Assembly: GCA_028286885.1 (NCBI GenBank)
Contig: JAQBQS010000006.1
Location: 1 to 39,760, forward strand
Source: Patescibacteria group bacterium
GTDB lineage: Bacteria; Patescibacteriota; Minisyncoccia; Phycocordibacterales; UBA1006
DNA: 39,760 nucleotides
Reading direction: 5' to 3'
In this document: in pieces, positions 1 to 39,760 of the stretch
Layout: each line of letters opens with the position of its first letter
How positions within the stretch are numbered: position 1 is the stretch's first letter
The notes under the pieces: generated by a model
What the model was told of the DNA's origin: nothing
The model's database searches: none
Seen by the model: only the letters and a program-made list of their open reading frames with translations
Made by a program: the position numbers and the translations under genes

Positions 1-14
1 CACTTCTTTTGTTT

Positions 15-3000
15 TTATTCGCCGTCAGTAAAGGTGTAATAAATCTCCGCGCGATTTGTCGAGTACCAATGCGACGTGGTTTGTGCAACGGCCGTACTGA
101 ATCCGTGAGAACTGCTGTATCCTCCAACGGTTGCGTCATAGCATCCGATCGGAACGCCTGTCAATTTGTCAGGGATCCAGTAGTTGAGAGTATAGGCAGG
201 CAATCTACAGAACAGTGCTCCGTCGATATCTTCTTGGTACAGTGCGCCGATAGGATCAGTCGTTCCTATTTCCGTGTTGAGATTCGTATCTCGCGTAATC
301 GGAATAGCTGGCTGAACCTGAAGCGCGTTCGGGTTGGTATGGTCTACCCAATGCAGATAGAGGGTATGTCTCGGATTGTTGTCTGCACTAAGGTTTCCAA
401 GAAGCGCTTGTGCTGCCAACGCCATCTCGTCGGCAATCGTATGGGCATTCGGGAGAGATCCCATGCCCGGAGGAAGCGGAACGGATGGGCCTGTTGGTAC
501 GACATAGGCCGCAAGATCGTCAGAGCTTCCGGGAATATCATTTAATGATAATGGAAGCGTGATATCTCCTTCTTTCGAGAAATCGATTCCTGCCGTTCCG
601 TTTGCAACAGCAATAATGCTCGTGCTTGGGATGAATCCAAGCTTCACGGTCGTCGAGTAGAGCGTACCCTTGAACGTGTCCCACGCGGCCTGGTTCGGAT
701 ACTGCGTATAGTTGCGCACAGCATCTCTGATCGCGAGGCAGTCATGGAGCGCATCCGCAAGTCCCATGTTCTGCTGCTTGACCGAGTCCACCAGGTTCTC
801 CGTATTATGGAGCGACACGGAATCAGTGATGTTGTTCTTGATCGAAGCAAACTGCTGGTAGAGCTTCTGGCGCTGGGCCTCGGTAATGTGAACCGTGTCC
901 GTTTCCCAGATATGCCACTCTTCATCGAGAACGCGTCGTTCCATTTCAGCAGTGCGTTCGTCGACATCGGTCGTTGTCGCATCGTCGGCAGGCAGATCCT
1001 TGATGACGGTGTCGCCGTTCGCATCGATCTGCGTGTAATCCTCCGGGAAGTCGGCCACGATGCCGGTCTTAACTGAGTTATAGAGAGTCGTCTGCTGAGC
1101 TGCAGAAAGCTTGGACCACTGGTCATCAAACAGTACGAGAGTCGGCATGAACGCTTTGGTCTGTGCGACGAGCGTCATCAGCTGCGTTGAGACTTGTCGC
1201 TTGATCAAGAGCGTTGAGAAGATTCCTTGGAATTTTTTCGCCGTTGCGTAATAGCTTGATGCGATCGTTCGGAGTTCAACCGCTGACGGAATGTTCAAGA
1301 ATGGGTTGCCTATGCGCTCCTGTTCTTCCTGAATGGCCGTCTGGACTGTCTGCTGCACTAATTTATAAGCCCGCGAATTGTAAGCTCCCTTTTCATTATC
1401 CTGGCTTCCTCGGTTCTGGGTGGATTTCAACTGCGCGTCGGTGTACTGCTGCAGTCGCGTATCCCATCCTGTGTCAGGCCCTGGAATGCATTGTTCCAAT
1501 TTCTGCAAAGTGTCCGTCATTCCTTGCGTTATCGGCGCATTTGCCGCAGCTTGTGCCGAGTTAAGCACCTGTCCGGTGACGGGAGCTTTCAAGAGGTCAA
1601 GGAGCTGCTGGTTATACTTGACATCGAGGGCCGTTTTTTGGTTTGCGATGTCCAAATCGCTTCGGAAATCGATGATGGTTTGCGGGCCTGCGAGCCAGGA
1701 CTTTCCTGATGTCGCGACGCTTGCCGGACTCCCGTATTGGTACGGCGACGAGCTTCCCGCGTCCGACGTCAACTTAGAGATTCCGACATTGATGAGCCCT
1801 GTGACCATCTGCGTCAGCGTGCTGAAGATGAGTTTGAAGAACTCGTCGGCATTGCCCAATCGCTTCTGCGTTTCCTGCGTCGAGTTGTTGACGGTGCTCG
1901 CGTTTGTCGCCGACGGGTTTGTGATTTTGGCTCCCACGTCGTTTGAGCCGGAATAGTTTTCTTCGCCTGCGCCTGATCCTGACGGATCGCCTCCCGGTCC
2001 GTAGTAGGTTCCTGGCGTTGTGTTGGTATAAGGATGCGACGGATCATCAGGATTGTCCTGCGGAATATCGTTGAGGTTTGTCGGCGCTCCGTTGGCATCA
2101 GTCGCTCCGGCGCTTGAGTTACCTGCTGTTCCGCTGTTCATTCCTGCATCAAGCTGGCTGTTGACTGCTGCGCCCGTATCTTGCAGTCCGCCGTTTGCCT
2201 GAGCGTTATTTACGTTGTTGATGTTGTGTTGGGTGTTTGCCGCGTTCGTCGAAGCGTTGATGAGCGCGTTCGTATTGACGCCGTATTGCGAACCAACTGC
2301 GGCGAAGATTCCCTCGCCGGTATTCTTGGCTGTCTGCGGTTTGAATCCGGTGCTGGTCAGCTGAACTTTTGCAATGTTAAATGCCGTCGTAATATTTTGG
2401 TTCAATTGCTGCTGGGCGATCAGGGTCGATCCCATCGGCGTATTTTGCGGATAGGATAATCGGCTGTAGTAATCAAATCCCTGCCCTCCCGCGGTCGCCA
2501 AGTTTGTGGATGCTGACTGCCAGCTTGCGCCGTTGGTCAGGACCTTGTCGAGGTTGAAAGAGTTAAGTCCCGATGTTGCATATCCAGATGTCGAGTTTGC
2601 AAGATCAACCGCAATGGCTGATGCGAACGGATTATTCGATGACGACAGCTGCGAGTAATAGTTCGTCGTCGTTTTTCCGGTAATGCCCTGGAAATATTGC
2701 GCGTAGTTGGTGATGAAGGTCGGCGGCTTGTTTTGGCTGGCTCCTCCGTTTACGGCGTTGAGCGTAGCGGACACGAGTTTCTGCGAAGCTTTTTGCGCCA
2801 AGCTGTAGGCGAGTCCGTCGAGCCCGAACGTTTTGAGATATCCGAAATACTGGTCGACGGTCTGAAGGGCAGCTTCGACTCCGTTGTGGACTCCGACAGC
2901 AGTGTTGGCCGCATCGTAGTCCAAGTCTCCTACGCCAAACAAGGCGAACGAGCGAATGGGAAATGTTATTGCTGCGATGGCTAGTGCGGCCACTGCGATT

Positions 3001-3020
3001 GTGAGAGTTGTTTTTTTCAT
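15..3020 (-). CDS. large exported protein of unknown function (1001 aa)
   Basis: An exported protein I do not recognise with certainty. The N-terminus (MKKTTLTIAVAALAIAAITF, then a likely cleavage near SFA) is a clear signal peptide. The mature start FGVGDLDYDAAN resembles the N-termini of conjugation-pilus proteins of the TrbJ/VirB5 kind, but that is only a weak motif resemblance. Residues about 270-370 are an Asn/Gly/Thr/Ser-rich linker; about 390-420 is a hydrophobic stretch (IFSTLTQMVTGLINVGISKL). The rest is Gln/Ala-rich and probably helical, with paired cysteines near the C-terminus. It follows the TSP3-motif membrane protein by only 7 nt, so the two are probably co-transcribed and may serve a cell-surface or secretion structure. 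The stop lies 15 nt from the window edge, so what follows is not visible. Confidence 0.85.
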   Translation of the reverse strand: MKKTTLTIAVAALAIAAITFPIRSFALFGVGDLDYDAANTAVGVHNGVEAALQTVDQYFGYLKTFGLDGLAYSLAQKASQKLVSATLNAVNGGASQNKPPTFITNYAQYFQGITGKTTTNYYSQLSSSNNPFASAIAVDLANSTSGYATSGLNSFNLDKVLTNGASWQSASTNLATAGGQGFDYYSRLSYPQNTPMGSTLIAQQQLNQNITTAFNIAKVQLTSTGFKPQTAKNTGEGIFAAVGSQYGVNTNALINASTNAANTQHNINNVNNAQANGGLQDTGAAVNSQLDAGMNSGTAGNSSAGATDANGAPTNLNDIPQDNPDDPSHPYTNTTPGTYYGPGGDPSGSGAGEENYSGSNDVGAKITNPSATNASTVNNSTQETQKRLGNADEFFKLIFSTLTQMVTGLINVGISKLTSDAGSSSPYQYGSPASVATSGKSWLAGPQTIIDFRSDLDIANQKTALDVKYNQQLLDLLKAPVTGQVLNSAQAAANAPITQGMTDTLQKLEQCIPGPDTGWDTRLQQYTDAQLKSTQNRGSQDNEKGAYNSRAYKLVQQTVQTAIQEEQERIGNPFLNIPSAVELRTIASSYYATAKKFQGIFSTLLIKRQVSTQLMTLVAQTKAFMPTLVLFDDQWSKLSAAQQTTLYNSVKTGIVADFPEDYTQIDANGDTVIKDLPADDATTTDVDERTAEMERRVLDEEWHIWETDTVHITEAQRQKLYQQFASIKNNITDSVSLHNTENLVDSVKQQNMGLADALHDCLAIRDAVRNYTQYPNQAAWDTFKGTLYSTTVKLGFIPSTSIIAVANGTAGIDFSKEGDITLPLSLNDIPGSSDDLAAYVVPTGPSVPLPPGMGSLPNAHTIADEMALAAQALLGNLSADNNPRHTLYLHWVDHTNPNALQVQPAIPITRDTNLNTEIGTTDPIGALYQEDIDGALFCRLPAYTLNYWIPDKLTGVPIGCYDATVGGYSSSHGFSTAVAQTTSHWYSTNRAEIYYTFTDGE

Positions 3021-3027
3021 ACTATTT

Positions 3028-3969
3028 TTATCTTGATGTCTTCGTCTCGAGTGCTACTGAAAAGTATTGCCCCAGATTTGCGTTCGAAATGATCGCCGCT
3101 CGCGTGTAATCTTGGATCAATGCGACCGTTCCGAGCTGCGACAGGCTGTCGGTTGTTGTCGGATCATAGGAATTGATCGTCTGTTCGATTCCGGAGAGGG
3201 CGTTGATTCCGGCGAGATGAATCGCGGCGGCAGTCGACGGTACCGGTATCGCGAGAAGCTTTGTTACCATTCCATCGATCGTAGCGAGCTGGGCCGACAG
3301 GTATGCGTTCTTGGTTTCCTTGTTGTCGATATATGATGAGACATGGGTGACAAAATCTTTGCCGAGAACGGTCGTGTTTAGCGCGTTCATCGCTTTGAAA
3401 TATGTCTGGACGCTTGATTGCGAATTGTCCACGACTGTGAGGTTTGCAGACGCGTAGGTTTTATTTTTCGCCTGCGCCGCCTGAATATAATTTGCAACCT
3501 CGGCTCCCGTTACGGCCGATACGGTGTCGCCCGAGGTCGAGCCGGTATCTTGCGCGTTTCGTGACAAGTCGCTATATAAAGAGAGAGCAAGCTTGTCCGT
3601 ATCTGTAGCATTGTCGGATACATTTTGGAAATCGTTTGCGCCTATGACGGTTTTGATATTCTGAAACGCAAGAGGGTCCGGAGTTCCCTTGGTTGTTTCT
3701 CCTGAAAACGGATTGAGCCCTACCGCGATTTCCTGCCAGTCAGGAATTCCGTCGCCGTCGGAATCGCGCGTCGTCGGATCGCCCGACGGAACCGAAACGA
3801 CGAGAGCCGCGTTCGGCGAGACGATCGTCCTGTGCGACCTTAGATAGATAATTAATTTTGGAATGAAAAAACCAAGAATCGCAATGCCGAGGACGGCACC
3901 TACGATCTTGATGAATTTTCCACTTGGCAAAAAGTTTTTGTAAGAATTAGGAACGTTCGTCGGATTCAT
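3028..3969 (-). CDS. single-helix membrane protein with a TSP3-type Ca-binding motif
   Basis: Probable membrane-anchored exported protein of 313 residues. I start it at MNPTNVPNSYKNF because TATACT ends exactly 7 nt before this ATG; the frame stays open 11 codons further upstream. One transmembrane segment (about residues 20-42, VGAVLGIAILGFFIPKLIIYL) is followed by DSDGDGIPDWQEIAVGLNPF, the bacterial thrombospondin type 3 / EF-hand-like calcium motif. The remainder is predicted helical, Ala/Thr-rich and unrecognised. Its 5' end overlaps the 3' end of ksgA by 23 nt, yet it seems to have its own leaderless promoter inside ksgA. The next gene, 7 nt on, is the large exported protein, so a joint envelope role is likely (inference). 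Confidence 0.8.
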   Translation of the reverse strand: MNPTNVPNSYKNFLPSGKFIKIVGAVLGIAILGFFIPKLIIYLRSHRTIVSPNAALVVSVPSGDPTTRDSDGDGIPDWQEIAVGLNPFSGETTKGTPDPLAFQNIKTVIGANDFQNVSDNATDTDKLALSLYSDLSRNAQDTGSTSGDTVSAVTGAEVANYIQAAQAKNKTYASANLTVVDNSQSSVQTYFKAMNALNTTVLGKDFVTHVSSYIDNKETKNAYLSAQLATIDGMVTKLLAIPVPSTAAAIHLAGINALSGIEQTINSYDPTTTDSLSQLGTVALIQDYTRAAIISNANLGQYFSVALETKTSR

Positions 3970-4795
3970 ACTGGCTAGTATACACGACATTTGCCATGGC
4001 AAGCCACATATCTATCCCCACATCCTCGGCTCGCGCGGTCGGCGCCAGTCCTACGGTTTTCATGGCACTTTCGACGATGCTTGGCTCGAGAATATTTTTC
4101 AAGTTTCCCGCGAGCATTTTGCGCTTCTGCGCGAATCCCGCCTTCATGACTTGGAAGAAAACTTCCTCGTGATGCTTGGTTTTGAAATGGCTGCGGGAAA
4201 TTCCATTGATTGAAATAATAGCCGAGTCTACCTTCGGTGCGGGTACGAAACTCCCGGCTTTCACGGTACCTATATAAGAAGGATTCCCATAGGCTTTGAC
4301 GGCAATCGACAGGATCGATCCCTTTCCTGCGCCGCCTGTCTTCTTGTTTTTGGCGACAATTCGCTCGGCAACTTCCTTTTGAACGAGCAATACCATCTGT
4401 TTTGGCTGAAAATCGGCTGAAAGGAACTTTTCAATGATGGCGCCTGTTATATTATAAGGAATGTTTGCAACCAGCTTGTAATCGCCTTTTTTTGTCCATT
4501 TTTTCAAGTTTTCAGGATCGAATTCCAAAATATCCCCATTTATAAGGCTTAAGGTGCCTTTTTTGATGTCCGTGGCGTATTCTTCCGACAGATGACTATA
4601 TAATGAGTCGTCTTTTTCAACGGCCACGACCGTCGCGCCTGATTCTACGAGCTTTTTGGTGAGCGCTCCAAGTCCTGGTCCGATTTCAAGGATAACTTCC
4701 CCTTCTTTTGGATCAGCAGCATCGATGATGTTGTTCAAAGCCCCTTCGGACTTTAAAAAGTTCTGCCCCAATGACTTTTTAGGGATGTGGTTCAT
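3947..4795 (-). CDS. ksgA: 16S rRNA adenine(1518/1519)-N6-dimethyltransferase
   Basis: KsgA/RsmA dimethylates two adjacent adenines in the 3' terminal hairpin of 16S rRNA during 30S maturation, using S-adenosylmethionine. The 282-residue protein opens with the family signature PKKSLGQNFL, then has the SAM-binding ILEIGPGLGALTKKL, the acidic VVAVEKD strand end, NGDILEF and the catalytic NIPYNITG motif. The start is the ATG before NHIPKKSLGQNFL: TATAGT with an extended TGA lies 7 nt upstream, while the longer frame lacks family similarity. It follows the helicase gene, whose terminator hairpin lies between them. The 3' end overlaps the next gene by 23 nt. Confidence 0.96.
   Translation of the reverse strand: MNHIPKKSLGQNFLKSEGALNNIIDAADPKEGEVILEIGPGLGALTKKLVESGATVVAVEKDDSLYSHLSEEYATDIKKGTLSLINGDILEFDPENLKKWTKKGDYKLVANIPYNITGAIIEKFLSADFQPKQMVLLVQKEVAERIVAKNKKTGGAGKGSILSIAVKAYGNPSYIGTVKAGSFVPAPKVDSAIISINGISRSHFKTKHHEEVFFQVMKAGFAQKRKMLAGNLKNILEPSIVESAMKTVGLAPTARAEDVGIDMWLAMANVVYTSQYESDERS
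3977..3982 (-). promoter_or_regulatory. -10 box, leaderless start of the TSP3-motif gene
   Basis: TATACT on the minus strand, 7 nt from the ATG at 3969, lying inside the 3' end of ksgA. No Shine-Dalgarno sequence precedes the ATG. Confidence 0.55.
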
Positions 4796-4802
4796 GCGAA
4801 TG

Positions 4803-4808
4803 ACTATA
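4803..4808 (-). promoter_or_regulatory. extended -10 box of ksgA
   Basis: TGATATAGT on the minus strand, 7 nt from the ksgA ATG, so the mRNA is probably leaderless. It lies just downstream of the helicase terminator, making ksgA an independent unit. Confidence 0.6.
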
Positions 4809-4817
4809 TCACAAGAA

Positions 4818-4855
4818 ACAAAAAAACGGCCTACCAATCCAGGTAAACCGTTTTA
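4818..4855 (-). terminator. terminator of the helicase gene, stop codon in the hairpin
   Basis: On the minus strand AAAACGG and CCGTTTTTTT form the outer stem, with GGTAGG/TTTACC in the interior. The TAG stop of the helicase (4831-4833) falls inside the hairpin, and the T tract follows directly. Confidence 0.7.
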
Positions 4856-6789
4856 ATTGGGCTCGGCGCATCGCCGCCGAAACTGTCTTCTCGGATAATA
4901 ATTTCTTCCGGAATGTCGGCGAGGAATTCGGACGGCATGTTGAATGTCTGCTCGCCGTAAATCGTTCGCATCATCGCGTACGACAGCATCAGGCATTTTC
5001 GCGCGCGCGTGAGCGCGACGTAGAACAGGCGGCGCTCTTCTTCCTGATCCTCGATCGTTTTCTTTTCGTCGAATCCGTCATGAGGAAACAAGCCTTGTTC
5101 GAGTCCGCCGATGAAAACGTAATCGAATTCCAAACCTTTGGCCGAGTGAATGGTCATCAGCTTCACGCCGGATTTTTTATTCGCATCGTCGAGCTGATCC
5201 TGATCTGATTGCAACGCAACGTCTTCGAGCATTTTTTGCAAAGGCTCATCTTCCGGTTCGATGGTATCGTAGCGCGTTGCAAACGTTACGAGTTCCTCCA
5301 GGTTTTCCAGTCGTTCGTGATCGTCCTCGGTTCCATTTTTATAGATATCGTAGAATCCTGATTTTTCGATCACGAATCGCATAAGTTCGGAGGGTGTATG
5401 GTTGGATGCGTAATTTGCAATTAAGTCGAGAAGACTTTCGAATGCGTCATATGATCTGCGTTGTGCCGGCGGCAGATCGGTTTTCATTCCGGAAAATACT
5501 TTCGCTACTGCCGCCGGCCCAAGGCCTCGTTTCGGCTCGTTGATAATTCGTTTGATATCTGACAATCCGTCGCGATTAAACGCTGCGCGAATGTAGGCAA
5601 CAGTATCCTTGATTTCCTTTCGCTCGAAGAACTTCGTGCCAAGGAGCTGGTACGGAACGCCCGAATGCAGGAACGCTTCCTCAAGGACACGCGACTGGAA
5701 GTTTGTTCTATATAATACGGCGATTTCCGTTGGACTGTTTCCTTTGCTGATCAGTTCCTCAGCTGTTGCCGCAATATGGCGCGCTTCGTCGCCTTCGTTC
5801 ATGGCGGTGAAGAGTTTTATTTTCTCGCCGTCGCCTTGCTTGGTGCGGAGTTCCTTGTGGATGCGCGCCGTATTTTTCTTGATCACCTCGTCGGCTGCGG
5901 TCAAAATATTTTTCGTCGAGCGATAATTTTCTTCGAGGAGAATGACTTGGGATTCGGGATAGTCTTTTTCAAAGTTTAGAATGTTTCGCAAGTTCGCGCC
6001 GCGCCATGAATAGATGTTCTGGTCGGTGTCGCCTACGACGCACAAATTGTGATGCGATTCGGCAAGAAGCTGCACGATTCGATACTGGACCTGGTTCGTA
6101 TCTTGATACTCGTCGATGTGGATGTATTTCCATTCATTCTGAAGTGCTTTGCGAACCGGAATATTTTTTTCGAGAAGCTCGAGCGTTTTGAGCAGCAAGT
6201 CATCAAAGTCCACGCCGGATTCTTTTGATTTCAGTTCTTCGTATTTCGTCCAAACGGCGGTGACAATTTCAGTAAACGCCGAATGCGTCGCTTTGGCAAA
6301 ATCTGCTGCCGAGAACCCGTCTGATTTCTTGGATGAAATAAAATTTCTAATTTTTTTTGGTTCATGGACCTTGGGATTTATTCCCAACATTTCCATTGCT
6401 TCTTTCACGATCTTCATTGTGTCCTGCGAATCCAAAATGGCGAAGCTTTTTTTCAAGCCGGCTTCTTGGTGAAATCTGCGCAGGATGCGAACGCCGAGCG
6501 AGTGGAACGTGCAGAGCAATGGCACCTCGTGAAATCTGACCTGATCAGTTCCTCCTTTGTCGGCTTCGAGCATGTGCATCACGCGTTCACGCATTTCCTT
6601 GGCTGCCTTGTTGGTGAACGTAATGGCAAGAATGCTTCTTGGGTGAACGCCCTGATGGATCAGGTGATAGATGCGATGTGTCAGTGTTTTTGTTTTTCCT
6701 GTTCCGGCTCCCGCAACAATCAAAAGCGGTCCCTCGGTTGCGAGTACTGCCTCGGCTTGTTTTGGATTTAGTGTTTCGAGATAATTCAT
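4831..6789 (-). CDS. pcrA: UvrD/PcrA-type superfamily 1A DNA helicase
   Basis: ATP-dependent 3'-5' DNA helicase of the UvrD/PcrA/Rep family, acting in nucleotide excision repair, mismatch repair or removal of recombinase and stalled complexes. At 652 residues it has the normal family length with little C-terminal tail. Visible motifs: the Q-motif start LNPKQAEAV, Walker A AGAGTGKTKTL (about residues 27-37), motif Ia ITFTNKAAKEMRERV, Walker B IDEYQDTN, motif III VVGDTDQNIYSWRGA, motif IV LEENYRS, motif V LMTIHSAKGLEFDYVF and motif VI EEERRLFYVALTRA. All are intact. TATAAT with extended TGC lies 8 nt before the ATG. It is divergent from the exported orphan at 6864. PcrA versus UvrD cannot be told apart from sequence motifs alone. 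Confidence 0.95.
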   Translation of the reverse strand: MNYLETLNPKQAEAVLATEGPLLIVAGAGTGKTKTLTHRIYHLIHQGVHPRSILAITFTNKAAKEMRERVMHMLEADKGGTDQVRFHEVPLLCTFHSLGVRILRRFHQEAGLKKSFAILDSQDTMKIVKEAMEMLGINPKVHEPKKIRNFISSKKSDGFSAADFAKATHSAFTEIVTAVWTKYEELKSKESGVDFDDLLLKTLELLEKNIPVRKALQNEWKYIHIDEYQDTNQVQYRIVQLLAESHHNLCVVGDTDQNIYSWRGANLRNILNFEKDYPESQVILLEENYRSTKNILTAADEVIKKNTARIHKELRTKQGDGEKIKLFTAMNEGDEARHIAATAEELISKGNSPTEIAVLYRTNFQSRVLEEAFLHSGVPYQLLGTKFFERKEIKDTVAYIRAAFNRDGLSDIKRIINEPKRGLGPAAVAKVFSGMKTDLPPAQRRSYDAFESLLDLIANYASNHTPSELMRFVIEKSGFYDIYKNGTEDDHERLENLEELVTFATRYDTIEPEDEPLQKMLEDVALQSDQDQLDDANKKSGVKLMTIHSAKGLEFDYVFIGGLEQGLFPHDGFDEKKTIEDQEEERRLFYVALTRARKCLMLSYAMMRTIYGEQTFNMPSEFLADIPEEIIIREDSFGGDAPSPIKTVYLDW

Positions 6790-6797
6790 GTTGGATG

Positions 6798-6803
6798 ATT
6801 ATA
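6798..6803 (-). promoter_or_regulatory. extended -10 box of the helicase gene
   Basis: TGCTATAAT on the minus strand, a perfect -10 with TGn, 8 nt from the ATG. Implies a leaderless or nearly leaderless mRNA. Confidence 0.65.
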
Positions 6804-6863
6804 GCAGGTTGTATAAAGAGGCACATTCTTTCGGCTTAGCATTTTTCATAGTATGATTCAGGC

Positions 6864-7634
6864 ATGGAACATGTGCCAAAATCAGCGAATAAATCAGGAA
6901 TAGGAAAGGCGCTTCTTCTTGGAATACTGGCCATGGGCATTCATCATGGCGTATCGGCCAAATCACTGGAAACATCCGAAAAAGGGAAGGCGTCAGGCGT
7001 GCCTGAACTTGTCGAAAAGAAGATATTGAAAAAATCTATTGCAGTGATTGATGACGTGCCGACTCCCGTATTCAACCTTGAAAAAGCATATAACAAGAAT
7101 AAGTCTCTCTACGATTCCAGGTTCGACAATCTTTTTTCGGTTGATGTGGGAGACTCAACAATAAAATTGGTAGTGAAACATCACGGACCTGATCATATGA
7201 CGATAAAAGTCCGTCATGCTCTGCCGGAAGGAGGATTTGGCAACGATGAAAGGTTTAATAGCTTGGATGAGATGGCGGCATCTCATCCTCAATATCGAGA
7301 CGCTGTCGAGAAGGCATCGCAGGCCAATTACCAAGAGCATGTTCTGATCAATGCTTGGGACGAAATTGTTTCCGAACAAGAAGCGTCTGTCCATGACAAC
7401 ATAGAACAGTATGTTCCAAGCGAAGAGGAGCTCGCCGTTATTCGTGATGCTGTTATGACTAAAAAAGCCGGAGGTAACACGGATGGATATGATGAGATTT
7501 ACCACTATTATAAAGATGCGATTCTGCAGCCGGGAGATCTCTATAAATTTATAGTGAAATATAAACATAAGCCGGACGTCCTTGCAGAGCATATGAAGCA
7601 AAAATATTTTGATCCATTGGTTGCTGCCCAATAA
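6864..7634 (+). CDS. exported protein of unknown function (256 aa)
   Basis: Not recognised. The N-terminus MEHVPKSANKSGIGKALLLGILAMGIHHGVSA has a charged region, a hydrophobic core and an Ala-x-Ala-like end, so it is probably a signal peptide or an N-terminal anchor. The mature part is hydrophilic, rich in Lys, Glu, Asp, His and Tyr, without cysteines or repeats, and ends KYFDPLVAAQ. It looks like a folded secreted domain. It stands alone between the divergent helicase and a convergent operon, with a strong shared terminator 4 nt after its stop. TAGTAT lies 9 nt before the ATG and there is no Shine-Dalgarno sequence. Confidence 0.75.
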   Translation: MEHVPKSANKSGIGKALLLGILAMGIHHGVSAKSLETSEKGKASGVPELVEKKILKKSIAVIDDVPTPVFNLEKAYNKNKSLYDSRFDNLFSVDVGDSTIKLVVKHHGPDHMTIKVRHALPEGGFGNDERFNSLDEMAASHPQYRDAVEKASQANYQEHVLINAWDEIVSEQEASVHDNIEQYVPSEEELAVIRDAVMTKKAGGNTDGYDEIYHYYKDAILQPGDLYKFIVKYKHKPDVLAEHMKQKYFDPLVAAQ

Positions 7635-7637
7635 AAT

Positions 7638-7668
7638 AAAAGGCGCGGACCGTAGGTCCGCGCCTTTT
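7638..7668. terminator. bidirectional terminator
   Basis: Perfect 14-bp stem (AAAAGGCGCGGACC and its complement) with a 3-nt loop GTA, flanked by A/T runs on both sides. It separates the convergent genes ending at 7634 (+) and 7673 (-). Confidence 0.9.
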
Positions 7669-7672
7669 ATTG

Positions 7673-7969
7673 TTAACCTTTCGCCAATTTCAGCATCTTC
7701 TCGAGCGTTGCGACCTCCTCGGCGACGATCTCGTCGAATCCGGGAACGGACATCTGGAGGAATGTGAATATCTCGGTAATATCCGCATCCGCCGCGAGCA
7801 TCTTGTCGTATTCGATCGCCGCCTCGACGGGAAGGAGCGGAATCGCGCGCGTGAGAACGGACTCCATGATGATCTGCGACATTTCGTCGAGGATCGCATG
7901 CTGCTCATCCGCCGGGTATTCGCCGATGTCGAATTTTGCTACCAGGTCTTGTAAGAAATTCGGTTCCAT
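7673..7969 (-). CDS. small acidic conserved protein, DUF5663-like
   Basis: A 98-residue acidic, mostly helical protein without signal peptide. The stretch DEMSQIIMESVLTRAIPLLP followed by FLQMSVPGFDEIVAEEVATL resembles the small CPR family labelled DUF5663; I make that assignment from memory of the pattern, so it is tentative. It is the last gene of a three-gene operon, 3 nt after the 649-residue protein, and ends at the shared terminator. The tight spacing suggests that it acts with its two upstream neighbours. No function is known to me. Confidence 0.8.
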   Translation of the reverse strand: MEPNFLQDLVAKFDIGEYPADEQHAILDEMSQIIMESVLTRAIPLLPVEAAIEYDKMLAADADITEIFTFLQMSVPGFDEIVAEEVATLEKMLKLAKG

Positions 7970-7972
7970 AGA

Positions 7973-9922
7973 TTATTTCAGGGATCCGTTTTGGATCGAC
8001 GTTTTGATAAATTCTTCGAGGGTCGTCTTCTCGTCGACCTTTTGCCTTTGTACGGCTTCTTCGTAAGCGTCTTTCAATTTTCCATGAAGTCCTTGCTGCG
8101 CAGTCGAGTATTCATTTACCGAATGGGCGGCAGGCGTTCCCGTTGCTTTATTCTTGCCCCAGTCAGCCTTCTCGGGCTCCATGAACATGTGAAGCGGAAT
8201 GTTTTTCAAGGTCTCCCAAGCTTTGCTAGCTTCTTTCTCTTCTTTCGGCGAGAGCTGTTTGCCTTCCGTTTTGGATGCGAACGCAGTTGCGAGGAAATCT
8301 TTCATCTGTCCCTTCGCAATTTCTTCAGGCGAGCGCTTAGGTGCGCCGTTGTCTGTTTTTTTCTTTTCAAGTTCGGCAGACCGCTTTTCCGCGTCGGCTT
8401 TTTTCTTGGCTTCTTGCTGTTCCTTGTTTCCCTGCTCAAACGGACGCTTGCCGACAGGTGTTACGAACTTGTCGTACCAAGGAGTCTTGTCGTCAGGATC
8501 CCCGGACTTTGCCTTCATCTCGGCGAATGTTTTCTTGAGCTTCTCAAGTCCGTTGCCGCTCATGAGCTTGCTCATTCCCTTTCGTGCCAAATCAATTCCG
8601 TCGCCGATCAATTTTCCGGTCAAGAGAATCGAATACAGCATGACATTGCCTGCCGTATTTTTGGCCTTCTCGAGCGTTTTCGCAATTCGATTTCGGACGT
8701 CCTCAATCTGGACCGCCCGCATTTCCTTGTTATAGGCCCTGCGTTCGTCGAGCATGGAATCAAGAAGCAGCTTAGGGTCGGTGCTTTCCTTTCGGATCAT
8801 GGCGATTCCCTCGTCGAGATTCTGGTTGTACTTGTCTTCAAGCGATTTCAAGTATTCCTTGTCATCCTGTACGCCCGGATTCTTTCGCGAGTTGAAGAGC
8901 GCTTTGATGTAATCCTCTCGCGTTCGCTGCAGTTTTTCAGAGTGAAGTTCAGCTTCGGTCGGTTCTCGCTCAGGAGCCTTCGCGGGAGTGTTAAGCTTGA
9001 TCATTTCCTGCGAGAGAAGGTCATAGTTTTCCCTGCGGAATTTTTCTTCCTCTTCGTCGAGCGCCATGGTTCCGTGCGGATGCGTTTTGATCTTCTCGGC
9101 GATGCGTCGAGCCTCGAGAACCTTTGGATCTTCAGAAACTGTTGTGACTGCTGTCGGTGCCGCGTTGAGAGGATTTGAATTCCCAGGATTTGCCATTGTA
9201 GGCGCTGCAGTAATAGCTGGCTGCGCGGCCGGTGCAGCAACCACGGCTGCAGGTTGCACAGGTGTAGCAATAACGGGCTGTACCGGTGGCTGCGGATTTA
9301 CTTGCGTAGGCGCTGCATTTCCGACAGATGAAGGAATTACCGGAGGCGTTACGATGCCAGCGTTAGCAATGTCAGCATCAGGATTTGCAGGTGACGGATT
9401 ATTCATTCCTTCTCGCAAAATGTCGTCCAGTTTTTCATCGCCTGTGATCGTTGGAACACCTTCGAATGAAATGGCCTGAGGCTCCTCGGGCGGAATGTGC
9501 GCAGCTTCCTCCTCTGCTGCGTTTCTTGCTTTTGATTTTTCTTCCGCGGCGATCGCCTTGTTGAGAATGCGTTCTTGCTGCGCGAGTGTATAGTCAGGCG
9601 CCTGTGCAGACCCGTCGCCGAATCTCGACTGCGAGGCGGCCTGCTCGGAATACATTGCGGGAGCTTTGGGTTCGGACGCCTCTTCGGCTGGTGCAACCGT
9701 TTCGGCTACGGACCGTTTCATTATTTCAAACTGGGAATATACTTCGCCAAGGCGCGCATGTTCTGCGGCGTTGTTCCCTTGAGCGCCTTTTTCATCAATC
9801 GCGCGCATCTGATCCTCGAGAAGTTTCATTTTTTCAGGAATGGATTTCAGGTGCTTGATTGCTTCCGCGGCTTCGTCGGGACTCATCATTCGTTCTGTTT
9901 TTGGAGTTGATTCAAGTGCCAT
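7973..9922 (-). CDS. large cytoplasmic coiled-coil/linker protein, unknown (649 aa)
   Basis: Not recognised. Three parts are visible: a charged helical N-terminus (residues 1-85, EDQMRAIDEKGAQ), a low-complexity Ala/Pro/Val/Thr/Gln-rich linker (about 185-275), and a long charged region rich in Lys, Glu, Arg and Ala that should form coiled coils (about 280-430 and 495-570). A short hydrophobic stretch near 430 (AGNVMLYSILLTGKLIGDGIDL) might touch a membrane. There is no signal peptide. It sits in the middle of an operon, 4 nt after the upstream gene and 3 nt before the DUF5663-like gene. The composition suggests a scaffold or structural protein (inference). A 395-codon open frame on the other strand is a shadow of its codon bias. 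Confidence 0.85.
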   Translation of the reverse strand: MALESTPKTERMMSPDEAAEAIKHLKSIPEKMKLLEDQMRAIDEKGAQGNNAAEHARLGEVYSQFEIMKRSVAETVAPAEEASEPKAPAMYSEQAASQSRFGDGSAQAPDYTLAQQERILNKAIAAEEKSKARNAAEEEAAHIPPEEPQAISFEGVPTITGDEKLDDILREGMNNPSPANPDADIANAGIVTPPVIPSSVGNAAPTQVNPQPPVQPVIATPVQPAAVVAAPAAQPAITAAPTMANPGNSNPLNAAPTAVTTVSEDPKVLEARRIAEKIKTHPHGTMALDEEEEKFRRENYDLLSQEMIKLNTPAKAPEREPTEAELHSEKLQRTREDYIKALFNSRKNPGVQDDKEYLKSLEDKYNQNLDEGIAMIRKESTDPKLLLDSMLDERRAYNKEMRAVQIEDVRNRIAKTLEKAKNTAGNVMLYSILLTGKLIGDGIDLARKGMSKLMSGNGLEKLKKTFAEMKAKSGDPDDKTPWYDKFVTPVGKRPFEQGNKEQQEAKKKADAEKRSAELEKKKTDNGAPKRSPEEIAKGQMKDFLATAFASKTEGKQLSPKEEKEASKAWETLKNIPLHMFMEPEKADWGKNKATGTPAAHSVNEYSTAQQGLHGKLKDAYEEAVQRQKVDEKTTLEEFIKTSIQNGSLK

Positions 9923-9926
9923 AGAT

Positions 9927-10454
9927 TTATGCGAATCGCTTGGTTTGGGTTAATAATTCGTCGAGTTCGTTCTCGAGATCGCGGAGCGTGACAAGGACGG
10001 GATGAGGAGGCAGGACTTCCTGTGCGGAAACGGACGGTTTTGATTCGTGGGACTTGATCGTAAACGCCTGGTAATTTTTTCGAGGCTCGCCATTTTCCAT
10101 CCATTGCTCGATCATCAGAAATTCGGTGGACGGAGCGTTATGGATGATCGTGAACGTATGCCCTGTTGCCATGCCGGACTCGATTTTCTGGCGGAAGCCG
10201 TTTCCGTCAAGGAGCTTCATGATGGATCCCGACATCGGGTCGTCCGCAAGCGTTCCCTTGCCGACAGTAATAGAAGACGCCCAGGTTGATGTTGAAGTAT
10301 TTGAATCGCTTTTTGAAACTTGTGCTGATGGGGGTTGTGGAACGGGCGACGGGTCCGGTGCTGCGGTCGGAGCCGGAGCGGCTGCCGGTTTGGAATCCGT
10401 ATCCTTGTTAAGAAGCGTCGCAAGCCACGAAGGTTTTTGAGAGGTGTCTGACAT
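9927..10454 (-). CDS. small protein with Pro/Ala linker, first gene of the operon
   Basis: A 175-residue protein of unknown function. I start it at MSDTSQKPSWLATLL because TATACT lies exactly 7 nt upstream; the longer frame adds an unlikely hydrophobic lead. Residues about 20-45 are a Pro/Ala-rich linker (PAAAPAPTAAPDPSPVPQPP). The C-terminal 120 residues hold a compact domain with FTIIHNAPSTEFLMIEQWMENG and end in a helix LRDLENELDELLTQTKRF. No signal peptide. It leads the operon with the 649-residue protein and the DUF5663-like protein, spaced by 4 and 3 nt, so all three probably work together. Confidence 0.8.
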   Translation of the reverse strand: MSDTSQKPSWLATLLNKDTDSKPAAAPAPTAAPDPSPVPQPPSAQVSKSDSNTSTSTWASSITVGKGTLADDPMSGSIMKLLDGNGFRQKIESGMATGHTFTIIHNAPSTEFLMIEQWMENGEPRKNYQAFTIKSHESKPSVSAQEVLPPHPVLVTLRDLENELDELLTQTKRFA

Positions 10455-10461
10455 GCGAAAC

Positions 10462-10467
10462 AGTATA
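10462..10467 (-). promoter_or_regulatory. -10 box of the three-gene operon, leaderless
   Basis: TATACT on the minus strand, 7 nt from the ATG at 10454, followed by GTTTCGCATG. The same arrangement (TATACTGATTCGCATG) precedes the gene starting at 31099. Confidence 0.6.
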
Positions 10468-10774
10468 ATAGGAATACAATAATTATTAAAGGGCTTGACC
10501 ATCACATTTCTTTACATCTTGTCAATTCACATGCTATCCCCATCGTCGGTTGCCCTTCCGTGCCGGTCTGCTACCATTATAGGTATCAAGGCATTGTGCC
10601 TTCTCGGTATCTGGGGTACGGTTTCCACGGTTGCACGCATGCTCGTCAGTAATTTCAAGGATTTCCAACTTATTATTTAAAAGCCTTATTTATAAGGCTA
10701 AAATCGTGCAGGTCTGAAATCCTTTGATCCTTTTTCTTCGGCTTATCACTGAAAACTCTCAAGATTCCTCGTCA
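10468..10774. other. intergenic region between divergent genes, no convincing gene
   Basis: About 310 nt between the operon at 10454 (-) and the peptidase at 10775 (+). It holds a 61-codon frame without support, a small hairpin AAGGCATTGTGCCTT (about 10589-10603) and a 7-bp hairpin AGCCTTATTTATAAGGCT (about 10681-10698) flanked by A runs. The second could end a short minus-strand transcript. I see no clear promoter for the peptidase gene. Confidence 0.4.
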
Positions 10775-11914
10775 ATGTGGCGGCGGATGATCATATCCCT
10801 CCGTTTTATCACGCCTTTGCTTATCGCATGGATGGCACTTATGCCTCTCGCGACGCAAGCGTGGTTTTTCAGCGTCGCCCAGGCTCAGTCTGATCAAGTA
10901 GTAGGAACTGACAATGCGCAGACGGTTGACCTCTTGGTTCCGTCGGTTGCCATGGCGTCGGATCATTCGGCGGTGGATACTGAAGCTGATATCACGATTG
11001 ATTCAGGAACGGCACTTTCGCCGCAGATCGGTTCCGATGGAACACTTGCTGACGTGACAGGGTCATCGGACTCGGATGCCGGCTCGATCCAAATTTATAT
11101 CGTTCAGCCGGGCGACTCGGTTCCCAAGATCGCGTCACGATTCGGCATCTCGGAAAACACCGTGCGTTATGCCAACAGCATGAAGAAGACCGATGTCGTA
11201 CACGTCGGCGATACGCTCATCATTCTGCCGGTGACAGGAGTCCAATACACCGTCAAGAAAGGCGATACGCTCGCCTTGGTTGAGAAGAAATTCAAACTGA
11301 CAAGCCAAGATGACACGAGTGCGTTCCTTGATTTCAACAACCTGGAACAGTCGGATCCTCTGACGATCGGCCAGGAGCTGATCATTCCAGGTGCTGAAAT
11401 GCCGACGGTTGTGACTTTGTCCAAGACAGCCACCAAATCATCCGGATCAAAATCAACGTTCGTTTACAAGGGAAGCACGGCAGGAATCGGATCCACCGCT
11501 CTCATGATTCATACGCCGATTGTCTCTACGATCGTTCGAAATTACTTCATCAAGCCGATTCCGTGTGCATTGTCGCAAGGCAAGCATGACTTGTACGCTG
11601 TCGATCTCTCGTGCCATACGGTAGGCACGCCGATCAAGGCTGCCGCTGACGGAGTCGTCATGTTCGCAAAATACGGATACAACGGAGGCTACGGAAACTT
11701 GATCATCATGAAGCATCCTAACGGCATGCTCACGTTCTATGCGCACATCAAGGCTGACGGATTAAATGTTCGCCAAGGCCAAAGCGTAACTCAGGGACAA
11801 GTCATCGCCTATGTTGGCTCGACAGGACAATCCACCGGTCCGCACCTCCACTTCGAGGTCCGCGGAGGAGGAAACCCGGGATTCGATGCGAGCGGAAGCG
11901 CGTGGAAGAAATAG
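10775..11914 (+). CDS. exported peptidoglycan hydrolase: two LysM domains plus M23 peptidase
   Basis: Secreted or anchored cell-wall hydrolase of 379 residues. The start MWRRMIISLRF gives a basic N-terminus followed by a hydrophobic segment to AQAWFFSVAQAQS, a signal peptide or anchor. Two LysM domains follow: IYIVQPGDSVPKIASRFGIS (about residue 107 on) and QYTVKKGDTLALVEKKFKLT (about 156 on), which bind glycan strands. The C-terminal zinc metallopeptidase M23/LytM domain has HDLYAVD (His and Asp ligands), then HIKADGLNVRQGQSV and the HLHFEV motif, so all ligands look present. It probably cuts cross-links for growth or division. It converges on comM across a shared hairpin; the TAG stop lies in the foot of that hairpin. 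Confidence 0.93.
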   Translation: MWRRMIISLRFITPLLIAWMALMPLATQAWFFSVAQAQSDQVVGTDNAQTVDLLVPSVAMASDHSAVDTEADITIDSGTALSPQIGSDGTLADVTGSSDSDAGSIQIYIVQPGDSVPKIASRFGISENTVRYANSMKKTDVVHVGDTLIILPVTGVQYTVKKGDTLALVEKKFKLTSQDDTSAFLDFNNLEQSDPLTIGQELIIPGAEMPTVVTLSKTATKSSGSKSTFVYKGSTAGIGSTALMIHTPIVSTIVRNYFIKPIPCALSQGKHDLYAVDLSCHTVGTPIKAAADGVVMFAKYGYNGGYGNLIIMKHPNGMLTFYAHIKADGLNVRQGQSVTQGQVIAYVGSTGQSTGPHLHFEVRGGGNPGFDASGSAWKK

Positions 11915-11950
11915 TAAATAAAAAATCCCATACGGGATTTTTTATTTACT
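11913..11950. terminator. bidirectional terminator with both stop codons in its feet
   Basis: Perfect 17-bp stem with a 4-nt loop (ATAC); the A run and T run lie inside the stem, so it works on both strands. The TAG of the peptidase (11912-11914) and the TAG of comM (11949-11951) lie in opposite feet, so the two coding regions are separated only by the hairpin. Confidence 0.92.
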
Positions 11951-13472
11951 AAGATCTTGGTCTGTACTGAAACGCCTCCATCACGTGGTCATTCGTTACT
12001 TGATCCGAATCGTCGAGGTCCGCAATCGTCCGCGCGAGCTTGATCATGCGATGATACGCGCGGGGAGAAAGCTTGAGTGCCTGCGCGGAACTCGCCAAGA
12101 TATTTTTTACATCATCAGAAAGTCCAAGGCCCTCGATATCTTTCGCACTCATATGGCTATTGAGTTTCAGCGGATTCTCGAATCGCGCAGATTGTTTTGC
12201 TCGTGCCTTCTTGATCCTCTCTCGGATAATTTCCGACGTTTCCCCATTTTTAATCTGATTGAGCTTGTCGTAGTCGACATGCTCGACGACCAAATGAATA
12301 TCAATTCTATCCAAGATCGGACCGGAAATTCGTTTCGAATAGCGAATGATTTCGTTCTGGCTGCAGATGCATTTCTTGTGCAGGCTGCCGGAATTTCCGC
12401 ACGGACATGGATTCATTGCGGCAACCAACATAAACTGTGCCGGGAAACTTGCAGAGCCTTTCGCGCGGGAGATATGTACCATTTTGTCCTCAAGCGGCTG
12501 CCGCAATGCTTCGATCACCTGTTTGTTAAATTCAGGAAACTCGTCCATGAATAAAATTCCGCGATGCGCCAATGTCACCTCGCCCGGTTTCGGGAACGTG
12601 CCGCCGCCGATGATGGAAACGTAGCTTGCCGTGTGATGCGGACTGCGAAACGGCGGCATAGTAACAAGGGGTTCGCGCAGGATTCCAGCAATACTGTGAA
12701 TGCCTGTGATTTCTAAAATTTCATCAGGGACAAGAGATGGTAATAGTCCTGCAAATGCGCGCGCAAGCATTGTCTTGCCGGTTCCTGGCGGCCCCGACAT
12801 GATCAAATTGTGTCCGCCAGCTGCTGCAATTTCAAGTCCGCGCTTTGCTGATTCCTGTCCCTTGATATCTGCAAAATTCACAGAAATTGCAAAATTCTCT
12901 GTCGGAACGATCGCCATCTTTGGATGCGGGATCATCTTGTCTGTCTGTTCCTCGTCCAAGTGATTAATAACTTGTTTCAAATTTTTCGCTGAGTAAACCG
13001 TGATGCCTTCGATCAGGCTGGCTTCGTCCGCATTTGCGGAAGGTACGAAGATTTCCGTAAACCCGTTTCGTTTTGCGCATTGCACGATCGGCAAGATTCC
13101 CGCAACGGGCTGCAGTTCCCCGTTCAGCGAAAGCTCGCCAATGAATAATTTATGCTCGGCATCGAAATCGAGATCGTGATTTGATAATAAATATCCGACG
13201 GCAATTGCCAGATCGAAATACGATCCCTCTTTTCGCAGTTCGGCCGGTGCAAGTGATACGACCGTTTTCTGGTTATCCTGTTTCGGCGATGTGAATCCTG
13301 AATTCTTGATGGCGCTTGCGACGCGATCTTTTGCTTCGCCTACGGCCTGATCCGCCATGCCGACGATCGAGAATGCGTGCAACCCGTTGGTAATGTCGAC
13401 CTCGACGGAAACGATGTGGCCGAGGAGTGCGAACGGCTGTGCCGAGAATACCCGTGAAAAATTTTTGCTCAT
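11949..13472 (-). CDS. comM: YifB/ComM family AAA+ ATPase (Mg-chelatase-like)
   Basis: ComM/YifB proteins are hexameric branch-migration helicases that help integrate incoming single-stranded DNA during natural transformation. The protein (507 residues) has the family order: N-terminal Lon-protease-like domain (residues 1-170, with VEVDITNGLHAFSIVGMADQ and VVSLAPAELRKEGSYFDLAIAVG), Mg-chelatase AAA+ core with Walker A GPPGTGKTML, sensor and Walker B regions (GILFMDEFPEF), the cysteine cluster NPCPCGNSG...KKCICS, then ISGPILDRIDIH and a C-terminal helical domain ending RTIADLDDSDQV. Length is normal. I prefer the ATG of MSKNFSRVFS; a GTG lies 5 codons upstream. Its presence suggests DNA uptake and recombination, although no other competence gene is in view. 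Confidence 0.95.
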   Translation of the reverse strand: MSKNFSRVFSAQPFALLGHIVSVEVDITNGLHAFSIVGMADQAVGEAKDRVASAIKNSGFTSPKQDNQKTVVSLAPAELRKEGSYFDLAIAVGYLLSNHDLDFDAEHKLFIGELSLNGELQPVAGILPIVQCAKRNGFTEIFVPSANADEASLIEGITVYSAKNLKQVINHLDEEQTDKMIPHPKMAIVPTENFAISVNFADIKGQESAKRGLEIAAAGGHNLIMSGPPGTGKTMLARAFAGLLPSLVPDEILEITGIHSIAGILREPLVTMPPFRSPHHTASYVSIIGGGTFPKPGEVTLAHRGILFMDEFPEFNKQVIEALRQPLEDKMVHISRAKGSASFPAQFMLVAAMNPCPCGNSGSLHKKCICSQNEIIRYSKRISGPILDRIDIHLVVEHVDYDKLNQIKNGETSEIIRERIKKARAKQSARFENPLKLNSHMSAKDIEGLGLSDDVKNILASSAQALKLSPRAYHRMIKLARTIADLDDSDQVTNDHVMEAFQYRPRS

Positions 13473-13513
13473 GCGGATATTTTGCACGAGCAGAATAAAA
13501 TTTTCATAAAGAA

Positions 13514-13541
13514 AAACCGCCGCGCTTTCGCTTGGCGGTTT
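13514..13541 (-). terminator. terminator of the exported-protein gene
   Basis: On the minus strand AAACCGCC and GGCGGTTT form the stem around an inner GCG/CGC helix, followed by a T run. It lies 6 nt after the stop at 13548 and ahead of comM, making the two separate units. Confidence 0.85.
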
Positions 13542-13547
13542 GAAATT

Positions 13548-14159
13548 TCATATTTGCAGTTTGCTGATCGCCCCGATGAAGTCCTTGTCTTCCTTTCCCT
13601 TGTCGAAGCAAAAATATACTTTGAATATTTTCCCTTCCTTCGGAATGAGAAGGGTGTATTTCTCCTGGTCTGGAAAAACGAGCTGGTCGTAATCGTGCTC
13701 CTTGGAATAATAAAATTTTGTACCGTCAGCAAGTTTCCCGAGCGCCAGCTCTTGGTTATTCATCAGTTCGAAAAACTGAGCAGCGACCGGGCCTGTTGCT
13801 GAATCCTCGCTCCAAAAACATTCGAGCTTGAGATTGCCTTTCTCGTGAATTTTGAAATACGGCGTGCCAGTTGAGAATGCAGTCGGTTCTGTCTTGTCGC
13901 AAAGAATTTTGTATTTCCTGTCGAGATTAATTTTTACACCGTTGGTAAAGGTAATTGCGTTTGCTGCCGTGTCCACCACTATTCCTGTGAGCGACTGGAA
14001 GCGGTCTTGGGAAATGGATGGCGGATATTTGCCCCATGTCTGGTCCAGGGTCCGCTTGTTGGCAGGTCCGGAATAGCCGGGACCTTCCGTGTAAACTTGA
14101 GAAAAGCATGCGTGCGCAAGCAATAATGCCGGCATAAGGAGAAGAATGAATTTTTTCAT
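13548..14159 (-). CDS. exported protein of unknown function (203 aa)
   Basis: Not recognised. MKKFILLLMPALLLAHACFSQVY is a clear signal peptide; cleavage after CFS is likely. The Cys could also suggest a lipobox (LLAHAC), but the spacing is not canonical. The mature part is mainly beta-like (ITFTNGVKINLDRKYKILC, FYYSKEHDYDQLVFPDQEKYTLL, GKIFKVYFCFDKGKEDKDF) and ends GAISKLQI. Expression looks strong: a near-perfect sigma-70 promoter sits 39 nt upstream with a G-poor, A-rich leader lacking a Shine-Dalgarno sequence. It is a single-gene unit with its own promoter and terminator. Confidence 0.8.
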   Translation of the reverse strand: MKKFILLLMPALLLAHACFSQVYTEGPGYSGPANKRTLDQTWGKYPPSISQDRFQSLTGIVVDTAANAITFTNGVKINLDRKYKILCDKTEPTAFSTGTPYFKIHEKGNLKLECFWSEDSATGPVAAQFFELMNNQELALGKLADGTKFYYSKEHDYDQLVFPDQEKYTLLIPKEGKIFKVYFCFDKGKEDKDFIGAISKLQI

Positions 14160-14197
14160 CTTTTGTTATTTTTGGTTTTTGAAAAACTGTCTTGAAT

Positions 14198-14225
14198 ATA
14201 ATATACCATATTAAAAATTTGTCAA
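14198..14225 (-). promoter_or_regulatory. near-consensus sigma-70 promoter
   Basis: TTGACA (14220-14225), 16-bp spacer, TATTAT (14198-14203) on the minus strand, driving the exported protein at 14159. The T run of the preceding terminator touches the -35 box. Confidence 0.8.
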
Positions 14226-14247
14226 ATGAAAAACGGCATTAGCCGTT
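14226..14247 (-). terminator. terminator of the dksA-like gene, stop codon in the loop
   Basis: AACGGC/GCCGTT stem (14232-14247) with a 4-nt loop that holds the TAA stop (14239-14241), then a T run. It abuts the next promoter, so one 50-bp stretch ends one gene and starts the next. Confidence 0.8.
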
Positions 14248-14601
14248 CATCATTTGTTTGCAGGTTTCCGCAGAAGGATTCGCTTCCAATCGGTCTTCCT
14301 CAATAGGCTTTCCAGATTTCAAGCACGTCCCGTATGTTCCGTCTTCGATGCGCACGAGGGCATCTCGGATCTGATTGTATTTTTGTTCCAATGATCCGAG
14401 GAGTCCTACCTTGGATTCGATTTCCTCGGTAAAGGCTGCCTGGTCGGCGTCGTCCCCCATGCCGCCATCAGTGTGAGGGGCCGGGATGGCTACCCAGTCG
14501 CCTCGTTCGTCCTGCTTGGCAAAGCTCGAGAGTTCGTCCCAAAGGATCGCCTGTTCGGCAAGGAGCTTTTCCTTGAAGTGCTTGAGCTTTGTTTGATTCA
14601 T
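14239..14601 (-). CDS. DksA/TraR-like protein with an incomplete zinc site
   Basis: A 120-residue protein of the DksA/TraR type, which in other bacteria binds the RNA polymerase secondary channel and tunes initiation. An N-terminal helical hairpin (LKHFKEKLLAEQAILWDEL and LGSLEQKYNQIRDALVRIEDG) is followed by YGTCLKSGKPIEEDRLEANPSAETCKQ. The usual signature is YGxCxxCG...RLxAxPxAxxCxxC; here the second and fourth cysteines are Ser and Met. So only two of four zinc ligands remain, and the fold must hold without the usual C4 site. The tip between the helices has acidic residues (HTDGGMGDDADQAAF). TACGAT with extended TGC lies 7 nt before the ATG. Confidence 0.88.
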   Translation of the reverse strand: MNQTKLKHFKEKLLAEQAILWDELSSFAKQDERGDWVAIPAPHTDGGMGDDADQAAFTEEIESKVGLLGSLEQKYNQIRDALVRIEDGTYGTCLKSGKPIEEDRLEANPSAETCKQMMNG

Positions 14602-14635
14602 GTCCTAGATCGTAGCATAGGGCGTTCCAATTGAA

Positions 14636-14655
14636 AAGCCCCGCAAGCGGGACTT
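14636..14655 (-). terminator. terminator of the hydrolase-fusion gene
   Basis: Minus-strand hairpin GTCCCGC/GCGGGGC with a 2-nt loop, one mismatch, followed by TTTT, starting 10 nt after the stop at 14665. Confidence 0.7.
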
Positions 14656-14664
14656 ATCAACGTC

Positions 14665-16467
14665 TTATTTTGCCGTATAAATCTGGCTGTTGGCGTAGCG
14701 CTCGAGGATTTGCGGGATGATTGCGGTCGAATCCGTAACGATAAGCGTATGCTCATTGATGAAGAAATAAGCAAGCATGAGATCTCCTTCCTTGTACGGT
14801 ACCGGAACATTAATAAGCGCATTTGGAATATTTGGCGTCGTTGCGGGAGCAATGAAATTTATGTCAGGCGCTTGAGATGTTTCCGTTGCCAATGCGACTG
14901 TTCCGCCTCCTTGAGTATGAGAAGAAGGCATTGCTTCTCCTTTCAGGTTTTTCAAATAATCTTTGTAGGAAACGGCTGTGAATGACGACGTCTGTGCGGC
15001 GACCGGAGCACTCGTCGCCGCTACCGGCTCATCAAGCGTGACCTTCGCCTTTGCGTGATAGTACAGTGCTCGCACAGGATGGTTTTCTACGATCGCATTC
15101 GTAAATGATCCGGTTCCGCTTGTCGTCTTGATATAGGCGTCGGGAAGTCCGAAGAAGATGCCGAGATCGCGCACCATCGTCGGCTCCCAATCATGAAGTC
15201 CGGAGAACGCCGTGTCGTAGTGCCCGATCGGAATGGCTAGGAAGTGGCTGGTTGTTCCGTTAAACGAGGCGGCGGCGTGCATCCATGCCGGATCAGTCAA
15301 CTGATCTCCGAATGATTCAGGGGCTGAAATGCCAAGTGCCGAGAGAACGGTTTTGATCGGCGCGCGTCCGCCTGTGCCCGCATACACGATGTCGAGAATG
15401 CTCGCGTCCGCAAGCGGTTTTGCAAGCGCGGTGCGTATAGCGGATGCAAGCGCATATGACGTTTTGTTGTCGAGCCCGATCGTCAGATGCGAATCGGCAA
15501 GGACGAGAGAATTAATCGGCGCGGCGACGGGAAGCGTTCCGGCAGGCGAATTCTTGTAGAGAACATAGCCTATGATGCCGAGCGCTACGGCTACTGCGAT
15601 GGCTGCTCCTACGATGTAAAATAAATTTTTAGTCGATCCGGGCGATACTGATTCTTTGGCCGCCTCGTCTTCTCGCGCTTTGTTCAAGAGGGACGACGCG
15701 ACTGATCCACTGTTGGAATTAACAAGCGTCGACATGTCTTGGTACATGGTTCGAGCTGTTGTAGTGGGTTCGGCTCCTCCCCCTGACGTGAGGGAGGCTG
15801 GGAGGGGGTTTTGTTCTGAATCTTCAAACCCCACCCCGGCCCTCCCCTTTGCAGGGGAGGGAGAAGCAACAGGTACTTCCATTTCGGGCGTAATCGTTTT
15901 TTCAATGGCGCTCATCGATTCCTTGATTCCCGAGAGAACCGGCACGCATTGCGTAAATCCGTCCGCCCGCGTCACATGTCCGCCGTCGGGAATGATCTGG
16001 CTTTTGATGCCGAGATTCGCCGCGAGGTTTTCGCTTACGGAGGCTGGTACGAAGGGATCATTTCCTCCCGCGAACGATTCGATGACCATCGCGTGGCTTT
16101 TGATCGCCGACCAGTCGAATGGATTCTTGAAAAATGATTCGTTGACGCGGTCGAATCCCGCGTGCCCGATTTTTTCCGCATAGCTCGCAACAAGGAAAAG
16201 TCCGTGGATCGATACCGCTGCCTTCTCGACCATGCGCAAGGCAAACGCTCCGCCTGCGCCGTGTCCGATCACGATCGTTCCTTCATCCCATTTGGATGCG
16301 TAGGCGTTCGCAACCGCCATCCATGAATCGAGCGATTGTCCCGCAGGCGTCGGGAATTTCGGCACGACGACAAAATATCCCATTTCTTCAAGCGCCGTTT
16401 TCATCCACGCATACCATTCCGATACCGGATCGGAAAATGCGTCGTGGAAAATGTACGCTGATTTCAT
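14665..16467 (-). CDS. degenerate alpha/beta hydrolase fused to a membrane anchor and outer domain
   Basis: Three-part protein of 600 residues. Residues 1-185 look like the RBBP9/YdeN serine-hydrolase family (AYIFHDAFSDPVSEWYAWMK, then the nucleophile elbow region IVIGHGAGGAFAL, FAGGNDPFVP with the acid and DGGHVTRADGF with the histidine). The nucleophile elbow normally reads GHSxGG; here Ser is Gly, so it is probably not catalytic. Residues about 195-270 are a Pro/Ser/Thr linker partly encoded by a palindromic repeat element. A transmembrane helix follows (FYIVGAAIAVAVALGIIGYVLY), then a roughly 290-residue domain, predicted outside, of unknown type. The topology would place the hydrolase-like domain in the cytoplasm. 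Start: TATACT with extended TGG ends 7 nt before the ATG. Confidence 0.88.
   Translation of the reverse strand: MKSAYIFHDAFSDPVSEWYAWMKTALEEMGYFVVVPKFPTPAGQSLDSWMAVANAYASKWDEGTIVIGHGAGGAFALRMVEKAAVSIHGLFLVASYAEKIGHAGFDRVNESFFKNPFDWSAIKSHAMVIESFAGGNDPFVPASVSENLAANLGIKSQIIPDGGHVTRADGFTQCVPVLSGIKESMSAIEKTITPEMEVPVASPSPAKGRAGVGFEDSEQNPLPASLTSGGGAEPTTTARTMYQDMSTLVNSNSGSVASSLLNKAREDEAAKESVSPGSTKNLFYIVGAAIAVAVALGIIGYVLYKNSPAGTLPVAAPINSLVLADSHLTIGLDNKTSYALASAIRTALAKPLADASILDIVYAGTGGRAPIKTVLSALGISAPESFGDQLTDPAWMHAAASFNGTTSHFLAIPIGHYDTAFSGLHDWEPTMVRDLGIFFGLPDAYIKTTSGTGSFTNAIVENHPVRALYYHAKAKVTLDEPVAATSAPVAAQTSSFTAVSYKDYLKNLKGEAMPSSHTQGGGTVALATETSQAPDINFIAPATTPNIPNALINVPVPYKEGDLMLAYFFINEHTLIVTDSTAIIPQILERYANSQIYTAK
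15774..15863. repeat. palindromic repeat element inside the hydrolase-fusion gene
   Basis: GC-rich element made of two arms that pair over about 20 bp (GGGAGGCTGGGAGGGGGTTT against AAACCCCACCCCGGCCCTCCC), each arm ending in its own small hairpin (CTCCCCCTGACGTGAGGGAG and CCCTCCCCTTTGCAGGGGAG). It lies in frame and adds about 30 residues (SPSPAKGRAGVGF ... LPASLTSGGGAE) to the linker. Sequences of this general look occur as dispersed repeats in many bacterial genomes. The borders are my estimate. Confidence 0.7.
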
Positions 16468-16474
16468 TGCGACA

Positions 16475-16480
16475 AGTATA
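16475..16480 (-). promoter_or_regulatory. extended -10 box of the hydrolase-fusion gene
   Basis: TGGTATACT on the minus strand, 7 nt from the ATG at 16467. The TGGTA comes from the foot of the long perfect hairpin next to it. Confidence 0.6.
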
Positions 16481-16529
16481 CCACCACACCAATTACTAAA
16501 AAAGATTTTTAGTAATTGGTGTGGTGGTA
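16479..16529. repeat. 51-bp perfect inverted repeat (24-bp arms)
   Basis: TACCACCACACCAATTACTA... pairs perfectly with its complement over 24 bp around a 3-nt loop (AGA). It lies between the hydrolase-fusion promoter and the small gene ending at 16545. The A/T run is at the tip rather than the base, unlike the terminators here. Confidence 0.9.
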
Positions 16530-16544
16530 AACCCCTTCCAGATT

Positions 16545-16820
16545 TTATTTAAAATAAAAAGCACGCCGTCTGGCGCGCTGTTTTTCTTGCTTTACTTCTT
16601 CGTTTCGTATGAGGCAATCCTTGGTGTTTTGCTGGCTCTTAATTCTATTTTTCTTGAGGAGCTTTTGGAGAATAAATTCTTCTGATACTTCAGCAGGATT
16701 TACTTGAAATGCTCCCGATAATTTTGCCATCGGGCTTCTTGTAAGCCGTGATGTTGCTCCGGCCTTATCTGCCAGCTTGAGAATAGCCCATTCATCTTCC
16801 AGATCTATCTTGTATTTCAT
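16545..16820 (-). CDS. small basic protein of unknown function (91 aa)
   Basis: Not recognised. 91 residues, no signal peptide or membrane segment. The N-terminal half is mixed (KYKIDLEDEWAILKLADKAGATSRLTRSPMAKL), the C-terminal half strongly basic (KLLKKNRIKSQ ... KQEKQRARRRAFYFK), which would suit nucleic-acid binding. It ends 15 nt before the 51-bp perfect hairpin and is divergent from the DUF1360-like gene. No Shine-Dalgarno sequence is seen. Because it is short and isolated I am less sure that it is real. Confidence 0.55.
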   Translation of the reverse strand: MKYKIDLEDEWAILKLADKAGATSRLTRSPMAKLSGAFQVNPAEVSEEFILQKLLKKNRIKSQQNTKDCLIRNEEVKQEKQRARRRAFYFK

Positions 16821-16890
16821 TGTATAGGATTTGATAAGAGTGTATTCCTTTTCAAGAAAACGTCAAGGTGCTGTGCACAGCCATTTGTGA

Positions 16891-16896
16891 TACGCT
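16891..16896 (+). promoter_or_regulatory. extended -10 box of the DUF1360-like gene
   Basis: TGATACGCT on the plus strand, 8 nt before the ATG at 16905; it selects this start over the codon 18 nt upstream. Confidence 0.5.
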
Positions 16897-16904
16897 CAAT
16901 TCAT

Positions 16905-17423
16905 ATGAACTCAAACGAATTTCTCCACGCCTCGTTTGCCGAGGCTCGCCGCGCCTACCGGCTGCAGAATGTCTTCAATGCGATTTTCTGCCTCCTGTTT
17001 TTAGGCCTCGTCGTTCTCGCGACTGTTTTTATTCCCCATATTGAGATCTCGCTTCTTTCGCTCTCCGCGTTCCAAGTTGCCGTTCTCGTCTTGTCCGTAT
17101 TTCGCCTGACGCGCCTGACCGTATCTGACGCGATCATGCAGTGGCTGCGCGACTGCTTCATGAACGTGACGTCCGCAAATGAAAACGGCGCATTCGTCAT
17201 GAAAACCGAGCTTCCGAAATCCGGATTCAAGCGCGAAGTTTCCGTTCTTCTCTCTTGTCCGTGGTGCACGTCGATGTGGTGGTCGCTTATCTCGATTATC
17301 ATCTGGATCGCGGTTCCCGCATCGCACTTCGTCTTTTACATCCTGGCGCTCTCCGGTGCGGCAACGCTTCTCTATTTGTTCGCAGTTTTGATGATCAAGG
17401 GAACGGATAAATTGAAGCAATAA
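16905..17423 (+). CDS. DUF1360-like small membrane protein
   Basis: A 172-residue integral membrane protein with about three helices: residues 25-50 (FNAIFCLLFLGLVVLATVFI), 52-70 and the C-terminal pair (SLISIIIWIAVPASHFVFYILALSGAATLLYLF). The signature FRLTRLTVSDAIMQWLRDCF followed by LSCPWCTSMWW matches DUF1360, known from Bacillus YjcA-type proteins; the function of the family is not established. The CPWC pair could be redox-active or bind metal, but this is speculation. It stands alone and ends at a perfect bidirectional terminator. Confidence 0.85.
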   Translation: MNSNEFLHASFAEARRAYRLQNVFNAIFCLLFLGLVVLATVFIPHIEISLLSLSAFQVAVLVLSVFRLTRLTVSDAIMQWLRDCFMNVTSANENGAFVMKTELPKSGFKREVSVLLSCPWCTSMWWSLISIIIWIAVPASHFVFYILALSGAATLLYLFAVLMIKGTDKLKQ

Positions 17424-17434
17424 ATTAAACTTAA

Positions 17435-17466
17435 AAGATAAAAACTCCGCGCGGAGTTTTTATCTT
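17435..17466. terminator. bidirectional terminator
   Basis: Perfect 32-bp palindrome, AAGATAAAAACTCCGC and its complement, with A and T runs in both arms. It separates the convergent stops at 17423 (+) and 17473 (-). Confidence 0.9.
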
Positions 17467-17472
17467 GGATCA

Positions 17473-18303
17473 TTATTTTTTAATATAAAAATATCTCCCA
17501 AGAATCCTTCTGAATTTCTCGGCACGTTTTGCGTTTTTGGAAATGACAAGTTTGTTTTTTCCTTTCAGCGCGGAAACATCCTGAAATTCTTTCATTGTTT
17601 TCTCGTCAAGGATCGAATGGTTCTTATAAACAGAATCAAGTCTTTCTGCAACGGCAGGAGACAGAAATCCTTCGATCATATAATCCCCGATCGCATTGCA
17701 ATAGTAATTTTCTTTGAATCCGAAATTCTCTTTTGCCAAATAATATTGTCCTTGTGTGCCGTCGAAATTTCTTTTTACGATCCTATCAAGCGGGTCGGCA
17801 TGTCCGACTGCTATGAAAATCTGGCGCCTCGTCGCGAATGACTTCTCGACGAGAATTCTGTCCGTTTCCTTGCGCATAAAATACGCCCAGTCGTGCGGAT
17901 TGTAAATATAGACAGGATTGTTGTTCTTCAAAACTTCCAAAAACAAATACAGCGCATGCGACCAAAACACGTCGAGCTCGACAAGTGTTCGGAACGAATA
18001 AGTCATTTTCTCCCCTTCGCGCATATTCAAGAATCCCGCATCGTTCGTCGGTTGCGAATAGGAATATCCTGCGATAGTAAAATAATTCTGCATTTTGCTG
18101 ATCCATAATGATGAGAGAGAAACCGTCTTGTTTGCGACAGTAACAATTTCTCTTGCTTTCATAACTCGAAGCGTCCGATAAACGCCCTGCCGCGTTGCGC
18201 CCTTACGTTTCCTTCCGACCGTTGAAATTAATTCTTCAATCGAAAGAGGCCCTTCTTTCAGGATATCCAATAGATAGTCTTCAATTGTTTTGAGATGCTT
18301 CAT
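17473..18303 (-). CDS. winged-helix DNA-binding protein with unknown C-terminal domain
   Basis: A 276-residue probable transcription regulator. Residues 1-75 fit a winged helix (LDILKEGPLSIEELISTV, then the recognition-like TRQGVYRTLRVMKAREIVTV). Residues about 95-250 form an unrecognised domain, with VELDVFWSHALYLFLEVL, VYIYNPHDWAYFMRKETDR and RQIFIAVGHADPLDRIVKRNF. The end is strongly basic (KNAKRAEKFRRILGRYFYIKK). It is divergent from the CGFN paralogue pair, and the gap has short repeats that could be operators, so it may control that pair and itself (inference). Its general plan, an N-terminal winged helix plus a larger effector domain, resembles the TrmB-like regulators elsewhere in the window, but it lacks their C-terminal motif. 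Confidence 0.8.
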   Translation of the reverse strand: MKHLKTIEDYLLDILKEGPLSIEELISTVGRKRKGATRQGVYRTLRVMKAREIVTVANKTVSLSSLWISKMQNYFTIAGYSYSQPTNDAGFLNMREGEKMTYSFRTLVELDVFWSHALYLFLEVLKNNNPVYIYNPHDWAYFMRKETDRILVEKSFATRRQIFIAVGHADPLDRIVKRNFDGTQGQYYLAKENFGFKENYYCNAIGDYMIEGFLSPAVAERLDSVYKNHSILDEKTMKEFQDVSALKGKNKLVISKNAKRAEKFRRILGRYFYIKK

Positions 18304-18345
18304 AAATAAACAAGTTGTTTACAAGTATGCATAATATGCAACATT
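18304..18345. promoter_or_regulatory. possible operators of the winged-helix gene
   Basis: A direct repeat ACTTGT-N5-ACTTGT (minus strand) just upstream of the ATG at 18303, and a dyad TGCATA-A-TATGCA at 18328-18340. Both lie between the regulator and the paralogue pair. Confidence 0.4.
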
Positions 18346-18370
18346 TTTAGACGAGATGCAATAAATTAAC

Positions 18371-18376
18371 TATAGT
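18371..18376 (+). promoter_or_regulatory. -10 box of the CGFN paralogue pair
   Basis: TATAGT, 35 nt before the ATG at 18412; the leader is A/T-rich with no Shine-Dalgarno sequence. No clear -35. Confidence 0.45.
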
Positions 18377-18411
18377 TTAAAAAATATTTCTTCACAATTA
18401 AAACAACCATT

Positions 18412-18801
18412 ATGTTTTGCGGATTCAACGAAAAAATGCTCGAAACCTTGTCTGGTTTCAACAAAGAACTTATTACGTACGGACTTGTTCAAAAATCCAA
18501 GGAAAATGACGAAACGACCGAACAGGCAATCCAGAGAGAAATTTCCGATATGTCGCGCTTTCTTCAGGAAACCCATCGGATACAAGATGCGTCCAAAAGA
18601 ATGATGACAGAAGGGCTTCTGAAATACTGCATTGGATTTTACATGAACATGCGCCGCAACAAGGTGGAAGATCACGAGGATATTGTAAAAAGACTCGGCG
18701 AATTCTTCATGTTCATGGATAATCACTATTATTCTGATTTGTGCCACCTTCCCGATGATATGGAAAAATTGGCCAGTGCATTAAATCAAAAAAACATTTG
18801 A
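18412..18801 (+). CDS. CGFN-motif small protein, first of a tandem pair
   Basis: A 129-residue cytoplasmic protein, helical, of unknown function. It starts MFCGFNEKMLETLSGFNKELI and is clearly paralogous to the next gene, which starts MPLCGFNQKMLDGLGLFAEGL; both then have an acidic helix (TEQAIQREISDMSRF versus IEESLKQEIKEMNIF) and end with a Tyr-Tyr-(S/D)-(D/E)-L block. The N-terminal CGFN.KML is the best-conserved part, which suggests a functional tag, modification or targeting site rather than a fold element (inference). The gap to the partner is 2 nt. Confidence 0.8.
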   Translation: MFCGFNEKMLETLSGFNKELITYGLVQKSKENDETTEQAIQREISDMSRFLQETHRIQDASKRMMTEGLLKYCIGFYMNMRRNKVEDHEDIVKRLGEFFMFMDNHYYSDLCHLPDDMEKLASALNQKNI

Positions 18802-18803
18802 TT

Positions 18804-19199
18804 ATGCCACTCTGCGGATTCAATCAAAAAATGCTCGACGGGCTTGGACTCTTCGCCGAAGGGCTCTGGGAGCAAGCCATCAAACGTTCCGAGGAAGACA
18901 AAGTTTCCATCGAGGAATCATTGAAACAAGAAATCAAGGAGATGAACATCTTCAAGGAAATTCTTGCCGAAAAAGATCCCAAGAAAGTCCAAGGCCTTCA
19001 CGGAATTGCGTTTCTCGCCCAAGCTCTTTATGGCCATGCGCTCGATACTGATTCGCATAAAGAATCATACGATCAAGGATTTGCCCGCGAACGAAAACTT
19101 TTCCAAGATGTCGACGCGAAATACTATGATGAGCTCCGACCAAGCTTCGGACCGGAAGAAGCACTTCGCAAGCTCGGCGAGATCATCGAAATCCTGTAA
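18804..19199 (+). CDS. CGFN-motif small protein, second of a tandem pair
   Basis: A 131-residue protein, paralogue of its upstream neighbour, with the shared N-terminus CGFN.KML and a shared helical core. Alternative starts: ATG at 18804, 2 nt after the upstream stop, or TTG at 18798, which would overlap that stop in a TTGA. Either way the two are translationally coupled. It has KYYDELRPSFGPEEALRKLGEI near its end, matching HYYSDLCHLPDDMEKLASAL in the partner. Function unknown. A tandem duplication kept as two diverged copies suggests a hetero-oligomer or two related partners. Confidence 0.8.
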   Translation: MPLCGFNQKMLDGLGLFAEGLWEQAIKRSEEDKVSIEESLKQEIKEMNIFKEILAEKDPKKVQGLHGIAFLAQALYGHALDTDSHKESYDQGFARERKLFQDVDAKYYDELRPSFGPEEALRKLGEIIEIL

Positions 19200-19202
19200 C
19201 AC

Positions 19203-19229
19203 AAAACCGCTCCCTCGAGCGGTTTTTTT
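19203..19229. terminator. bidirectional terminator
   Basis: AAAACCGCTC/GAGCGGTTTT, 10-bp perfect stem with loop CCTC, T run on the plus strand and A run ahead. Shared by the paralogue pair (+) and the NYN gene (-). Confidence 0.9.
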
Positions 19230-19231
19230 AT

Positions 19232-19924
19232 TTATTTCGAATTCGGTTTTTTCGTTTCTCCGCCGTTCGCGGTTTTCTTCTGTCCTCCTCGCCCTCGCCT
19301 ATTTCGTCCTTTCGGTTTTGGTTTTTCCTGAAGCGCGTTTTGGACTGCGGTTGGCGTTACACCCTTTGGAGTTTTTGGATTTTGGTTGTTCGCAGGCGCC
19401 GTCTGTTTTCTTGGCGAGTATCCGATCAGGTATCGCTGCGGGTCTTCGGACAGATCCAAGAAGTCATCAGTAATTTCTTTCAAGTTCATCGAAGATGATT
19501 TCCCGAATGACACGACTTCGACTTGGCATCCCTCGTTGATCTGCAGATACTCGACGAGCGGAATGAAATCCCCGTCGCCCGACACGATGATGACCGTGTC
19601 GAGTTTTGGCGCCATCTTGATCGCGTCGACCGCGAGTCCGACGTCCCAGTCGCCCTTCTTGGCACCGCTTGAAAATATCTGGAGGTCTTTGGTTTTGGTC
19701 TCGATGCCGACTTGGGTCAATGCTTCAAAAAATGCTTTCTCATCTCCTGCTTCGGACGTGATGACGTACGCGATCGCGCGAACGAGCTTTCGTCCCGCGA
19801 GGGCTGATTTGACGACCTCGCCGAAATTGACGCGACGGTTGAATAAATTTCGCGCGCTATGATATAAATTTTGCGCGTCGATGAAAATTCCAACGCGCTG
19901 TTCCGGATGCTTGATGATGCTCAT
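19232..19924 (-). CDS. NYN-domain (LabA/DUF88-type) putative RNase
   Basis: A 230-residue protein whose first 170 residues match the NYN domain, a PIN-like fold with metal-dependent RNase activity in studied members. Visible conserved acidic sites: FIDAQNLYHSA (first Asp), DWDVGLAVDAIKM, VIIVSGDGDFIPLVEYLQ, and the closing VSFGKSSSMNLKEITDDFLDL. The C-terminal 50 residues are Lys/Arg/Gly/Pro-rich (KPKGRNRRGRGGQKK), a likely RNA-binding tail. Targets are unknown. TAGACT with extended TGA lies 6 nt before the ATG, so it is probably leaderless. Confidence 0.92.
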   Translation of the reverse strand: MSIIKHPEQRVGIFIDAQNLYHSARNLFNRRVNFGEVVKSALAGRKLVRAIAYVITSEAGDEKAFFEALTQVGIETKTKDLQIFSSGAKKGDWDVGLAVDAIKMAPKLDTVIIVSGDGDFIPLVEYLQINEGCQVEVVSFGKSSSMNLKEITDDFLDLSEDPQRYLIGYSPRKQTAPANNQNPKTPKGVTPTAVQNALQEKPKPKGRNRRGRGGQKKTANGGETKKPNSK

Positions 19925-19930
19925 AGTCCA

Positions 19931-19936
19931 AGTCTA
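19931..19936 (-). promoter_or_regulatory. extended -10 box of the NYN gene
   Basis: TGATAGACT on the minus strand, 6 nt before the ATG; it follows directly on the terminator of the DUF2283 gene. Confidence 0.5.
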
Positions 19937-19950
19937 TCAAGGTTTCAAAA

Positions 19951-19970
19951 ATAAAACACCCGTTTGGGTG
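19951..19970 (-). terminator. terminator of the DUF2283 gene
   Basis: CACCCAAACGGGTG hairpin then TTTTAT on the minus strand. Almost identical, flanks included, to the rpsO terminator at 20473-20495. Confidence 0.75.
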
Positions 19971-19971
19971 A

Positions 19972-20196
19972 TTATGCAAATTCGGGAATTGGAAAGGCTT
20001 TTTTGCCAAGAGTTATTTCAGGCTTCTTGTTTTTGCCAAGAATGCTTGAGGCGTTAAGAATTTCCAGATGCAAGGCATCGCCTTTTTTGTCCACGTCAAG
20101 CATGACTCCGTCAGAAACGGAAATCGTTCTGGCAACCTTGCCTGCACGGATCGTCAGGTTCAGCGCATCGACTGACTTGTCATACGTGATTTTCAT
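19972..20196 (-). CDS. DUF2283 protein, possible antitoxin-like partner
   Basis: 74 residues, matching DUF2283: MKITYDKSVDALNLTIRAGKVARTISVSDGVMLDVDKKGDALHLEILNAS is the characteristic pattern (K-x-x-Y-D-x-x-x-D-A-L ... D-x-x-G-x-x-x-x-L-E-I). It lies 12 nt after a DUF4258 gene. DUF4258 and DUF2283 often occur as neighbours, and the arrangement resembles a toxin-antitoxin module, though I know of no firm proof for this family. Alternatively the pair has a housekeeping role. A terminator follows directly. Confidence 0.88.
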   Translation of the reverse strand: MKITYDKSVDALNLTIRAGKVARTISVSDGVMLDVDKKGDALHLEILNASSILGKNKKPEITLGKKAFPIPEFA

Positions 20197-20208
20197 AAAA
20201 GTATTATA

Positions 20209-20442
20209 TCAGATATTTTTAATTCTATCAACATAGTGGGCTGTAACAACGATTTGATGATTTTTCCGATTAAAGTAAACCACTTTTAAATATTTTTTGC
20301 CAAATTTCCTATATGCTTCAAATTTGTTTTCTCTTCCTTGAATCAAAAAATCCGGCGCTGCAATTGTTTTTGAAACAGATTCTTTTGGAAGATTACGGTC
20401 TTTTATTTTTTCCAAGGAATGTTTGCTCCAAAAAATCGTCAT
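20209..20442 (-). CDS. DUF4258 protein, possible RelE/BECR-like toxin
   Basis: 77 residues from MTIFWSKHSLEKIKDRNLPKESVSKTI. The pattern (S/H-x-H-x-x-x-x-x-x-x-R at the start, then a central FEAYRKFGKKYLKVVYF and the end IVVTAHYVDRIK) fits DUF4258, small proteins suspected to share the RelE-like RNase fold. I choose the internal ATG because the upstream extension of the frame runs back through the rpsO terminator side and has no similarity. Partner: DUF2283, 12 nt downstream. Catalytic residues cannot be assigned with confidence. Confidence 0.82.
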   Translation of the reverse strand: MTIFWSKHSLEKIKDRNLPKESVSKTIAAPDFLIQGRENKFEAYRKFGKKYLKVVYFNRKNHQIVVTAHYVDRIKNI

Positions 20443-20472
20443 GAAACTATGATTGCATGGAGCGATAAAGAA

Positions 20473-20495
20473 AAAATAAAACACCCGTTCGGGTG
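20473..20495 (-). terminator. rpsO terminator
   Basis: CACCCG/CGGGTG stem, 2-nt loop, TTTTATTTTTT on the minus strand, 2 nt after the rpsO stop. Confidence 0.85.
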
Positions 20496-20497
20496 AA

Positions 20498-20761
20498 TTA
20501 CTTGAGGCCAACCTTTTTAACGATCGTCTCGTACTTTTTTGCGTCTGACTTCTTGAGATAGTTCAGAAGCTTTCGTCGCTGCGCAACCAAGATGACCAAA
20601 CCGCGTCGTGAGTGGTTGTCCTTCTTGTGCTCCTGGAGGTGTCCCGTGAGCTGGCTGATCTGCTCGGAGATAAGAGCGATCTGGACCTCCGGGGATCCGG
20701 TGTCGCCGTCTTTTCGGCCGAAGTCCTTTGCGATCTTGGATTTTGTGGCAGTTGTTAACAT
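20498..20761 (-). CDS. rpsO: 30S ribosomal protein S15
   Basis: S15 binds the central domain of 16S rRNA and nucleates platform assembly. The 87-residue product has the usual length and the hallmark sequence: KSKIAKDFGRKDGDTGSPEVQIALISEQI, then LTGHLQEHKKDNHSRRGLVILVAQRRKLLNYLKK. The start MLTTATKSKI is clear; the frame remains open 59 codons upstream only by chance. TATAGT with extended TGC lies 9 nt upstream. In many bacteria rpsO precedes pnp, but here it stands alone. Confidence 0.98.
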   Translation of the reverse strand: MLTTATKSKIAKDFGRKDGDTGSPEVQIALISEQISQLTGHLQEHKKDNHSRRGLVILVAQRRKLLNYLKKSDAKKYETIVKKVGLK

Positions 20762-20819
20762 AGTGGTGCGACTATAGCACGGATGATTTTTTTGCGCAAG
20801 GGGACTGCCTTGGCAATAA

Positions 20820-20840
20820 AAAAGCCCCAAAGAGGGGCCT
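20820..20840 (-). terminator. terminator of the small membrane-protein gene
   Basis: GGCCCC/GGGGC stem with a 5-nt loop, then TTTTTTAT on the minus strand, 7 nt after the stop at 20847. Confidence 0.8.
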
Positions 20841-20846
20841 AGAAGG

Positions 20847-21254
20847 TCATGGACGAGTGTATCCGAAGAGCCGATTGAGCTCGCTTTCGGCATAGCGTTT
20901 CTGGATTTCCTCAAGTTCCGCAGTCGATTTTCTGTCATGCTTGCGCTGCCAGATCTGCATGCGAAGCCATGCGTACACGATCGTCTCGGATTTGAGAAGA
21001 AAGAGCGTCGCGATGAAAGACGGAATCAGGAGCATCAGGAACTTGAGAAAGACCAAAAAAAGCGCCATTGCGACATCCCGCACAGAAGTTGCCTGCCATA
21101 GGTTTGTCGGGAAAAATAAATGGCCCAAAAAGATGAATGCCGCGATCGCCACGATCAGCGCGATGATGAATCGCAGGCCGAGAGCAAGGACGTCGCCTTT
21201 CATCATTCCTTCGGTAGCGGTAATCTTGACTGCAAGAGCTGTTAACTTCTTCAT
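20847..21254 (-). CDS. small membrane protein of unknown function (135 aa)
   Basis: Two strong transmembrane helices (about residues 26-47 LGLRFIIALIVAIAAFIFLG and 63-88 MALFLVFLKFLMLLIPSFIATLFLL) with a charged cytoplasmic-looking tail (WQRKHDRKSTAELEEIQKRYAESELNRLF). Not recognised. It lies upstream of rpsO on the same strand but is separated by its own terminator, so it is a separate unit. The tail is predicted helical and could bind a soluble partner. Confidence 0.8.
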   Translation of the reverse strand: MKKLTALAVKITATEGMMKGDVLALGLRFIIALIVAIAAFIFLGHLFFPTNLWQATSVRDVAMALFLVFLKFLMLLIPSFIATLFLLKSETIVYAWLRMQIWQRKHDRKSTAELEEIQKRYAESELNRLFGYTRP

Positions 21255-21342
21255 AGTGAATGGATTTATTGAGTTATGAATTTTCCATTCCAGTTAATAC
21301 CTCTGGCGCATTCTTGTCAAGAATCCGTGCGTGTTCTTCTGA

Positions 21343-21348
21343 TATAAT
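21343..21348 (+). promoter_or_regulatory. extended -10 box of the recombinase gene
   Basis: TGATATAAT, a perfect extended -10, 6 nt before the ATG at 21355: leaderless. Confidence 0.65.
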
Positions 21349-21354
21349 GAATGC

Positions 21355-22248
21355 ATGGACATCCAGACCGCGAAGCGCCAATTTTTGGAATACGTCGAGA
21401 TCGAGAAAGGCCGCGCGCTTAACACCGTGCGCAATTACGAGCATTATCTCGATGTGTTTTTCAAGTTTGGAAATATCCAATCACCATCCGACATTACCGA
21501 AAACATGATTCGAGAATTCCGCTTGCACCTCAACCGTTCGAAAGGAGTAAAAGTCCGCGGGCAAAATCAAAGCACGATGAAGAAAGCGACGCAGAACTAT
21601 TATCTGATTGCGCTTCGCTCGCTTCTCAAATATCTGCGTAAGCGAGGAATCGACTGCGTAGCTCCCGATATCATCGAGCTTGCCAAGACGGGCAGCCGCG
21701 AAATCGACCCGCTCTCTGGCGATGAGCTGAAACGGTTTCTTGATTCAGCGGCAGATAACCTGCGAGACTCGGCGATGCTTGAATTGTTTTTCTCGACAGG
21801 GCTTCGACTTTCAGAACTGTGTTCGCTTAATCGAGATCTCGATCTCACGCGTGATGAATTCTCGATCCGAGGAAAGGGCGACAAGGTGCGCATAGTATTT
21901 CTGTCAGATGTTGCCAAGGAAAAACTTCGCGCGTATTTGAAATCAAGAAAAGACATGGCCGAGCCTTTGTTTGTGAGCGACGGGTTCAGAAAATCATCAG
22001 ACGCAAGGCTCACGACCCGCTCCGTTCAGCGCATCGTCAGGTTCTATGCGACCAAGGCCGGCATTTACAAGAAGGTCACGCCTCACGTCCTGCGCCACAG
22101 CTTCGCGACCGACCTCCTTTCAAACGGCGCCGACATGCGATCCGTGCAGATCATGCTCGGCCACGCCAACATCGCGACGACCCAGGTGTATACCCACGTC
22201 ACCGACAAGCAGCTGCGCGAGGTTCATAAGAAATTTCATGGAAAATAA
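21355..22248 (+). CDS. tyrosine recombinase of the XerC/XerD type
   Basis: Site-specific recombinase of 297 residues, the normal Xer length, probably the chromosome-dimer resolvase. The N-terminal SAM-like domain (AKRQFLEYVEIEKGRALNTVRNYEHYLDVF) is followed by the catalytic domain. The catalytic residues are all visible: Arg in TGLRLSEL (about residue 150), Lys in RGKGDKVRIV (about 175), His-x-x-Arg in TPHVLRHSFA (about 245), His in LGHANI and Tyr in TTQVYTHV (about 279). A single Xer is enough in some lineages, and only one is visible here. No attachment-like repeat flanks it, so it is not obviously part of an integrated element. Alternative: an integron-like or mobile recombinase, less likely. 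Confidence 0.94.
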   Translation: MDIQTAKRQFLEYVEIEKGRALNTVRNYEHYLDVFFKFGNIQSPSDITENMIREFRLHLNRSKGVKVRGQNQSTMKKATQNYYLIALRSLLKYLRKRGIDCVAPDIIELAKTGSREIDPLSGDELKRFLDSAADNLRDSAMLELFFSTGLRLSELCSLNRDLDLTRDEFSIRGKGDKVRIVFLSDVAKEKLRAYLKSRKDMAEPLFVSDGFRKSSDARLTTRSVQRIVRFYATKAGIYKKVTPHVLRHSFATDLLSNGADMRSVQIMLGHANIATTQVYTHVTDKQLREVHKKFHGK

Positions 22249-22274
22249 AAAGCCAGGCCTAGAGCCTGGTTATT
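22247..22274. terminator. bidirectional terminator
   Basis: AGCCAGGC/GCCTGGTT stem with a short loop (CTAGA region); T-rich on both sides. It lies between the recombinase stop (22248) and the convergent membrane-protein stop (22270). Confidence 0.8.
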
Positions 22275-22866
22275 TGTTTGAGATCACAGTACAAGTTACG
22301 GAGTGTTCTCCTAATGAGTAGTTAAATGAGGTTGTTCTTACGATACTAGTCTCGATATTTTTTTCGACAGTAATATCGATTTTCTGTAAAAGATATGTGA
22401 GTTGTTCGATAGCTGCACCCTTCTCTTTGTTGAAAATTGATTCAAATACTTGCAAAATTCTTTGTGTATTCGAAGTATCTGCAATGGTGTTGATTTTCAA
22501 TCGGAGCTCAGATAAATTTTCTCGATATTTCTCTTGTTCTTTTTCTACAGAAAGAAGACGATCCTTTTTTCTTTCATAAATATACGCAACTCCAAAGATG
22601 CAAAAGAAAAATAATCCTGTGGTAAGAAAGAGGGTTACGTAAAACAAGGTTACGCATGAGATACCAAGAAAATGTTCTTTTAGGTGCGTTCCCGCGTAGC
22701 CGTAAATAGCTCCGGAAATAAATAATAGCGGGAGTCCAAATAAGAGATATGGAAGGACAACCCTTTTTCTTAACCTTTTTACAATCTCTAGTTCAGTTTC
22801 TTTTTCGAAATCTTTGAACCACGAGTAGATTTTTTCGATGACAATTGCTGTTTCTGATGAATTCAT
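22270..22866 (-). CDS. membrane protein with coiled coil, unknown (198 aa)
   Basis: Two adjacent transmembrane helices (about residues 34-58, VVLPYLLFGLPLLFISGAIYGYAG, and 70-93, CVTLFYVTLFLTTGLFFFCIFG) are followed by a coiled-coil segment (YERKKDRLLSVEKEQEKYRENLSELRLKI) and a beta-like tail. Not recognised. The gene is visibly more A/T-rich than its neighbours and marks the start of the accessory region. The leader is A-rich without a Shine-Dalgarno sequence. Tandem with the cupin gene, 20 nt apart, possibly co-transcribed. Confidence 0.75.
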   Translation of the reverse strand: MNSSETAIVIEKIYSWFKDFEKETELEIVKRLRKRVVLPYLLFGLPLLFISGAIYGYAGTHLKEHFLGISCVTLFYVTLFLTTGLFFFCIFGVAYIYERKKDRLLSVEKEQEKYRENLSELRLKINTIADTSNTQRILQVFESIFNKEKGAAIEQLTYLLQKIDITVEKNIETSIVRTTSFNYSLGEHSVTCTVISNK

Positions 22867-22886
22867 TATTTAGTTTTTAGAGTGAT

Positions 22887-23363
22887 TCAATGCTTATGAT
22901 GTTTCTGATAGTCGATTACCGGACCGAATTCTATTCCCGCATAGATGACGACTTCTTCGCTTATGAAGTAATGCGGCGCGTTTTGCGGAACGATGACAAT
23001 GTCGCCTTCTTCTACTGGTTCGCGCAATTCTTGTCCGTCTTTTTCGTAAATAGCGATTCCTTTGCCGAATACTACCATCGCGATGATGCATGAAATATGA
23101 ACGTGCATCTCTTCTTCAAGCGGTCCCTCTACACGGACGTAGTTGATGCCAAATCTGAAATCTGAACGCTTCAGATTCTTCTTGAAGAATTTTGAGAAGC
23201 TTGGAATTAATTTTTTCATGATTTTTTCCAATTCCGGTGAAGGTATGAGTGCGTGTACGATGGAATTTCCAGGCTTTTCGATGATTACTCCATTTTTGAT
23301 AATCGAGCAATGGGGCAGATCAAGGGCATCGATGACTTGTTTAAGTAGTATCTCTTTGTCCAT
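22887..23363 (-). CDS. cupin-domain protein divergent from a TrmB-like regulator
   Basis: 158 residues. The C-terminal half is a cupin barrel: EEEMHVHISCIIAMVVFGKG holds motif 1 (two His and possibly Glu) and GDIVIVPQNAPHYFISEE holds motif 2 with its His, so a metal site is likely. The N-terminal half (ALDLPHCSIIKNGVIIEKPG, KLIPSFSKFFKKN) is unrecognised. Cupins may be enzymes, sugar isomerases or ligand sensors; no substrate can be named. It faces away from a TrmB-like regulator across 130 bp, suggesting that the regulator controls it. A similar cupin/TrmB arrangement occurs at 35.7-37.1 kb. Confidence 0.85.
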   Translation of the reverse strand: MDKEILLKQVIDALDLPHCSIIKNGVIIEKPGNSIVHALIPSPELEKIMKKLIPSFSKFFKKNLKRSDFRFGINYVRVEGPLEEEMHVHISCIIAMVVFGKGIAIYEKDGQELREPVEEGDIVIVPQNAPHYFISEEVVIYAGIEFGPVIDYQKHHKH

Positions 23364-23486
23364 AATTATGTTGTTTTAAATGTTAATTAATTTAATTATG
23401 TAATAACACATAAACCCTTGTTTTAATAGGAAAAAGTGAGATTTTAAGATAAAGTGTTGGTATTTTTCCGACAAATAGGATATGGT
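23364..23486. promoter_or_regulatory. divergent control region of cupin and TrmB-like genes
   Basis: A/T-rich region with ATAAACCCTTG at 23410-23420, an 11-bp exact match to a half of the dyad in front of the second TrmB-like gene (33933-33943). On the minus strand it lies close to the expected -35 position of the cupin promoter (CATAAT near 23394). TATGGT at 23481-23486 is the -10 of the regulator, 6 nt before its ATG. Confidence 0.5.
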
Positions 23487-23492
23487 TCAGAT

Positions 23493-24251
23493 ATGGAAAA
23501 AATCCTCACTCGCCTAGGGCTCGGTCCCAAGGAACAAAAGGTGTACAAGCTGATCCTGGATCGCGGCAAGATTTCTGCGGCACAGATTTCGCGTGCGGCA
23601 TCGATCAATCGGACGACGGTCTACGGAATCGCCAAGGAGCTCCTTGCCAAAGGACTTGTTATTGAAGACCTTGGCGGAAAGGTTTTGTATTATCTGCCCG
23701 CGCGCGAGACCGAACTTGAAAAAATCATCAAACGGGAAAAAGAAGTCCTGGACGAGAAAGAGTCAGCCGTGCATGAGCTCCAGGATGTTTTGAAAAATCT
23801 GCCGCAGTCGCAAACGTATTCAGTACCGAAGATCCGATTTGTCGAAGGACGCGACATGGAGCATTATTTCCGAGAGGCATTCCCAAGATGGTTTGAAAGC
23901 ATGAAACACGTTGACCCGAGCATGTGGGGGTTTCAGGATCACACACTCCTTGAAACATTCGAGCATATGATCGACTACAGCTGGGACGTAACGCCTGCCG
24001 GGCTTGATATCAAGCTCTTCACGAACCAATCCGATATCGAGAAAAAAATGCTTGGCAAAAAATACGCCGAGAGGCGCAACATGAAGTTCTGGGAGACAGA
24101 CCAATTCTCTGCGACTCAATTGGTTGCGGGCGATTATATTGCGATGATCATGACGAAACAGAAACCCTACTATCTTGTCGAGATTCATGATGCCGTGATG
24201 GCGCATAACATGCGCCAGGTGTTCAAGAAACTGTGGGAAGAATTGAAATAA
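23493..24251 (+). CDS. TrmB-like transcription regulator (copy 1)
   Basis: 252 residues. N-terminal TrmB-type winged helix: MEKILTRLGLGPKEQKVYKLIL, recognition helix region INRTTVYGIAKELLAKGLV and the wing EDLGGKVLYYLPA. A coiled-coil linker (EKIIKREKEVLDEKESAVHEL) leads to an effector domain with IRFVEGRDMEHYFREAF and ending VMAHNMRQVFKKLWEELK. Classical TrmB proteins are sugar-sensing regulators of archaea; the ligand here is unknown. The start at MEKIL is supported by TATGGT 6 nt upstream. It is divergent from the cupin and shares the whole plan with copies 2 (33162-33890) and 3 (35680-36462). Confidence 0.9.
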   Translation: MEKILTRLGLGPKEQKVYKLILDRGKISAAQISRAASINRTTVYGIAKELLAKGLVIEDLGGKVLYYLPARETELEKIIKREKEVLDEKESAVHELQDVLKNLPQSQTYSVPKIRFVEGRDMEHYFREAFPRWFESMKHVDPSMWGFQDHTLLETFEHMIDYSWDVTPAGLDIKLFTNQSDIEKKMLGKKYAERRNMKFWETDQFSATQLVAGDYIAMIMTKQKPYYLVEIHDAVMAHNMRQVFKKLWEELK

Positions 24252-24278
24252 AAAACTCCTCATTGCTGGGGAGTTTTT
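24251..24278. terminator. bidirectional terminator
   Basis: AAAAACTCC/GGAGTTTTT, 9-bp stem with a 10-nt loop. Its feet touch the stop of copy 1 (24251) and its loop holds the stop of the next minus-strand gene (24260). Confidence 0.85.
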
Positions 24279-24856
24279 GCTGGAATGGACTGCTGCGTTC
24301 TTCCGGAATACTTCACATAGAGCGATCTCAGTCCGAATGCTTTTTCAATGTGAAGAGGTACGACGAGCGAGCTTGAACATTTGATGATGTATTCTTCCAC
24401 TCCTGCGCCGTGGTTGTAGCCGTTGCCCGCGTGCGAGCTTGTCACAGGTTTGCGTTCGGTGATCGCGAGCGCGTCATAAAAGCTCTTGGCATGGTAGATG
24501 CTCTTGGCCCGTACGAATGACGATACTGAATAGTCAAAGAATTCACGGTCTCCGACGACGATGCGCTTGCAAGACATGTGTCCGTAATCCGTATGGTCGT
24601 AAACATTTTTCATGATCTCGTTTAACGTAAGCCACTCATGATTGAAGGTGGACAAATATCTGTCGGATGTTTCCTCGTCGCGGAAAAACCACTCGAAGGG
24701 TTTGTCGTAGCTGGGATAAATATGCTCATGCCAGTTCGGGTTCCTCCCGTCGCTTGGCCCGTATTTTTTACGGAAGGGGCCGATATTCCATCTGATATCG
24801 AGCGAGTTTTCCGTTTCTTCGATGTTCATCCATTCGTTGTTATTTATTTGGTCCAT
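24260..24856 (-). CDS. protein of unknown function (198 aa)
   Basis: Not recognised; soluble, rich in aromatic residues and histidine (NPNWHEHIYPSYDKPFEWFF, HTDYGHMSCKRIVVGDREFFDYS, SSHAGNGYNHGAGVEEYIIK). No signal peptide or membrane helix. The His/Asp/Tyr-rich pattern could suit a metal-binding or sugar-binding fold, but no family comes to mind. It has a consensus promoter (24876-24904) and a G-poor leader. It lies directly after the TrmB-like gene, convergent with it. Confidence 0.75.
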   Translation of the reverse strand: MDQINNNEWMNIEETENSLDIRWNIGPFRKKYGPSDGRNPNWHEHIYPSYDKPFEWFFRDEETSDRYLSTFNHEWLTLNEIMKNVYDHTDYGHMSCKRIVVGDREFFDYSVSSFVRAKSIYHAKSFYDALAITERKPVTSSHAGNGYNHGAGVEEYIIKCSSSLVVPLHIEKAFGLRSLYVKYSGRTQQSIPAKTPQQ

Positions 24857-24875
24857 ATTTTCTTTTGTTTTTCAT

Positions 24876-24904
24876 ACCATACTTTTCTGCACTGGCTTTG
24901 TCAA
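24876..24904 (-). promoter_or_regulatory. sigma-70 promoter
   Basis: TTGACA (24899-24904), 17-bp spacer, TATGGT (24876-24881) on the minus strand, driving the gene starting at 24856. Confidence 0.75.
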
Positions 24905-24908
24905 ATAA

Positions 24909-24930
24909 AAAAGTCGGACATAGTCCGGCT
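24909..24930 (-). terminator. terminator
   Basis: AGCCGGAC/GTCCGACT hairpin with loop TAT, one G-T wobble, then T run on the minus strand. Serves the gene ending at 24949; it overlaps the promoter of the following gene by a few bases. Confidence 0.75.
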
Positions 24931-24948
24931 CGTAGAAAATAATATAGG

Positions 24949-25272
24949 CTAACCAACAGGTTGGGCCTTGAGTACTTCGACTTCAAAATGTTCGAGATGT
25001 TTTCTCAGATCCTCGGACACCTTTAATCCATTGCCGGGAGCATTGAGCTTGCCGGTGAGTATGACATCAAAAACATAGCATCCGCTGTCATACACCGCTT
25101 TATCGAAATCGGGGTGATTGCTTTCCTGCTGGTCTTCCCATTTTTGAGCAATGGTCGTAACCAGGAGAGCGGTGATAAACCGCTCGCTTGCATAACTGTC
25201 ATAGCGCTTGTTGAGGCCGGCAACGAATGGTTGTACGGACGCAGATAGTTTTTCTTGGTGTGCTGTGTGCAT
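24949..25272 (-). CDS. small protein of unknown function (107 aa)
   Basis: Soluble, helical 107-residue protein (ERFITALLVTTIAQKWEDQQ, LKVSEDLRKHLEHFEVEVLK) with one cysteine. Not recognised. It has its own consensus promoter and terminator, so it is a single-gene unit. The leader has the G-poor A-rich form shared by other accessory genes. It is divergent from the YecM-like gene. Confidence 0.7.
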   Translation of the reverse strand: MHTAHQEKLSASVQPFVAGLNKRYDSYASERFITALLVTTIAQKWEDQQESNHPDFDKAVYDSGCYVFDVILTGKLNAPGNGLKVSEDLRKHLEHFEVEVLKAQPVG

Positions 25273-25304
25273 ATTTGGTTTTTTAAAGTGTTAAATCTGA
25301 ATAG

Positions 25305-25333
25305 AATTTAGCCTTTTTATATGAATTTGTCAA
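25305..25333 (-). promoter_or_regulatory. sigma-70 promoter
   Basis: TTGACA (25328-25333), 17-bp spacer, TAAATT (25305-25310) on the minus strand, for the gene starting at 25272. Confidence 0.7.
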
Positions 25334-25361
25334 GAATACGAAAAGGGCATTCTTGGAATGA

Positions 25362-25389
25362 TTGACTTTTCAAGGTAAAAACGTAGTAT
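25362..25389 (+). promoter_or_regulatory. sigma-70 promoter
   Basis: TTGACT (25362-25367), 16-bp spacer, TAGTAT (25384-25389), for the YecM-like gene at 25411. Confidence 0.65.
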
Positions 25390-25410
25390 TGGGGAAATTA
25401 AAAATAAAAT

Positions 25411-25965
25411 ATGATAACGACAACGAGAGACAAATTTCTGCAGGACTTTCCAAAAGCAGCAGAAGGATTCAACAACTGGATGATGAACTACGGCATTCGC
25501 TCGCTCATAGAGCCGGACCATCTGTGCTACAAATGCTCGACCAAAAAGGAATTTGAGGATATCCGAAGCTATATGGCGGAGCATCAAATTTTCTGGCTCG
25601 GGCACGAGGACGCCATCATTTCAGACAGAAAGATCGCTACCGGAACATGGAAGCATGGCTATGAGCATTTCGAGCCGCAAACGATTGCCGGCCCGATTCG
25701 CTGCCTGGAACTCGCTGACCAGAAGCCTAATCATTCCCAAAAAAGCGGATTCGACCACATCGAATTTCTACCGAAAGGAATAACCGTCGACGGGCTCATC
25801 AAGGTTCTCGAGAGTAAGGGGATGCGTGTAGAGAAAGAAGAACGTCCTCATCATACGACATGGAATATCACAGATCCCAAGAATTTCTGGGGAGACGTGA
25901 AATTTAAGATTTCAGAGAAGTCCCTGACCGAAAAAGTGAAGGAAGAAATAAAAAATAACAATTAA
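25411..25965 (+). CDS. YecM-like protein of the VOC/glyoxalase superfamily
   Basis: 184 residues. EPDHLCYKC near residue 35, IRCLELADQKPNHSQKSGFDHIEFLP near 100 and the TTWNITDP region match the layout of YecM-type proteins, members of the vicinal-oxygen-chelate fold whose His and Glu residues bind a metal. Candidate ligands: His in PDHLCY, Glu in CLELAD and His or Glu in FDHIEF. Enzymatic role unknown even in E. coli. Single-gene unit with a promoter (25362) and a terminator. The leader (AAATTAAAAATAAAAT) is A-rich without a Shine-Dalgarno sequence. Confidence 0.75.
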   Translation: MITTTRDKFLQDFPKAAEGFNNWMMNYGIRSLIEPDHLCYKCSTKKEFEDIRSYMAEHQIFWLGHEDAIISDRKIATGTWKHGYEHFEPQTIAGPIRCLELADQKPNHSQKSGFDHIEFLPKGITVDGLIKVLESKGMRVEKEERPHHTTWNITDPKNFWGDVKFKISEKSLTEKVKEEIKNNN

Positions 25966-25970
25966 AAAAC

Positions 25971-25994
25971 AAGGCGCAGCGATGCGCTTTTTTT
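25971..25994 (+). terminator. terminator
   Basis: AAGGCGCA/TGCGCTTT stem with loop GCGA, then a T run, just after the YecM-like gene. Confidence 0.85.
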
Positions 25995-25995
25995 G

Positions 25996-26140
25996 TCAAT
26001 AAAAATCAGCCCTTCTCCCGATGGAAGAAAGGCTGCTCGCTCGGTCAAGTTTTTTACGTTTGCCGAGAGGTGCTTTTAGTGCTGGTTTACTTTGCTGAAA
26101 ATAATTTTTTCATACGCTTTTTATTTTATTGGTGAACAAA
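25996..26140 (-). other. possible short transcript with a small open frame and terminator
   Basis: On the minus strand a G-poor leader (TTTGTTCACCAATAAAATAAAAAGCGT) precedes ATG at 26113, which encodes only MKKLFSAK before TAA. In the neighbouring frame about 37 codons are open down to TGA at 25996, without a start codon (basic stretch ALKAPLGKRKKLDRASS). A hairpin CAGCC...GGCTG (26007-26035) with TTTTTATT follows. It may be a frameshifted small gene, a small RNA or noise. Confidence 0.35.
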
Positions 26141-26185
26141 TACGTACCGACATCATAACCAAATGACTTTCTCGTGTCAATAACT

Positions 26186-26191
26186 TATAAT
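26186..26191 (+). promoter_or_regulatory. -10 box of the methyltransferase gene
   Basis: TATAAT 7 nt before the ATG at 26199. It overlaps the earlier ATG at 26190, so 26199 is the likely start of a leaderless mRNA. Confidence 0.65.
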
Positions 26192-26198
26192 GATTCTA

Positions 26199-26861
26199 AT
26201 GGATCAAGATGCACAGAAAAATTATTTCGAGATTGCCTATCGCACGGGTTCGGACGTGTGGACGCATATTCCTTATCATGCGGTTGCGATGCGCATGCTT
26301 CCGCCGCTTGCGAAAGATTCGTTCATTCTCGACATCGGCGTCGGGCGCGGACTGTGGCTGCACAAGCTCGTCGCTGCCGGATTCCGCGTGATCGGACTTG
26401 ATTACGTGGCTGACATCGTGCGCAAGGGAAACCTCGACCTGAAGAGCGAGAATTTAGGCGACCGCGCGCGCTTTGTCGTCGGCGATGTCACAGATATTCC
26501 GCTCGCTGATTCAACATTTGATTGCGTTACCGACATCGGCGTCTTGCAGCACATGGCGAGTGGCCAGAGGATCGGCTATATGTCCGAAGTCGCGCGCGTT
26601 TTGAAATCCGGAGGTTATGTCTTGAATGTCTCCTTGTCCAAGGAGACACAGAGATTCCTAGGATTCAAGCCAAAGCATTCCGCTGATGCGAGTTTCGAGA
26701 AGTTCGGCGTCTCTTATTACTTTTTTACGAATGACGAATTGAACGGTCTCTTCTTGGATTACGGAATGAAATTGGTCGACCAGCGGATCGAACACTTTGA
26801 TGCGCGCACCGATCCGGATGATTCGATTGCGCTCGTCATGTCGCTCTACAAGAAAGATTAG
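26199..26861 (+). CDS. class I SAM-dependent methyltransferase
   Basis: 220 residues, Methyltransf_11/25-type Rossmann fold. Motif I is FILDIGVGRGLWLHKLVAAG (Gly-x-Gly-x-Gly variant GVGRG), motif II ends in VIGLDYV with the acidic Asp, then FVVGDVTDIPLADSTFDCVTDIGVLQHM (motifs III/IV) and EVARVLKSGGYVLNVSL (post-motif). The C-terminus has a substrate cap (YYFFTNDELNGLFLDYGMKL). The substrate is not evident; small molecules are usual for this subfamily. The start at MDQDAQ is fixed by the -10 box. Single-gene unit with a strong terminator. Confidence 0.9.
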   Translation: MDQDAQKNYFEIAYRTGSDVWTHIPYHAVAMRMLPPLAKDSFILDIGVGRGLWLHKLVAAGFRVIGLDYVADIVRKGNLDLKSENLGDRARFVVGDVTDIPLADSTFDCVTDIGVLQHMASGQRIGYMSEVARVLKSGGYVLNVSLSKETQRFLGFKPKHSADASFEKFGVSYYFFTNDELNGLFLDYGMKLVDQRIEHFDARTDPDDSIALVMSLYKKD

Positions 26862-26867
26862 TCAAAA

Positions 26868-26896
26868 AGAAAACCGCTGCCGAGCAGCGGTTTTTT
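26868..26896. terminator. bidirectional terminator
   Basis: AAAACCGCTGC/GCAGCGGTTTT, 11-bp perfect stem, loop CGA, T run after it. Serves the methyltransferase (+) and the small minus-strand ORF ending at 26913. Confidence 0.9.
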
Positions 26897-26912
26897 GTTA
26901 GCAAATAGTTTC

Positions 26913-27041
26913 TTAGCTTCGCTTGCTCGTTCGCAGACCGTGTCCGCCGAAGTGTATGAACACTGCGACATGCGTGGTTTGGGATTTAAGCAATGGTGTC
27001 TTGGTAGGAGGGTTCTTCCTCACGCGGAGCTTGCTGTACAT
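26913..27041 (-). CDS. small basic protein (42 aa), too short for routine calling
   Basis: Open frame MYSKLRVRKNPPTKTPLLKSQTTHVAVFIHFGGHGLRTSKRS. It is bounded by a good promoter (TTGACC-N16-TATACT, 27071-27098) with a G-poor leader and ends 17 nt before a strong terminator, so a transcript is very likely here. The peptide is basic (net strongly positive) with a short hydrophobic middle (HVAVFIHF). No family is recognised. It might instead be a small RNA. Confidence 0.5.
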   Translation of the reverse strand: MYSKLRVRKNPPTKTPLLKSQTTHVAVFIHFGGHGLRTSKRS

Positions 27042-27070
27042 GCTGGTTGGTTTAATGAACAATTAATATG

Positions 27071-27098
27071 AGTATAGTCTTTAAATAATTTCGGTCAA
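27071..27098 (-). promoter_or_regulatory. sigma-70 promoter of the 42-residue ORF
   Basis: TTGACC (27093-27098), 16-bp spacer, TATACT (27071-27076) on the minus strand. The -35 overlaps the stop codon of the next upstream gene. Confidence 0.65.
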
Positions 27099-27352
27099 GA
27101 TGCAAGTAGACATGCATCGGAATGAGCCGACAGTTTCCGGAACTTGTTTGATATGACCATAAAACTCGTGCAAGCGCCGATGGCCATAATGCCGAATGTT
27201 ATGCTCCAGGCGATCTTGAACCAGAGCTCATTGAGAGGGTTCAGGACTACCGCCCGGTTGATAAAGAAAGCTTCAAGAGGCATCGCGATGGCGAGAAAGA
27301 AGAAAACGAACGAGCATGCCCGGAAAAAGAAGAAATTAAAACGGTGCTTCAT
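27095..27352 (-). CDS. small two-helix membrane protein (85 aa)
   Basis: Starting at MKHRFNFFFFRACSFVFFFLAIAM the product has two hydrophobic helices (about residues 5-27 and 45-67, ELWFKIAWSITFGIMAIGACTSFMVIS). The longer frame starts 16 codons upstream inside the leader; I prefer the internal ATG because a promoter (27391-27419) and a G-poor leader fit it. Function unknown. Its stop overlaps the promoter of the 42-residue ORF. Confidence 0.6.
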   Translation of the reverse strand: MKHRFNFFFFRACSFVFFFLAIAMPLEAFFINRAVVLNPLNELWFKIAWSITFGIMAIGACTSFMVISNKFRKLSAHSDACLLAS

Positions 27353-27390
27353 GATGACTATGTTTTTTTGAATGATTGAATCTTGTCTAT

Positions 27391-27419
27391 ATGGTAGCAT
27401 GACTTTAAAATTATGTCAA
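27391..27419 (-). promoter_or_regulatory. sigma-70 promoter with extended -10
   Basis: TTGACA (27414-27419), 17-bp spacer ending in TGC, TACCAT (27391-27396) on the minus strand; drives the two-helix membrane protein. Confidence 0.65.
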
Positions 27420-27442
27420 ATATAGATTTGCCGGACGTCCTG

Positions 27443-27448
27443 TATACT
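27443..27448 (+). promoter_or_regulatory. -10 box of the exonuclease III gene
   Basis: TATACT 6 nt before the ATG at 27455. It selects MKLVTWNVNG over the longer open frame from 27413. Confidence 0.6.
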
Positions 27449-27454
27449 TGGTGC

Positions 27455-28255
27455 ATGAAACTCGTTACATGGAACGTAAACGGAATACGCGGACTGCATG
27501 CCAAGGATCTGTTCCAGCAGATTTTTCAATTTGCGGCCGACGTCTATTGCCTGCAGGAAACGAAATCCGAACTCTCGCAGCTGCCGGACGGCTTGCAAAA
27601 CATCAAAGGGTATCATGTCGTCTATTCGCATTCTCGAAAACGAAAAGGCTACAGCGGAACGGCAATCTATACCAAGGAAAAGCCTTTGAACGTCATCTTG
27701 GATATTCCGAACGACATCGCGAAAAAATACTCGCTCGAGGATTCGTACGGCCATCCGAACGAAGAAGGCCGCGTGATTGCGGTTGAACTCGAAAAGTATT
27801 TCGTGGTGAACGTGTATACGCCGAACTCAAAACCTGATCTCTCGCGCGTAAATCTGCGCGAGAACGCGTGGGACCCGGCATTCTTGGAATTCTGCAAGTC
27901 GCTTGAGAAAACGAAGCCTGTCATTTTCTGCGGCGACCTGAACGTCGCGCATACGCCTGACGATCTTGCGAATCCTGCGGCTAATACGCACACGCATGGT
28001 TTCACGGCCGAGGAACGGGCAGGCATCGACAAGATCATCGCATCCGGTTTCACGGACGCGTTCCGACTGTTCACACAGGGTAACGGGCATTACACATGGT
28101 GGTCGCATTTCGCGAAAGCGAGGGAACGCAATGTCGGATGGAGGATCGATTACTTTTTCGTTTCACGCTCGATCGAAAAGAATGTGAAGTCATGCACGAT
28201 TCGCGCGGATATCAAGGGGAGCGATCATTGTCCGGTAATTTTGGAAATCAAATAA
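27455..28255 (+). CDS. xth: exodeoxyribonuclease III / AP endonuclease
   Basis: ExoIII-type enzyme of 266 residues that cuts DNA at abasic sites in base excision repair and removes 3' blocking groups. The endonuclease/exonuclease/phosphatase fold motifs are all present: MKLVTWNVNGIRGL, the metal-binding Glu in VYCLQETKSE, the Tyr-containing VNVYTPNSKPDLSRVNLR, VIFCGDLNVAHTPDDLANP, YTWWSHFAKARERNVGWRIDYFFVS and the terminal SDHCPVILEI with the catalytic Asp-His. Length is normal. Single-gene unit. Confidence 0.96.
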   Translation: MKLVTWNVNGIRGLHAKDLFQQIFQFAADVYCLQETKSELSQLPDGLQNIKGYHVVYSHSRKRKGYSGTAIYTKEKPLNVILDIPNDIAKKYSLEDSYGHPNEEGRVIAVELEKYFVVNVYTPNSKPDLSRVNLRENAWDPAFLEFCKSLEKTKPVIFCGDLNVAHTPDDLANPAANTHTHGFTAEERAGIDKIIASGFTDAFRLFTQGNGHYTWWSHFAKARERNVGWRIDYFFVSRSIEKNVKSCTIRADIKGSDHCPVILEIK

Positions 28256-28262
28256 GCATTAA

Positions 28263-28288
28263 AAAACGCACCATGAGAGGTGCGTTTT
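28263..28288. terminator. bidirectional terminator
   Basis: AAAACGCACC/GGTGCGTTTT with a 6-nt loop between the exonuclease stop (28255) and the convergent gene ending at 28293. Confidence 0.88.
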
Positions 28289-28292
28289 GTTG

Positions 28293-28801
28293 TTAGGAAT
28301 CTGCCCAAGTAGTCGCGAACTCTTTGTTGAGTATCATGAAGTCTGGCTTATCTTCTTCCTCAGAGGATACGCGGTAGACTTTCTTCAGATAATTCTTGAT
28401 CAAGGTTGCAGAGTTATTTGCGATAAACAGAGGGCTGACTTTTTTGAAAGCCATTCCGATGAATATCTTGTCTTTGTAAAGAGACTCGCAGAAATGAAGC
28501 TTGTCATCGATAGTAACGAGGCGTGCGTGATCGCACTCGAAAATTTTAACGTTCCTTATTTCTTTGTAATGAAACGTAAACCATATTTTCCTGTTGCCTT
28601 CTTTTTTGCTGCCGGTGTCCCATTTTGAAATGCTTTCGCAAGGAATGCGCTCATAGTTCGAAAAGTCATCCAGGCTTATTGGCCTGGCGTCGCTTGGAAG
28701 GGGCATGAGAGTGTGTTTGACGGTTCAAAAATAAGGAGGTTTGCAAGAGGAGTCTGATCTCCTTCATGCTGCAGTCTTTGAAGTTCTGTTTCTGTTGGCA
28801 T
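28293..28801 (-). pseudogene. unknown gene split by a probable -1 frameshift
   Basis: Two overlapping frames fit as one product. A promoter (28826-28854) and G-poor leader lead to ATG 28801, whose frame (MPTETELQRLQHEGDQ ... LLIFEPSNTL) stops at 28676. A second frame, starting at ATG 28706, continues MPLPSDARPISLDDFSNYERIPC for 137 codons to 28293. Joining them by a -1 shift near 28708 gives ...FEPSNTLLMPLPSDARPI, a smooth sequence of about 170 residues. It may be a true frameshift, a sequencing error or two overlapping genes. No family recognised; the second part is soluble with FTFHYKEIRNVKIFEC and ends KEFATTWADS. Confidence 0.6.
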
Positions 28802-28825
28802 AGTACTGTTGTTTTGTTTGAAAGC

Positions 28826-28854
28826 ATATAACCACATAATTGGAGTTTTTGCAA
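28826..28854 (-). promoter_or_regulatory. sigma-70 promoter
   Basis: TTGCAA (28849-28854), 17-bp spacer, TTATAT (28826-28831) on the minus strand, upstream of the ATG at 28801. Confidence 0.6.
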
Positions 28855-28879
28855 CGTTTCATTCAAAATAAAAATCCCG

Positions 28880-29419
28880 CTAAGCCGCGGGATGTAGGAC
28901 TTCTTTCAGTTTTCTTCGGGCATAGAATCCTCTTGAGAGCAGGGTATTCACGCTTGTTTCTTCGATAACTGCCATTTCCCGGTAACTCATTTCTTTCATT
29001 TGGTAATCGATAATCCTTCGTTGATCTTCGGGAAGATGCTCCATTCCTTTCGCGAGAGTTTTTATATAAAACTCGTCCCTTTCTTTTTTGATGAAGAGAT
29101 CATGAGGATCGGGGATGCTTCTGGGTTCAAATTCTATGAACGAGGACTTTTTGTCATGGACAATTCTTGATCGCAGAATATCGGTTGCATGATTGAAGGC
29201 TGATCTGAGAATGAGCGCTTTGACAGAAACCAGCTCAGTCAGATTCTTTTTATCATTGGCCCATCGGAGCGCCCGAAGGACTCCTTCTTGCACCAGGTCT
29301 TCGATATCTTCCTTCGTTTTGGATGGAAATTTGTTTCTAAGAATCTTATGAATAATGCCCATTTCTTTTTTGTCGTTGCAGAACAAGGTCAGTTTGTCGA
29401 GGTTTCGTTGGTGATTCAT
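28880..29419 (-). CDS. sigma-70 family (ECF-like) factor B
   Basis: 179 residues with two sigma regions. Region 2: DIEDLVQEGVLRALRWANDKK and the helix SVKALILRSAFNHATDILRSR (core-binding and -10 recognition). Region 4: LPEDQRRIIDYQMKEMSYREMAVIEETSVNTLLSRGFYARRKLKEVL, a helix-turn-helix for -35 recognition. This is the ECF plan, which lacks regions 1 and 3. It has its own promoter (29442-29469) and a G-poor leader, and its first 74 nt overlap the end of factor A. No anti-sigma factor is visible nearby. Alternatively a phage-type sigma-like regulator. Confidence 0.85.
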   Translation of the reverse strand: MNHQRNLDKLTLFCNDKKEMGIIHKILRNKFPSKTKEDIEDLVQEGVLRALRWANDKKNLTELVSVKALILRSAFNHATDILRSRIVHDKKSSFIEFEPRSIPDPHDLFIKKERDEFYIKTLAKGMEHLPEDQRRIIDYQMKEMSYREMAVIEETSVNTLLSRGFYARRKLKEVLHPAA

Positions 29420-30023
29420 TTTTGAGGAGTTTGTTTATTATATAATAACACACATTTTTTTTATTGCAAGAAAAACCTCTCTTGCGAGAGGCTTGTTTCG
29501 TGATGTCGAGATTTTTTCTGATCGCCATAGTAGCGTAGCGCATCCTCCCTGTTGCTGTGTTGATAGAGATATCGAGCATCTCCGCAACTTTCTTGAAACT
29601 GAATCCCGCGAGACGGAGTTCCATGACTTCCTTCATTTTCGGATTGATCAGCTTCATTTGTTCGTAGATAAGATCTAGTTCGTCGGCGGAAACTTTCATT
29701 TCGAATTCCGGGTCTTCGTGCGTGAAATGCGCAAATGCCTTTTCGTCGCGTACGATAGCGGGCGAACGCTTTTGTTTCCTGAAGAAATCGATGCACAAGT
29801 TCCGGGCGCGGTTGGCCATGTACGTCGGAGCTCCGTGTTCTGTATATTCGAATTTGAATTTCGGATCGAGAAGTCTTTCAAAAAATCCTATGAATGTTTG
29901 GCTGATGATTTCTTCAATTTCATTGGGGTAAGCCTTCAATGTAAATGCCACCATATTAGTGACACGTTCTTGAACCTTCGGATTGCGGTAAAGCTTTTCG
30001 AAAATGTCGTGTGCATTTTTCAT
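29346..30023 (-). CDS. sigma-70 family (ECF-like) factor A with read-through tail
   Basis: 225 residues. Region 2: EIEEIISQTFIGFFERLLD and APTYMANRARNLCIDFFRKQKR; region 4: LINPKMKEVMELRLAGFSFKKVAEMLDISINTATGRMRYATMAIRKNL. ECF factors normally end soon after region 4. Here about 45 residues follow (KQASRKRGFSCNKKNVCYYI...), and they are encoded by a perfect terminator-like hairpin, its T run, and then the promoter and first 74 nt of factor B. A one-base shift in the A run near 29508-29514 would instead end the frame at TAA 29461-29463, directly after the hairpin. So the 3' end is probably altered by a frameshift or sequencing error. Confidence 0.82.
   Translation of the reverse strand: MKNAHDIFEKLYRNPKVQERVTNMVAFTLKAYPNEIEEIISQTFIGFFERLLDPKFKFEYTEHGAPTYMANRARNLCIDFFRKQKRSPAIVRDEKAFAHFTHEDPEFEMKVSADELDLIYEQMKLINPKMKEVMELRLAGFSFKKVAEMLDISINTATGRMRYATMAIRKNLDITKQASRKRGFSCNKKNVCYYIINKLLKNESPTKPRQTDLVLQRQKRNGHYS
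29442..29469 (-). promoter_or_regulatory. promoter of sigma factor B
   Basis: TTGCAA (29464-29469), 16-bp spacer, TATTAT (29442-29447) on the minus strand, lying inside the read-through tail of factor A. Confidence 0.55.
29470..29494 (-). terminator. terminator-like hairpin inside the sigma factor A frame
   Basis: GCCTCTC/GAGAGGT stem with loop GCAA, then TTTTTCTT on the minus strand. The open frame of factor A runs straight through it. Confidence 0.7.
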
Positions 30024-30058
30024 GGGAATTATTTTAAGTTAGAAAATGGCTTTTGACG

Positions 30059-30087
30059 AGGATACCATTTGCATTGTCGCAAGTCAA
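30059..30087 (-). promoter_or_regulatory. promoter of sigma factor A
   Basis: TTGACT (30082-30087), 17-bp spacer, TATCCT with extended TGG (30059-30064) on the minus strand. Its -35 box lies in the foot of the preceding terminator hairpin. Confidence 0.6.
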
Positions 30088-30114
30088 AAGCCGGACAGAT
30101 TGTCCGGCTTTTGA
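30084..30114. terminator. terminator with perfect 14-bp stem
   Basis: TCAAAAGCCGGACA and its complement with loop GAT. It ends the gene at 30122 on the minus strand. Confidence 0.9.
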
Positions 30115-30121
30115 TGTTACG

Positions 30122-31099
30122 CTATGCGCTTTCAACCAATCCCCTTACCTGATCCTGCGTTAGCACCGAATCGAAAAGATTGGCGATTGCCGCCTTTCTC
30201 ACCGATTCGGGCAAATAGCTCCAAGGGCCTTTGATTGACTTGCCGTCTTTCTTCCAACTGCTGATCGCGAGCGAGAGGATCTTCATGTCGATCGCAACGT
30301 ACAAGATGTCATCGACGTCCATGCCACGCGCCTTGGCTTTCTTGATCTGGTCTTCCTTGTGCTCGCGCTTGGACGTATTGATTGTGAACTGGATGCCGAT
30401 ATGCTTCTCGTCGAACGACACCTCGTCTTTTTCAATCCCGATGCCCCGCTTCTTCTGCTTGGTCGAGATGATGAAGTCGATTTTTTCTTCGACGTCCTGG
30501 TATGCGTTGGCGGACGCGATGGAAAGCCCGAGATCCGGACGGTCAATCGCGATCGTTTCGAGCGCTCCCATCACGATCTGTTCCGCCTTTACGCCGAGCT
30601 GTTCGGACTCGACTCCGGACCTCTCCGCGATCTTGCGGTAGGCTTCGGACTTCATCATGTCGCGCATCTTTGCCTTCTCGGACAATACGGTGCCGAGTTC
30701 CCTGTTTGCATCATTCGCAATCCGGTCTTGCGAGATCTTCTCGGCAAGAATGCGGCGGAGCTTTTTGCCGTCGCCTGACTGGTCGACTTCTTCAGGGATC
30801 GTCACGTCCATTCCCATATGCCGCGCAGCGATGATTTGCCCCATCGTTACTCCTTCCTCACCTGCGACGGAAAATCGCTTCTTGAACTTGTCATACGAAA
30901 CGTTCCGGGAATGCTCGCTCGGCGTTTTGATCGATTCCAAAATTTCCGACTGGGAAGATTTCGCCCGCTCTACGATCGCTGCGATCTGGTCCTCGTGCAG
31001 ATGCTCGATCGCGTCGCCCAAAAATTCGTATGCGAAGTCAGCCGGATTTTTTTCGAGAGGTTTTTGTTTTTCAATAGGAGGAGTAAAGGTTGGATTCAT
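30122..31099 (-). CDS. cytoplasmic protein of unknown function (325 aa)
   Basis: Soluble, charged protein. The N-terminal two thirds look helical (HLHEDQIAAIVERAKSSQSEILESI, EKISQDRIANDANRELGTVLSEKAKMRDMM). The C-terminal third has alternating strands: VEEKIDFIISTKQKKRG, EKHIGIQFTIN, then EDQIKKAKARGMDVDDILYVAIDMKIL. That order (Asp on a strand, then an IGIQFT strand, then a helix) recalls PD-(D/E)XK nuclease-like folds, but the canonical x-K after the acidic residue is missing, so I do not assign it. TATACT lies 7 nt before the ATG. Its promoter shares a -35 box with the divergent gene at 31193. Confidence 0.8.
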   Translation of the reverse strand: MNPTFTPPIEKQKPLEKNPADFAYEFLGDAIEHLHEDQIAAIVERAKSSQSEILESIKTPSEHSRNVSYDKFKKRFSVAGEEGVTMGQIIAARHMGMDVTIPEEVDQSGDGKKLRRILAEKISQDRIANDANRELGTVLSEKAKMRDMMKSEAYRKIAERSGVESEQLGVKAEQIVMGALETIAIDRPDLGLSIASANAYQDVEEKIDFIISTKQKKRGIGIEKDEVSFDEKHIGIQFTINTSKREHKEDQIKKAKARGMDVDDILYVAIDMKILSLAISSWKKDGKSIKGPWSYLPESVRKAAIANLFDSVLTQDQVRGLVESA

Positions 31100-31106
31100 G
31101 CGAATC

Positions 31107-31156
31107 AGTATATCTTAGTTTCACGATTTGACAATTTAGGCGAAATATATTATACA
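31107..31156. promoter_or_regulatory. back-to-back promoters sharing one -35 box
   Basis: TTTGACAA at 31127-31134 reads TTGACA on plus (17-bp spacer, TATACA at 31151-31156) and TTGTCA on minus (16-bp spacer, TATACT at 31107-31112). The two RNA polymerase sites overlap and must exclude each other. Confidence 0.65.
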
Positions 31157-31192
31157 AGATGGCATATATTTGTTCATTAAAATTAAAAAGTC

Positions 31193-32071
31193 ATGAAAAA
31201 AGTAATCATCGGTACTGTCCTCTTAGTTATTACCGTCGTATGCCTCGGTATCTTTTTCTACAACAAGGGAATTAGCGACGGGAACAAGGAAATATCCAGC
31301 CTGCTCGAATCTCCGAAAGCCACTGTCACGGAAGAAGTTCTGACGGCAGACTCGGCAAGCGAATTTCCCGGCAGCATCGTCATGTGGTCGGATGAGCCGG
31401 GTGTAAATTCGTTCTTTTTATTCAACTCCCTGCCTCTAATGCAGAAGGCTTTGTGCAAGGAAGTAACTCCTGAAGGAGTTCTTCATACCAACATAACCTT
31501 CATAAGGAGCGGAGATCGTCTTCTTGGTTTCACGCCTGAAGGAAGGCTTCTTGATACGACGATGAGTTCTGTTATTAGAAGTGCTATTAATTCTAATGTC
31601 TCGGCCAAAGATGGAATTGTTTTTGCTTCCTTTCATACGCTCAGAAATCAGCGAGCGCTGCTTCTGGATTTCTTGCCGAATGCGTCTCCTGCGAAACTGG
31701 AAGGCGTTCCGTGCAGCCTGAAAGCCTTGAATGTTTATGGGAATGATCCCGGCATCAAGACTTTGTGCTTCAAGGGAACCGTCCATCACGTATCTGCCTC
31801 TTTTCTGGACGAACTAGCTCTTCGTGCAAAAGGAACCCTCAATAAGTCAGAAGGGGGTGCTTATGTTATGCGCGTTGATGATAGTATGTTACCAAAATTG
31901 GGAGGAACAAAAGGAGGGTCGGTCACGGTTAGGTTTGGAAACGAAGAGCGTTTTTTTGGAATTGCGGACGGATATTTCCAAATGGCCAAGAAAGATAACC
32001 AAACAGGGGTGCTGACCAAAGGAACATTTATTCTCCTTCGTCCTATTACGATGAAGGACATCGACGTTTAA
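31193..32071 (+). CDS. membrane-anchored exported protein of unknown function (292 aa)
   Basis: One N-terminal helix (residues 4-23, VIIGTVLLVITVVCLGIFFY) after MKK, probably an anchor, then an outer domain with four cysteines spread over the chain (ALCKEV, VPCSLK, TLCFKG). The fold is mixed alpha/beta (LHTNITFIRSGDRLLGF, GSVTVRFGNEERFFGIADGYFQM). Not recognised. It has a consensus promoter and a G-poor leader containing TTGTTCATTAAA, which recurs in other accessory leaders. Single-gene unit with its own terminator. Confidence 0.78.
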   Translation: MKKVIIGTVLLVITVVCLGIFFYNKGISDGNKEISSLLESPKATVTEEVLTADSASEFPGSIVMWSDEPGVNSFFLFNSLPLMQKALCKEVTPEGVLHTNITFIRSGDRLLGFTPEGRLLDTTMSSVIRSAINSNVSAKDGIVFASFHTLRNQRALLLDFLPNASPAKLEGVPCSLKALNVYGNDPGIKTLCFKGTVHHVSASFLDELALRAKGTLNKSEGGAYVMRVDDSMLPKLGGTKGGSVTVRFGNEERFFGIADGYFQMAKKDNQTGVLTKGTFILLRPITMKDIDV

Positions 32072-32085
32072 CTTTTTGCCAATGC

Positions 32086-32114
32086 AAAGCCGCACTAACG
32101 AGTGCGGCTTTTTA
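32086..32114. terminator. bidirectional terminator
   Basis: AAAGCCGCACT/AGTGCGGCTTT, 11-bp stem, loop AACG, between the convergent stops at 32071 and 32116. Confidence 0.9.
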
Positions 32115-32115
32115 C

Positions 32116-33102
32116 TTATCTGATATTTCTCATGTCCTCATGCTCGTCCGTCTCGTCCATGATTTCGCCTACCAGGACTTCGAGCACGTCTTCCAAGGTT
32201 ACGAATCCGACGGTCTTCTCGTTCTCGTCAATCACGATCGCGCAGTGCGTTTTCAATTTCTGAAACTGTACGAGCAGGTGGTCCGACTGGACTGTTTCCG
32301 GAATGAACTTTACCGGCTTCATGAACTCGGAAATGGTCCGACTGTGTTCGTCTCGCGCAAGTCCGCGCAGAATGTCTTTCGAAGTCACTACGCCGACGAT
32401 GTCATCAAGATCGTTTCCGTAGACGGGAATTCTTGAAAACGGCTTTTCTCCGATGATCGCAAGCGCGTCAGTGAGCGTACATTGGTCGCTCAAGAATTCA
32501 ACGACGCCCCGGGGCGTCATGATGTCGCGAACCAGCGTGTCATTCATTTCAAACGTGTTCAAGATGATGCGCTTCTCGTCGAGCTCGATCTCGCCTTCGG
32601 CGTGGCTCGTTTCCGACATTACGCGCAGGTCGTCTTCGGATACCAGGATCGTGTGCGTTCCGATCAAAAGCTTGATGAGTTTTTCATATAGCCACACGAT
32701 GGGTGAGAAAATTTTTGTAATGACCAGGATGACAGGCGCAAACGTCATGCCGATTTTTTCGGCATATTTGTCGCCGATTGATTTCGGAATCAATTCTCCA
32801 AACAGAATGATCGCGAATGTCATGATGAGTGAAACGATCGCGACTGATCCCGCGAATTCCTCGCCTGCGTCTTTCCCGATCAGAATGCTTCCGATCACGG
32901 TCGAAACGTTCATGAATACAACCAACAGGAAGATCGATCGCGCCATCGTGAGCTTCGCTTTCAGCAGCGCGTCCGCTCCCCGCTTCTTCTGCGCAGCGAG
33001 TACGCGCGCTCGCGACAGTGATACGGTGAACATCGACGCCTCGAGCATGGCGAAAAATCCGGTAACAACGACAATCACGACTCCCTCAATAATTAATTTC
33101 AT
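32116..33102 (-). CDS. CNNM/CorC-type membrane protein with CBS domains
   Basis: 328 residues. DUF21 membrane domain with about four helices (residues 1-160: LIIEGVVIVVVTGFFAMLEAS, then FVMNVSTVIGSILI-like segment, IVSLIMTFAIILFGELIPKSIG, FAPVILVITKIFSPIVWLYEKL), followed by the acidic HAEGEIELDEKRII linker and two CBS motifs (DIMTPRGVVEFLSDQ ... GVVTSKDILRG and VKFIPETVQSDHLLVQF ... GFVTLEDVLEVLVGEIMDE). Relatives transport Mg2+ or Co2+ or control their efflux. The C-terminal CorC_HlyC domain found in many relatives is absent; the protein ends soon after the second CBS motif. TATAGT lies 12 nt before the ATG. Confidence 0.92.
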   Translation of the reverse strand: MKLIIEGVVIVVVTGFFAMLEASMFTVSLSRARVLAAQKKRGADALLKAKLTMARSIFLLVVFMNVSTVIGSILIGKDAGEEFAGSVAIVSLIMTFAIILFGELIPKSIGDKYAEKIGMTFAPVILVITKIFSPIVWLYEKLIKLLIGTHTILVSEDDLRVMSETSHAEGEIELDEKRIILNTFEMNDTLVRDIMTPRGVVEFLSDQCTLTDALAIIGEKPFSRIPVYGNDLDDIVGVVTSKDILRGLARDEHSRTISEFMKPVKFIPETVQSDHLLVQFQKLKTHCAIVIDENEKTVGFVTLEDVLEVLVGEIMDETDEHEDMRNIR

Positions 33103-33161
33103 AGTGATTTTATGACTATATCATAAAAAAGCCGGCTTCGTGAGCAGGTTTTTTTATTTCC

Positions 33162-33890
33162 CTATTTCTTCCCCATTACCCACATCATCTCAAAATATGC
33201 CGCCAAGCTTGCAACCATAGCTTTGCTTCGGACTTCGATAATTGTCTGCGGTTCGTCATAAATTTCGAACAGTACACGATCATCAAAGACTTCAATGCTC
33301 ATATGCGCTGCTAAATCTATATCGATATACCTGATATCGCGGAACGTAACGTTTTGATGGGCTTCAATTTCCGCCTTCAGGTGTTTCTGCGAGACGATTC
33401 GGTCGGTGATCTTGTTCTTTAATGCCCACTGCTCGTATTCGACGAATGTCTCACCCATCAGTTTCACCCAAGGGTCACCCGCCATTCCGATGGTTCGGAA
33501 TGATGATTTCGGCTTGGTTGTCCTCATAACTTCCTGCCATGCTTCTTGCCAACCTCTCGTCCCCTCGTAGATTGTGACTTCATGCCCGCCTGCATTTGAA
33601 AGTCCGGAAACCATTTTTGCCAAGTCGTTCGCGCTTTTGATCTGGCGTTCGAACTTGGTGACGAGATGATCGGGATTTTTCAAGGTGAAGAACTTCTTCT
33701 TATTCTTCTCGACTTCTTGGACCAAGTTCTGATTCTCCAGGTGCGCCAATGCATCGTAAACGATATTTCGATGAAGGTCTGCGAGCTTGATGATATCGCC
33801 TGCACTCGATGATCCTCCGAGTTTTGCGAGCGCTTTGTATACGATTGTCTCGTTTGGCGTAAGACCGAGGTTTTTGAGAGTAGATTCCAT
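33162..33890 (-). CDS. TrmB-like transcription regulator (copy 2)
   Basis: 242 residues. Winged helix MESTLKNLGLTPNETIVYKALAKLGG ... DLHRNIVYDALAHLENQNLVQEV, linker, effector domain with VTIYEGTRGWQEAWQEV (matching VEGRDMEHYFREAF of copy 1 and FEGQEGLKKIYRSML of copy 3) and the end SLAAYFEMMWVMGKK. TATACT lies 6 nt before the ATG. A 12-bp dyad 38 nt upstream is a strong operator candidate, and the divergent gene is a lipoprotein with two promoters, so this regulator probably controls both. Confidence 0.9.
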   Translation of the reverse strand: MESTLKNLGLTPNETIVYKALAKLGGSSSAGDIIKLADLHRNIVYDALAHLENQNLVQEVEKNKKKFFTLKNPDHLVTKFERQIKSANDLAKMVSGLSNAGGHEVTIYEGTRGWQEAWQEVMRTTKPKSSFRTIGMAGDPWVKLMGETFVEYEQWALKNKITDRIVSQKHLKAEIEAHQNVTFRDIRYIDIDLAAHMSIEVFDDRVLFEIYDEPQTIIEVRSKAMVASLAAYFEMMWVMGKK

Positions 33891-33896
33891 ACTATT

Positions 33897-33902
33897 AGTA
33901 TA
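33897..33902 (-). promoter_or_regulatory. -10 box of TrmB-like copy 2
   Basis: TATACT on the minus strand, 6 nt from the ATG at 33890. Confidence 0.6.
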
Positions 33903-33927
33903 GCTAATTTAAGTATTTTTTCCTCGA

Positions 33928-33963
33928 TTCAAATAAACCCTTGCCAGTTAAGGTTTATTTGAA
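33928..33963. promoter_or_regulatory. dyad operator candidate 1
   Basis: TTCAAATAAACC-N12-GGTTTATTTGAA, perfect 12-bp arms. Its left half reads ATAAACCCTTG, the same 11 bases as in front of TrmB-like copy 1. Confidence 0.75.
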
Positions 33964-33980
33964 CTCTTAGCACGCTAGTT

Positions 33981-34010
33981 ATTTTGTCATCATAAAAATA
34001 TTGACAAAAT
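33981..34010. promoter_or_regulatory. dyad operator candidate 2, overlapping a -35 box
   Basis: ATTTTGTCA-N12-TGACAAAAT, perfect 9-bp arms with the same 12-nt spacing as dyad 1. The right half contains the -35 box of promoter P1. A further half copy TTTTGTCATC is at 34109-34118. Confidence 0.75.
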
Positions 34011-34029
34011 GAAACGAGTATGCTATGCT
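34001..34029 (+). promoter_or_regulatory. promoter P1 of the lipoprotein gene
   Basis: TTGACA (34001-34006), 17-bp spacer ending TGC, TATGCT (34024-34029). Confidence 0.75.
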
Positions 34030-34062
34030 TGTACTAAGAACAGATCGTTCGTCACAACTTAA

Positions 34063-34091
34063 TTGCCCTAAGAAGGCAGTCATAGTATAAT
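34063..34091 (+). promoter_or_regulatory. promoter P2 of the lipoprotein gene
   Basis: TTGCCC (34063-34068), 17-bp spacer, TATAAT (34086-34091). The half-site TTTTGTCATC lies about 10-20 nt after its expected start point. Confidence 0.6.
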
Positions 34092-34174
34092 CACAATTAT
34101 GATGATAGTTTTGTCATCTCACTGATCTCGATATTCCTCATTAATTATTAATAACTAAAACCAATATTCTCAAC

Positions 34175-34858
34175 ATGGAAACACTTAAAACTTCTAACCT
34201 TCGCGAACAGTTCGCTTCAGTTATCAAAACAGGAACTATGATCGCCCTTCTCACCTTCCTTGCATCATGCCGTCCAACCATGACCGCGGAAACCTTGGAA
34301 AAGATTAAAAATGAAACGTCGGTTGAAAGCGTCGGCGATACAACCAAAGCGAACCTCGAAAAATCAGCAGAGAAAATCTTCACTCTGCTTGAGAATCGCC
34401 CTTTTGTATCAGTTGCCACAGATTCCTTCGATTACCTTGTAATGCCGATCAAAACAGAAGATGGACTAAAGGATTTTCAATCCCATCCGTCAGGAATGTT
34501 TGCTCGTAATTTCAGAATTTCTAAGATGCCTTTGCATGATCACTCGGGGCAAAATCTCGAAAGGAAAATTGGCATTCAAAAAAATGACGATCTGTACATG
34601 CTCTATCTCGAAGAAAGAAACGATTCAACGCACATGACCGCCTCGGTTGCAAATGACGGCACGATCATATCCGCAGTTGTCGGCGAAGGAAAAGGAGCGG
34701 AAAACAGAATGGGGTCAAAGCTTATCTACAATCTCGAAAAAAGCGGTCCGCATTACTACAACGGAGCAGAAACCAAAGACGCGACTCTTGCGGAAGTAAA
34801 GGTCATGATTGACGAAGATGCAAAGCTTATAAAAGAGGTATCAGATTTGATCAAATAA
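34175..34858 (+). CDS. lipoprotein of unknown function (227 aa)
   Basis: The N-terminus METLKTSNLREQFASVIKTGTMIALLTFLASC has a long n-region and a lipobox-like end LASC, so the Cys (about residue 32) is probably lipid-modified. The mature part has MPLHDHSGQNLERKIGI, DDLYMLYLEERNDSTHMTASV and a repeated acidic helix near the end (VKVMIDEDAKLIKEVSDLIK). Not recognised. The gene has an unusually elaborate control region of about 280 bp with two promoters and dyads, divergent from TrmB-like copy 2, so its product is probably made only under certain conditions. Confidence 0.8.
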   Translation: METLKTSNLREQFASVIKTGTMIALLTFLASCRPTMTAETLEKIKNETSVESVGDTTKANLEKSAEKIFTLLENRPFVSVATDSFDYLVMPIKTEDGLKDFQSHPSGMFARNFRISKMPLHDHSGQNLERKIGIQKNDDLYMLYLEERNDSTHMTASVANDGTIISAVVGEGKGAENRMGSKLIYNLEKSGPHYYNGAETKDATLAEVKVMIDEDAKLIKEVSDLIK

Positions 34859-34865
34859 GCAAAGC

Positions 34866-34892
34866 AAAAGCTGGTCAATGATCGGCTTTTAT
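34866..34892 (+). terminator. terminator
   Basis: AAAAGCTGGTC/GATCGGCTTTT with two G-T pairs, loop AAT, then T-rich sequence; after the lipoprotein gene. Confidence 0.7.
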
Positions 34893-34923
34893 TCAAAATT
34901 TAATAATCATTAAAAACAAAAAA

Positions 34924-35637
34924 ATGGAAAACATCAGCGACCTTCTCAAAAAGCTTTTCCCGCCTAAAAAGCAGACCTTCCAATTTCCCTACGACAAATC
35001 TGATTCTATGAATTTCCACCATGGTTTAAATAACTGGGGATCGCAGGCTGATGCTCCAGGAATCTTTGCTCCCATTTGGGAAAAAGTTATTAAGAACCAT
35101 CCCGAGCTTTCCTGCCTATCATCTTCTCCGTTGAATGGAATGTACAATCTGGCTTCAATTTTTAATGGAGAATCTGACATGCAGAATAGTTTCTCGGGCA
35201 TCGTTGTTCTTGACGGAAAAGAGTTTCCTTACAAGCTTGCAATGTTCAATCCGGGGAAGGAACCTGGCGTAACCCTAAAGTTTTCTCATCAAGTGTTCAC
35301 CATGGAGCTCTCCTGCAAGAAATGGGATATGGCGTATCGTAAGTTCGATTACTCTGAAGACCGAACCTTTACTCTTGAAATAAGACGATCTGATACTAAT
35401 CAAGAATTCAGTATCATTCCTCATGCCATTATTTTCAGAGGTCCGGTAACGTTCTCTTCCTGGTTCGGGCTTGTAAAAAAGCCGGGAATCATAAAAATCT
35501 GGTGGAGGACCCACTATGACAAATACGAACTGGGTTATCCAAAAGGTGATAACTCAATAGAGCTTCAGGAATTCTGGCCATTCGTAAATATCTTGCAGCT
35601 TATTTTTCTTGAACCTCTTGGTCTCAAATACAGATAA
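34924..35637 (+). CDS. protein of unknown function (237 aa)
   Basis: Soluble protein without signal peptide, rich in aromatic residues (QTFQFPYDKSDSMNFHHGLNNWG, VTFSSWFGLVKKPGIIKIWWRTHYDKYELGYP, EFWPFVNILQLIFLEPLGL). Not recognised. It follows the lipoprotein gene by 65 nt with a terminator between, and has a G-poor leader (TTAAAAACAAAAAA) without a Shine-Dalgarno sequence. A hydrophobic end might dock on a membrane. Partial read-through from the lipoprotein promoters is possible. Confidence 0.75.
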   Translation: MENISDLLKKLFPPKKQTFQFPYDKSDSMNFHHGLNNWGSQADAPGIFAPIWEKVIKNHPELSCLSSSPLNGMYNLASIFNGESDMQNSFSGIVVLDGKEFPYKLAMFNPGKEPGVTLKFSHQVFTMELSCKKWDMAYRKFDYSEDRTFTLEIRRSDTNQEFSIIPHAIIFRGPVTFSSWFGLVKKPGIIKIWWRTHYDKYELGYPKGDNSIELQEFWPFVNILQLIFLEPLGLKYR

Positions 35638-35650
35638 ATTATGTTAACGC

Positions 35651-35680
35651 AAAAGCCGAACGTACCGTTCGGCTTTTTTT
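35651..35680. terminator. bidirectional terminator
   Basis: AAAAGCCGAACG/CGTTCGGCTTTT, 12-bp perfect stem, loop TAC, between the convergent genes ending at 35637 and 35680. Confidence 0.92.
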
Positions 35681-36462
35681 TATTTCTTCCCCATCTTCCA
35701 CTGAACCGAAAACAGCTTCTTCATATTGTCCGCAATCGTACGGTTGGTGATCTGGATGCCGACCAGATGATTCTGTTCGAACGAGAGAATGCTCGCCGTA
35801 TCTCCCAAGATGTACAGCGCGAAATTCTTGAGCGTGTCTTTTTTGTTCATCTTTTTAACAGAGAGGCCTTTTCTCGACTTGTAATACGTCGAATGTTTTT
35901 TCTCTTCAGTCGAATCGTTGATCAAGAGCTCCGTTGCGATATTTTTTTCTTTGCGGATCGCCTTGATCGAAACGTGCCATTCCTTGTCGAAGATGAATTT
36001 CCAATCCGGCTGCCAGACGAACTCGTCGCGCATGATGTGAAACGTTTCATTCGGGTTGGATTCTCGCAGCATCGATCGGTAAATTTTCTTCAAGCCCTCT
36101 TGCCCCTCGAAGACGGTGATCTTCGGAATGCTGACCATGCCTCGCAATTGTCCGATCGTCGACTCGAGCCCCGAGAGGATTTTCTTGCGCTCGGTGATCT
36201 TCTTTGATTCGGCGTCGAGGGATGCTTGGAGTGCAGACAGGTCTTCTGCGAAGAATTGCTTCACTTCGTTGCGGTGTGTTGTTCCTACGAACCCTTTGCT
36301 GATGAGAACGGAGAGGGTCGTGTAAACGCTGCTGCGTGAGAGATTACATTTCTTCGCGATTAACGCTGCCCCCATCGGAGACTGTTCTAAGAGCGCGGCG
36401 TAGATCTGGGACTCGTAATCGCCAAGTCCCAGGGCTTCGAGTTGTGGTGCGAGATGCTGCAT
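35680..36462 (-). CDS. TrmB-like transcription regulator (copy 3)
   Basis: 260 residues from MQHLAPQLEALGLGDYESQIYAALLEQSPMGAALIAKKC. The winged helix continues NLSRSSVYTTLSVLISKGFVGTTH, then a coiled coil (AESKKITERKKILSGLESTI) and the effector domain with ITVFEGQEGLKKIYRSML, ending NMKKLFSVQWKMGKK, like copies 1 and 2. I start at this ATG rather than 22 codons upstream because family similarity begins here and a dyad (36474-36491) lies 12 nt before it. Divergent from a cupin-like gene. Confidence 0.88.
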   Translation of the reverse strand: MQHLAPQLEALGLGDYESQIYAALLEQSPMGAALIAKKCNLSRSSVYTTLSVLISKGFVGTTHRNEVKQFFAEDLSALQASLDAESKKITERKKILSGLESTIGQLRGMVSIPKITVFEGQEGLKKIYRSMLRESNPNETFHIMRDEFVWQPDWKFIFDKEWHVSIKAIRKEKNIATELLINDSTEEKKHSTYYKSRKGLSVKKMNKKDTLKNFALYILGDTASILSFEQNHLVGIQITNRTIADNMKKLFSVQWKMGKK

Positions 36463-36473
36463 ATAAATAGTGT

Positions 36474-36491
36474 TGTCGTAAGTGTACGACA
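36474..36491. promoter_or_regulatory. dyad operator candidate of TrmB-like copy 3
   Basis: TGTCGTA-AGTG-TACGACA, perfect 7-bp arms, in the 99-bp gap between copy 3 (-) and the cupin-like gene (+). Confidence 0.6.
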
Positions 36492-36561
36492 CATTGAGCA
36501 TTATTGCAACTGGGCGTACATTGAACATGAAGATTCATTATTCATTCTAAATTACAAACAT

Positions 36562-37080
36562 ATGAACAAGTACCCAAACGGCCACTGGCTCGGCATTCTG
36601 ACTGATATTGAAATAGCGCTTCCCCAATTGCTTAGGCAGCGGGATTCTTGGAACAGCGTCTATGTAGATTACGAGGAACCGGTCGTCGAACGCCTCTGGA
36701 TGCAATATGGCAACTACCGCATTTCGCTCCACAAGATCCATGTGCCGACTACCAAGTCTGCGCTCTTTCATCCTCATCCTTGGCCCTCGGCTATGAGAAT
36801 TGTAAACGGCGTCTACCGAATGGATGTCGGATACGGCGAGGGTTCCGTGCCGCCGCCCGTAATGGCAACCATTCTTCTTCCTGCCGGATCGACGTATGAG
36901 ATGGCGGATCCCGACGGATGGCATTCGGTGTCCCCTGTTTCACGCGCGACCTATACCGTCATGGTGACTGGAAAACCTTGGAAACGCGAATCGCCCAAGA
37001 GTTCAAATACTCTTCGTACCCTGACGGATGCGGAACGCGAGCATCTCTTTGAAATATTCAGCAGTTATTATTCTGAGTAA
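36562..37080 (+). CDS. cupin-like protein divergent from TrmB-like copy 3
   Basis: 172 residues. The barrel-like middle YRISLHKIHVPTTKSALFHPHPWPSAMRIVNGVYRMDVGYGEG ... MATILLPAGSTYEMADPDGWHSVSPVSRATYTVMVTG has the cupin layout: His-x-His in FHPHPWPSA for motif 1 and the GWHSVSP histidine for motif 2. The second metal ligand set is partly unclear. No substrate can be named. I start at MNKYPNGHWLG because the upstream frame lies in the control region. Single-gene unit with terminator. Confidence 0.8.
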   Translation: MNKYPNGHWLGILTDIEIALPQLLRQRDSWNSVYVDYEEPVVERLWMQYGNYRISLHKIHVPTTKSALFHPHPWPSAMRIVNGVYRMDVGYGEGSVPPPVMATILLPAGSTYEMADPDGWHSVSPVSRATYTVMVTGKPWKRESPKSSNTLRTLTDAEREHLFEIFSSYYSE

Positions 37081-37087
37081 TCCAAAG

Positions 37088-37117
37088 AAAAGACCAGCCA
37101 TACGGTTGGTCTTTTTC
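37088..37117. terminator. bidirectional terminator
   Basis: AAAAGACCAGCC/GGTTGGTCTTTT with loop ATAC, between the stops at 37080 (+) and 37117 (-). Confidence 0.88.
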
Positions 37118-38601
37118 TATTTCACCCCATGTTTCACATGAAGCTTCTTCACCTCCTCCTCTTCCAATTCCTCTTTTGCTTCCTTTCCTGCTTCACCGAG
37201 CGCTCGCAGTTCCGCGTCTGATAAATGTTCAAGTTCTCGCACGCGGCTACTCAGAGTTTCAACGGTATTCTTGGCAGGATCTTCCAAGACTTCCTCAAGA
37301 AGCGCGTGCAGCATCCATCCCATCCTCGGTCCCGGTTTCACACCGAGATCTTTCATGAGATAATGCCCATCGATTTTCAGCTGTGAAACGCTGATCGGAT
37401 CACGCAGACATTCTTCAATCATTGCGTGATATTTGCGCAATCGATAAGGCGCTTCAGGCTTGCTCATCCCGACACGATCGCATTCGCGGATCTTCATCAG
37501 TTCCCAGATGTTGTCTGCGCCGATATTTGCAATGATGCGGCGCACGGGCGACAGCGTGATCGTTTCCGTATCTGAGAAGAACATATGATAGCGAACGAGT
37601 TTCACGACCATGTCGGTGTCGGCTTTGGAGAATTTCATGCGCTCCATTATTTTTTGAGCCATGCGCGCGCCGACAACCTCGTGTCCGTAGAACGTCCACT
37701 CCTTTTTCGTGCCGGGCCTTCGCGTGCGCGGTTTCCCGATATCGTGAAACAAGGCGGCAAGTCGAACATGAAATGAGAAATTCTTGTCGGCCGCATGCTG
37801 GCATGCCATGACGAGGTGCGTGAAGACGTCGAACTTGTGCACGCCTCCCTGTTCGCATCCGTCGCCTTCCATTATCTCGGGCAAAATCATTTCGAGAATG
37901 CCAAGCTGTTTCATGAGTCCAATTCCAATTGCGGGTTCGTTTGAATTCACCATTTTCACAAACTCATCGCGAATGCGTTCTTGTGAAACGTTCGCAAGTA
38001 AATTTTTCTTTTTCAAGATGGCATCGAGCGTTTCATGTGAAACAGCAAACCCAAGTTGTGCAGCAAATCGAACTGCGCGCATCATGCGCAAGGCGTCTTC
38101 GTTGAATCGTTCGTTCGCTTCTCCTACCGTGCGGATGATTTTATTTTTTATATCTGCAAGTCCGTTATAGAAATCAGTTGTTTCATGTGAAACAGGGTCG
38201 TATGCGAGTGCGTTCATCGTAAAGTCTCGGCGCATCAAGTCGTCGGATAATTTTTCCGCGAACTCAATGGCGTCAGGATGTCGATTGTCGCTATAAGTCG
38301 TTTCACGGCGATACGGCGTGATCTCGATCTGTCGGACATTCGAATCGTGAGGTTCGTTTTCAAATACGACCGCAACGGTTCCGAAGGTATTCTCGTAAAC
38401 GACCTTGATTCCATCTTCTTCTTTTCCTTCAAACAGTTTCACGATATCCTCCGGTTTTGCATTTGTCGTAATATCAAAATCTTTGGGAACTTTTCCCATG
38501 ACGAAATCGCGCACGCATCCGCCGACGAGGTATGCGTCATATCCGGCAGCTTTGAGCGTTTCCGTTACACGTGAAACGTTTTGTGGAATTTCAAATTTCA
38601 T
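37117..38601 (-). CDS. cca: CCA-adding enzyme / poly(A) polymerase family with HD domain
   Basis: Adds or repairs the 3' CCA of tRNAs; this matters here because the tRNA-Gly gene in the window does not encode CCA. 494 residues. Class II nucleotidyltransferase head: AYLVGGCVRDFVMGKVPKDFDITT (metal-binding Asp-x-Asp), then RRDFTMNALAY, EDALRMMRAVRFAAQLGF and the RNA-binding helices. An HD domain follows (HVRLAALFHDIGKPRTRR, then VRYHMFF), which may be a phosphohydrolase. The tail is acidic and charged (EAGKEAKEELEEEEVKKL). The gene contains several parS-like palindromes. Family members may add CCA, A only or CC only; this cannot be decided here. Confidence 0.95.
   Translation of the reverse strand: MKFEIPQNVSRVTETLKAAGYDAYLVGGCVRDFVMGKVPKDFDITTNAKPEDIVKLFEGKEEDGIKVVYENTFGTVAVVFENEPHDSNVRQIEITPYRRETTYSDNRHPDAIEFAEKLSDDLMRRDFTMNALAYDPVSHETTDFYNGLADIKNKIIRTVGEANERFNEDALRMMRAVRFAAQLGFAVSHETLDAILKKKNLLANVSQERIRDEFVKMVNSNEPAIGIGLMKQLGILEMILPEIMEGDGCEQGGVHKFDVFTHLVMACQHAADKNFSFHVRLAALFHDIGKPRTRRPGTKKEWTFYGHEVVGARMAQKIMERMKFSKADTDMVVKLVRYHMFFSDTETITLSPVRRIIANIGADNIWELMKIRECDRVGMSKPEAPYRLRKYHAMIEECLRDPISVSQLKIDGHYLMKDLGVKPGPRMGWMLHALLEEVLEDPAKNTVETLSSRVRELEHLSDAELRALGEAGKEAKEELEEEEVKKLHVKHGVK
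37130..37145. promoter_or_regulatory. parS-like site 1 (weak)
   Basis: TGTTTCACATGAAGCT, 13 of 16 bases of the parS consensus TGTTTCACGTGAAACA, at the 3' end of cca. Confidence 0.4.
38029..38044. promoter_or_regulatory. parS-like site 2
   Basis: CGTTTCATGTGAAACA, 14 of 16 bases of the parS consensus; contains the exact core GTTTCATGTGAAAC. Confidence 0.6.
38179..38194. promoter_or_regulatory. parS-like site 3 (best)
   Basis: TGTTTCATGTGAAACA, 15 of 16 bases of the parS consensus, differing only in one central base. Confidence 0.65.
38563..38578. promoter_or_regulatory. parS-like site 4
   Basis: CGTTACACGTGAAACG, 13 of 16 bases with the canonical CACGTG centre, just inside the cca start. 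Confidence 0.5.
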
Positions 38602-38614
38602 AAATTTATTAAAT

Positions 38615-38740
38615 CGTCCTCCCGGGCAAGCGACGGCATCGAGCGCGACCCGGGATCCAGGTTCTGACAGCTCTGAATTTCAGAGTAACCAGCCCTGGGT
38701 CCCGGCTCGTCGCCTGATGCAGGCTCCGTCCGGGATGACG
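38615..38740. repeat. palindromic repeat element (about 126 bp)
   Basis: Two arms of about 45 bp pair imperfectly (CGTCCTCCCGGGC... against ...GTCCGGGATGACG, and CCCGGGATCCAGG against CCCTGGGTCCCGG) around an exact central palindrome CTCTGAATTTCAGAG (38671-38685). It fills the gap between cca and the DUF2007-like gene. It looks like the GC-rich dispersed repeats (CATCCCGG...GGATCCAGG type) found in many bacterial genomes, probably a non-autonomous element. Confidence 0.8.
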
Positions 38741-38744
38741 GACA

Positions 38745-38975
38745 TTAATTTCCTCTCGCTTCTAAAATTTCTCGCGCATGATCTGCGTCTTCTTGGTTCA
38801 CAAAAACATCGCGTGACGTGGTTGTGGTTCCCAGTTTGTTCGGAAGCCATCCGTCAATTCTCTCGCCACCGATGCCGATGAAGCTTTCAATCCCATGGGA
38901 CTGCAAAAGCCCGCGGATGAGTTCCGGCATATAGTCTGTGCTCGACGAATATATTTTTACGAGATTTCGTTTCAT
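38745..38975 (-). CDS. DUF2007-like small protein
   Basis: 76 residues from MKRNLVKIYSSSTDYMPELIRGLLQSHGIESFIGI, ending DVFVNQEDADHAREILEARGN. This beta-alpha-beta pattern (an initial strand, a helix with LI-x-x-LL-x-x-x-GI, and a closing V-x-x-x-D-A-x-x-A-x-x-I) fits DUF2007, called putative signal-transducing proteins, of uncertain function. The parS-like site 5 overlaps its start codon. An ATG 6 codons upstream is possible. Confidence 0.82.
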   Translation of the reverse strand: MKRNLVKIYSSSTDYMPELIRGLLQSHGIESFIGIGGERIDGWLPNKLGTTTTSRDVFVNQEDADHAREILEARGN

Positions 38976-38983
38976 GTGAAACG
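38968..38983. promoter_or_regulatory. parS-like site 5
   Basis: CGTTTCATGTGAAACG, a near-palindrome with the exact core GTTTCATGTGAAAC, at the start of the DUF2007-like gene. Confidence 0.6.
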
Positions 38984-38988
38984 TCTTG

Positions 38989-39059
38989 TGCAACCAGAGA
39001 GAATCGAACTCTCACCTCGTCCTTGGCAAGGACGCGTTCTACCACTAAACCATGGCTGC
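38989..39059 (-). tRNA. tRNA-Gly (anticodon GCC)
   Basis: 71 nt on the minus strand. Acceptor GCAGCCA pairs with TGGTTGC (one G-T); D arm TGGTTTAGTGGTAGAAC; anticodon stem and loop GTCCTTGCCAAGGAC with GCC in the loop; T arm GAGAGTTCGATTCTCTC. The 3' end continues ACA, so CCA is not encoded and must be added by the cca product. A TACGAT/TATGGT -10-like region lies just upstream (39070-39080). Confidence 0.96.
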
Positions 39060-39107
39060 AGCGAAACCGATCGTACCATAACCGGCTTCAAAAATCCAGA
39101 TCTCTTT

Positions 39108-39638
39108 TTAGAGCTTTATCCAATAAAAACGGCTGAGCGTTCCGTCTATAACTTCTTTCCTATCAAGAATTCCCTTGTTTTTCTCGATTGTTTTCCAAGA
39201 AGCAGTGTTACTGTCATCGCATGTCAGGAGCACTTTTTTATATCCAAGTTTTGCAACCTTTTTCAGCACAAGTCTTAGCATTTCGGTTGCGTAGCCTTTC
39301 CCTTGGAATTTGGGACGAACGGCATAGCCGATGTTTCCTCCATGCTCGCGGAGCGTCTTGGTGAGCTTGTGTCGAAAGGAAATTCTTCCTACGATTTTTG
39401 TACCAACCATTCCCCACCAGATGGTTTGCTGCACCATCCCCTTCTCCAAATTAATGCCAAGCCGGTCATCGCGGAGCCATTTAAAATAACGAGGCTTTAA
39501 ACTCGAGACAATATGCTTTTCATATCCGGCCCGATCCGGATTATCGATTGGCAATGCCGCAAGGGTTTCCTTCTGAAATGCAATCCATTCTTTCAGATAT
39601 TTCTTGGACGGCAGGACAAGTTTCAAGGATTGTTTCAT
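39108..39638 (-). CDS. GNAT family acetyltransferase (RimJ/RimL-like)
   Basis: 176 residues from MKQSLKLVLPSKKYLKEWIAF. The GNAT acetyl-CoA site is visible in GNIGYAVRPKFQGKGYATEMLRLVL (R/Q-x-x-G-x-G/A), preceded by the strand KIVGRISFRHKL and followed by GYKKVLLTCDDSNTASWKTIEKNKG with the typical Asn. The substrate may be a protein N-terminus, an amino acid or an antibiotic; not decidable. The start is this ATG rather than one 3 codons upstream, because TATAGT with extended TGG lies exactly 7 nt before it. Confidence 0.9.
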   Translation of the reverse strand: MKQSLKLVLPSKKYLKEWIAFQKETLAALPIDNPDRAGYEKHIVSSLKPRYFKWLRDDRLGINLEKGMVQQTIWWGMVGTKIVGRISFRHKLTKTLREHGGNIGYAVRPKFQGKGYATEMLRLVLKKVAKLGYKKVLLTCDDSNTASWKTIEKNKGILDRKEVIDGTLSRFYWIKL

Positions 39639-39645
39639 GGAAAAC

Positions 39646-39665
39646 ACTATACCATTTACAAATGG
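39646..39665. promoter_or_regulatory. -10 box and small palindrome between GNAT and tRNA-Arg
   Basis: TATAGT (39646-39651, minus strand, with TGG) is the GNAT -10 box. CCATTTACAAATGG (39652-39665) next to it is a palindrome with 6-bp arms, possibly an operator. Confidence 0.5.
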
Positions 39666-39692
39666 CTGAAAAAAGGTTACATTACTTCCCTT

Positions 39693-39760
39693 GCGCCCGT
39701 AGTGAAATGGATATCACACCAGTCTTCGGAACTGATATTCCAGGTTCGAGTCCTGGCGGG
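39693..39760 (+). tRNA. tRNA-Arg (anticodon TCG), cut by the window end
   Basis: Acceptor strand GCGCCCG, D arm GTGAAATGGATATCAC, anticodon stem and loop CAGTCTTCGGAACTG with TCG, T arm CCAGGTTCGAGTCCTGG, then CGGG of the closing acceptor strand. The last bases of the acceptor lie beyond the window, so the 3' end and any CCA are unseen. Confidence 0.88.

Follow-up and report, generated by a model that had tools for sequence, protein, structure and literature searches.

Two small adjacent genes in a patescibacterial genome encode proteins that have diverged over most of their length but share the same first residues, and a gene for a winged-helix protein runs away from them on the other strand. 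The locus raises the questions of whether the pair belongs to a wider family, whether the regulator belongs with it, and what the shared start may be for. Within the window, that is, the whole 39,760-nt stretch of DNA analysed, the relevant features are as follows.

17473–18303, minus strand: divergent regulator of 276 aa, with an N-terminal winged helix and a C-terminal PLD-like (TrmB-type) sensor domain, assigned by fold
18307–18321: candidate operator, perfect inverted repeat TAAACAA-G-TTGTTTA (putative function)
18328–18340: candidate operator, perfect inverted repeat TGCATA-A-TATGCA (putative function)
18348–18376, plus strand: weak sigma-70-like promoter for P1–P2, TAGACG-17-TATAGT, 9/12 matches
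18412–18801, plus strand: P1, long-form CGFN protein of 129 aa, start MFCGFNEKML, predicted helical bundle
18418–18441, plus strand: P1 motif CGFNEKML, leading into helix 1 and covering its beginning
18804–19199, plus strand: P2, long-form CGFN paralogue of 131 aa, start MPLCGFNQKML
18813–18836, plus strand: P2 motif CGFNQKML
19203–19226, plus strand: intrinsic-terminator-like hairpin at the end of the P1–P2 unit, a 10-pair stem followed by a T-run

The stop codon of P1 and the ATG of P2 are 2 nt apart. The P2 reading frame has two possible starts, TTG at 18798 and ATG at 18804, of which the ATG is likelier because the homologues begin at that Met-Pro. P1 and P2 are 28% identical across 112 aa (pairwise E of 8e-9) and each matches the family profile over its full length; they are therefore paralogues, with chance excluded, as the original prediction of tandem paralogues with a conserved CGFNxKML start had it. 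A degenerate DNA pattern for the motif, TGYGGNTTYAAYNNNAARATG, has two matches in the whole genome of 0.85 Mb, one in each of these genes, and none in the control. The repeats predicted for the 108-bp gap are there as the two perfect short inverted repeats, which do no more than suggest operators. The promoter is a weak call, its pattern being found 5 times against 3.3 expected in shuffles, and operators, promoter and terminator alike are pattern matches only. Convergent with the pair lies a gene for an NYN-domain protein with an arginine/lysine-rich tail (19232–19924, minus strand).

We compared 13 long-form homologues, in which the Met, Cys, Gly, Phe and Asn of the start, M9 and E43 are invariant. 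Mean column entropy is 0.31 bits over residues 3–10 vs 1.78 over residues 14–129, and residues 3–10 form the lowest-entropy eight-residue window of the long-form protein, which bears out the claim that the N-terminal block is the most constrained part. As a family motif CGFN is conserved, but it marks one of two branches: CGFN/CGFD proteins, mostly long (~130 aa), and SGFS/SGFN proteins, either short (56–66 aa) or long (~116–120 aa). Common to both is M-P-x-[C/S]-G-[F/Y]-[N/S/D], in every case a few residues from the start. The short forms are single helical hairpins (MPPSGFSQ...) and the ~130-aa forms double hairpins (MPLCGFN...). The C-terminal half of long SGFS proteins is 50–58% identical to short hairpins from three loci; the long form thus arose by duplication of a hairpin and has no second copy of the motif. 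The proposed modification site on the Cys is unlikely family-wide, since some members have Ser, Asn or Lys there instead; the targeting or docking role suggested alongside it is a plausible hypothesis.

The P1 model that AlphaFold built with 13 homologues is all-helical (pLDDT 91.5, pTM 0.82), with five helices at residues 7–31, 36–51, 60–81, 85–110 and 116–126, so that P1 is very probably a helical bundle. Residues 1–6 precede helix 1, and model confidence over residues 1–10 is 75, below most of the helices, which is consistent with an exposed element. Judging by how the helices follow one another and how long they are, a conserved DxxYYxxL close to the end of helix 4 would be expected on the side of the bundle where the N-terminal motif is. 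The PDB and viral fold libraries held no match to the model at E < 1.

Searches of a first sample of related genomes with the protein gave one relative, and a scan of GTDB species genomes gave three more (a Verrucomicrobia MAG, a Woesearchaeote and a Pacearchaeote). By profile, 15 of 371 genomes in the DPANN phylum of L008 have the family, counting true members only, other weak matches there being without the motif or left unexamined; a second DPANN draw added four genomes. The family is present in 4/347 genomes of the window's order, the window's own included, in one more genome (L010) among 380 of its phylum, and in 1/115 Verrucomicrobiota, the same MAG as first found. This census, drawn as samples from DPANN, the window's phylum and order, and Verrucomicrobiota and not from all phyla, gives a frequency of ~4% among the DPANN genomes sampled and ~1% in the window's order, plus the single Verrucomicrobia MAG. 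The family is thus commoner in sampled DPANN than in the window's order, whose phylum has small genomes in keeping with the CPR placement of the original prediction; the motif neither stands alone in this genome nor loses its conservation among homologues. Candidate members L011, L061 and L064 were rejected for lack of the N-terminal motif, the match in L061 additionally falling within an apparent helix-turn-helix. Pfam, NCBIfam, PHROGs and PADLOC contained no real match for the family, their weak helical matches being scattered over unrelated families and treated as noise. By sequence the PDB returned only E-values of 0.04–0.75, mostly designed helical bundles, and a literature search on CGFN found nothing relevant.

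A regulator gene lies beside the family in 22 of 24 assessable loci, nearly always head-to-head. This includes all 18 assessable archaeal loci (14 in the first set, from which G699 was left out as not assessable at a contig end, and 4 unseen) and four of the five in the window's phylum; in L049 and L056 one other gene separates the regulator from the family operon. When the association was predicted for the four previously unseen genomes, a TrmB or Lrp-type gene stood head-to-head in 4/4. The chance of an upstream head-to-head regulator is ~0.9% per locus, or 0.12 expected in 14, an approximate figure that takes homologue counts as base rates and gene number from genome size. We are almost certain that P1 and P2 belong to an undescribed, regulator-linked family of small proteins. 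The original prediction of an undescribed system was right to this extent, but its pairing of CGFN proteins is not the rule, a locus carrying 1–4 copies in tandem and often just one.

The regulators themselves come from more than one family. TrmB genes adjoin the family in L008, L048, L050, L053, L054 and L056, and dual Lrp-type genes do so at eight loci of the first set (L007, L049, L051, L052, L055, L058, L059 and L060), with an additional TrmB downstream in L007 and L059. Pfam confirmed these identities at the scanned loci: the TrmB loci carry PF01978 above the curated cut-off, and an AsnC-type winged helix (PF13404 and PF13412 above cut-off) is encoded in L049, L051, L052, L055, L059 and L060. 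The regulator is divergent in the window, L063 and L062; in L071 a TrmB gene sits just upstream on the same strand. The neighbourhoods of L072, from the window's taxonomic family, and of L006, from Verrucomicrobia, have no regulator. In L072 (2517–5427) the SGFN gene adjoins a recG-like gene, a short 5' part of which is duplicated. In a tree with 18 further Lrp paralogues from the sampled genomes, the seven complete family-linked Lrp proteins group in a single clade (support 98/99); the comparison set was picked by a profile of the adjacent regulators, but the tree itself is independent of that profile. The same clade includes the second copy of G579 (L075), which adjoins a gene for an unrelated small exported protein.

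TrmB proteins are archaeal sugar-sensing regulators (PF01978), and the window's divergent winged-helix protein, present as predicted, is TrmB-like by modelled fold. Its AlphaFold model (pLDDT 88.9) has as best solved structures Pyrococcus TrmB (3qph, E of 2.6e-5), followed by NucT, a nuclease of the PLD fold (6ehi, E of 2.7e-4). In sequence it is collinear with a TrmB profile set over 192 columns at E of 2.4e-4 and a probability of only 44%; Pfam gave nothing above cut-off, PF01978/TrmB included, and the homologue in L004/L063 has a weak TrmB score of 12.2 bits. Homologues occur in 15/317 genomes of the order, its own included, and adjoin a permease, substrate-binding proteins, a cupin and others. 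A regulator dedicated to the CGFN genes was therefore rejected; with such varied neighbours, it is probably a general local sensor-regulator. The regulator's place in the proposed system thus holds for adjacency but not for specificity, other loci having TrmB or Lrp instead. Of the five PF01978 TrmB matches in the genome, three lie in this 40-kb window (23505–23693, plus strand; 33684–33878 and 36262–36441, minus strand).

The best explanation of the whole, to which we give a probability of about 0.4, is a small induced effector module in which a sensor switches on adaptor proteins with a docking N-terminus. The local sensor-regulator, with its TrmB-like winged helix and PLD-like domain, would bind the shared intergenic region and, on a putative small-molecule signal, switch the P1–P2 pair on. 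The two proteins, folding into the predicted helical bundles, would then act as adaptors, probably as hetero-oligomers, and the short element (M)P-x-[C/S]-G-F-[N/S/D] would dock to a shared partner. In its favour are the strong constraint on the probably exposed start, the hairpin duplication, the regulators at nearly all loci, the single clade of family-linked Lrp proteins, a regulator exchange at an orthologous site (L050 and L051) and the TrmB-like fold of the window's regulator. Family members are probably cytoplasmic, and their most likely role, by inference, is that of adaptors induced by the local sensor; docking by the N-terminal motif is a tentative assignment, with the odds somewhat against it. 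Against a docking module stand the two loci without a regulator (L006 and L072) and the Lrp-clade member beside an unrelated gene (L075). An all-against-all search of the neighbourhoods found no recurrent third gene besides the regulators, so no docking partner is visible there. Several DPANN loci encode small, probably membrane-anchored or exported proteins close to a family-type regulator or a member of the family (L075 3557–5010, L094 7933–8286, L052 7073–7315 and L049 5235–5696), some with D-x-D-x-D-like loops; all-against-all comparison gave no common family among them.

Near-universal head-to-head adjacency would also fit small proteins that act as feedback partners, using the N-terminal motif to bind the adjoining regulator and adjust how it binds DNA. 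The syntenic loci L050 (6045–8125) and L051 (3781–5369), both between asparaginase/GatD-like and GatE-like genes, speak against this: at this orthologous site the regulator is TrmB in L050 and Lrp in L051, while the CGFN genes are near-identical and the SGFS gene is absent from the Lrp version. The regulator was thus exchanged and the small gene stayed, which makes the small proteins the constant part. As TrmB/PLD and Lrp regulators belong to different families, one conserved motif would need to fit unrelated surfaces, and in L006 and L072 no regulator is near to be bound. We consider such co-regulation unlikely.

A toxin-antitoxin or anti-phage defence module, with small genes that duplicate and decay fast, would account for the patchy distribution, the tandem copies and the broken ones (a stop in L056 and L094, a split ORF in L055). 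However, none of the PADLOC anti-phage defence models matched, protein searches of phage and plasmid collections and a pattern scan of viral contigs found no relatives, and single genes stand alone with a regulator in L052 and L053, so that a toxin-antitoxin pair is not required. This reading is more doubtful still than co-regulation.

The conserved start could instead be partly a nucleotide-level element, such as an mRNA site or a recombination or gene-conversion seam, acting beyond the protein motif. All 33 genes examined, from 22 loci, encode the motif Gly by GGA (27/27 and a further 6/6), including P1 (18421–18423) and P2 (18816–18818), and even where GGA is a minority Gly codon (17% in L006, 22% in L062); the Phe, Asn, Ser and Cys codons vary, and over the motif the DNA of P1 and P2 is almost the same. 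The product of local GGA frequencies, ~1e-9, is overstated, since the loci have common descent and GGA use already runs at ~45–50% in the early codons of adjacent genes. Such third-position constraint, which also counts against the adaptor module, suggests that the nucleic acid too may be acted upon. Synonymous variation elsewhere in the motif and the conservative C/S, F/Y and N/S/D changes nonetheless indicate protein-level selection, and we hold a nucleotide element to be as doubtful as a defence module. We give equally little credence to a broader scenario, a cross-domain accessory module that DPANN archaea and the small-genome bacteria of the window's phylum would share by horizontal transfer. 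In it, local sensors of unrelated kinds would switch on GFN/GFS helical-hairpin proteins for an episymbiotic lifestyle or conflict, their start serving as both a protein docking element and a GGA-dependent nucleic-acid signal.

A degenerate relationship to the all-alpha NTP pyrophosphohydrolases of the MazG fold, whose metal-binding motif is EExxE...ExxD, is very improbable and was rejected on motif and E-value: the weak fold matches include the MazG-related 2yxh (TM 0.49/0.53) and long forms have E22 ... E43xxD46, resembling part of the metal site, but the fold match has an E-value of 4.0, the EExxE half is absent, position 22 is Thr in P1, position 46 is non-acidic in several short forms, and Pfam gives no match.

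The family, absent from the curated libraries tested, connects DPANN archaea with the bacterial phylum of the window, and its own sensor-regulator at nearly every locus offers a handle on function. The natural swap of regulators at an orthologous site marks the small proteins as the conserved core, and a 56-residue single hairpin together with a double-hairpin form makes a compact system for the study of hairpin duplication and assembly. Among known systems, Pyrococcus TrmB resembles the window's regulator in its winged helix and PLD-like sensor domain, but the latter has no Pfam TrmB sequence match, and known TrmB targets lie in sugar metabolism and are not small helical proteins. The Lrp/AsnC family supplies the regulator at the eight first-set loci, although as a subclade apart from the other sampled paralogues and with a small helical family for a neighbour. 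MazG-like enzymes share a small helical bundle and a partial acidic pattern on helices 1 and 2, but neither significant sequence or fold similarity nor the EExxE element. The arrangement is otherwise that of operons of a divergent regulator and small effectors, with the regulator head-to-head with its likely sole target operon; it differs in that the effector family is undescribed and found in the window's phylum and DPANN archaea, and in that its regulators are exchangeable.
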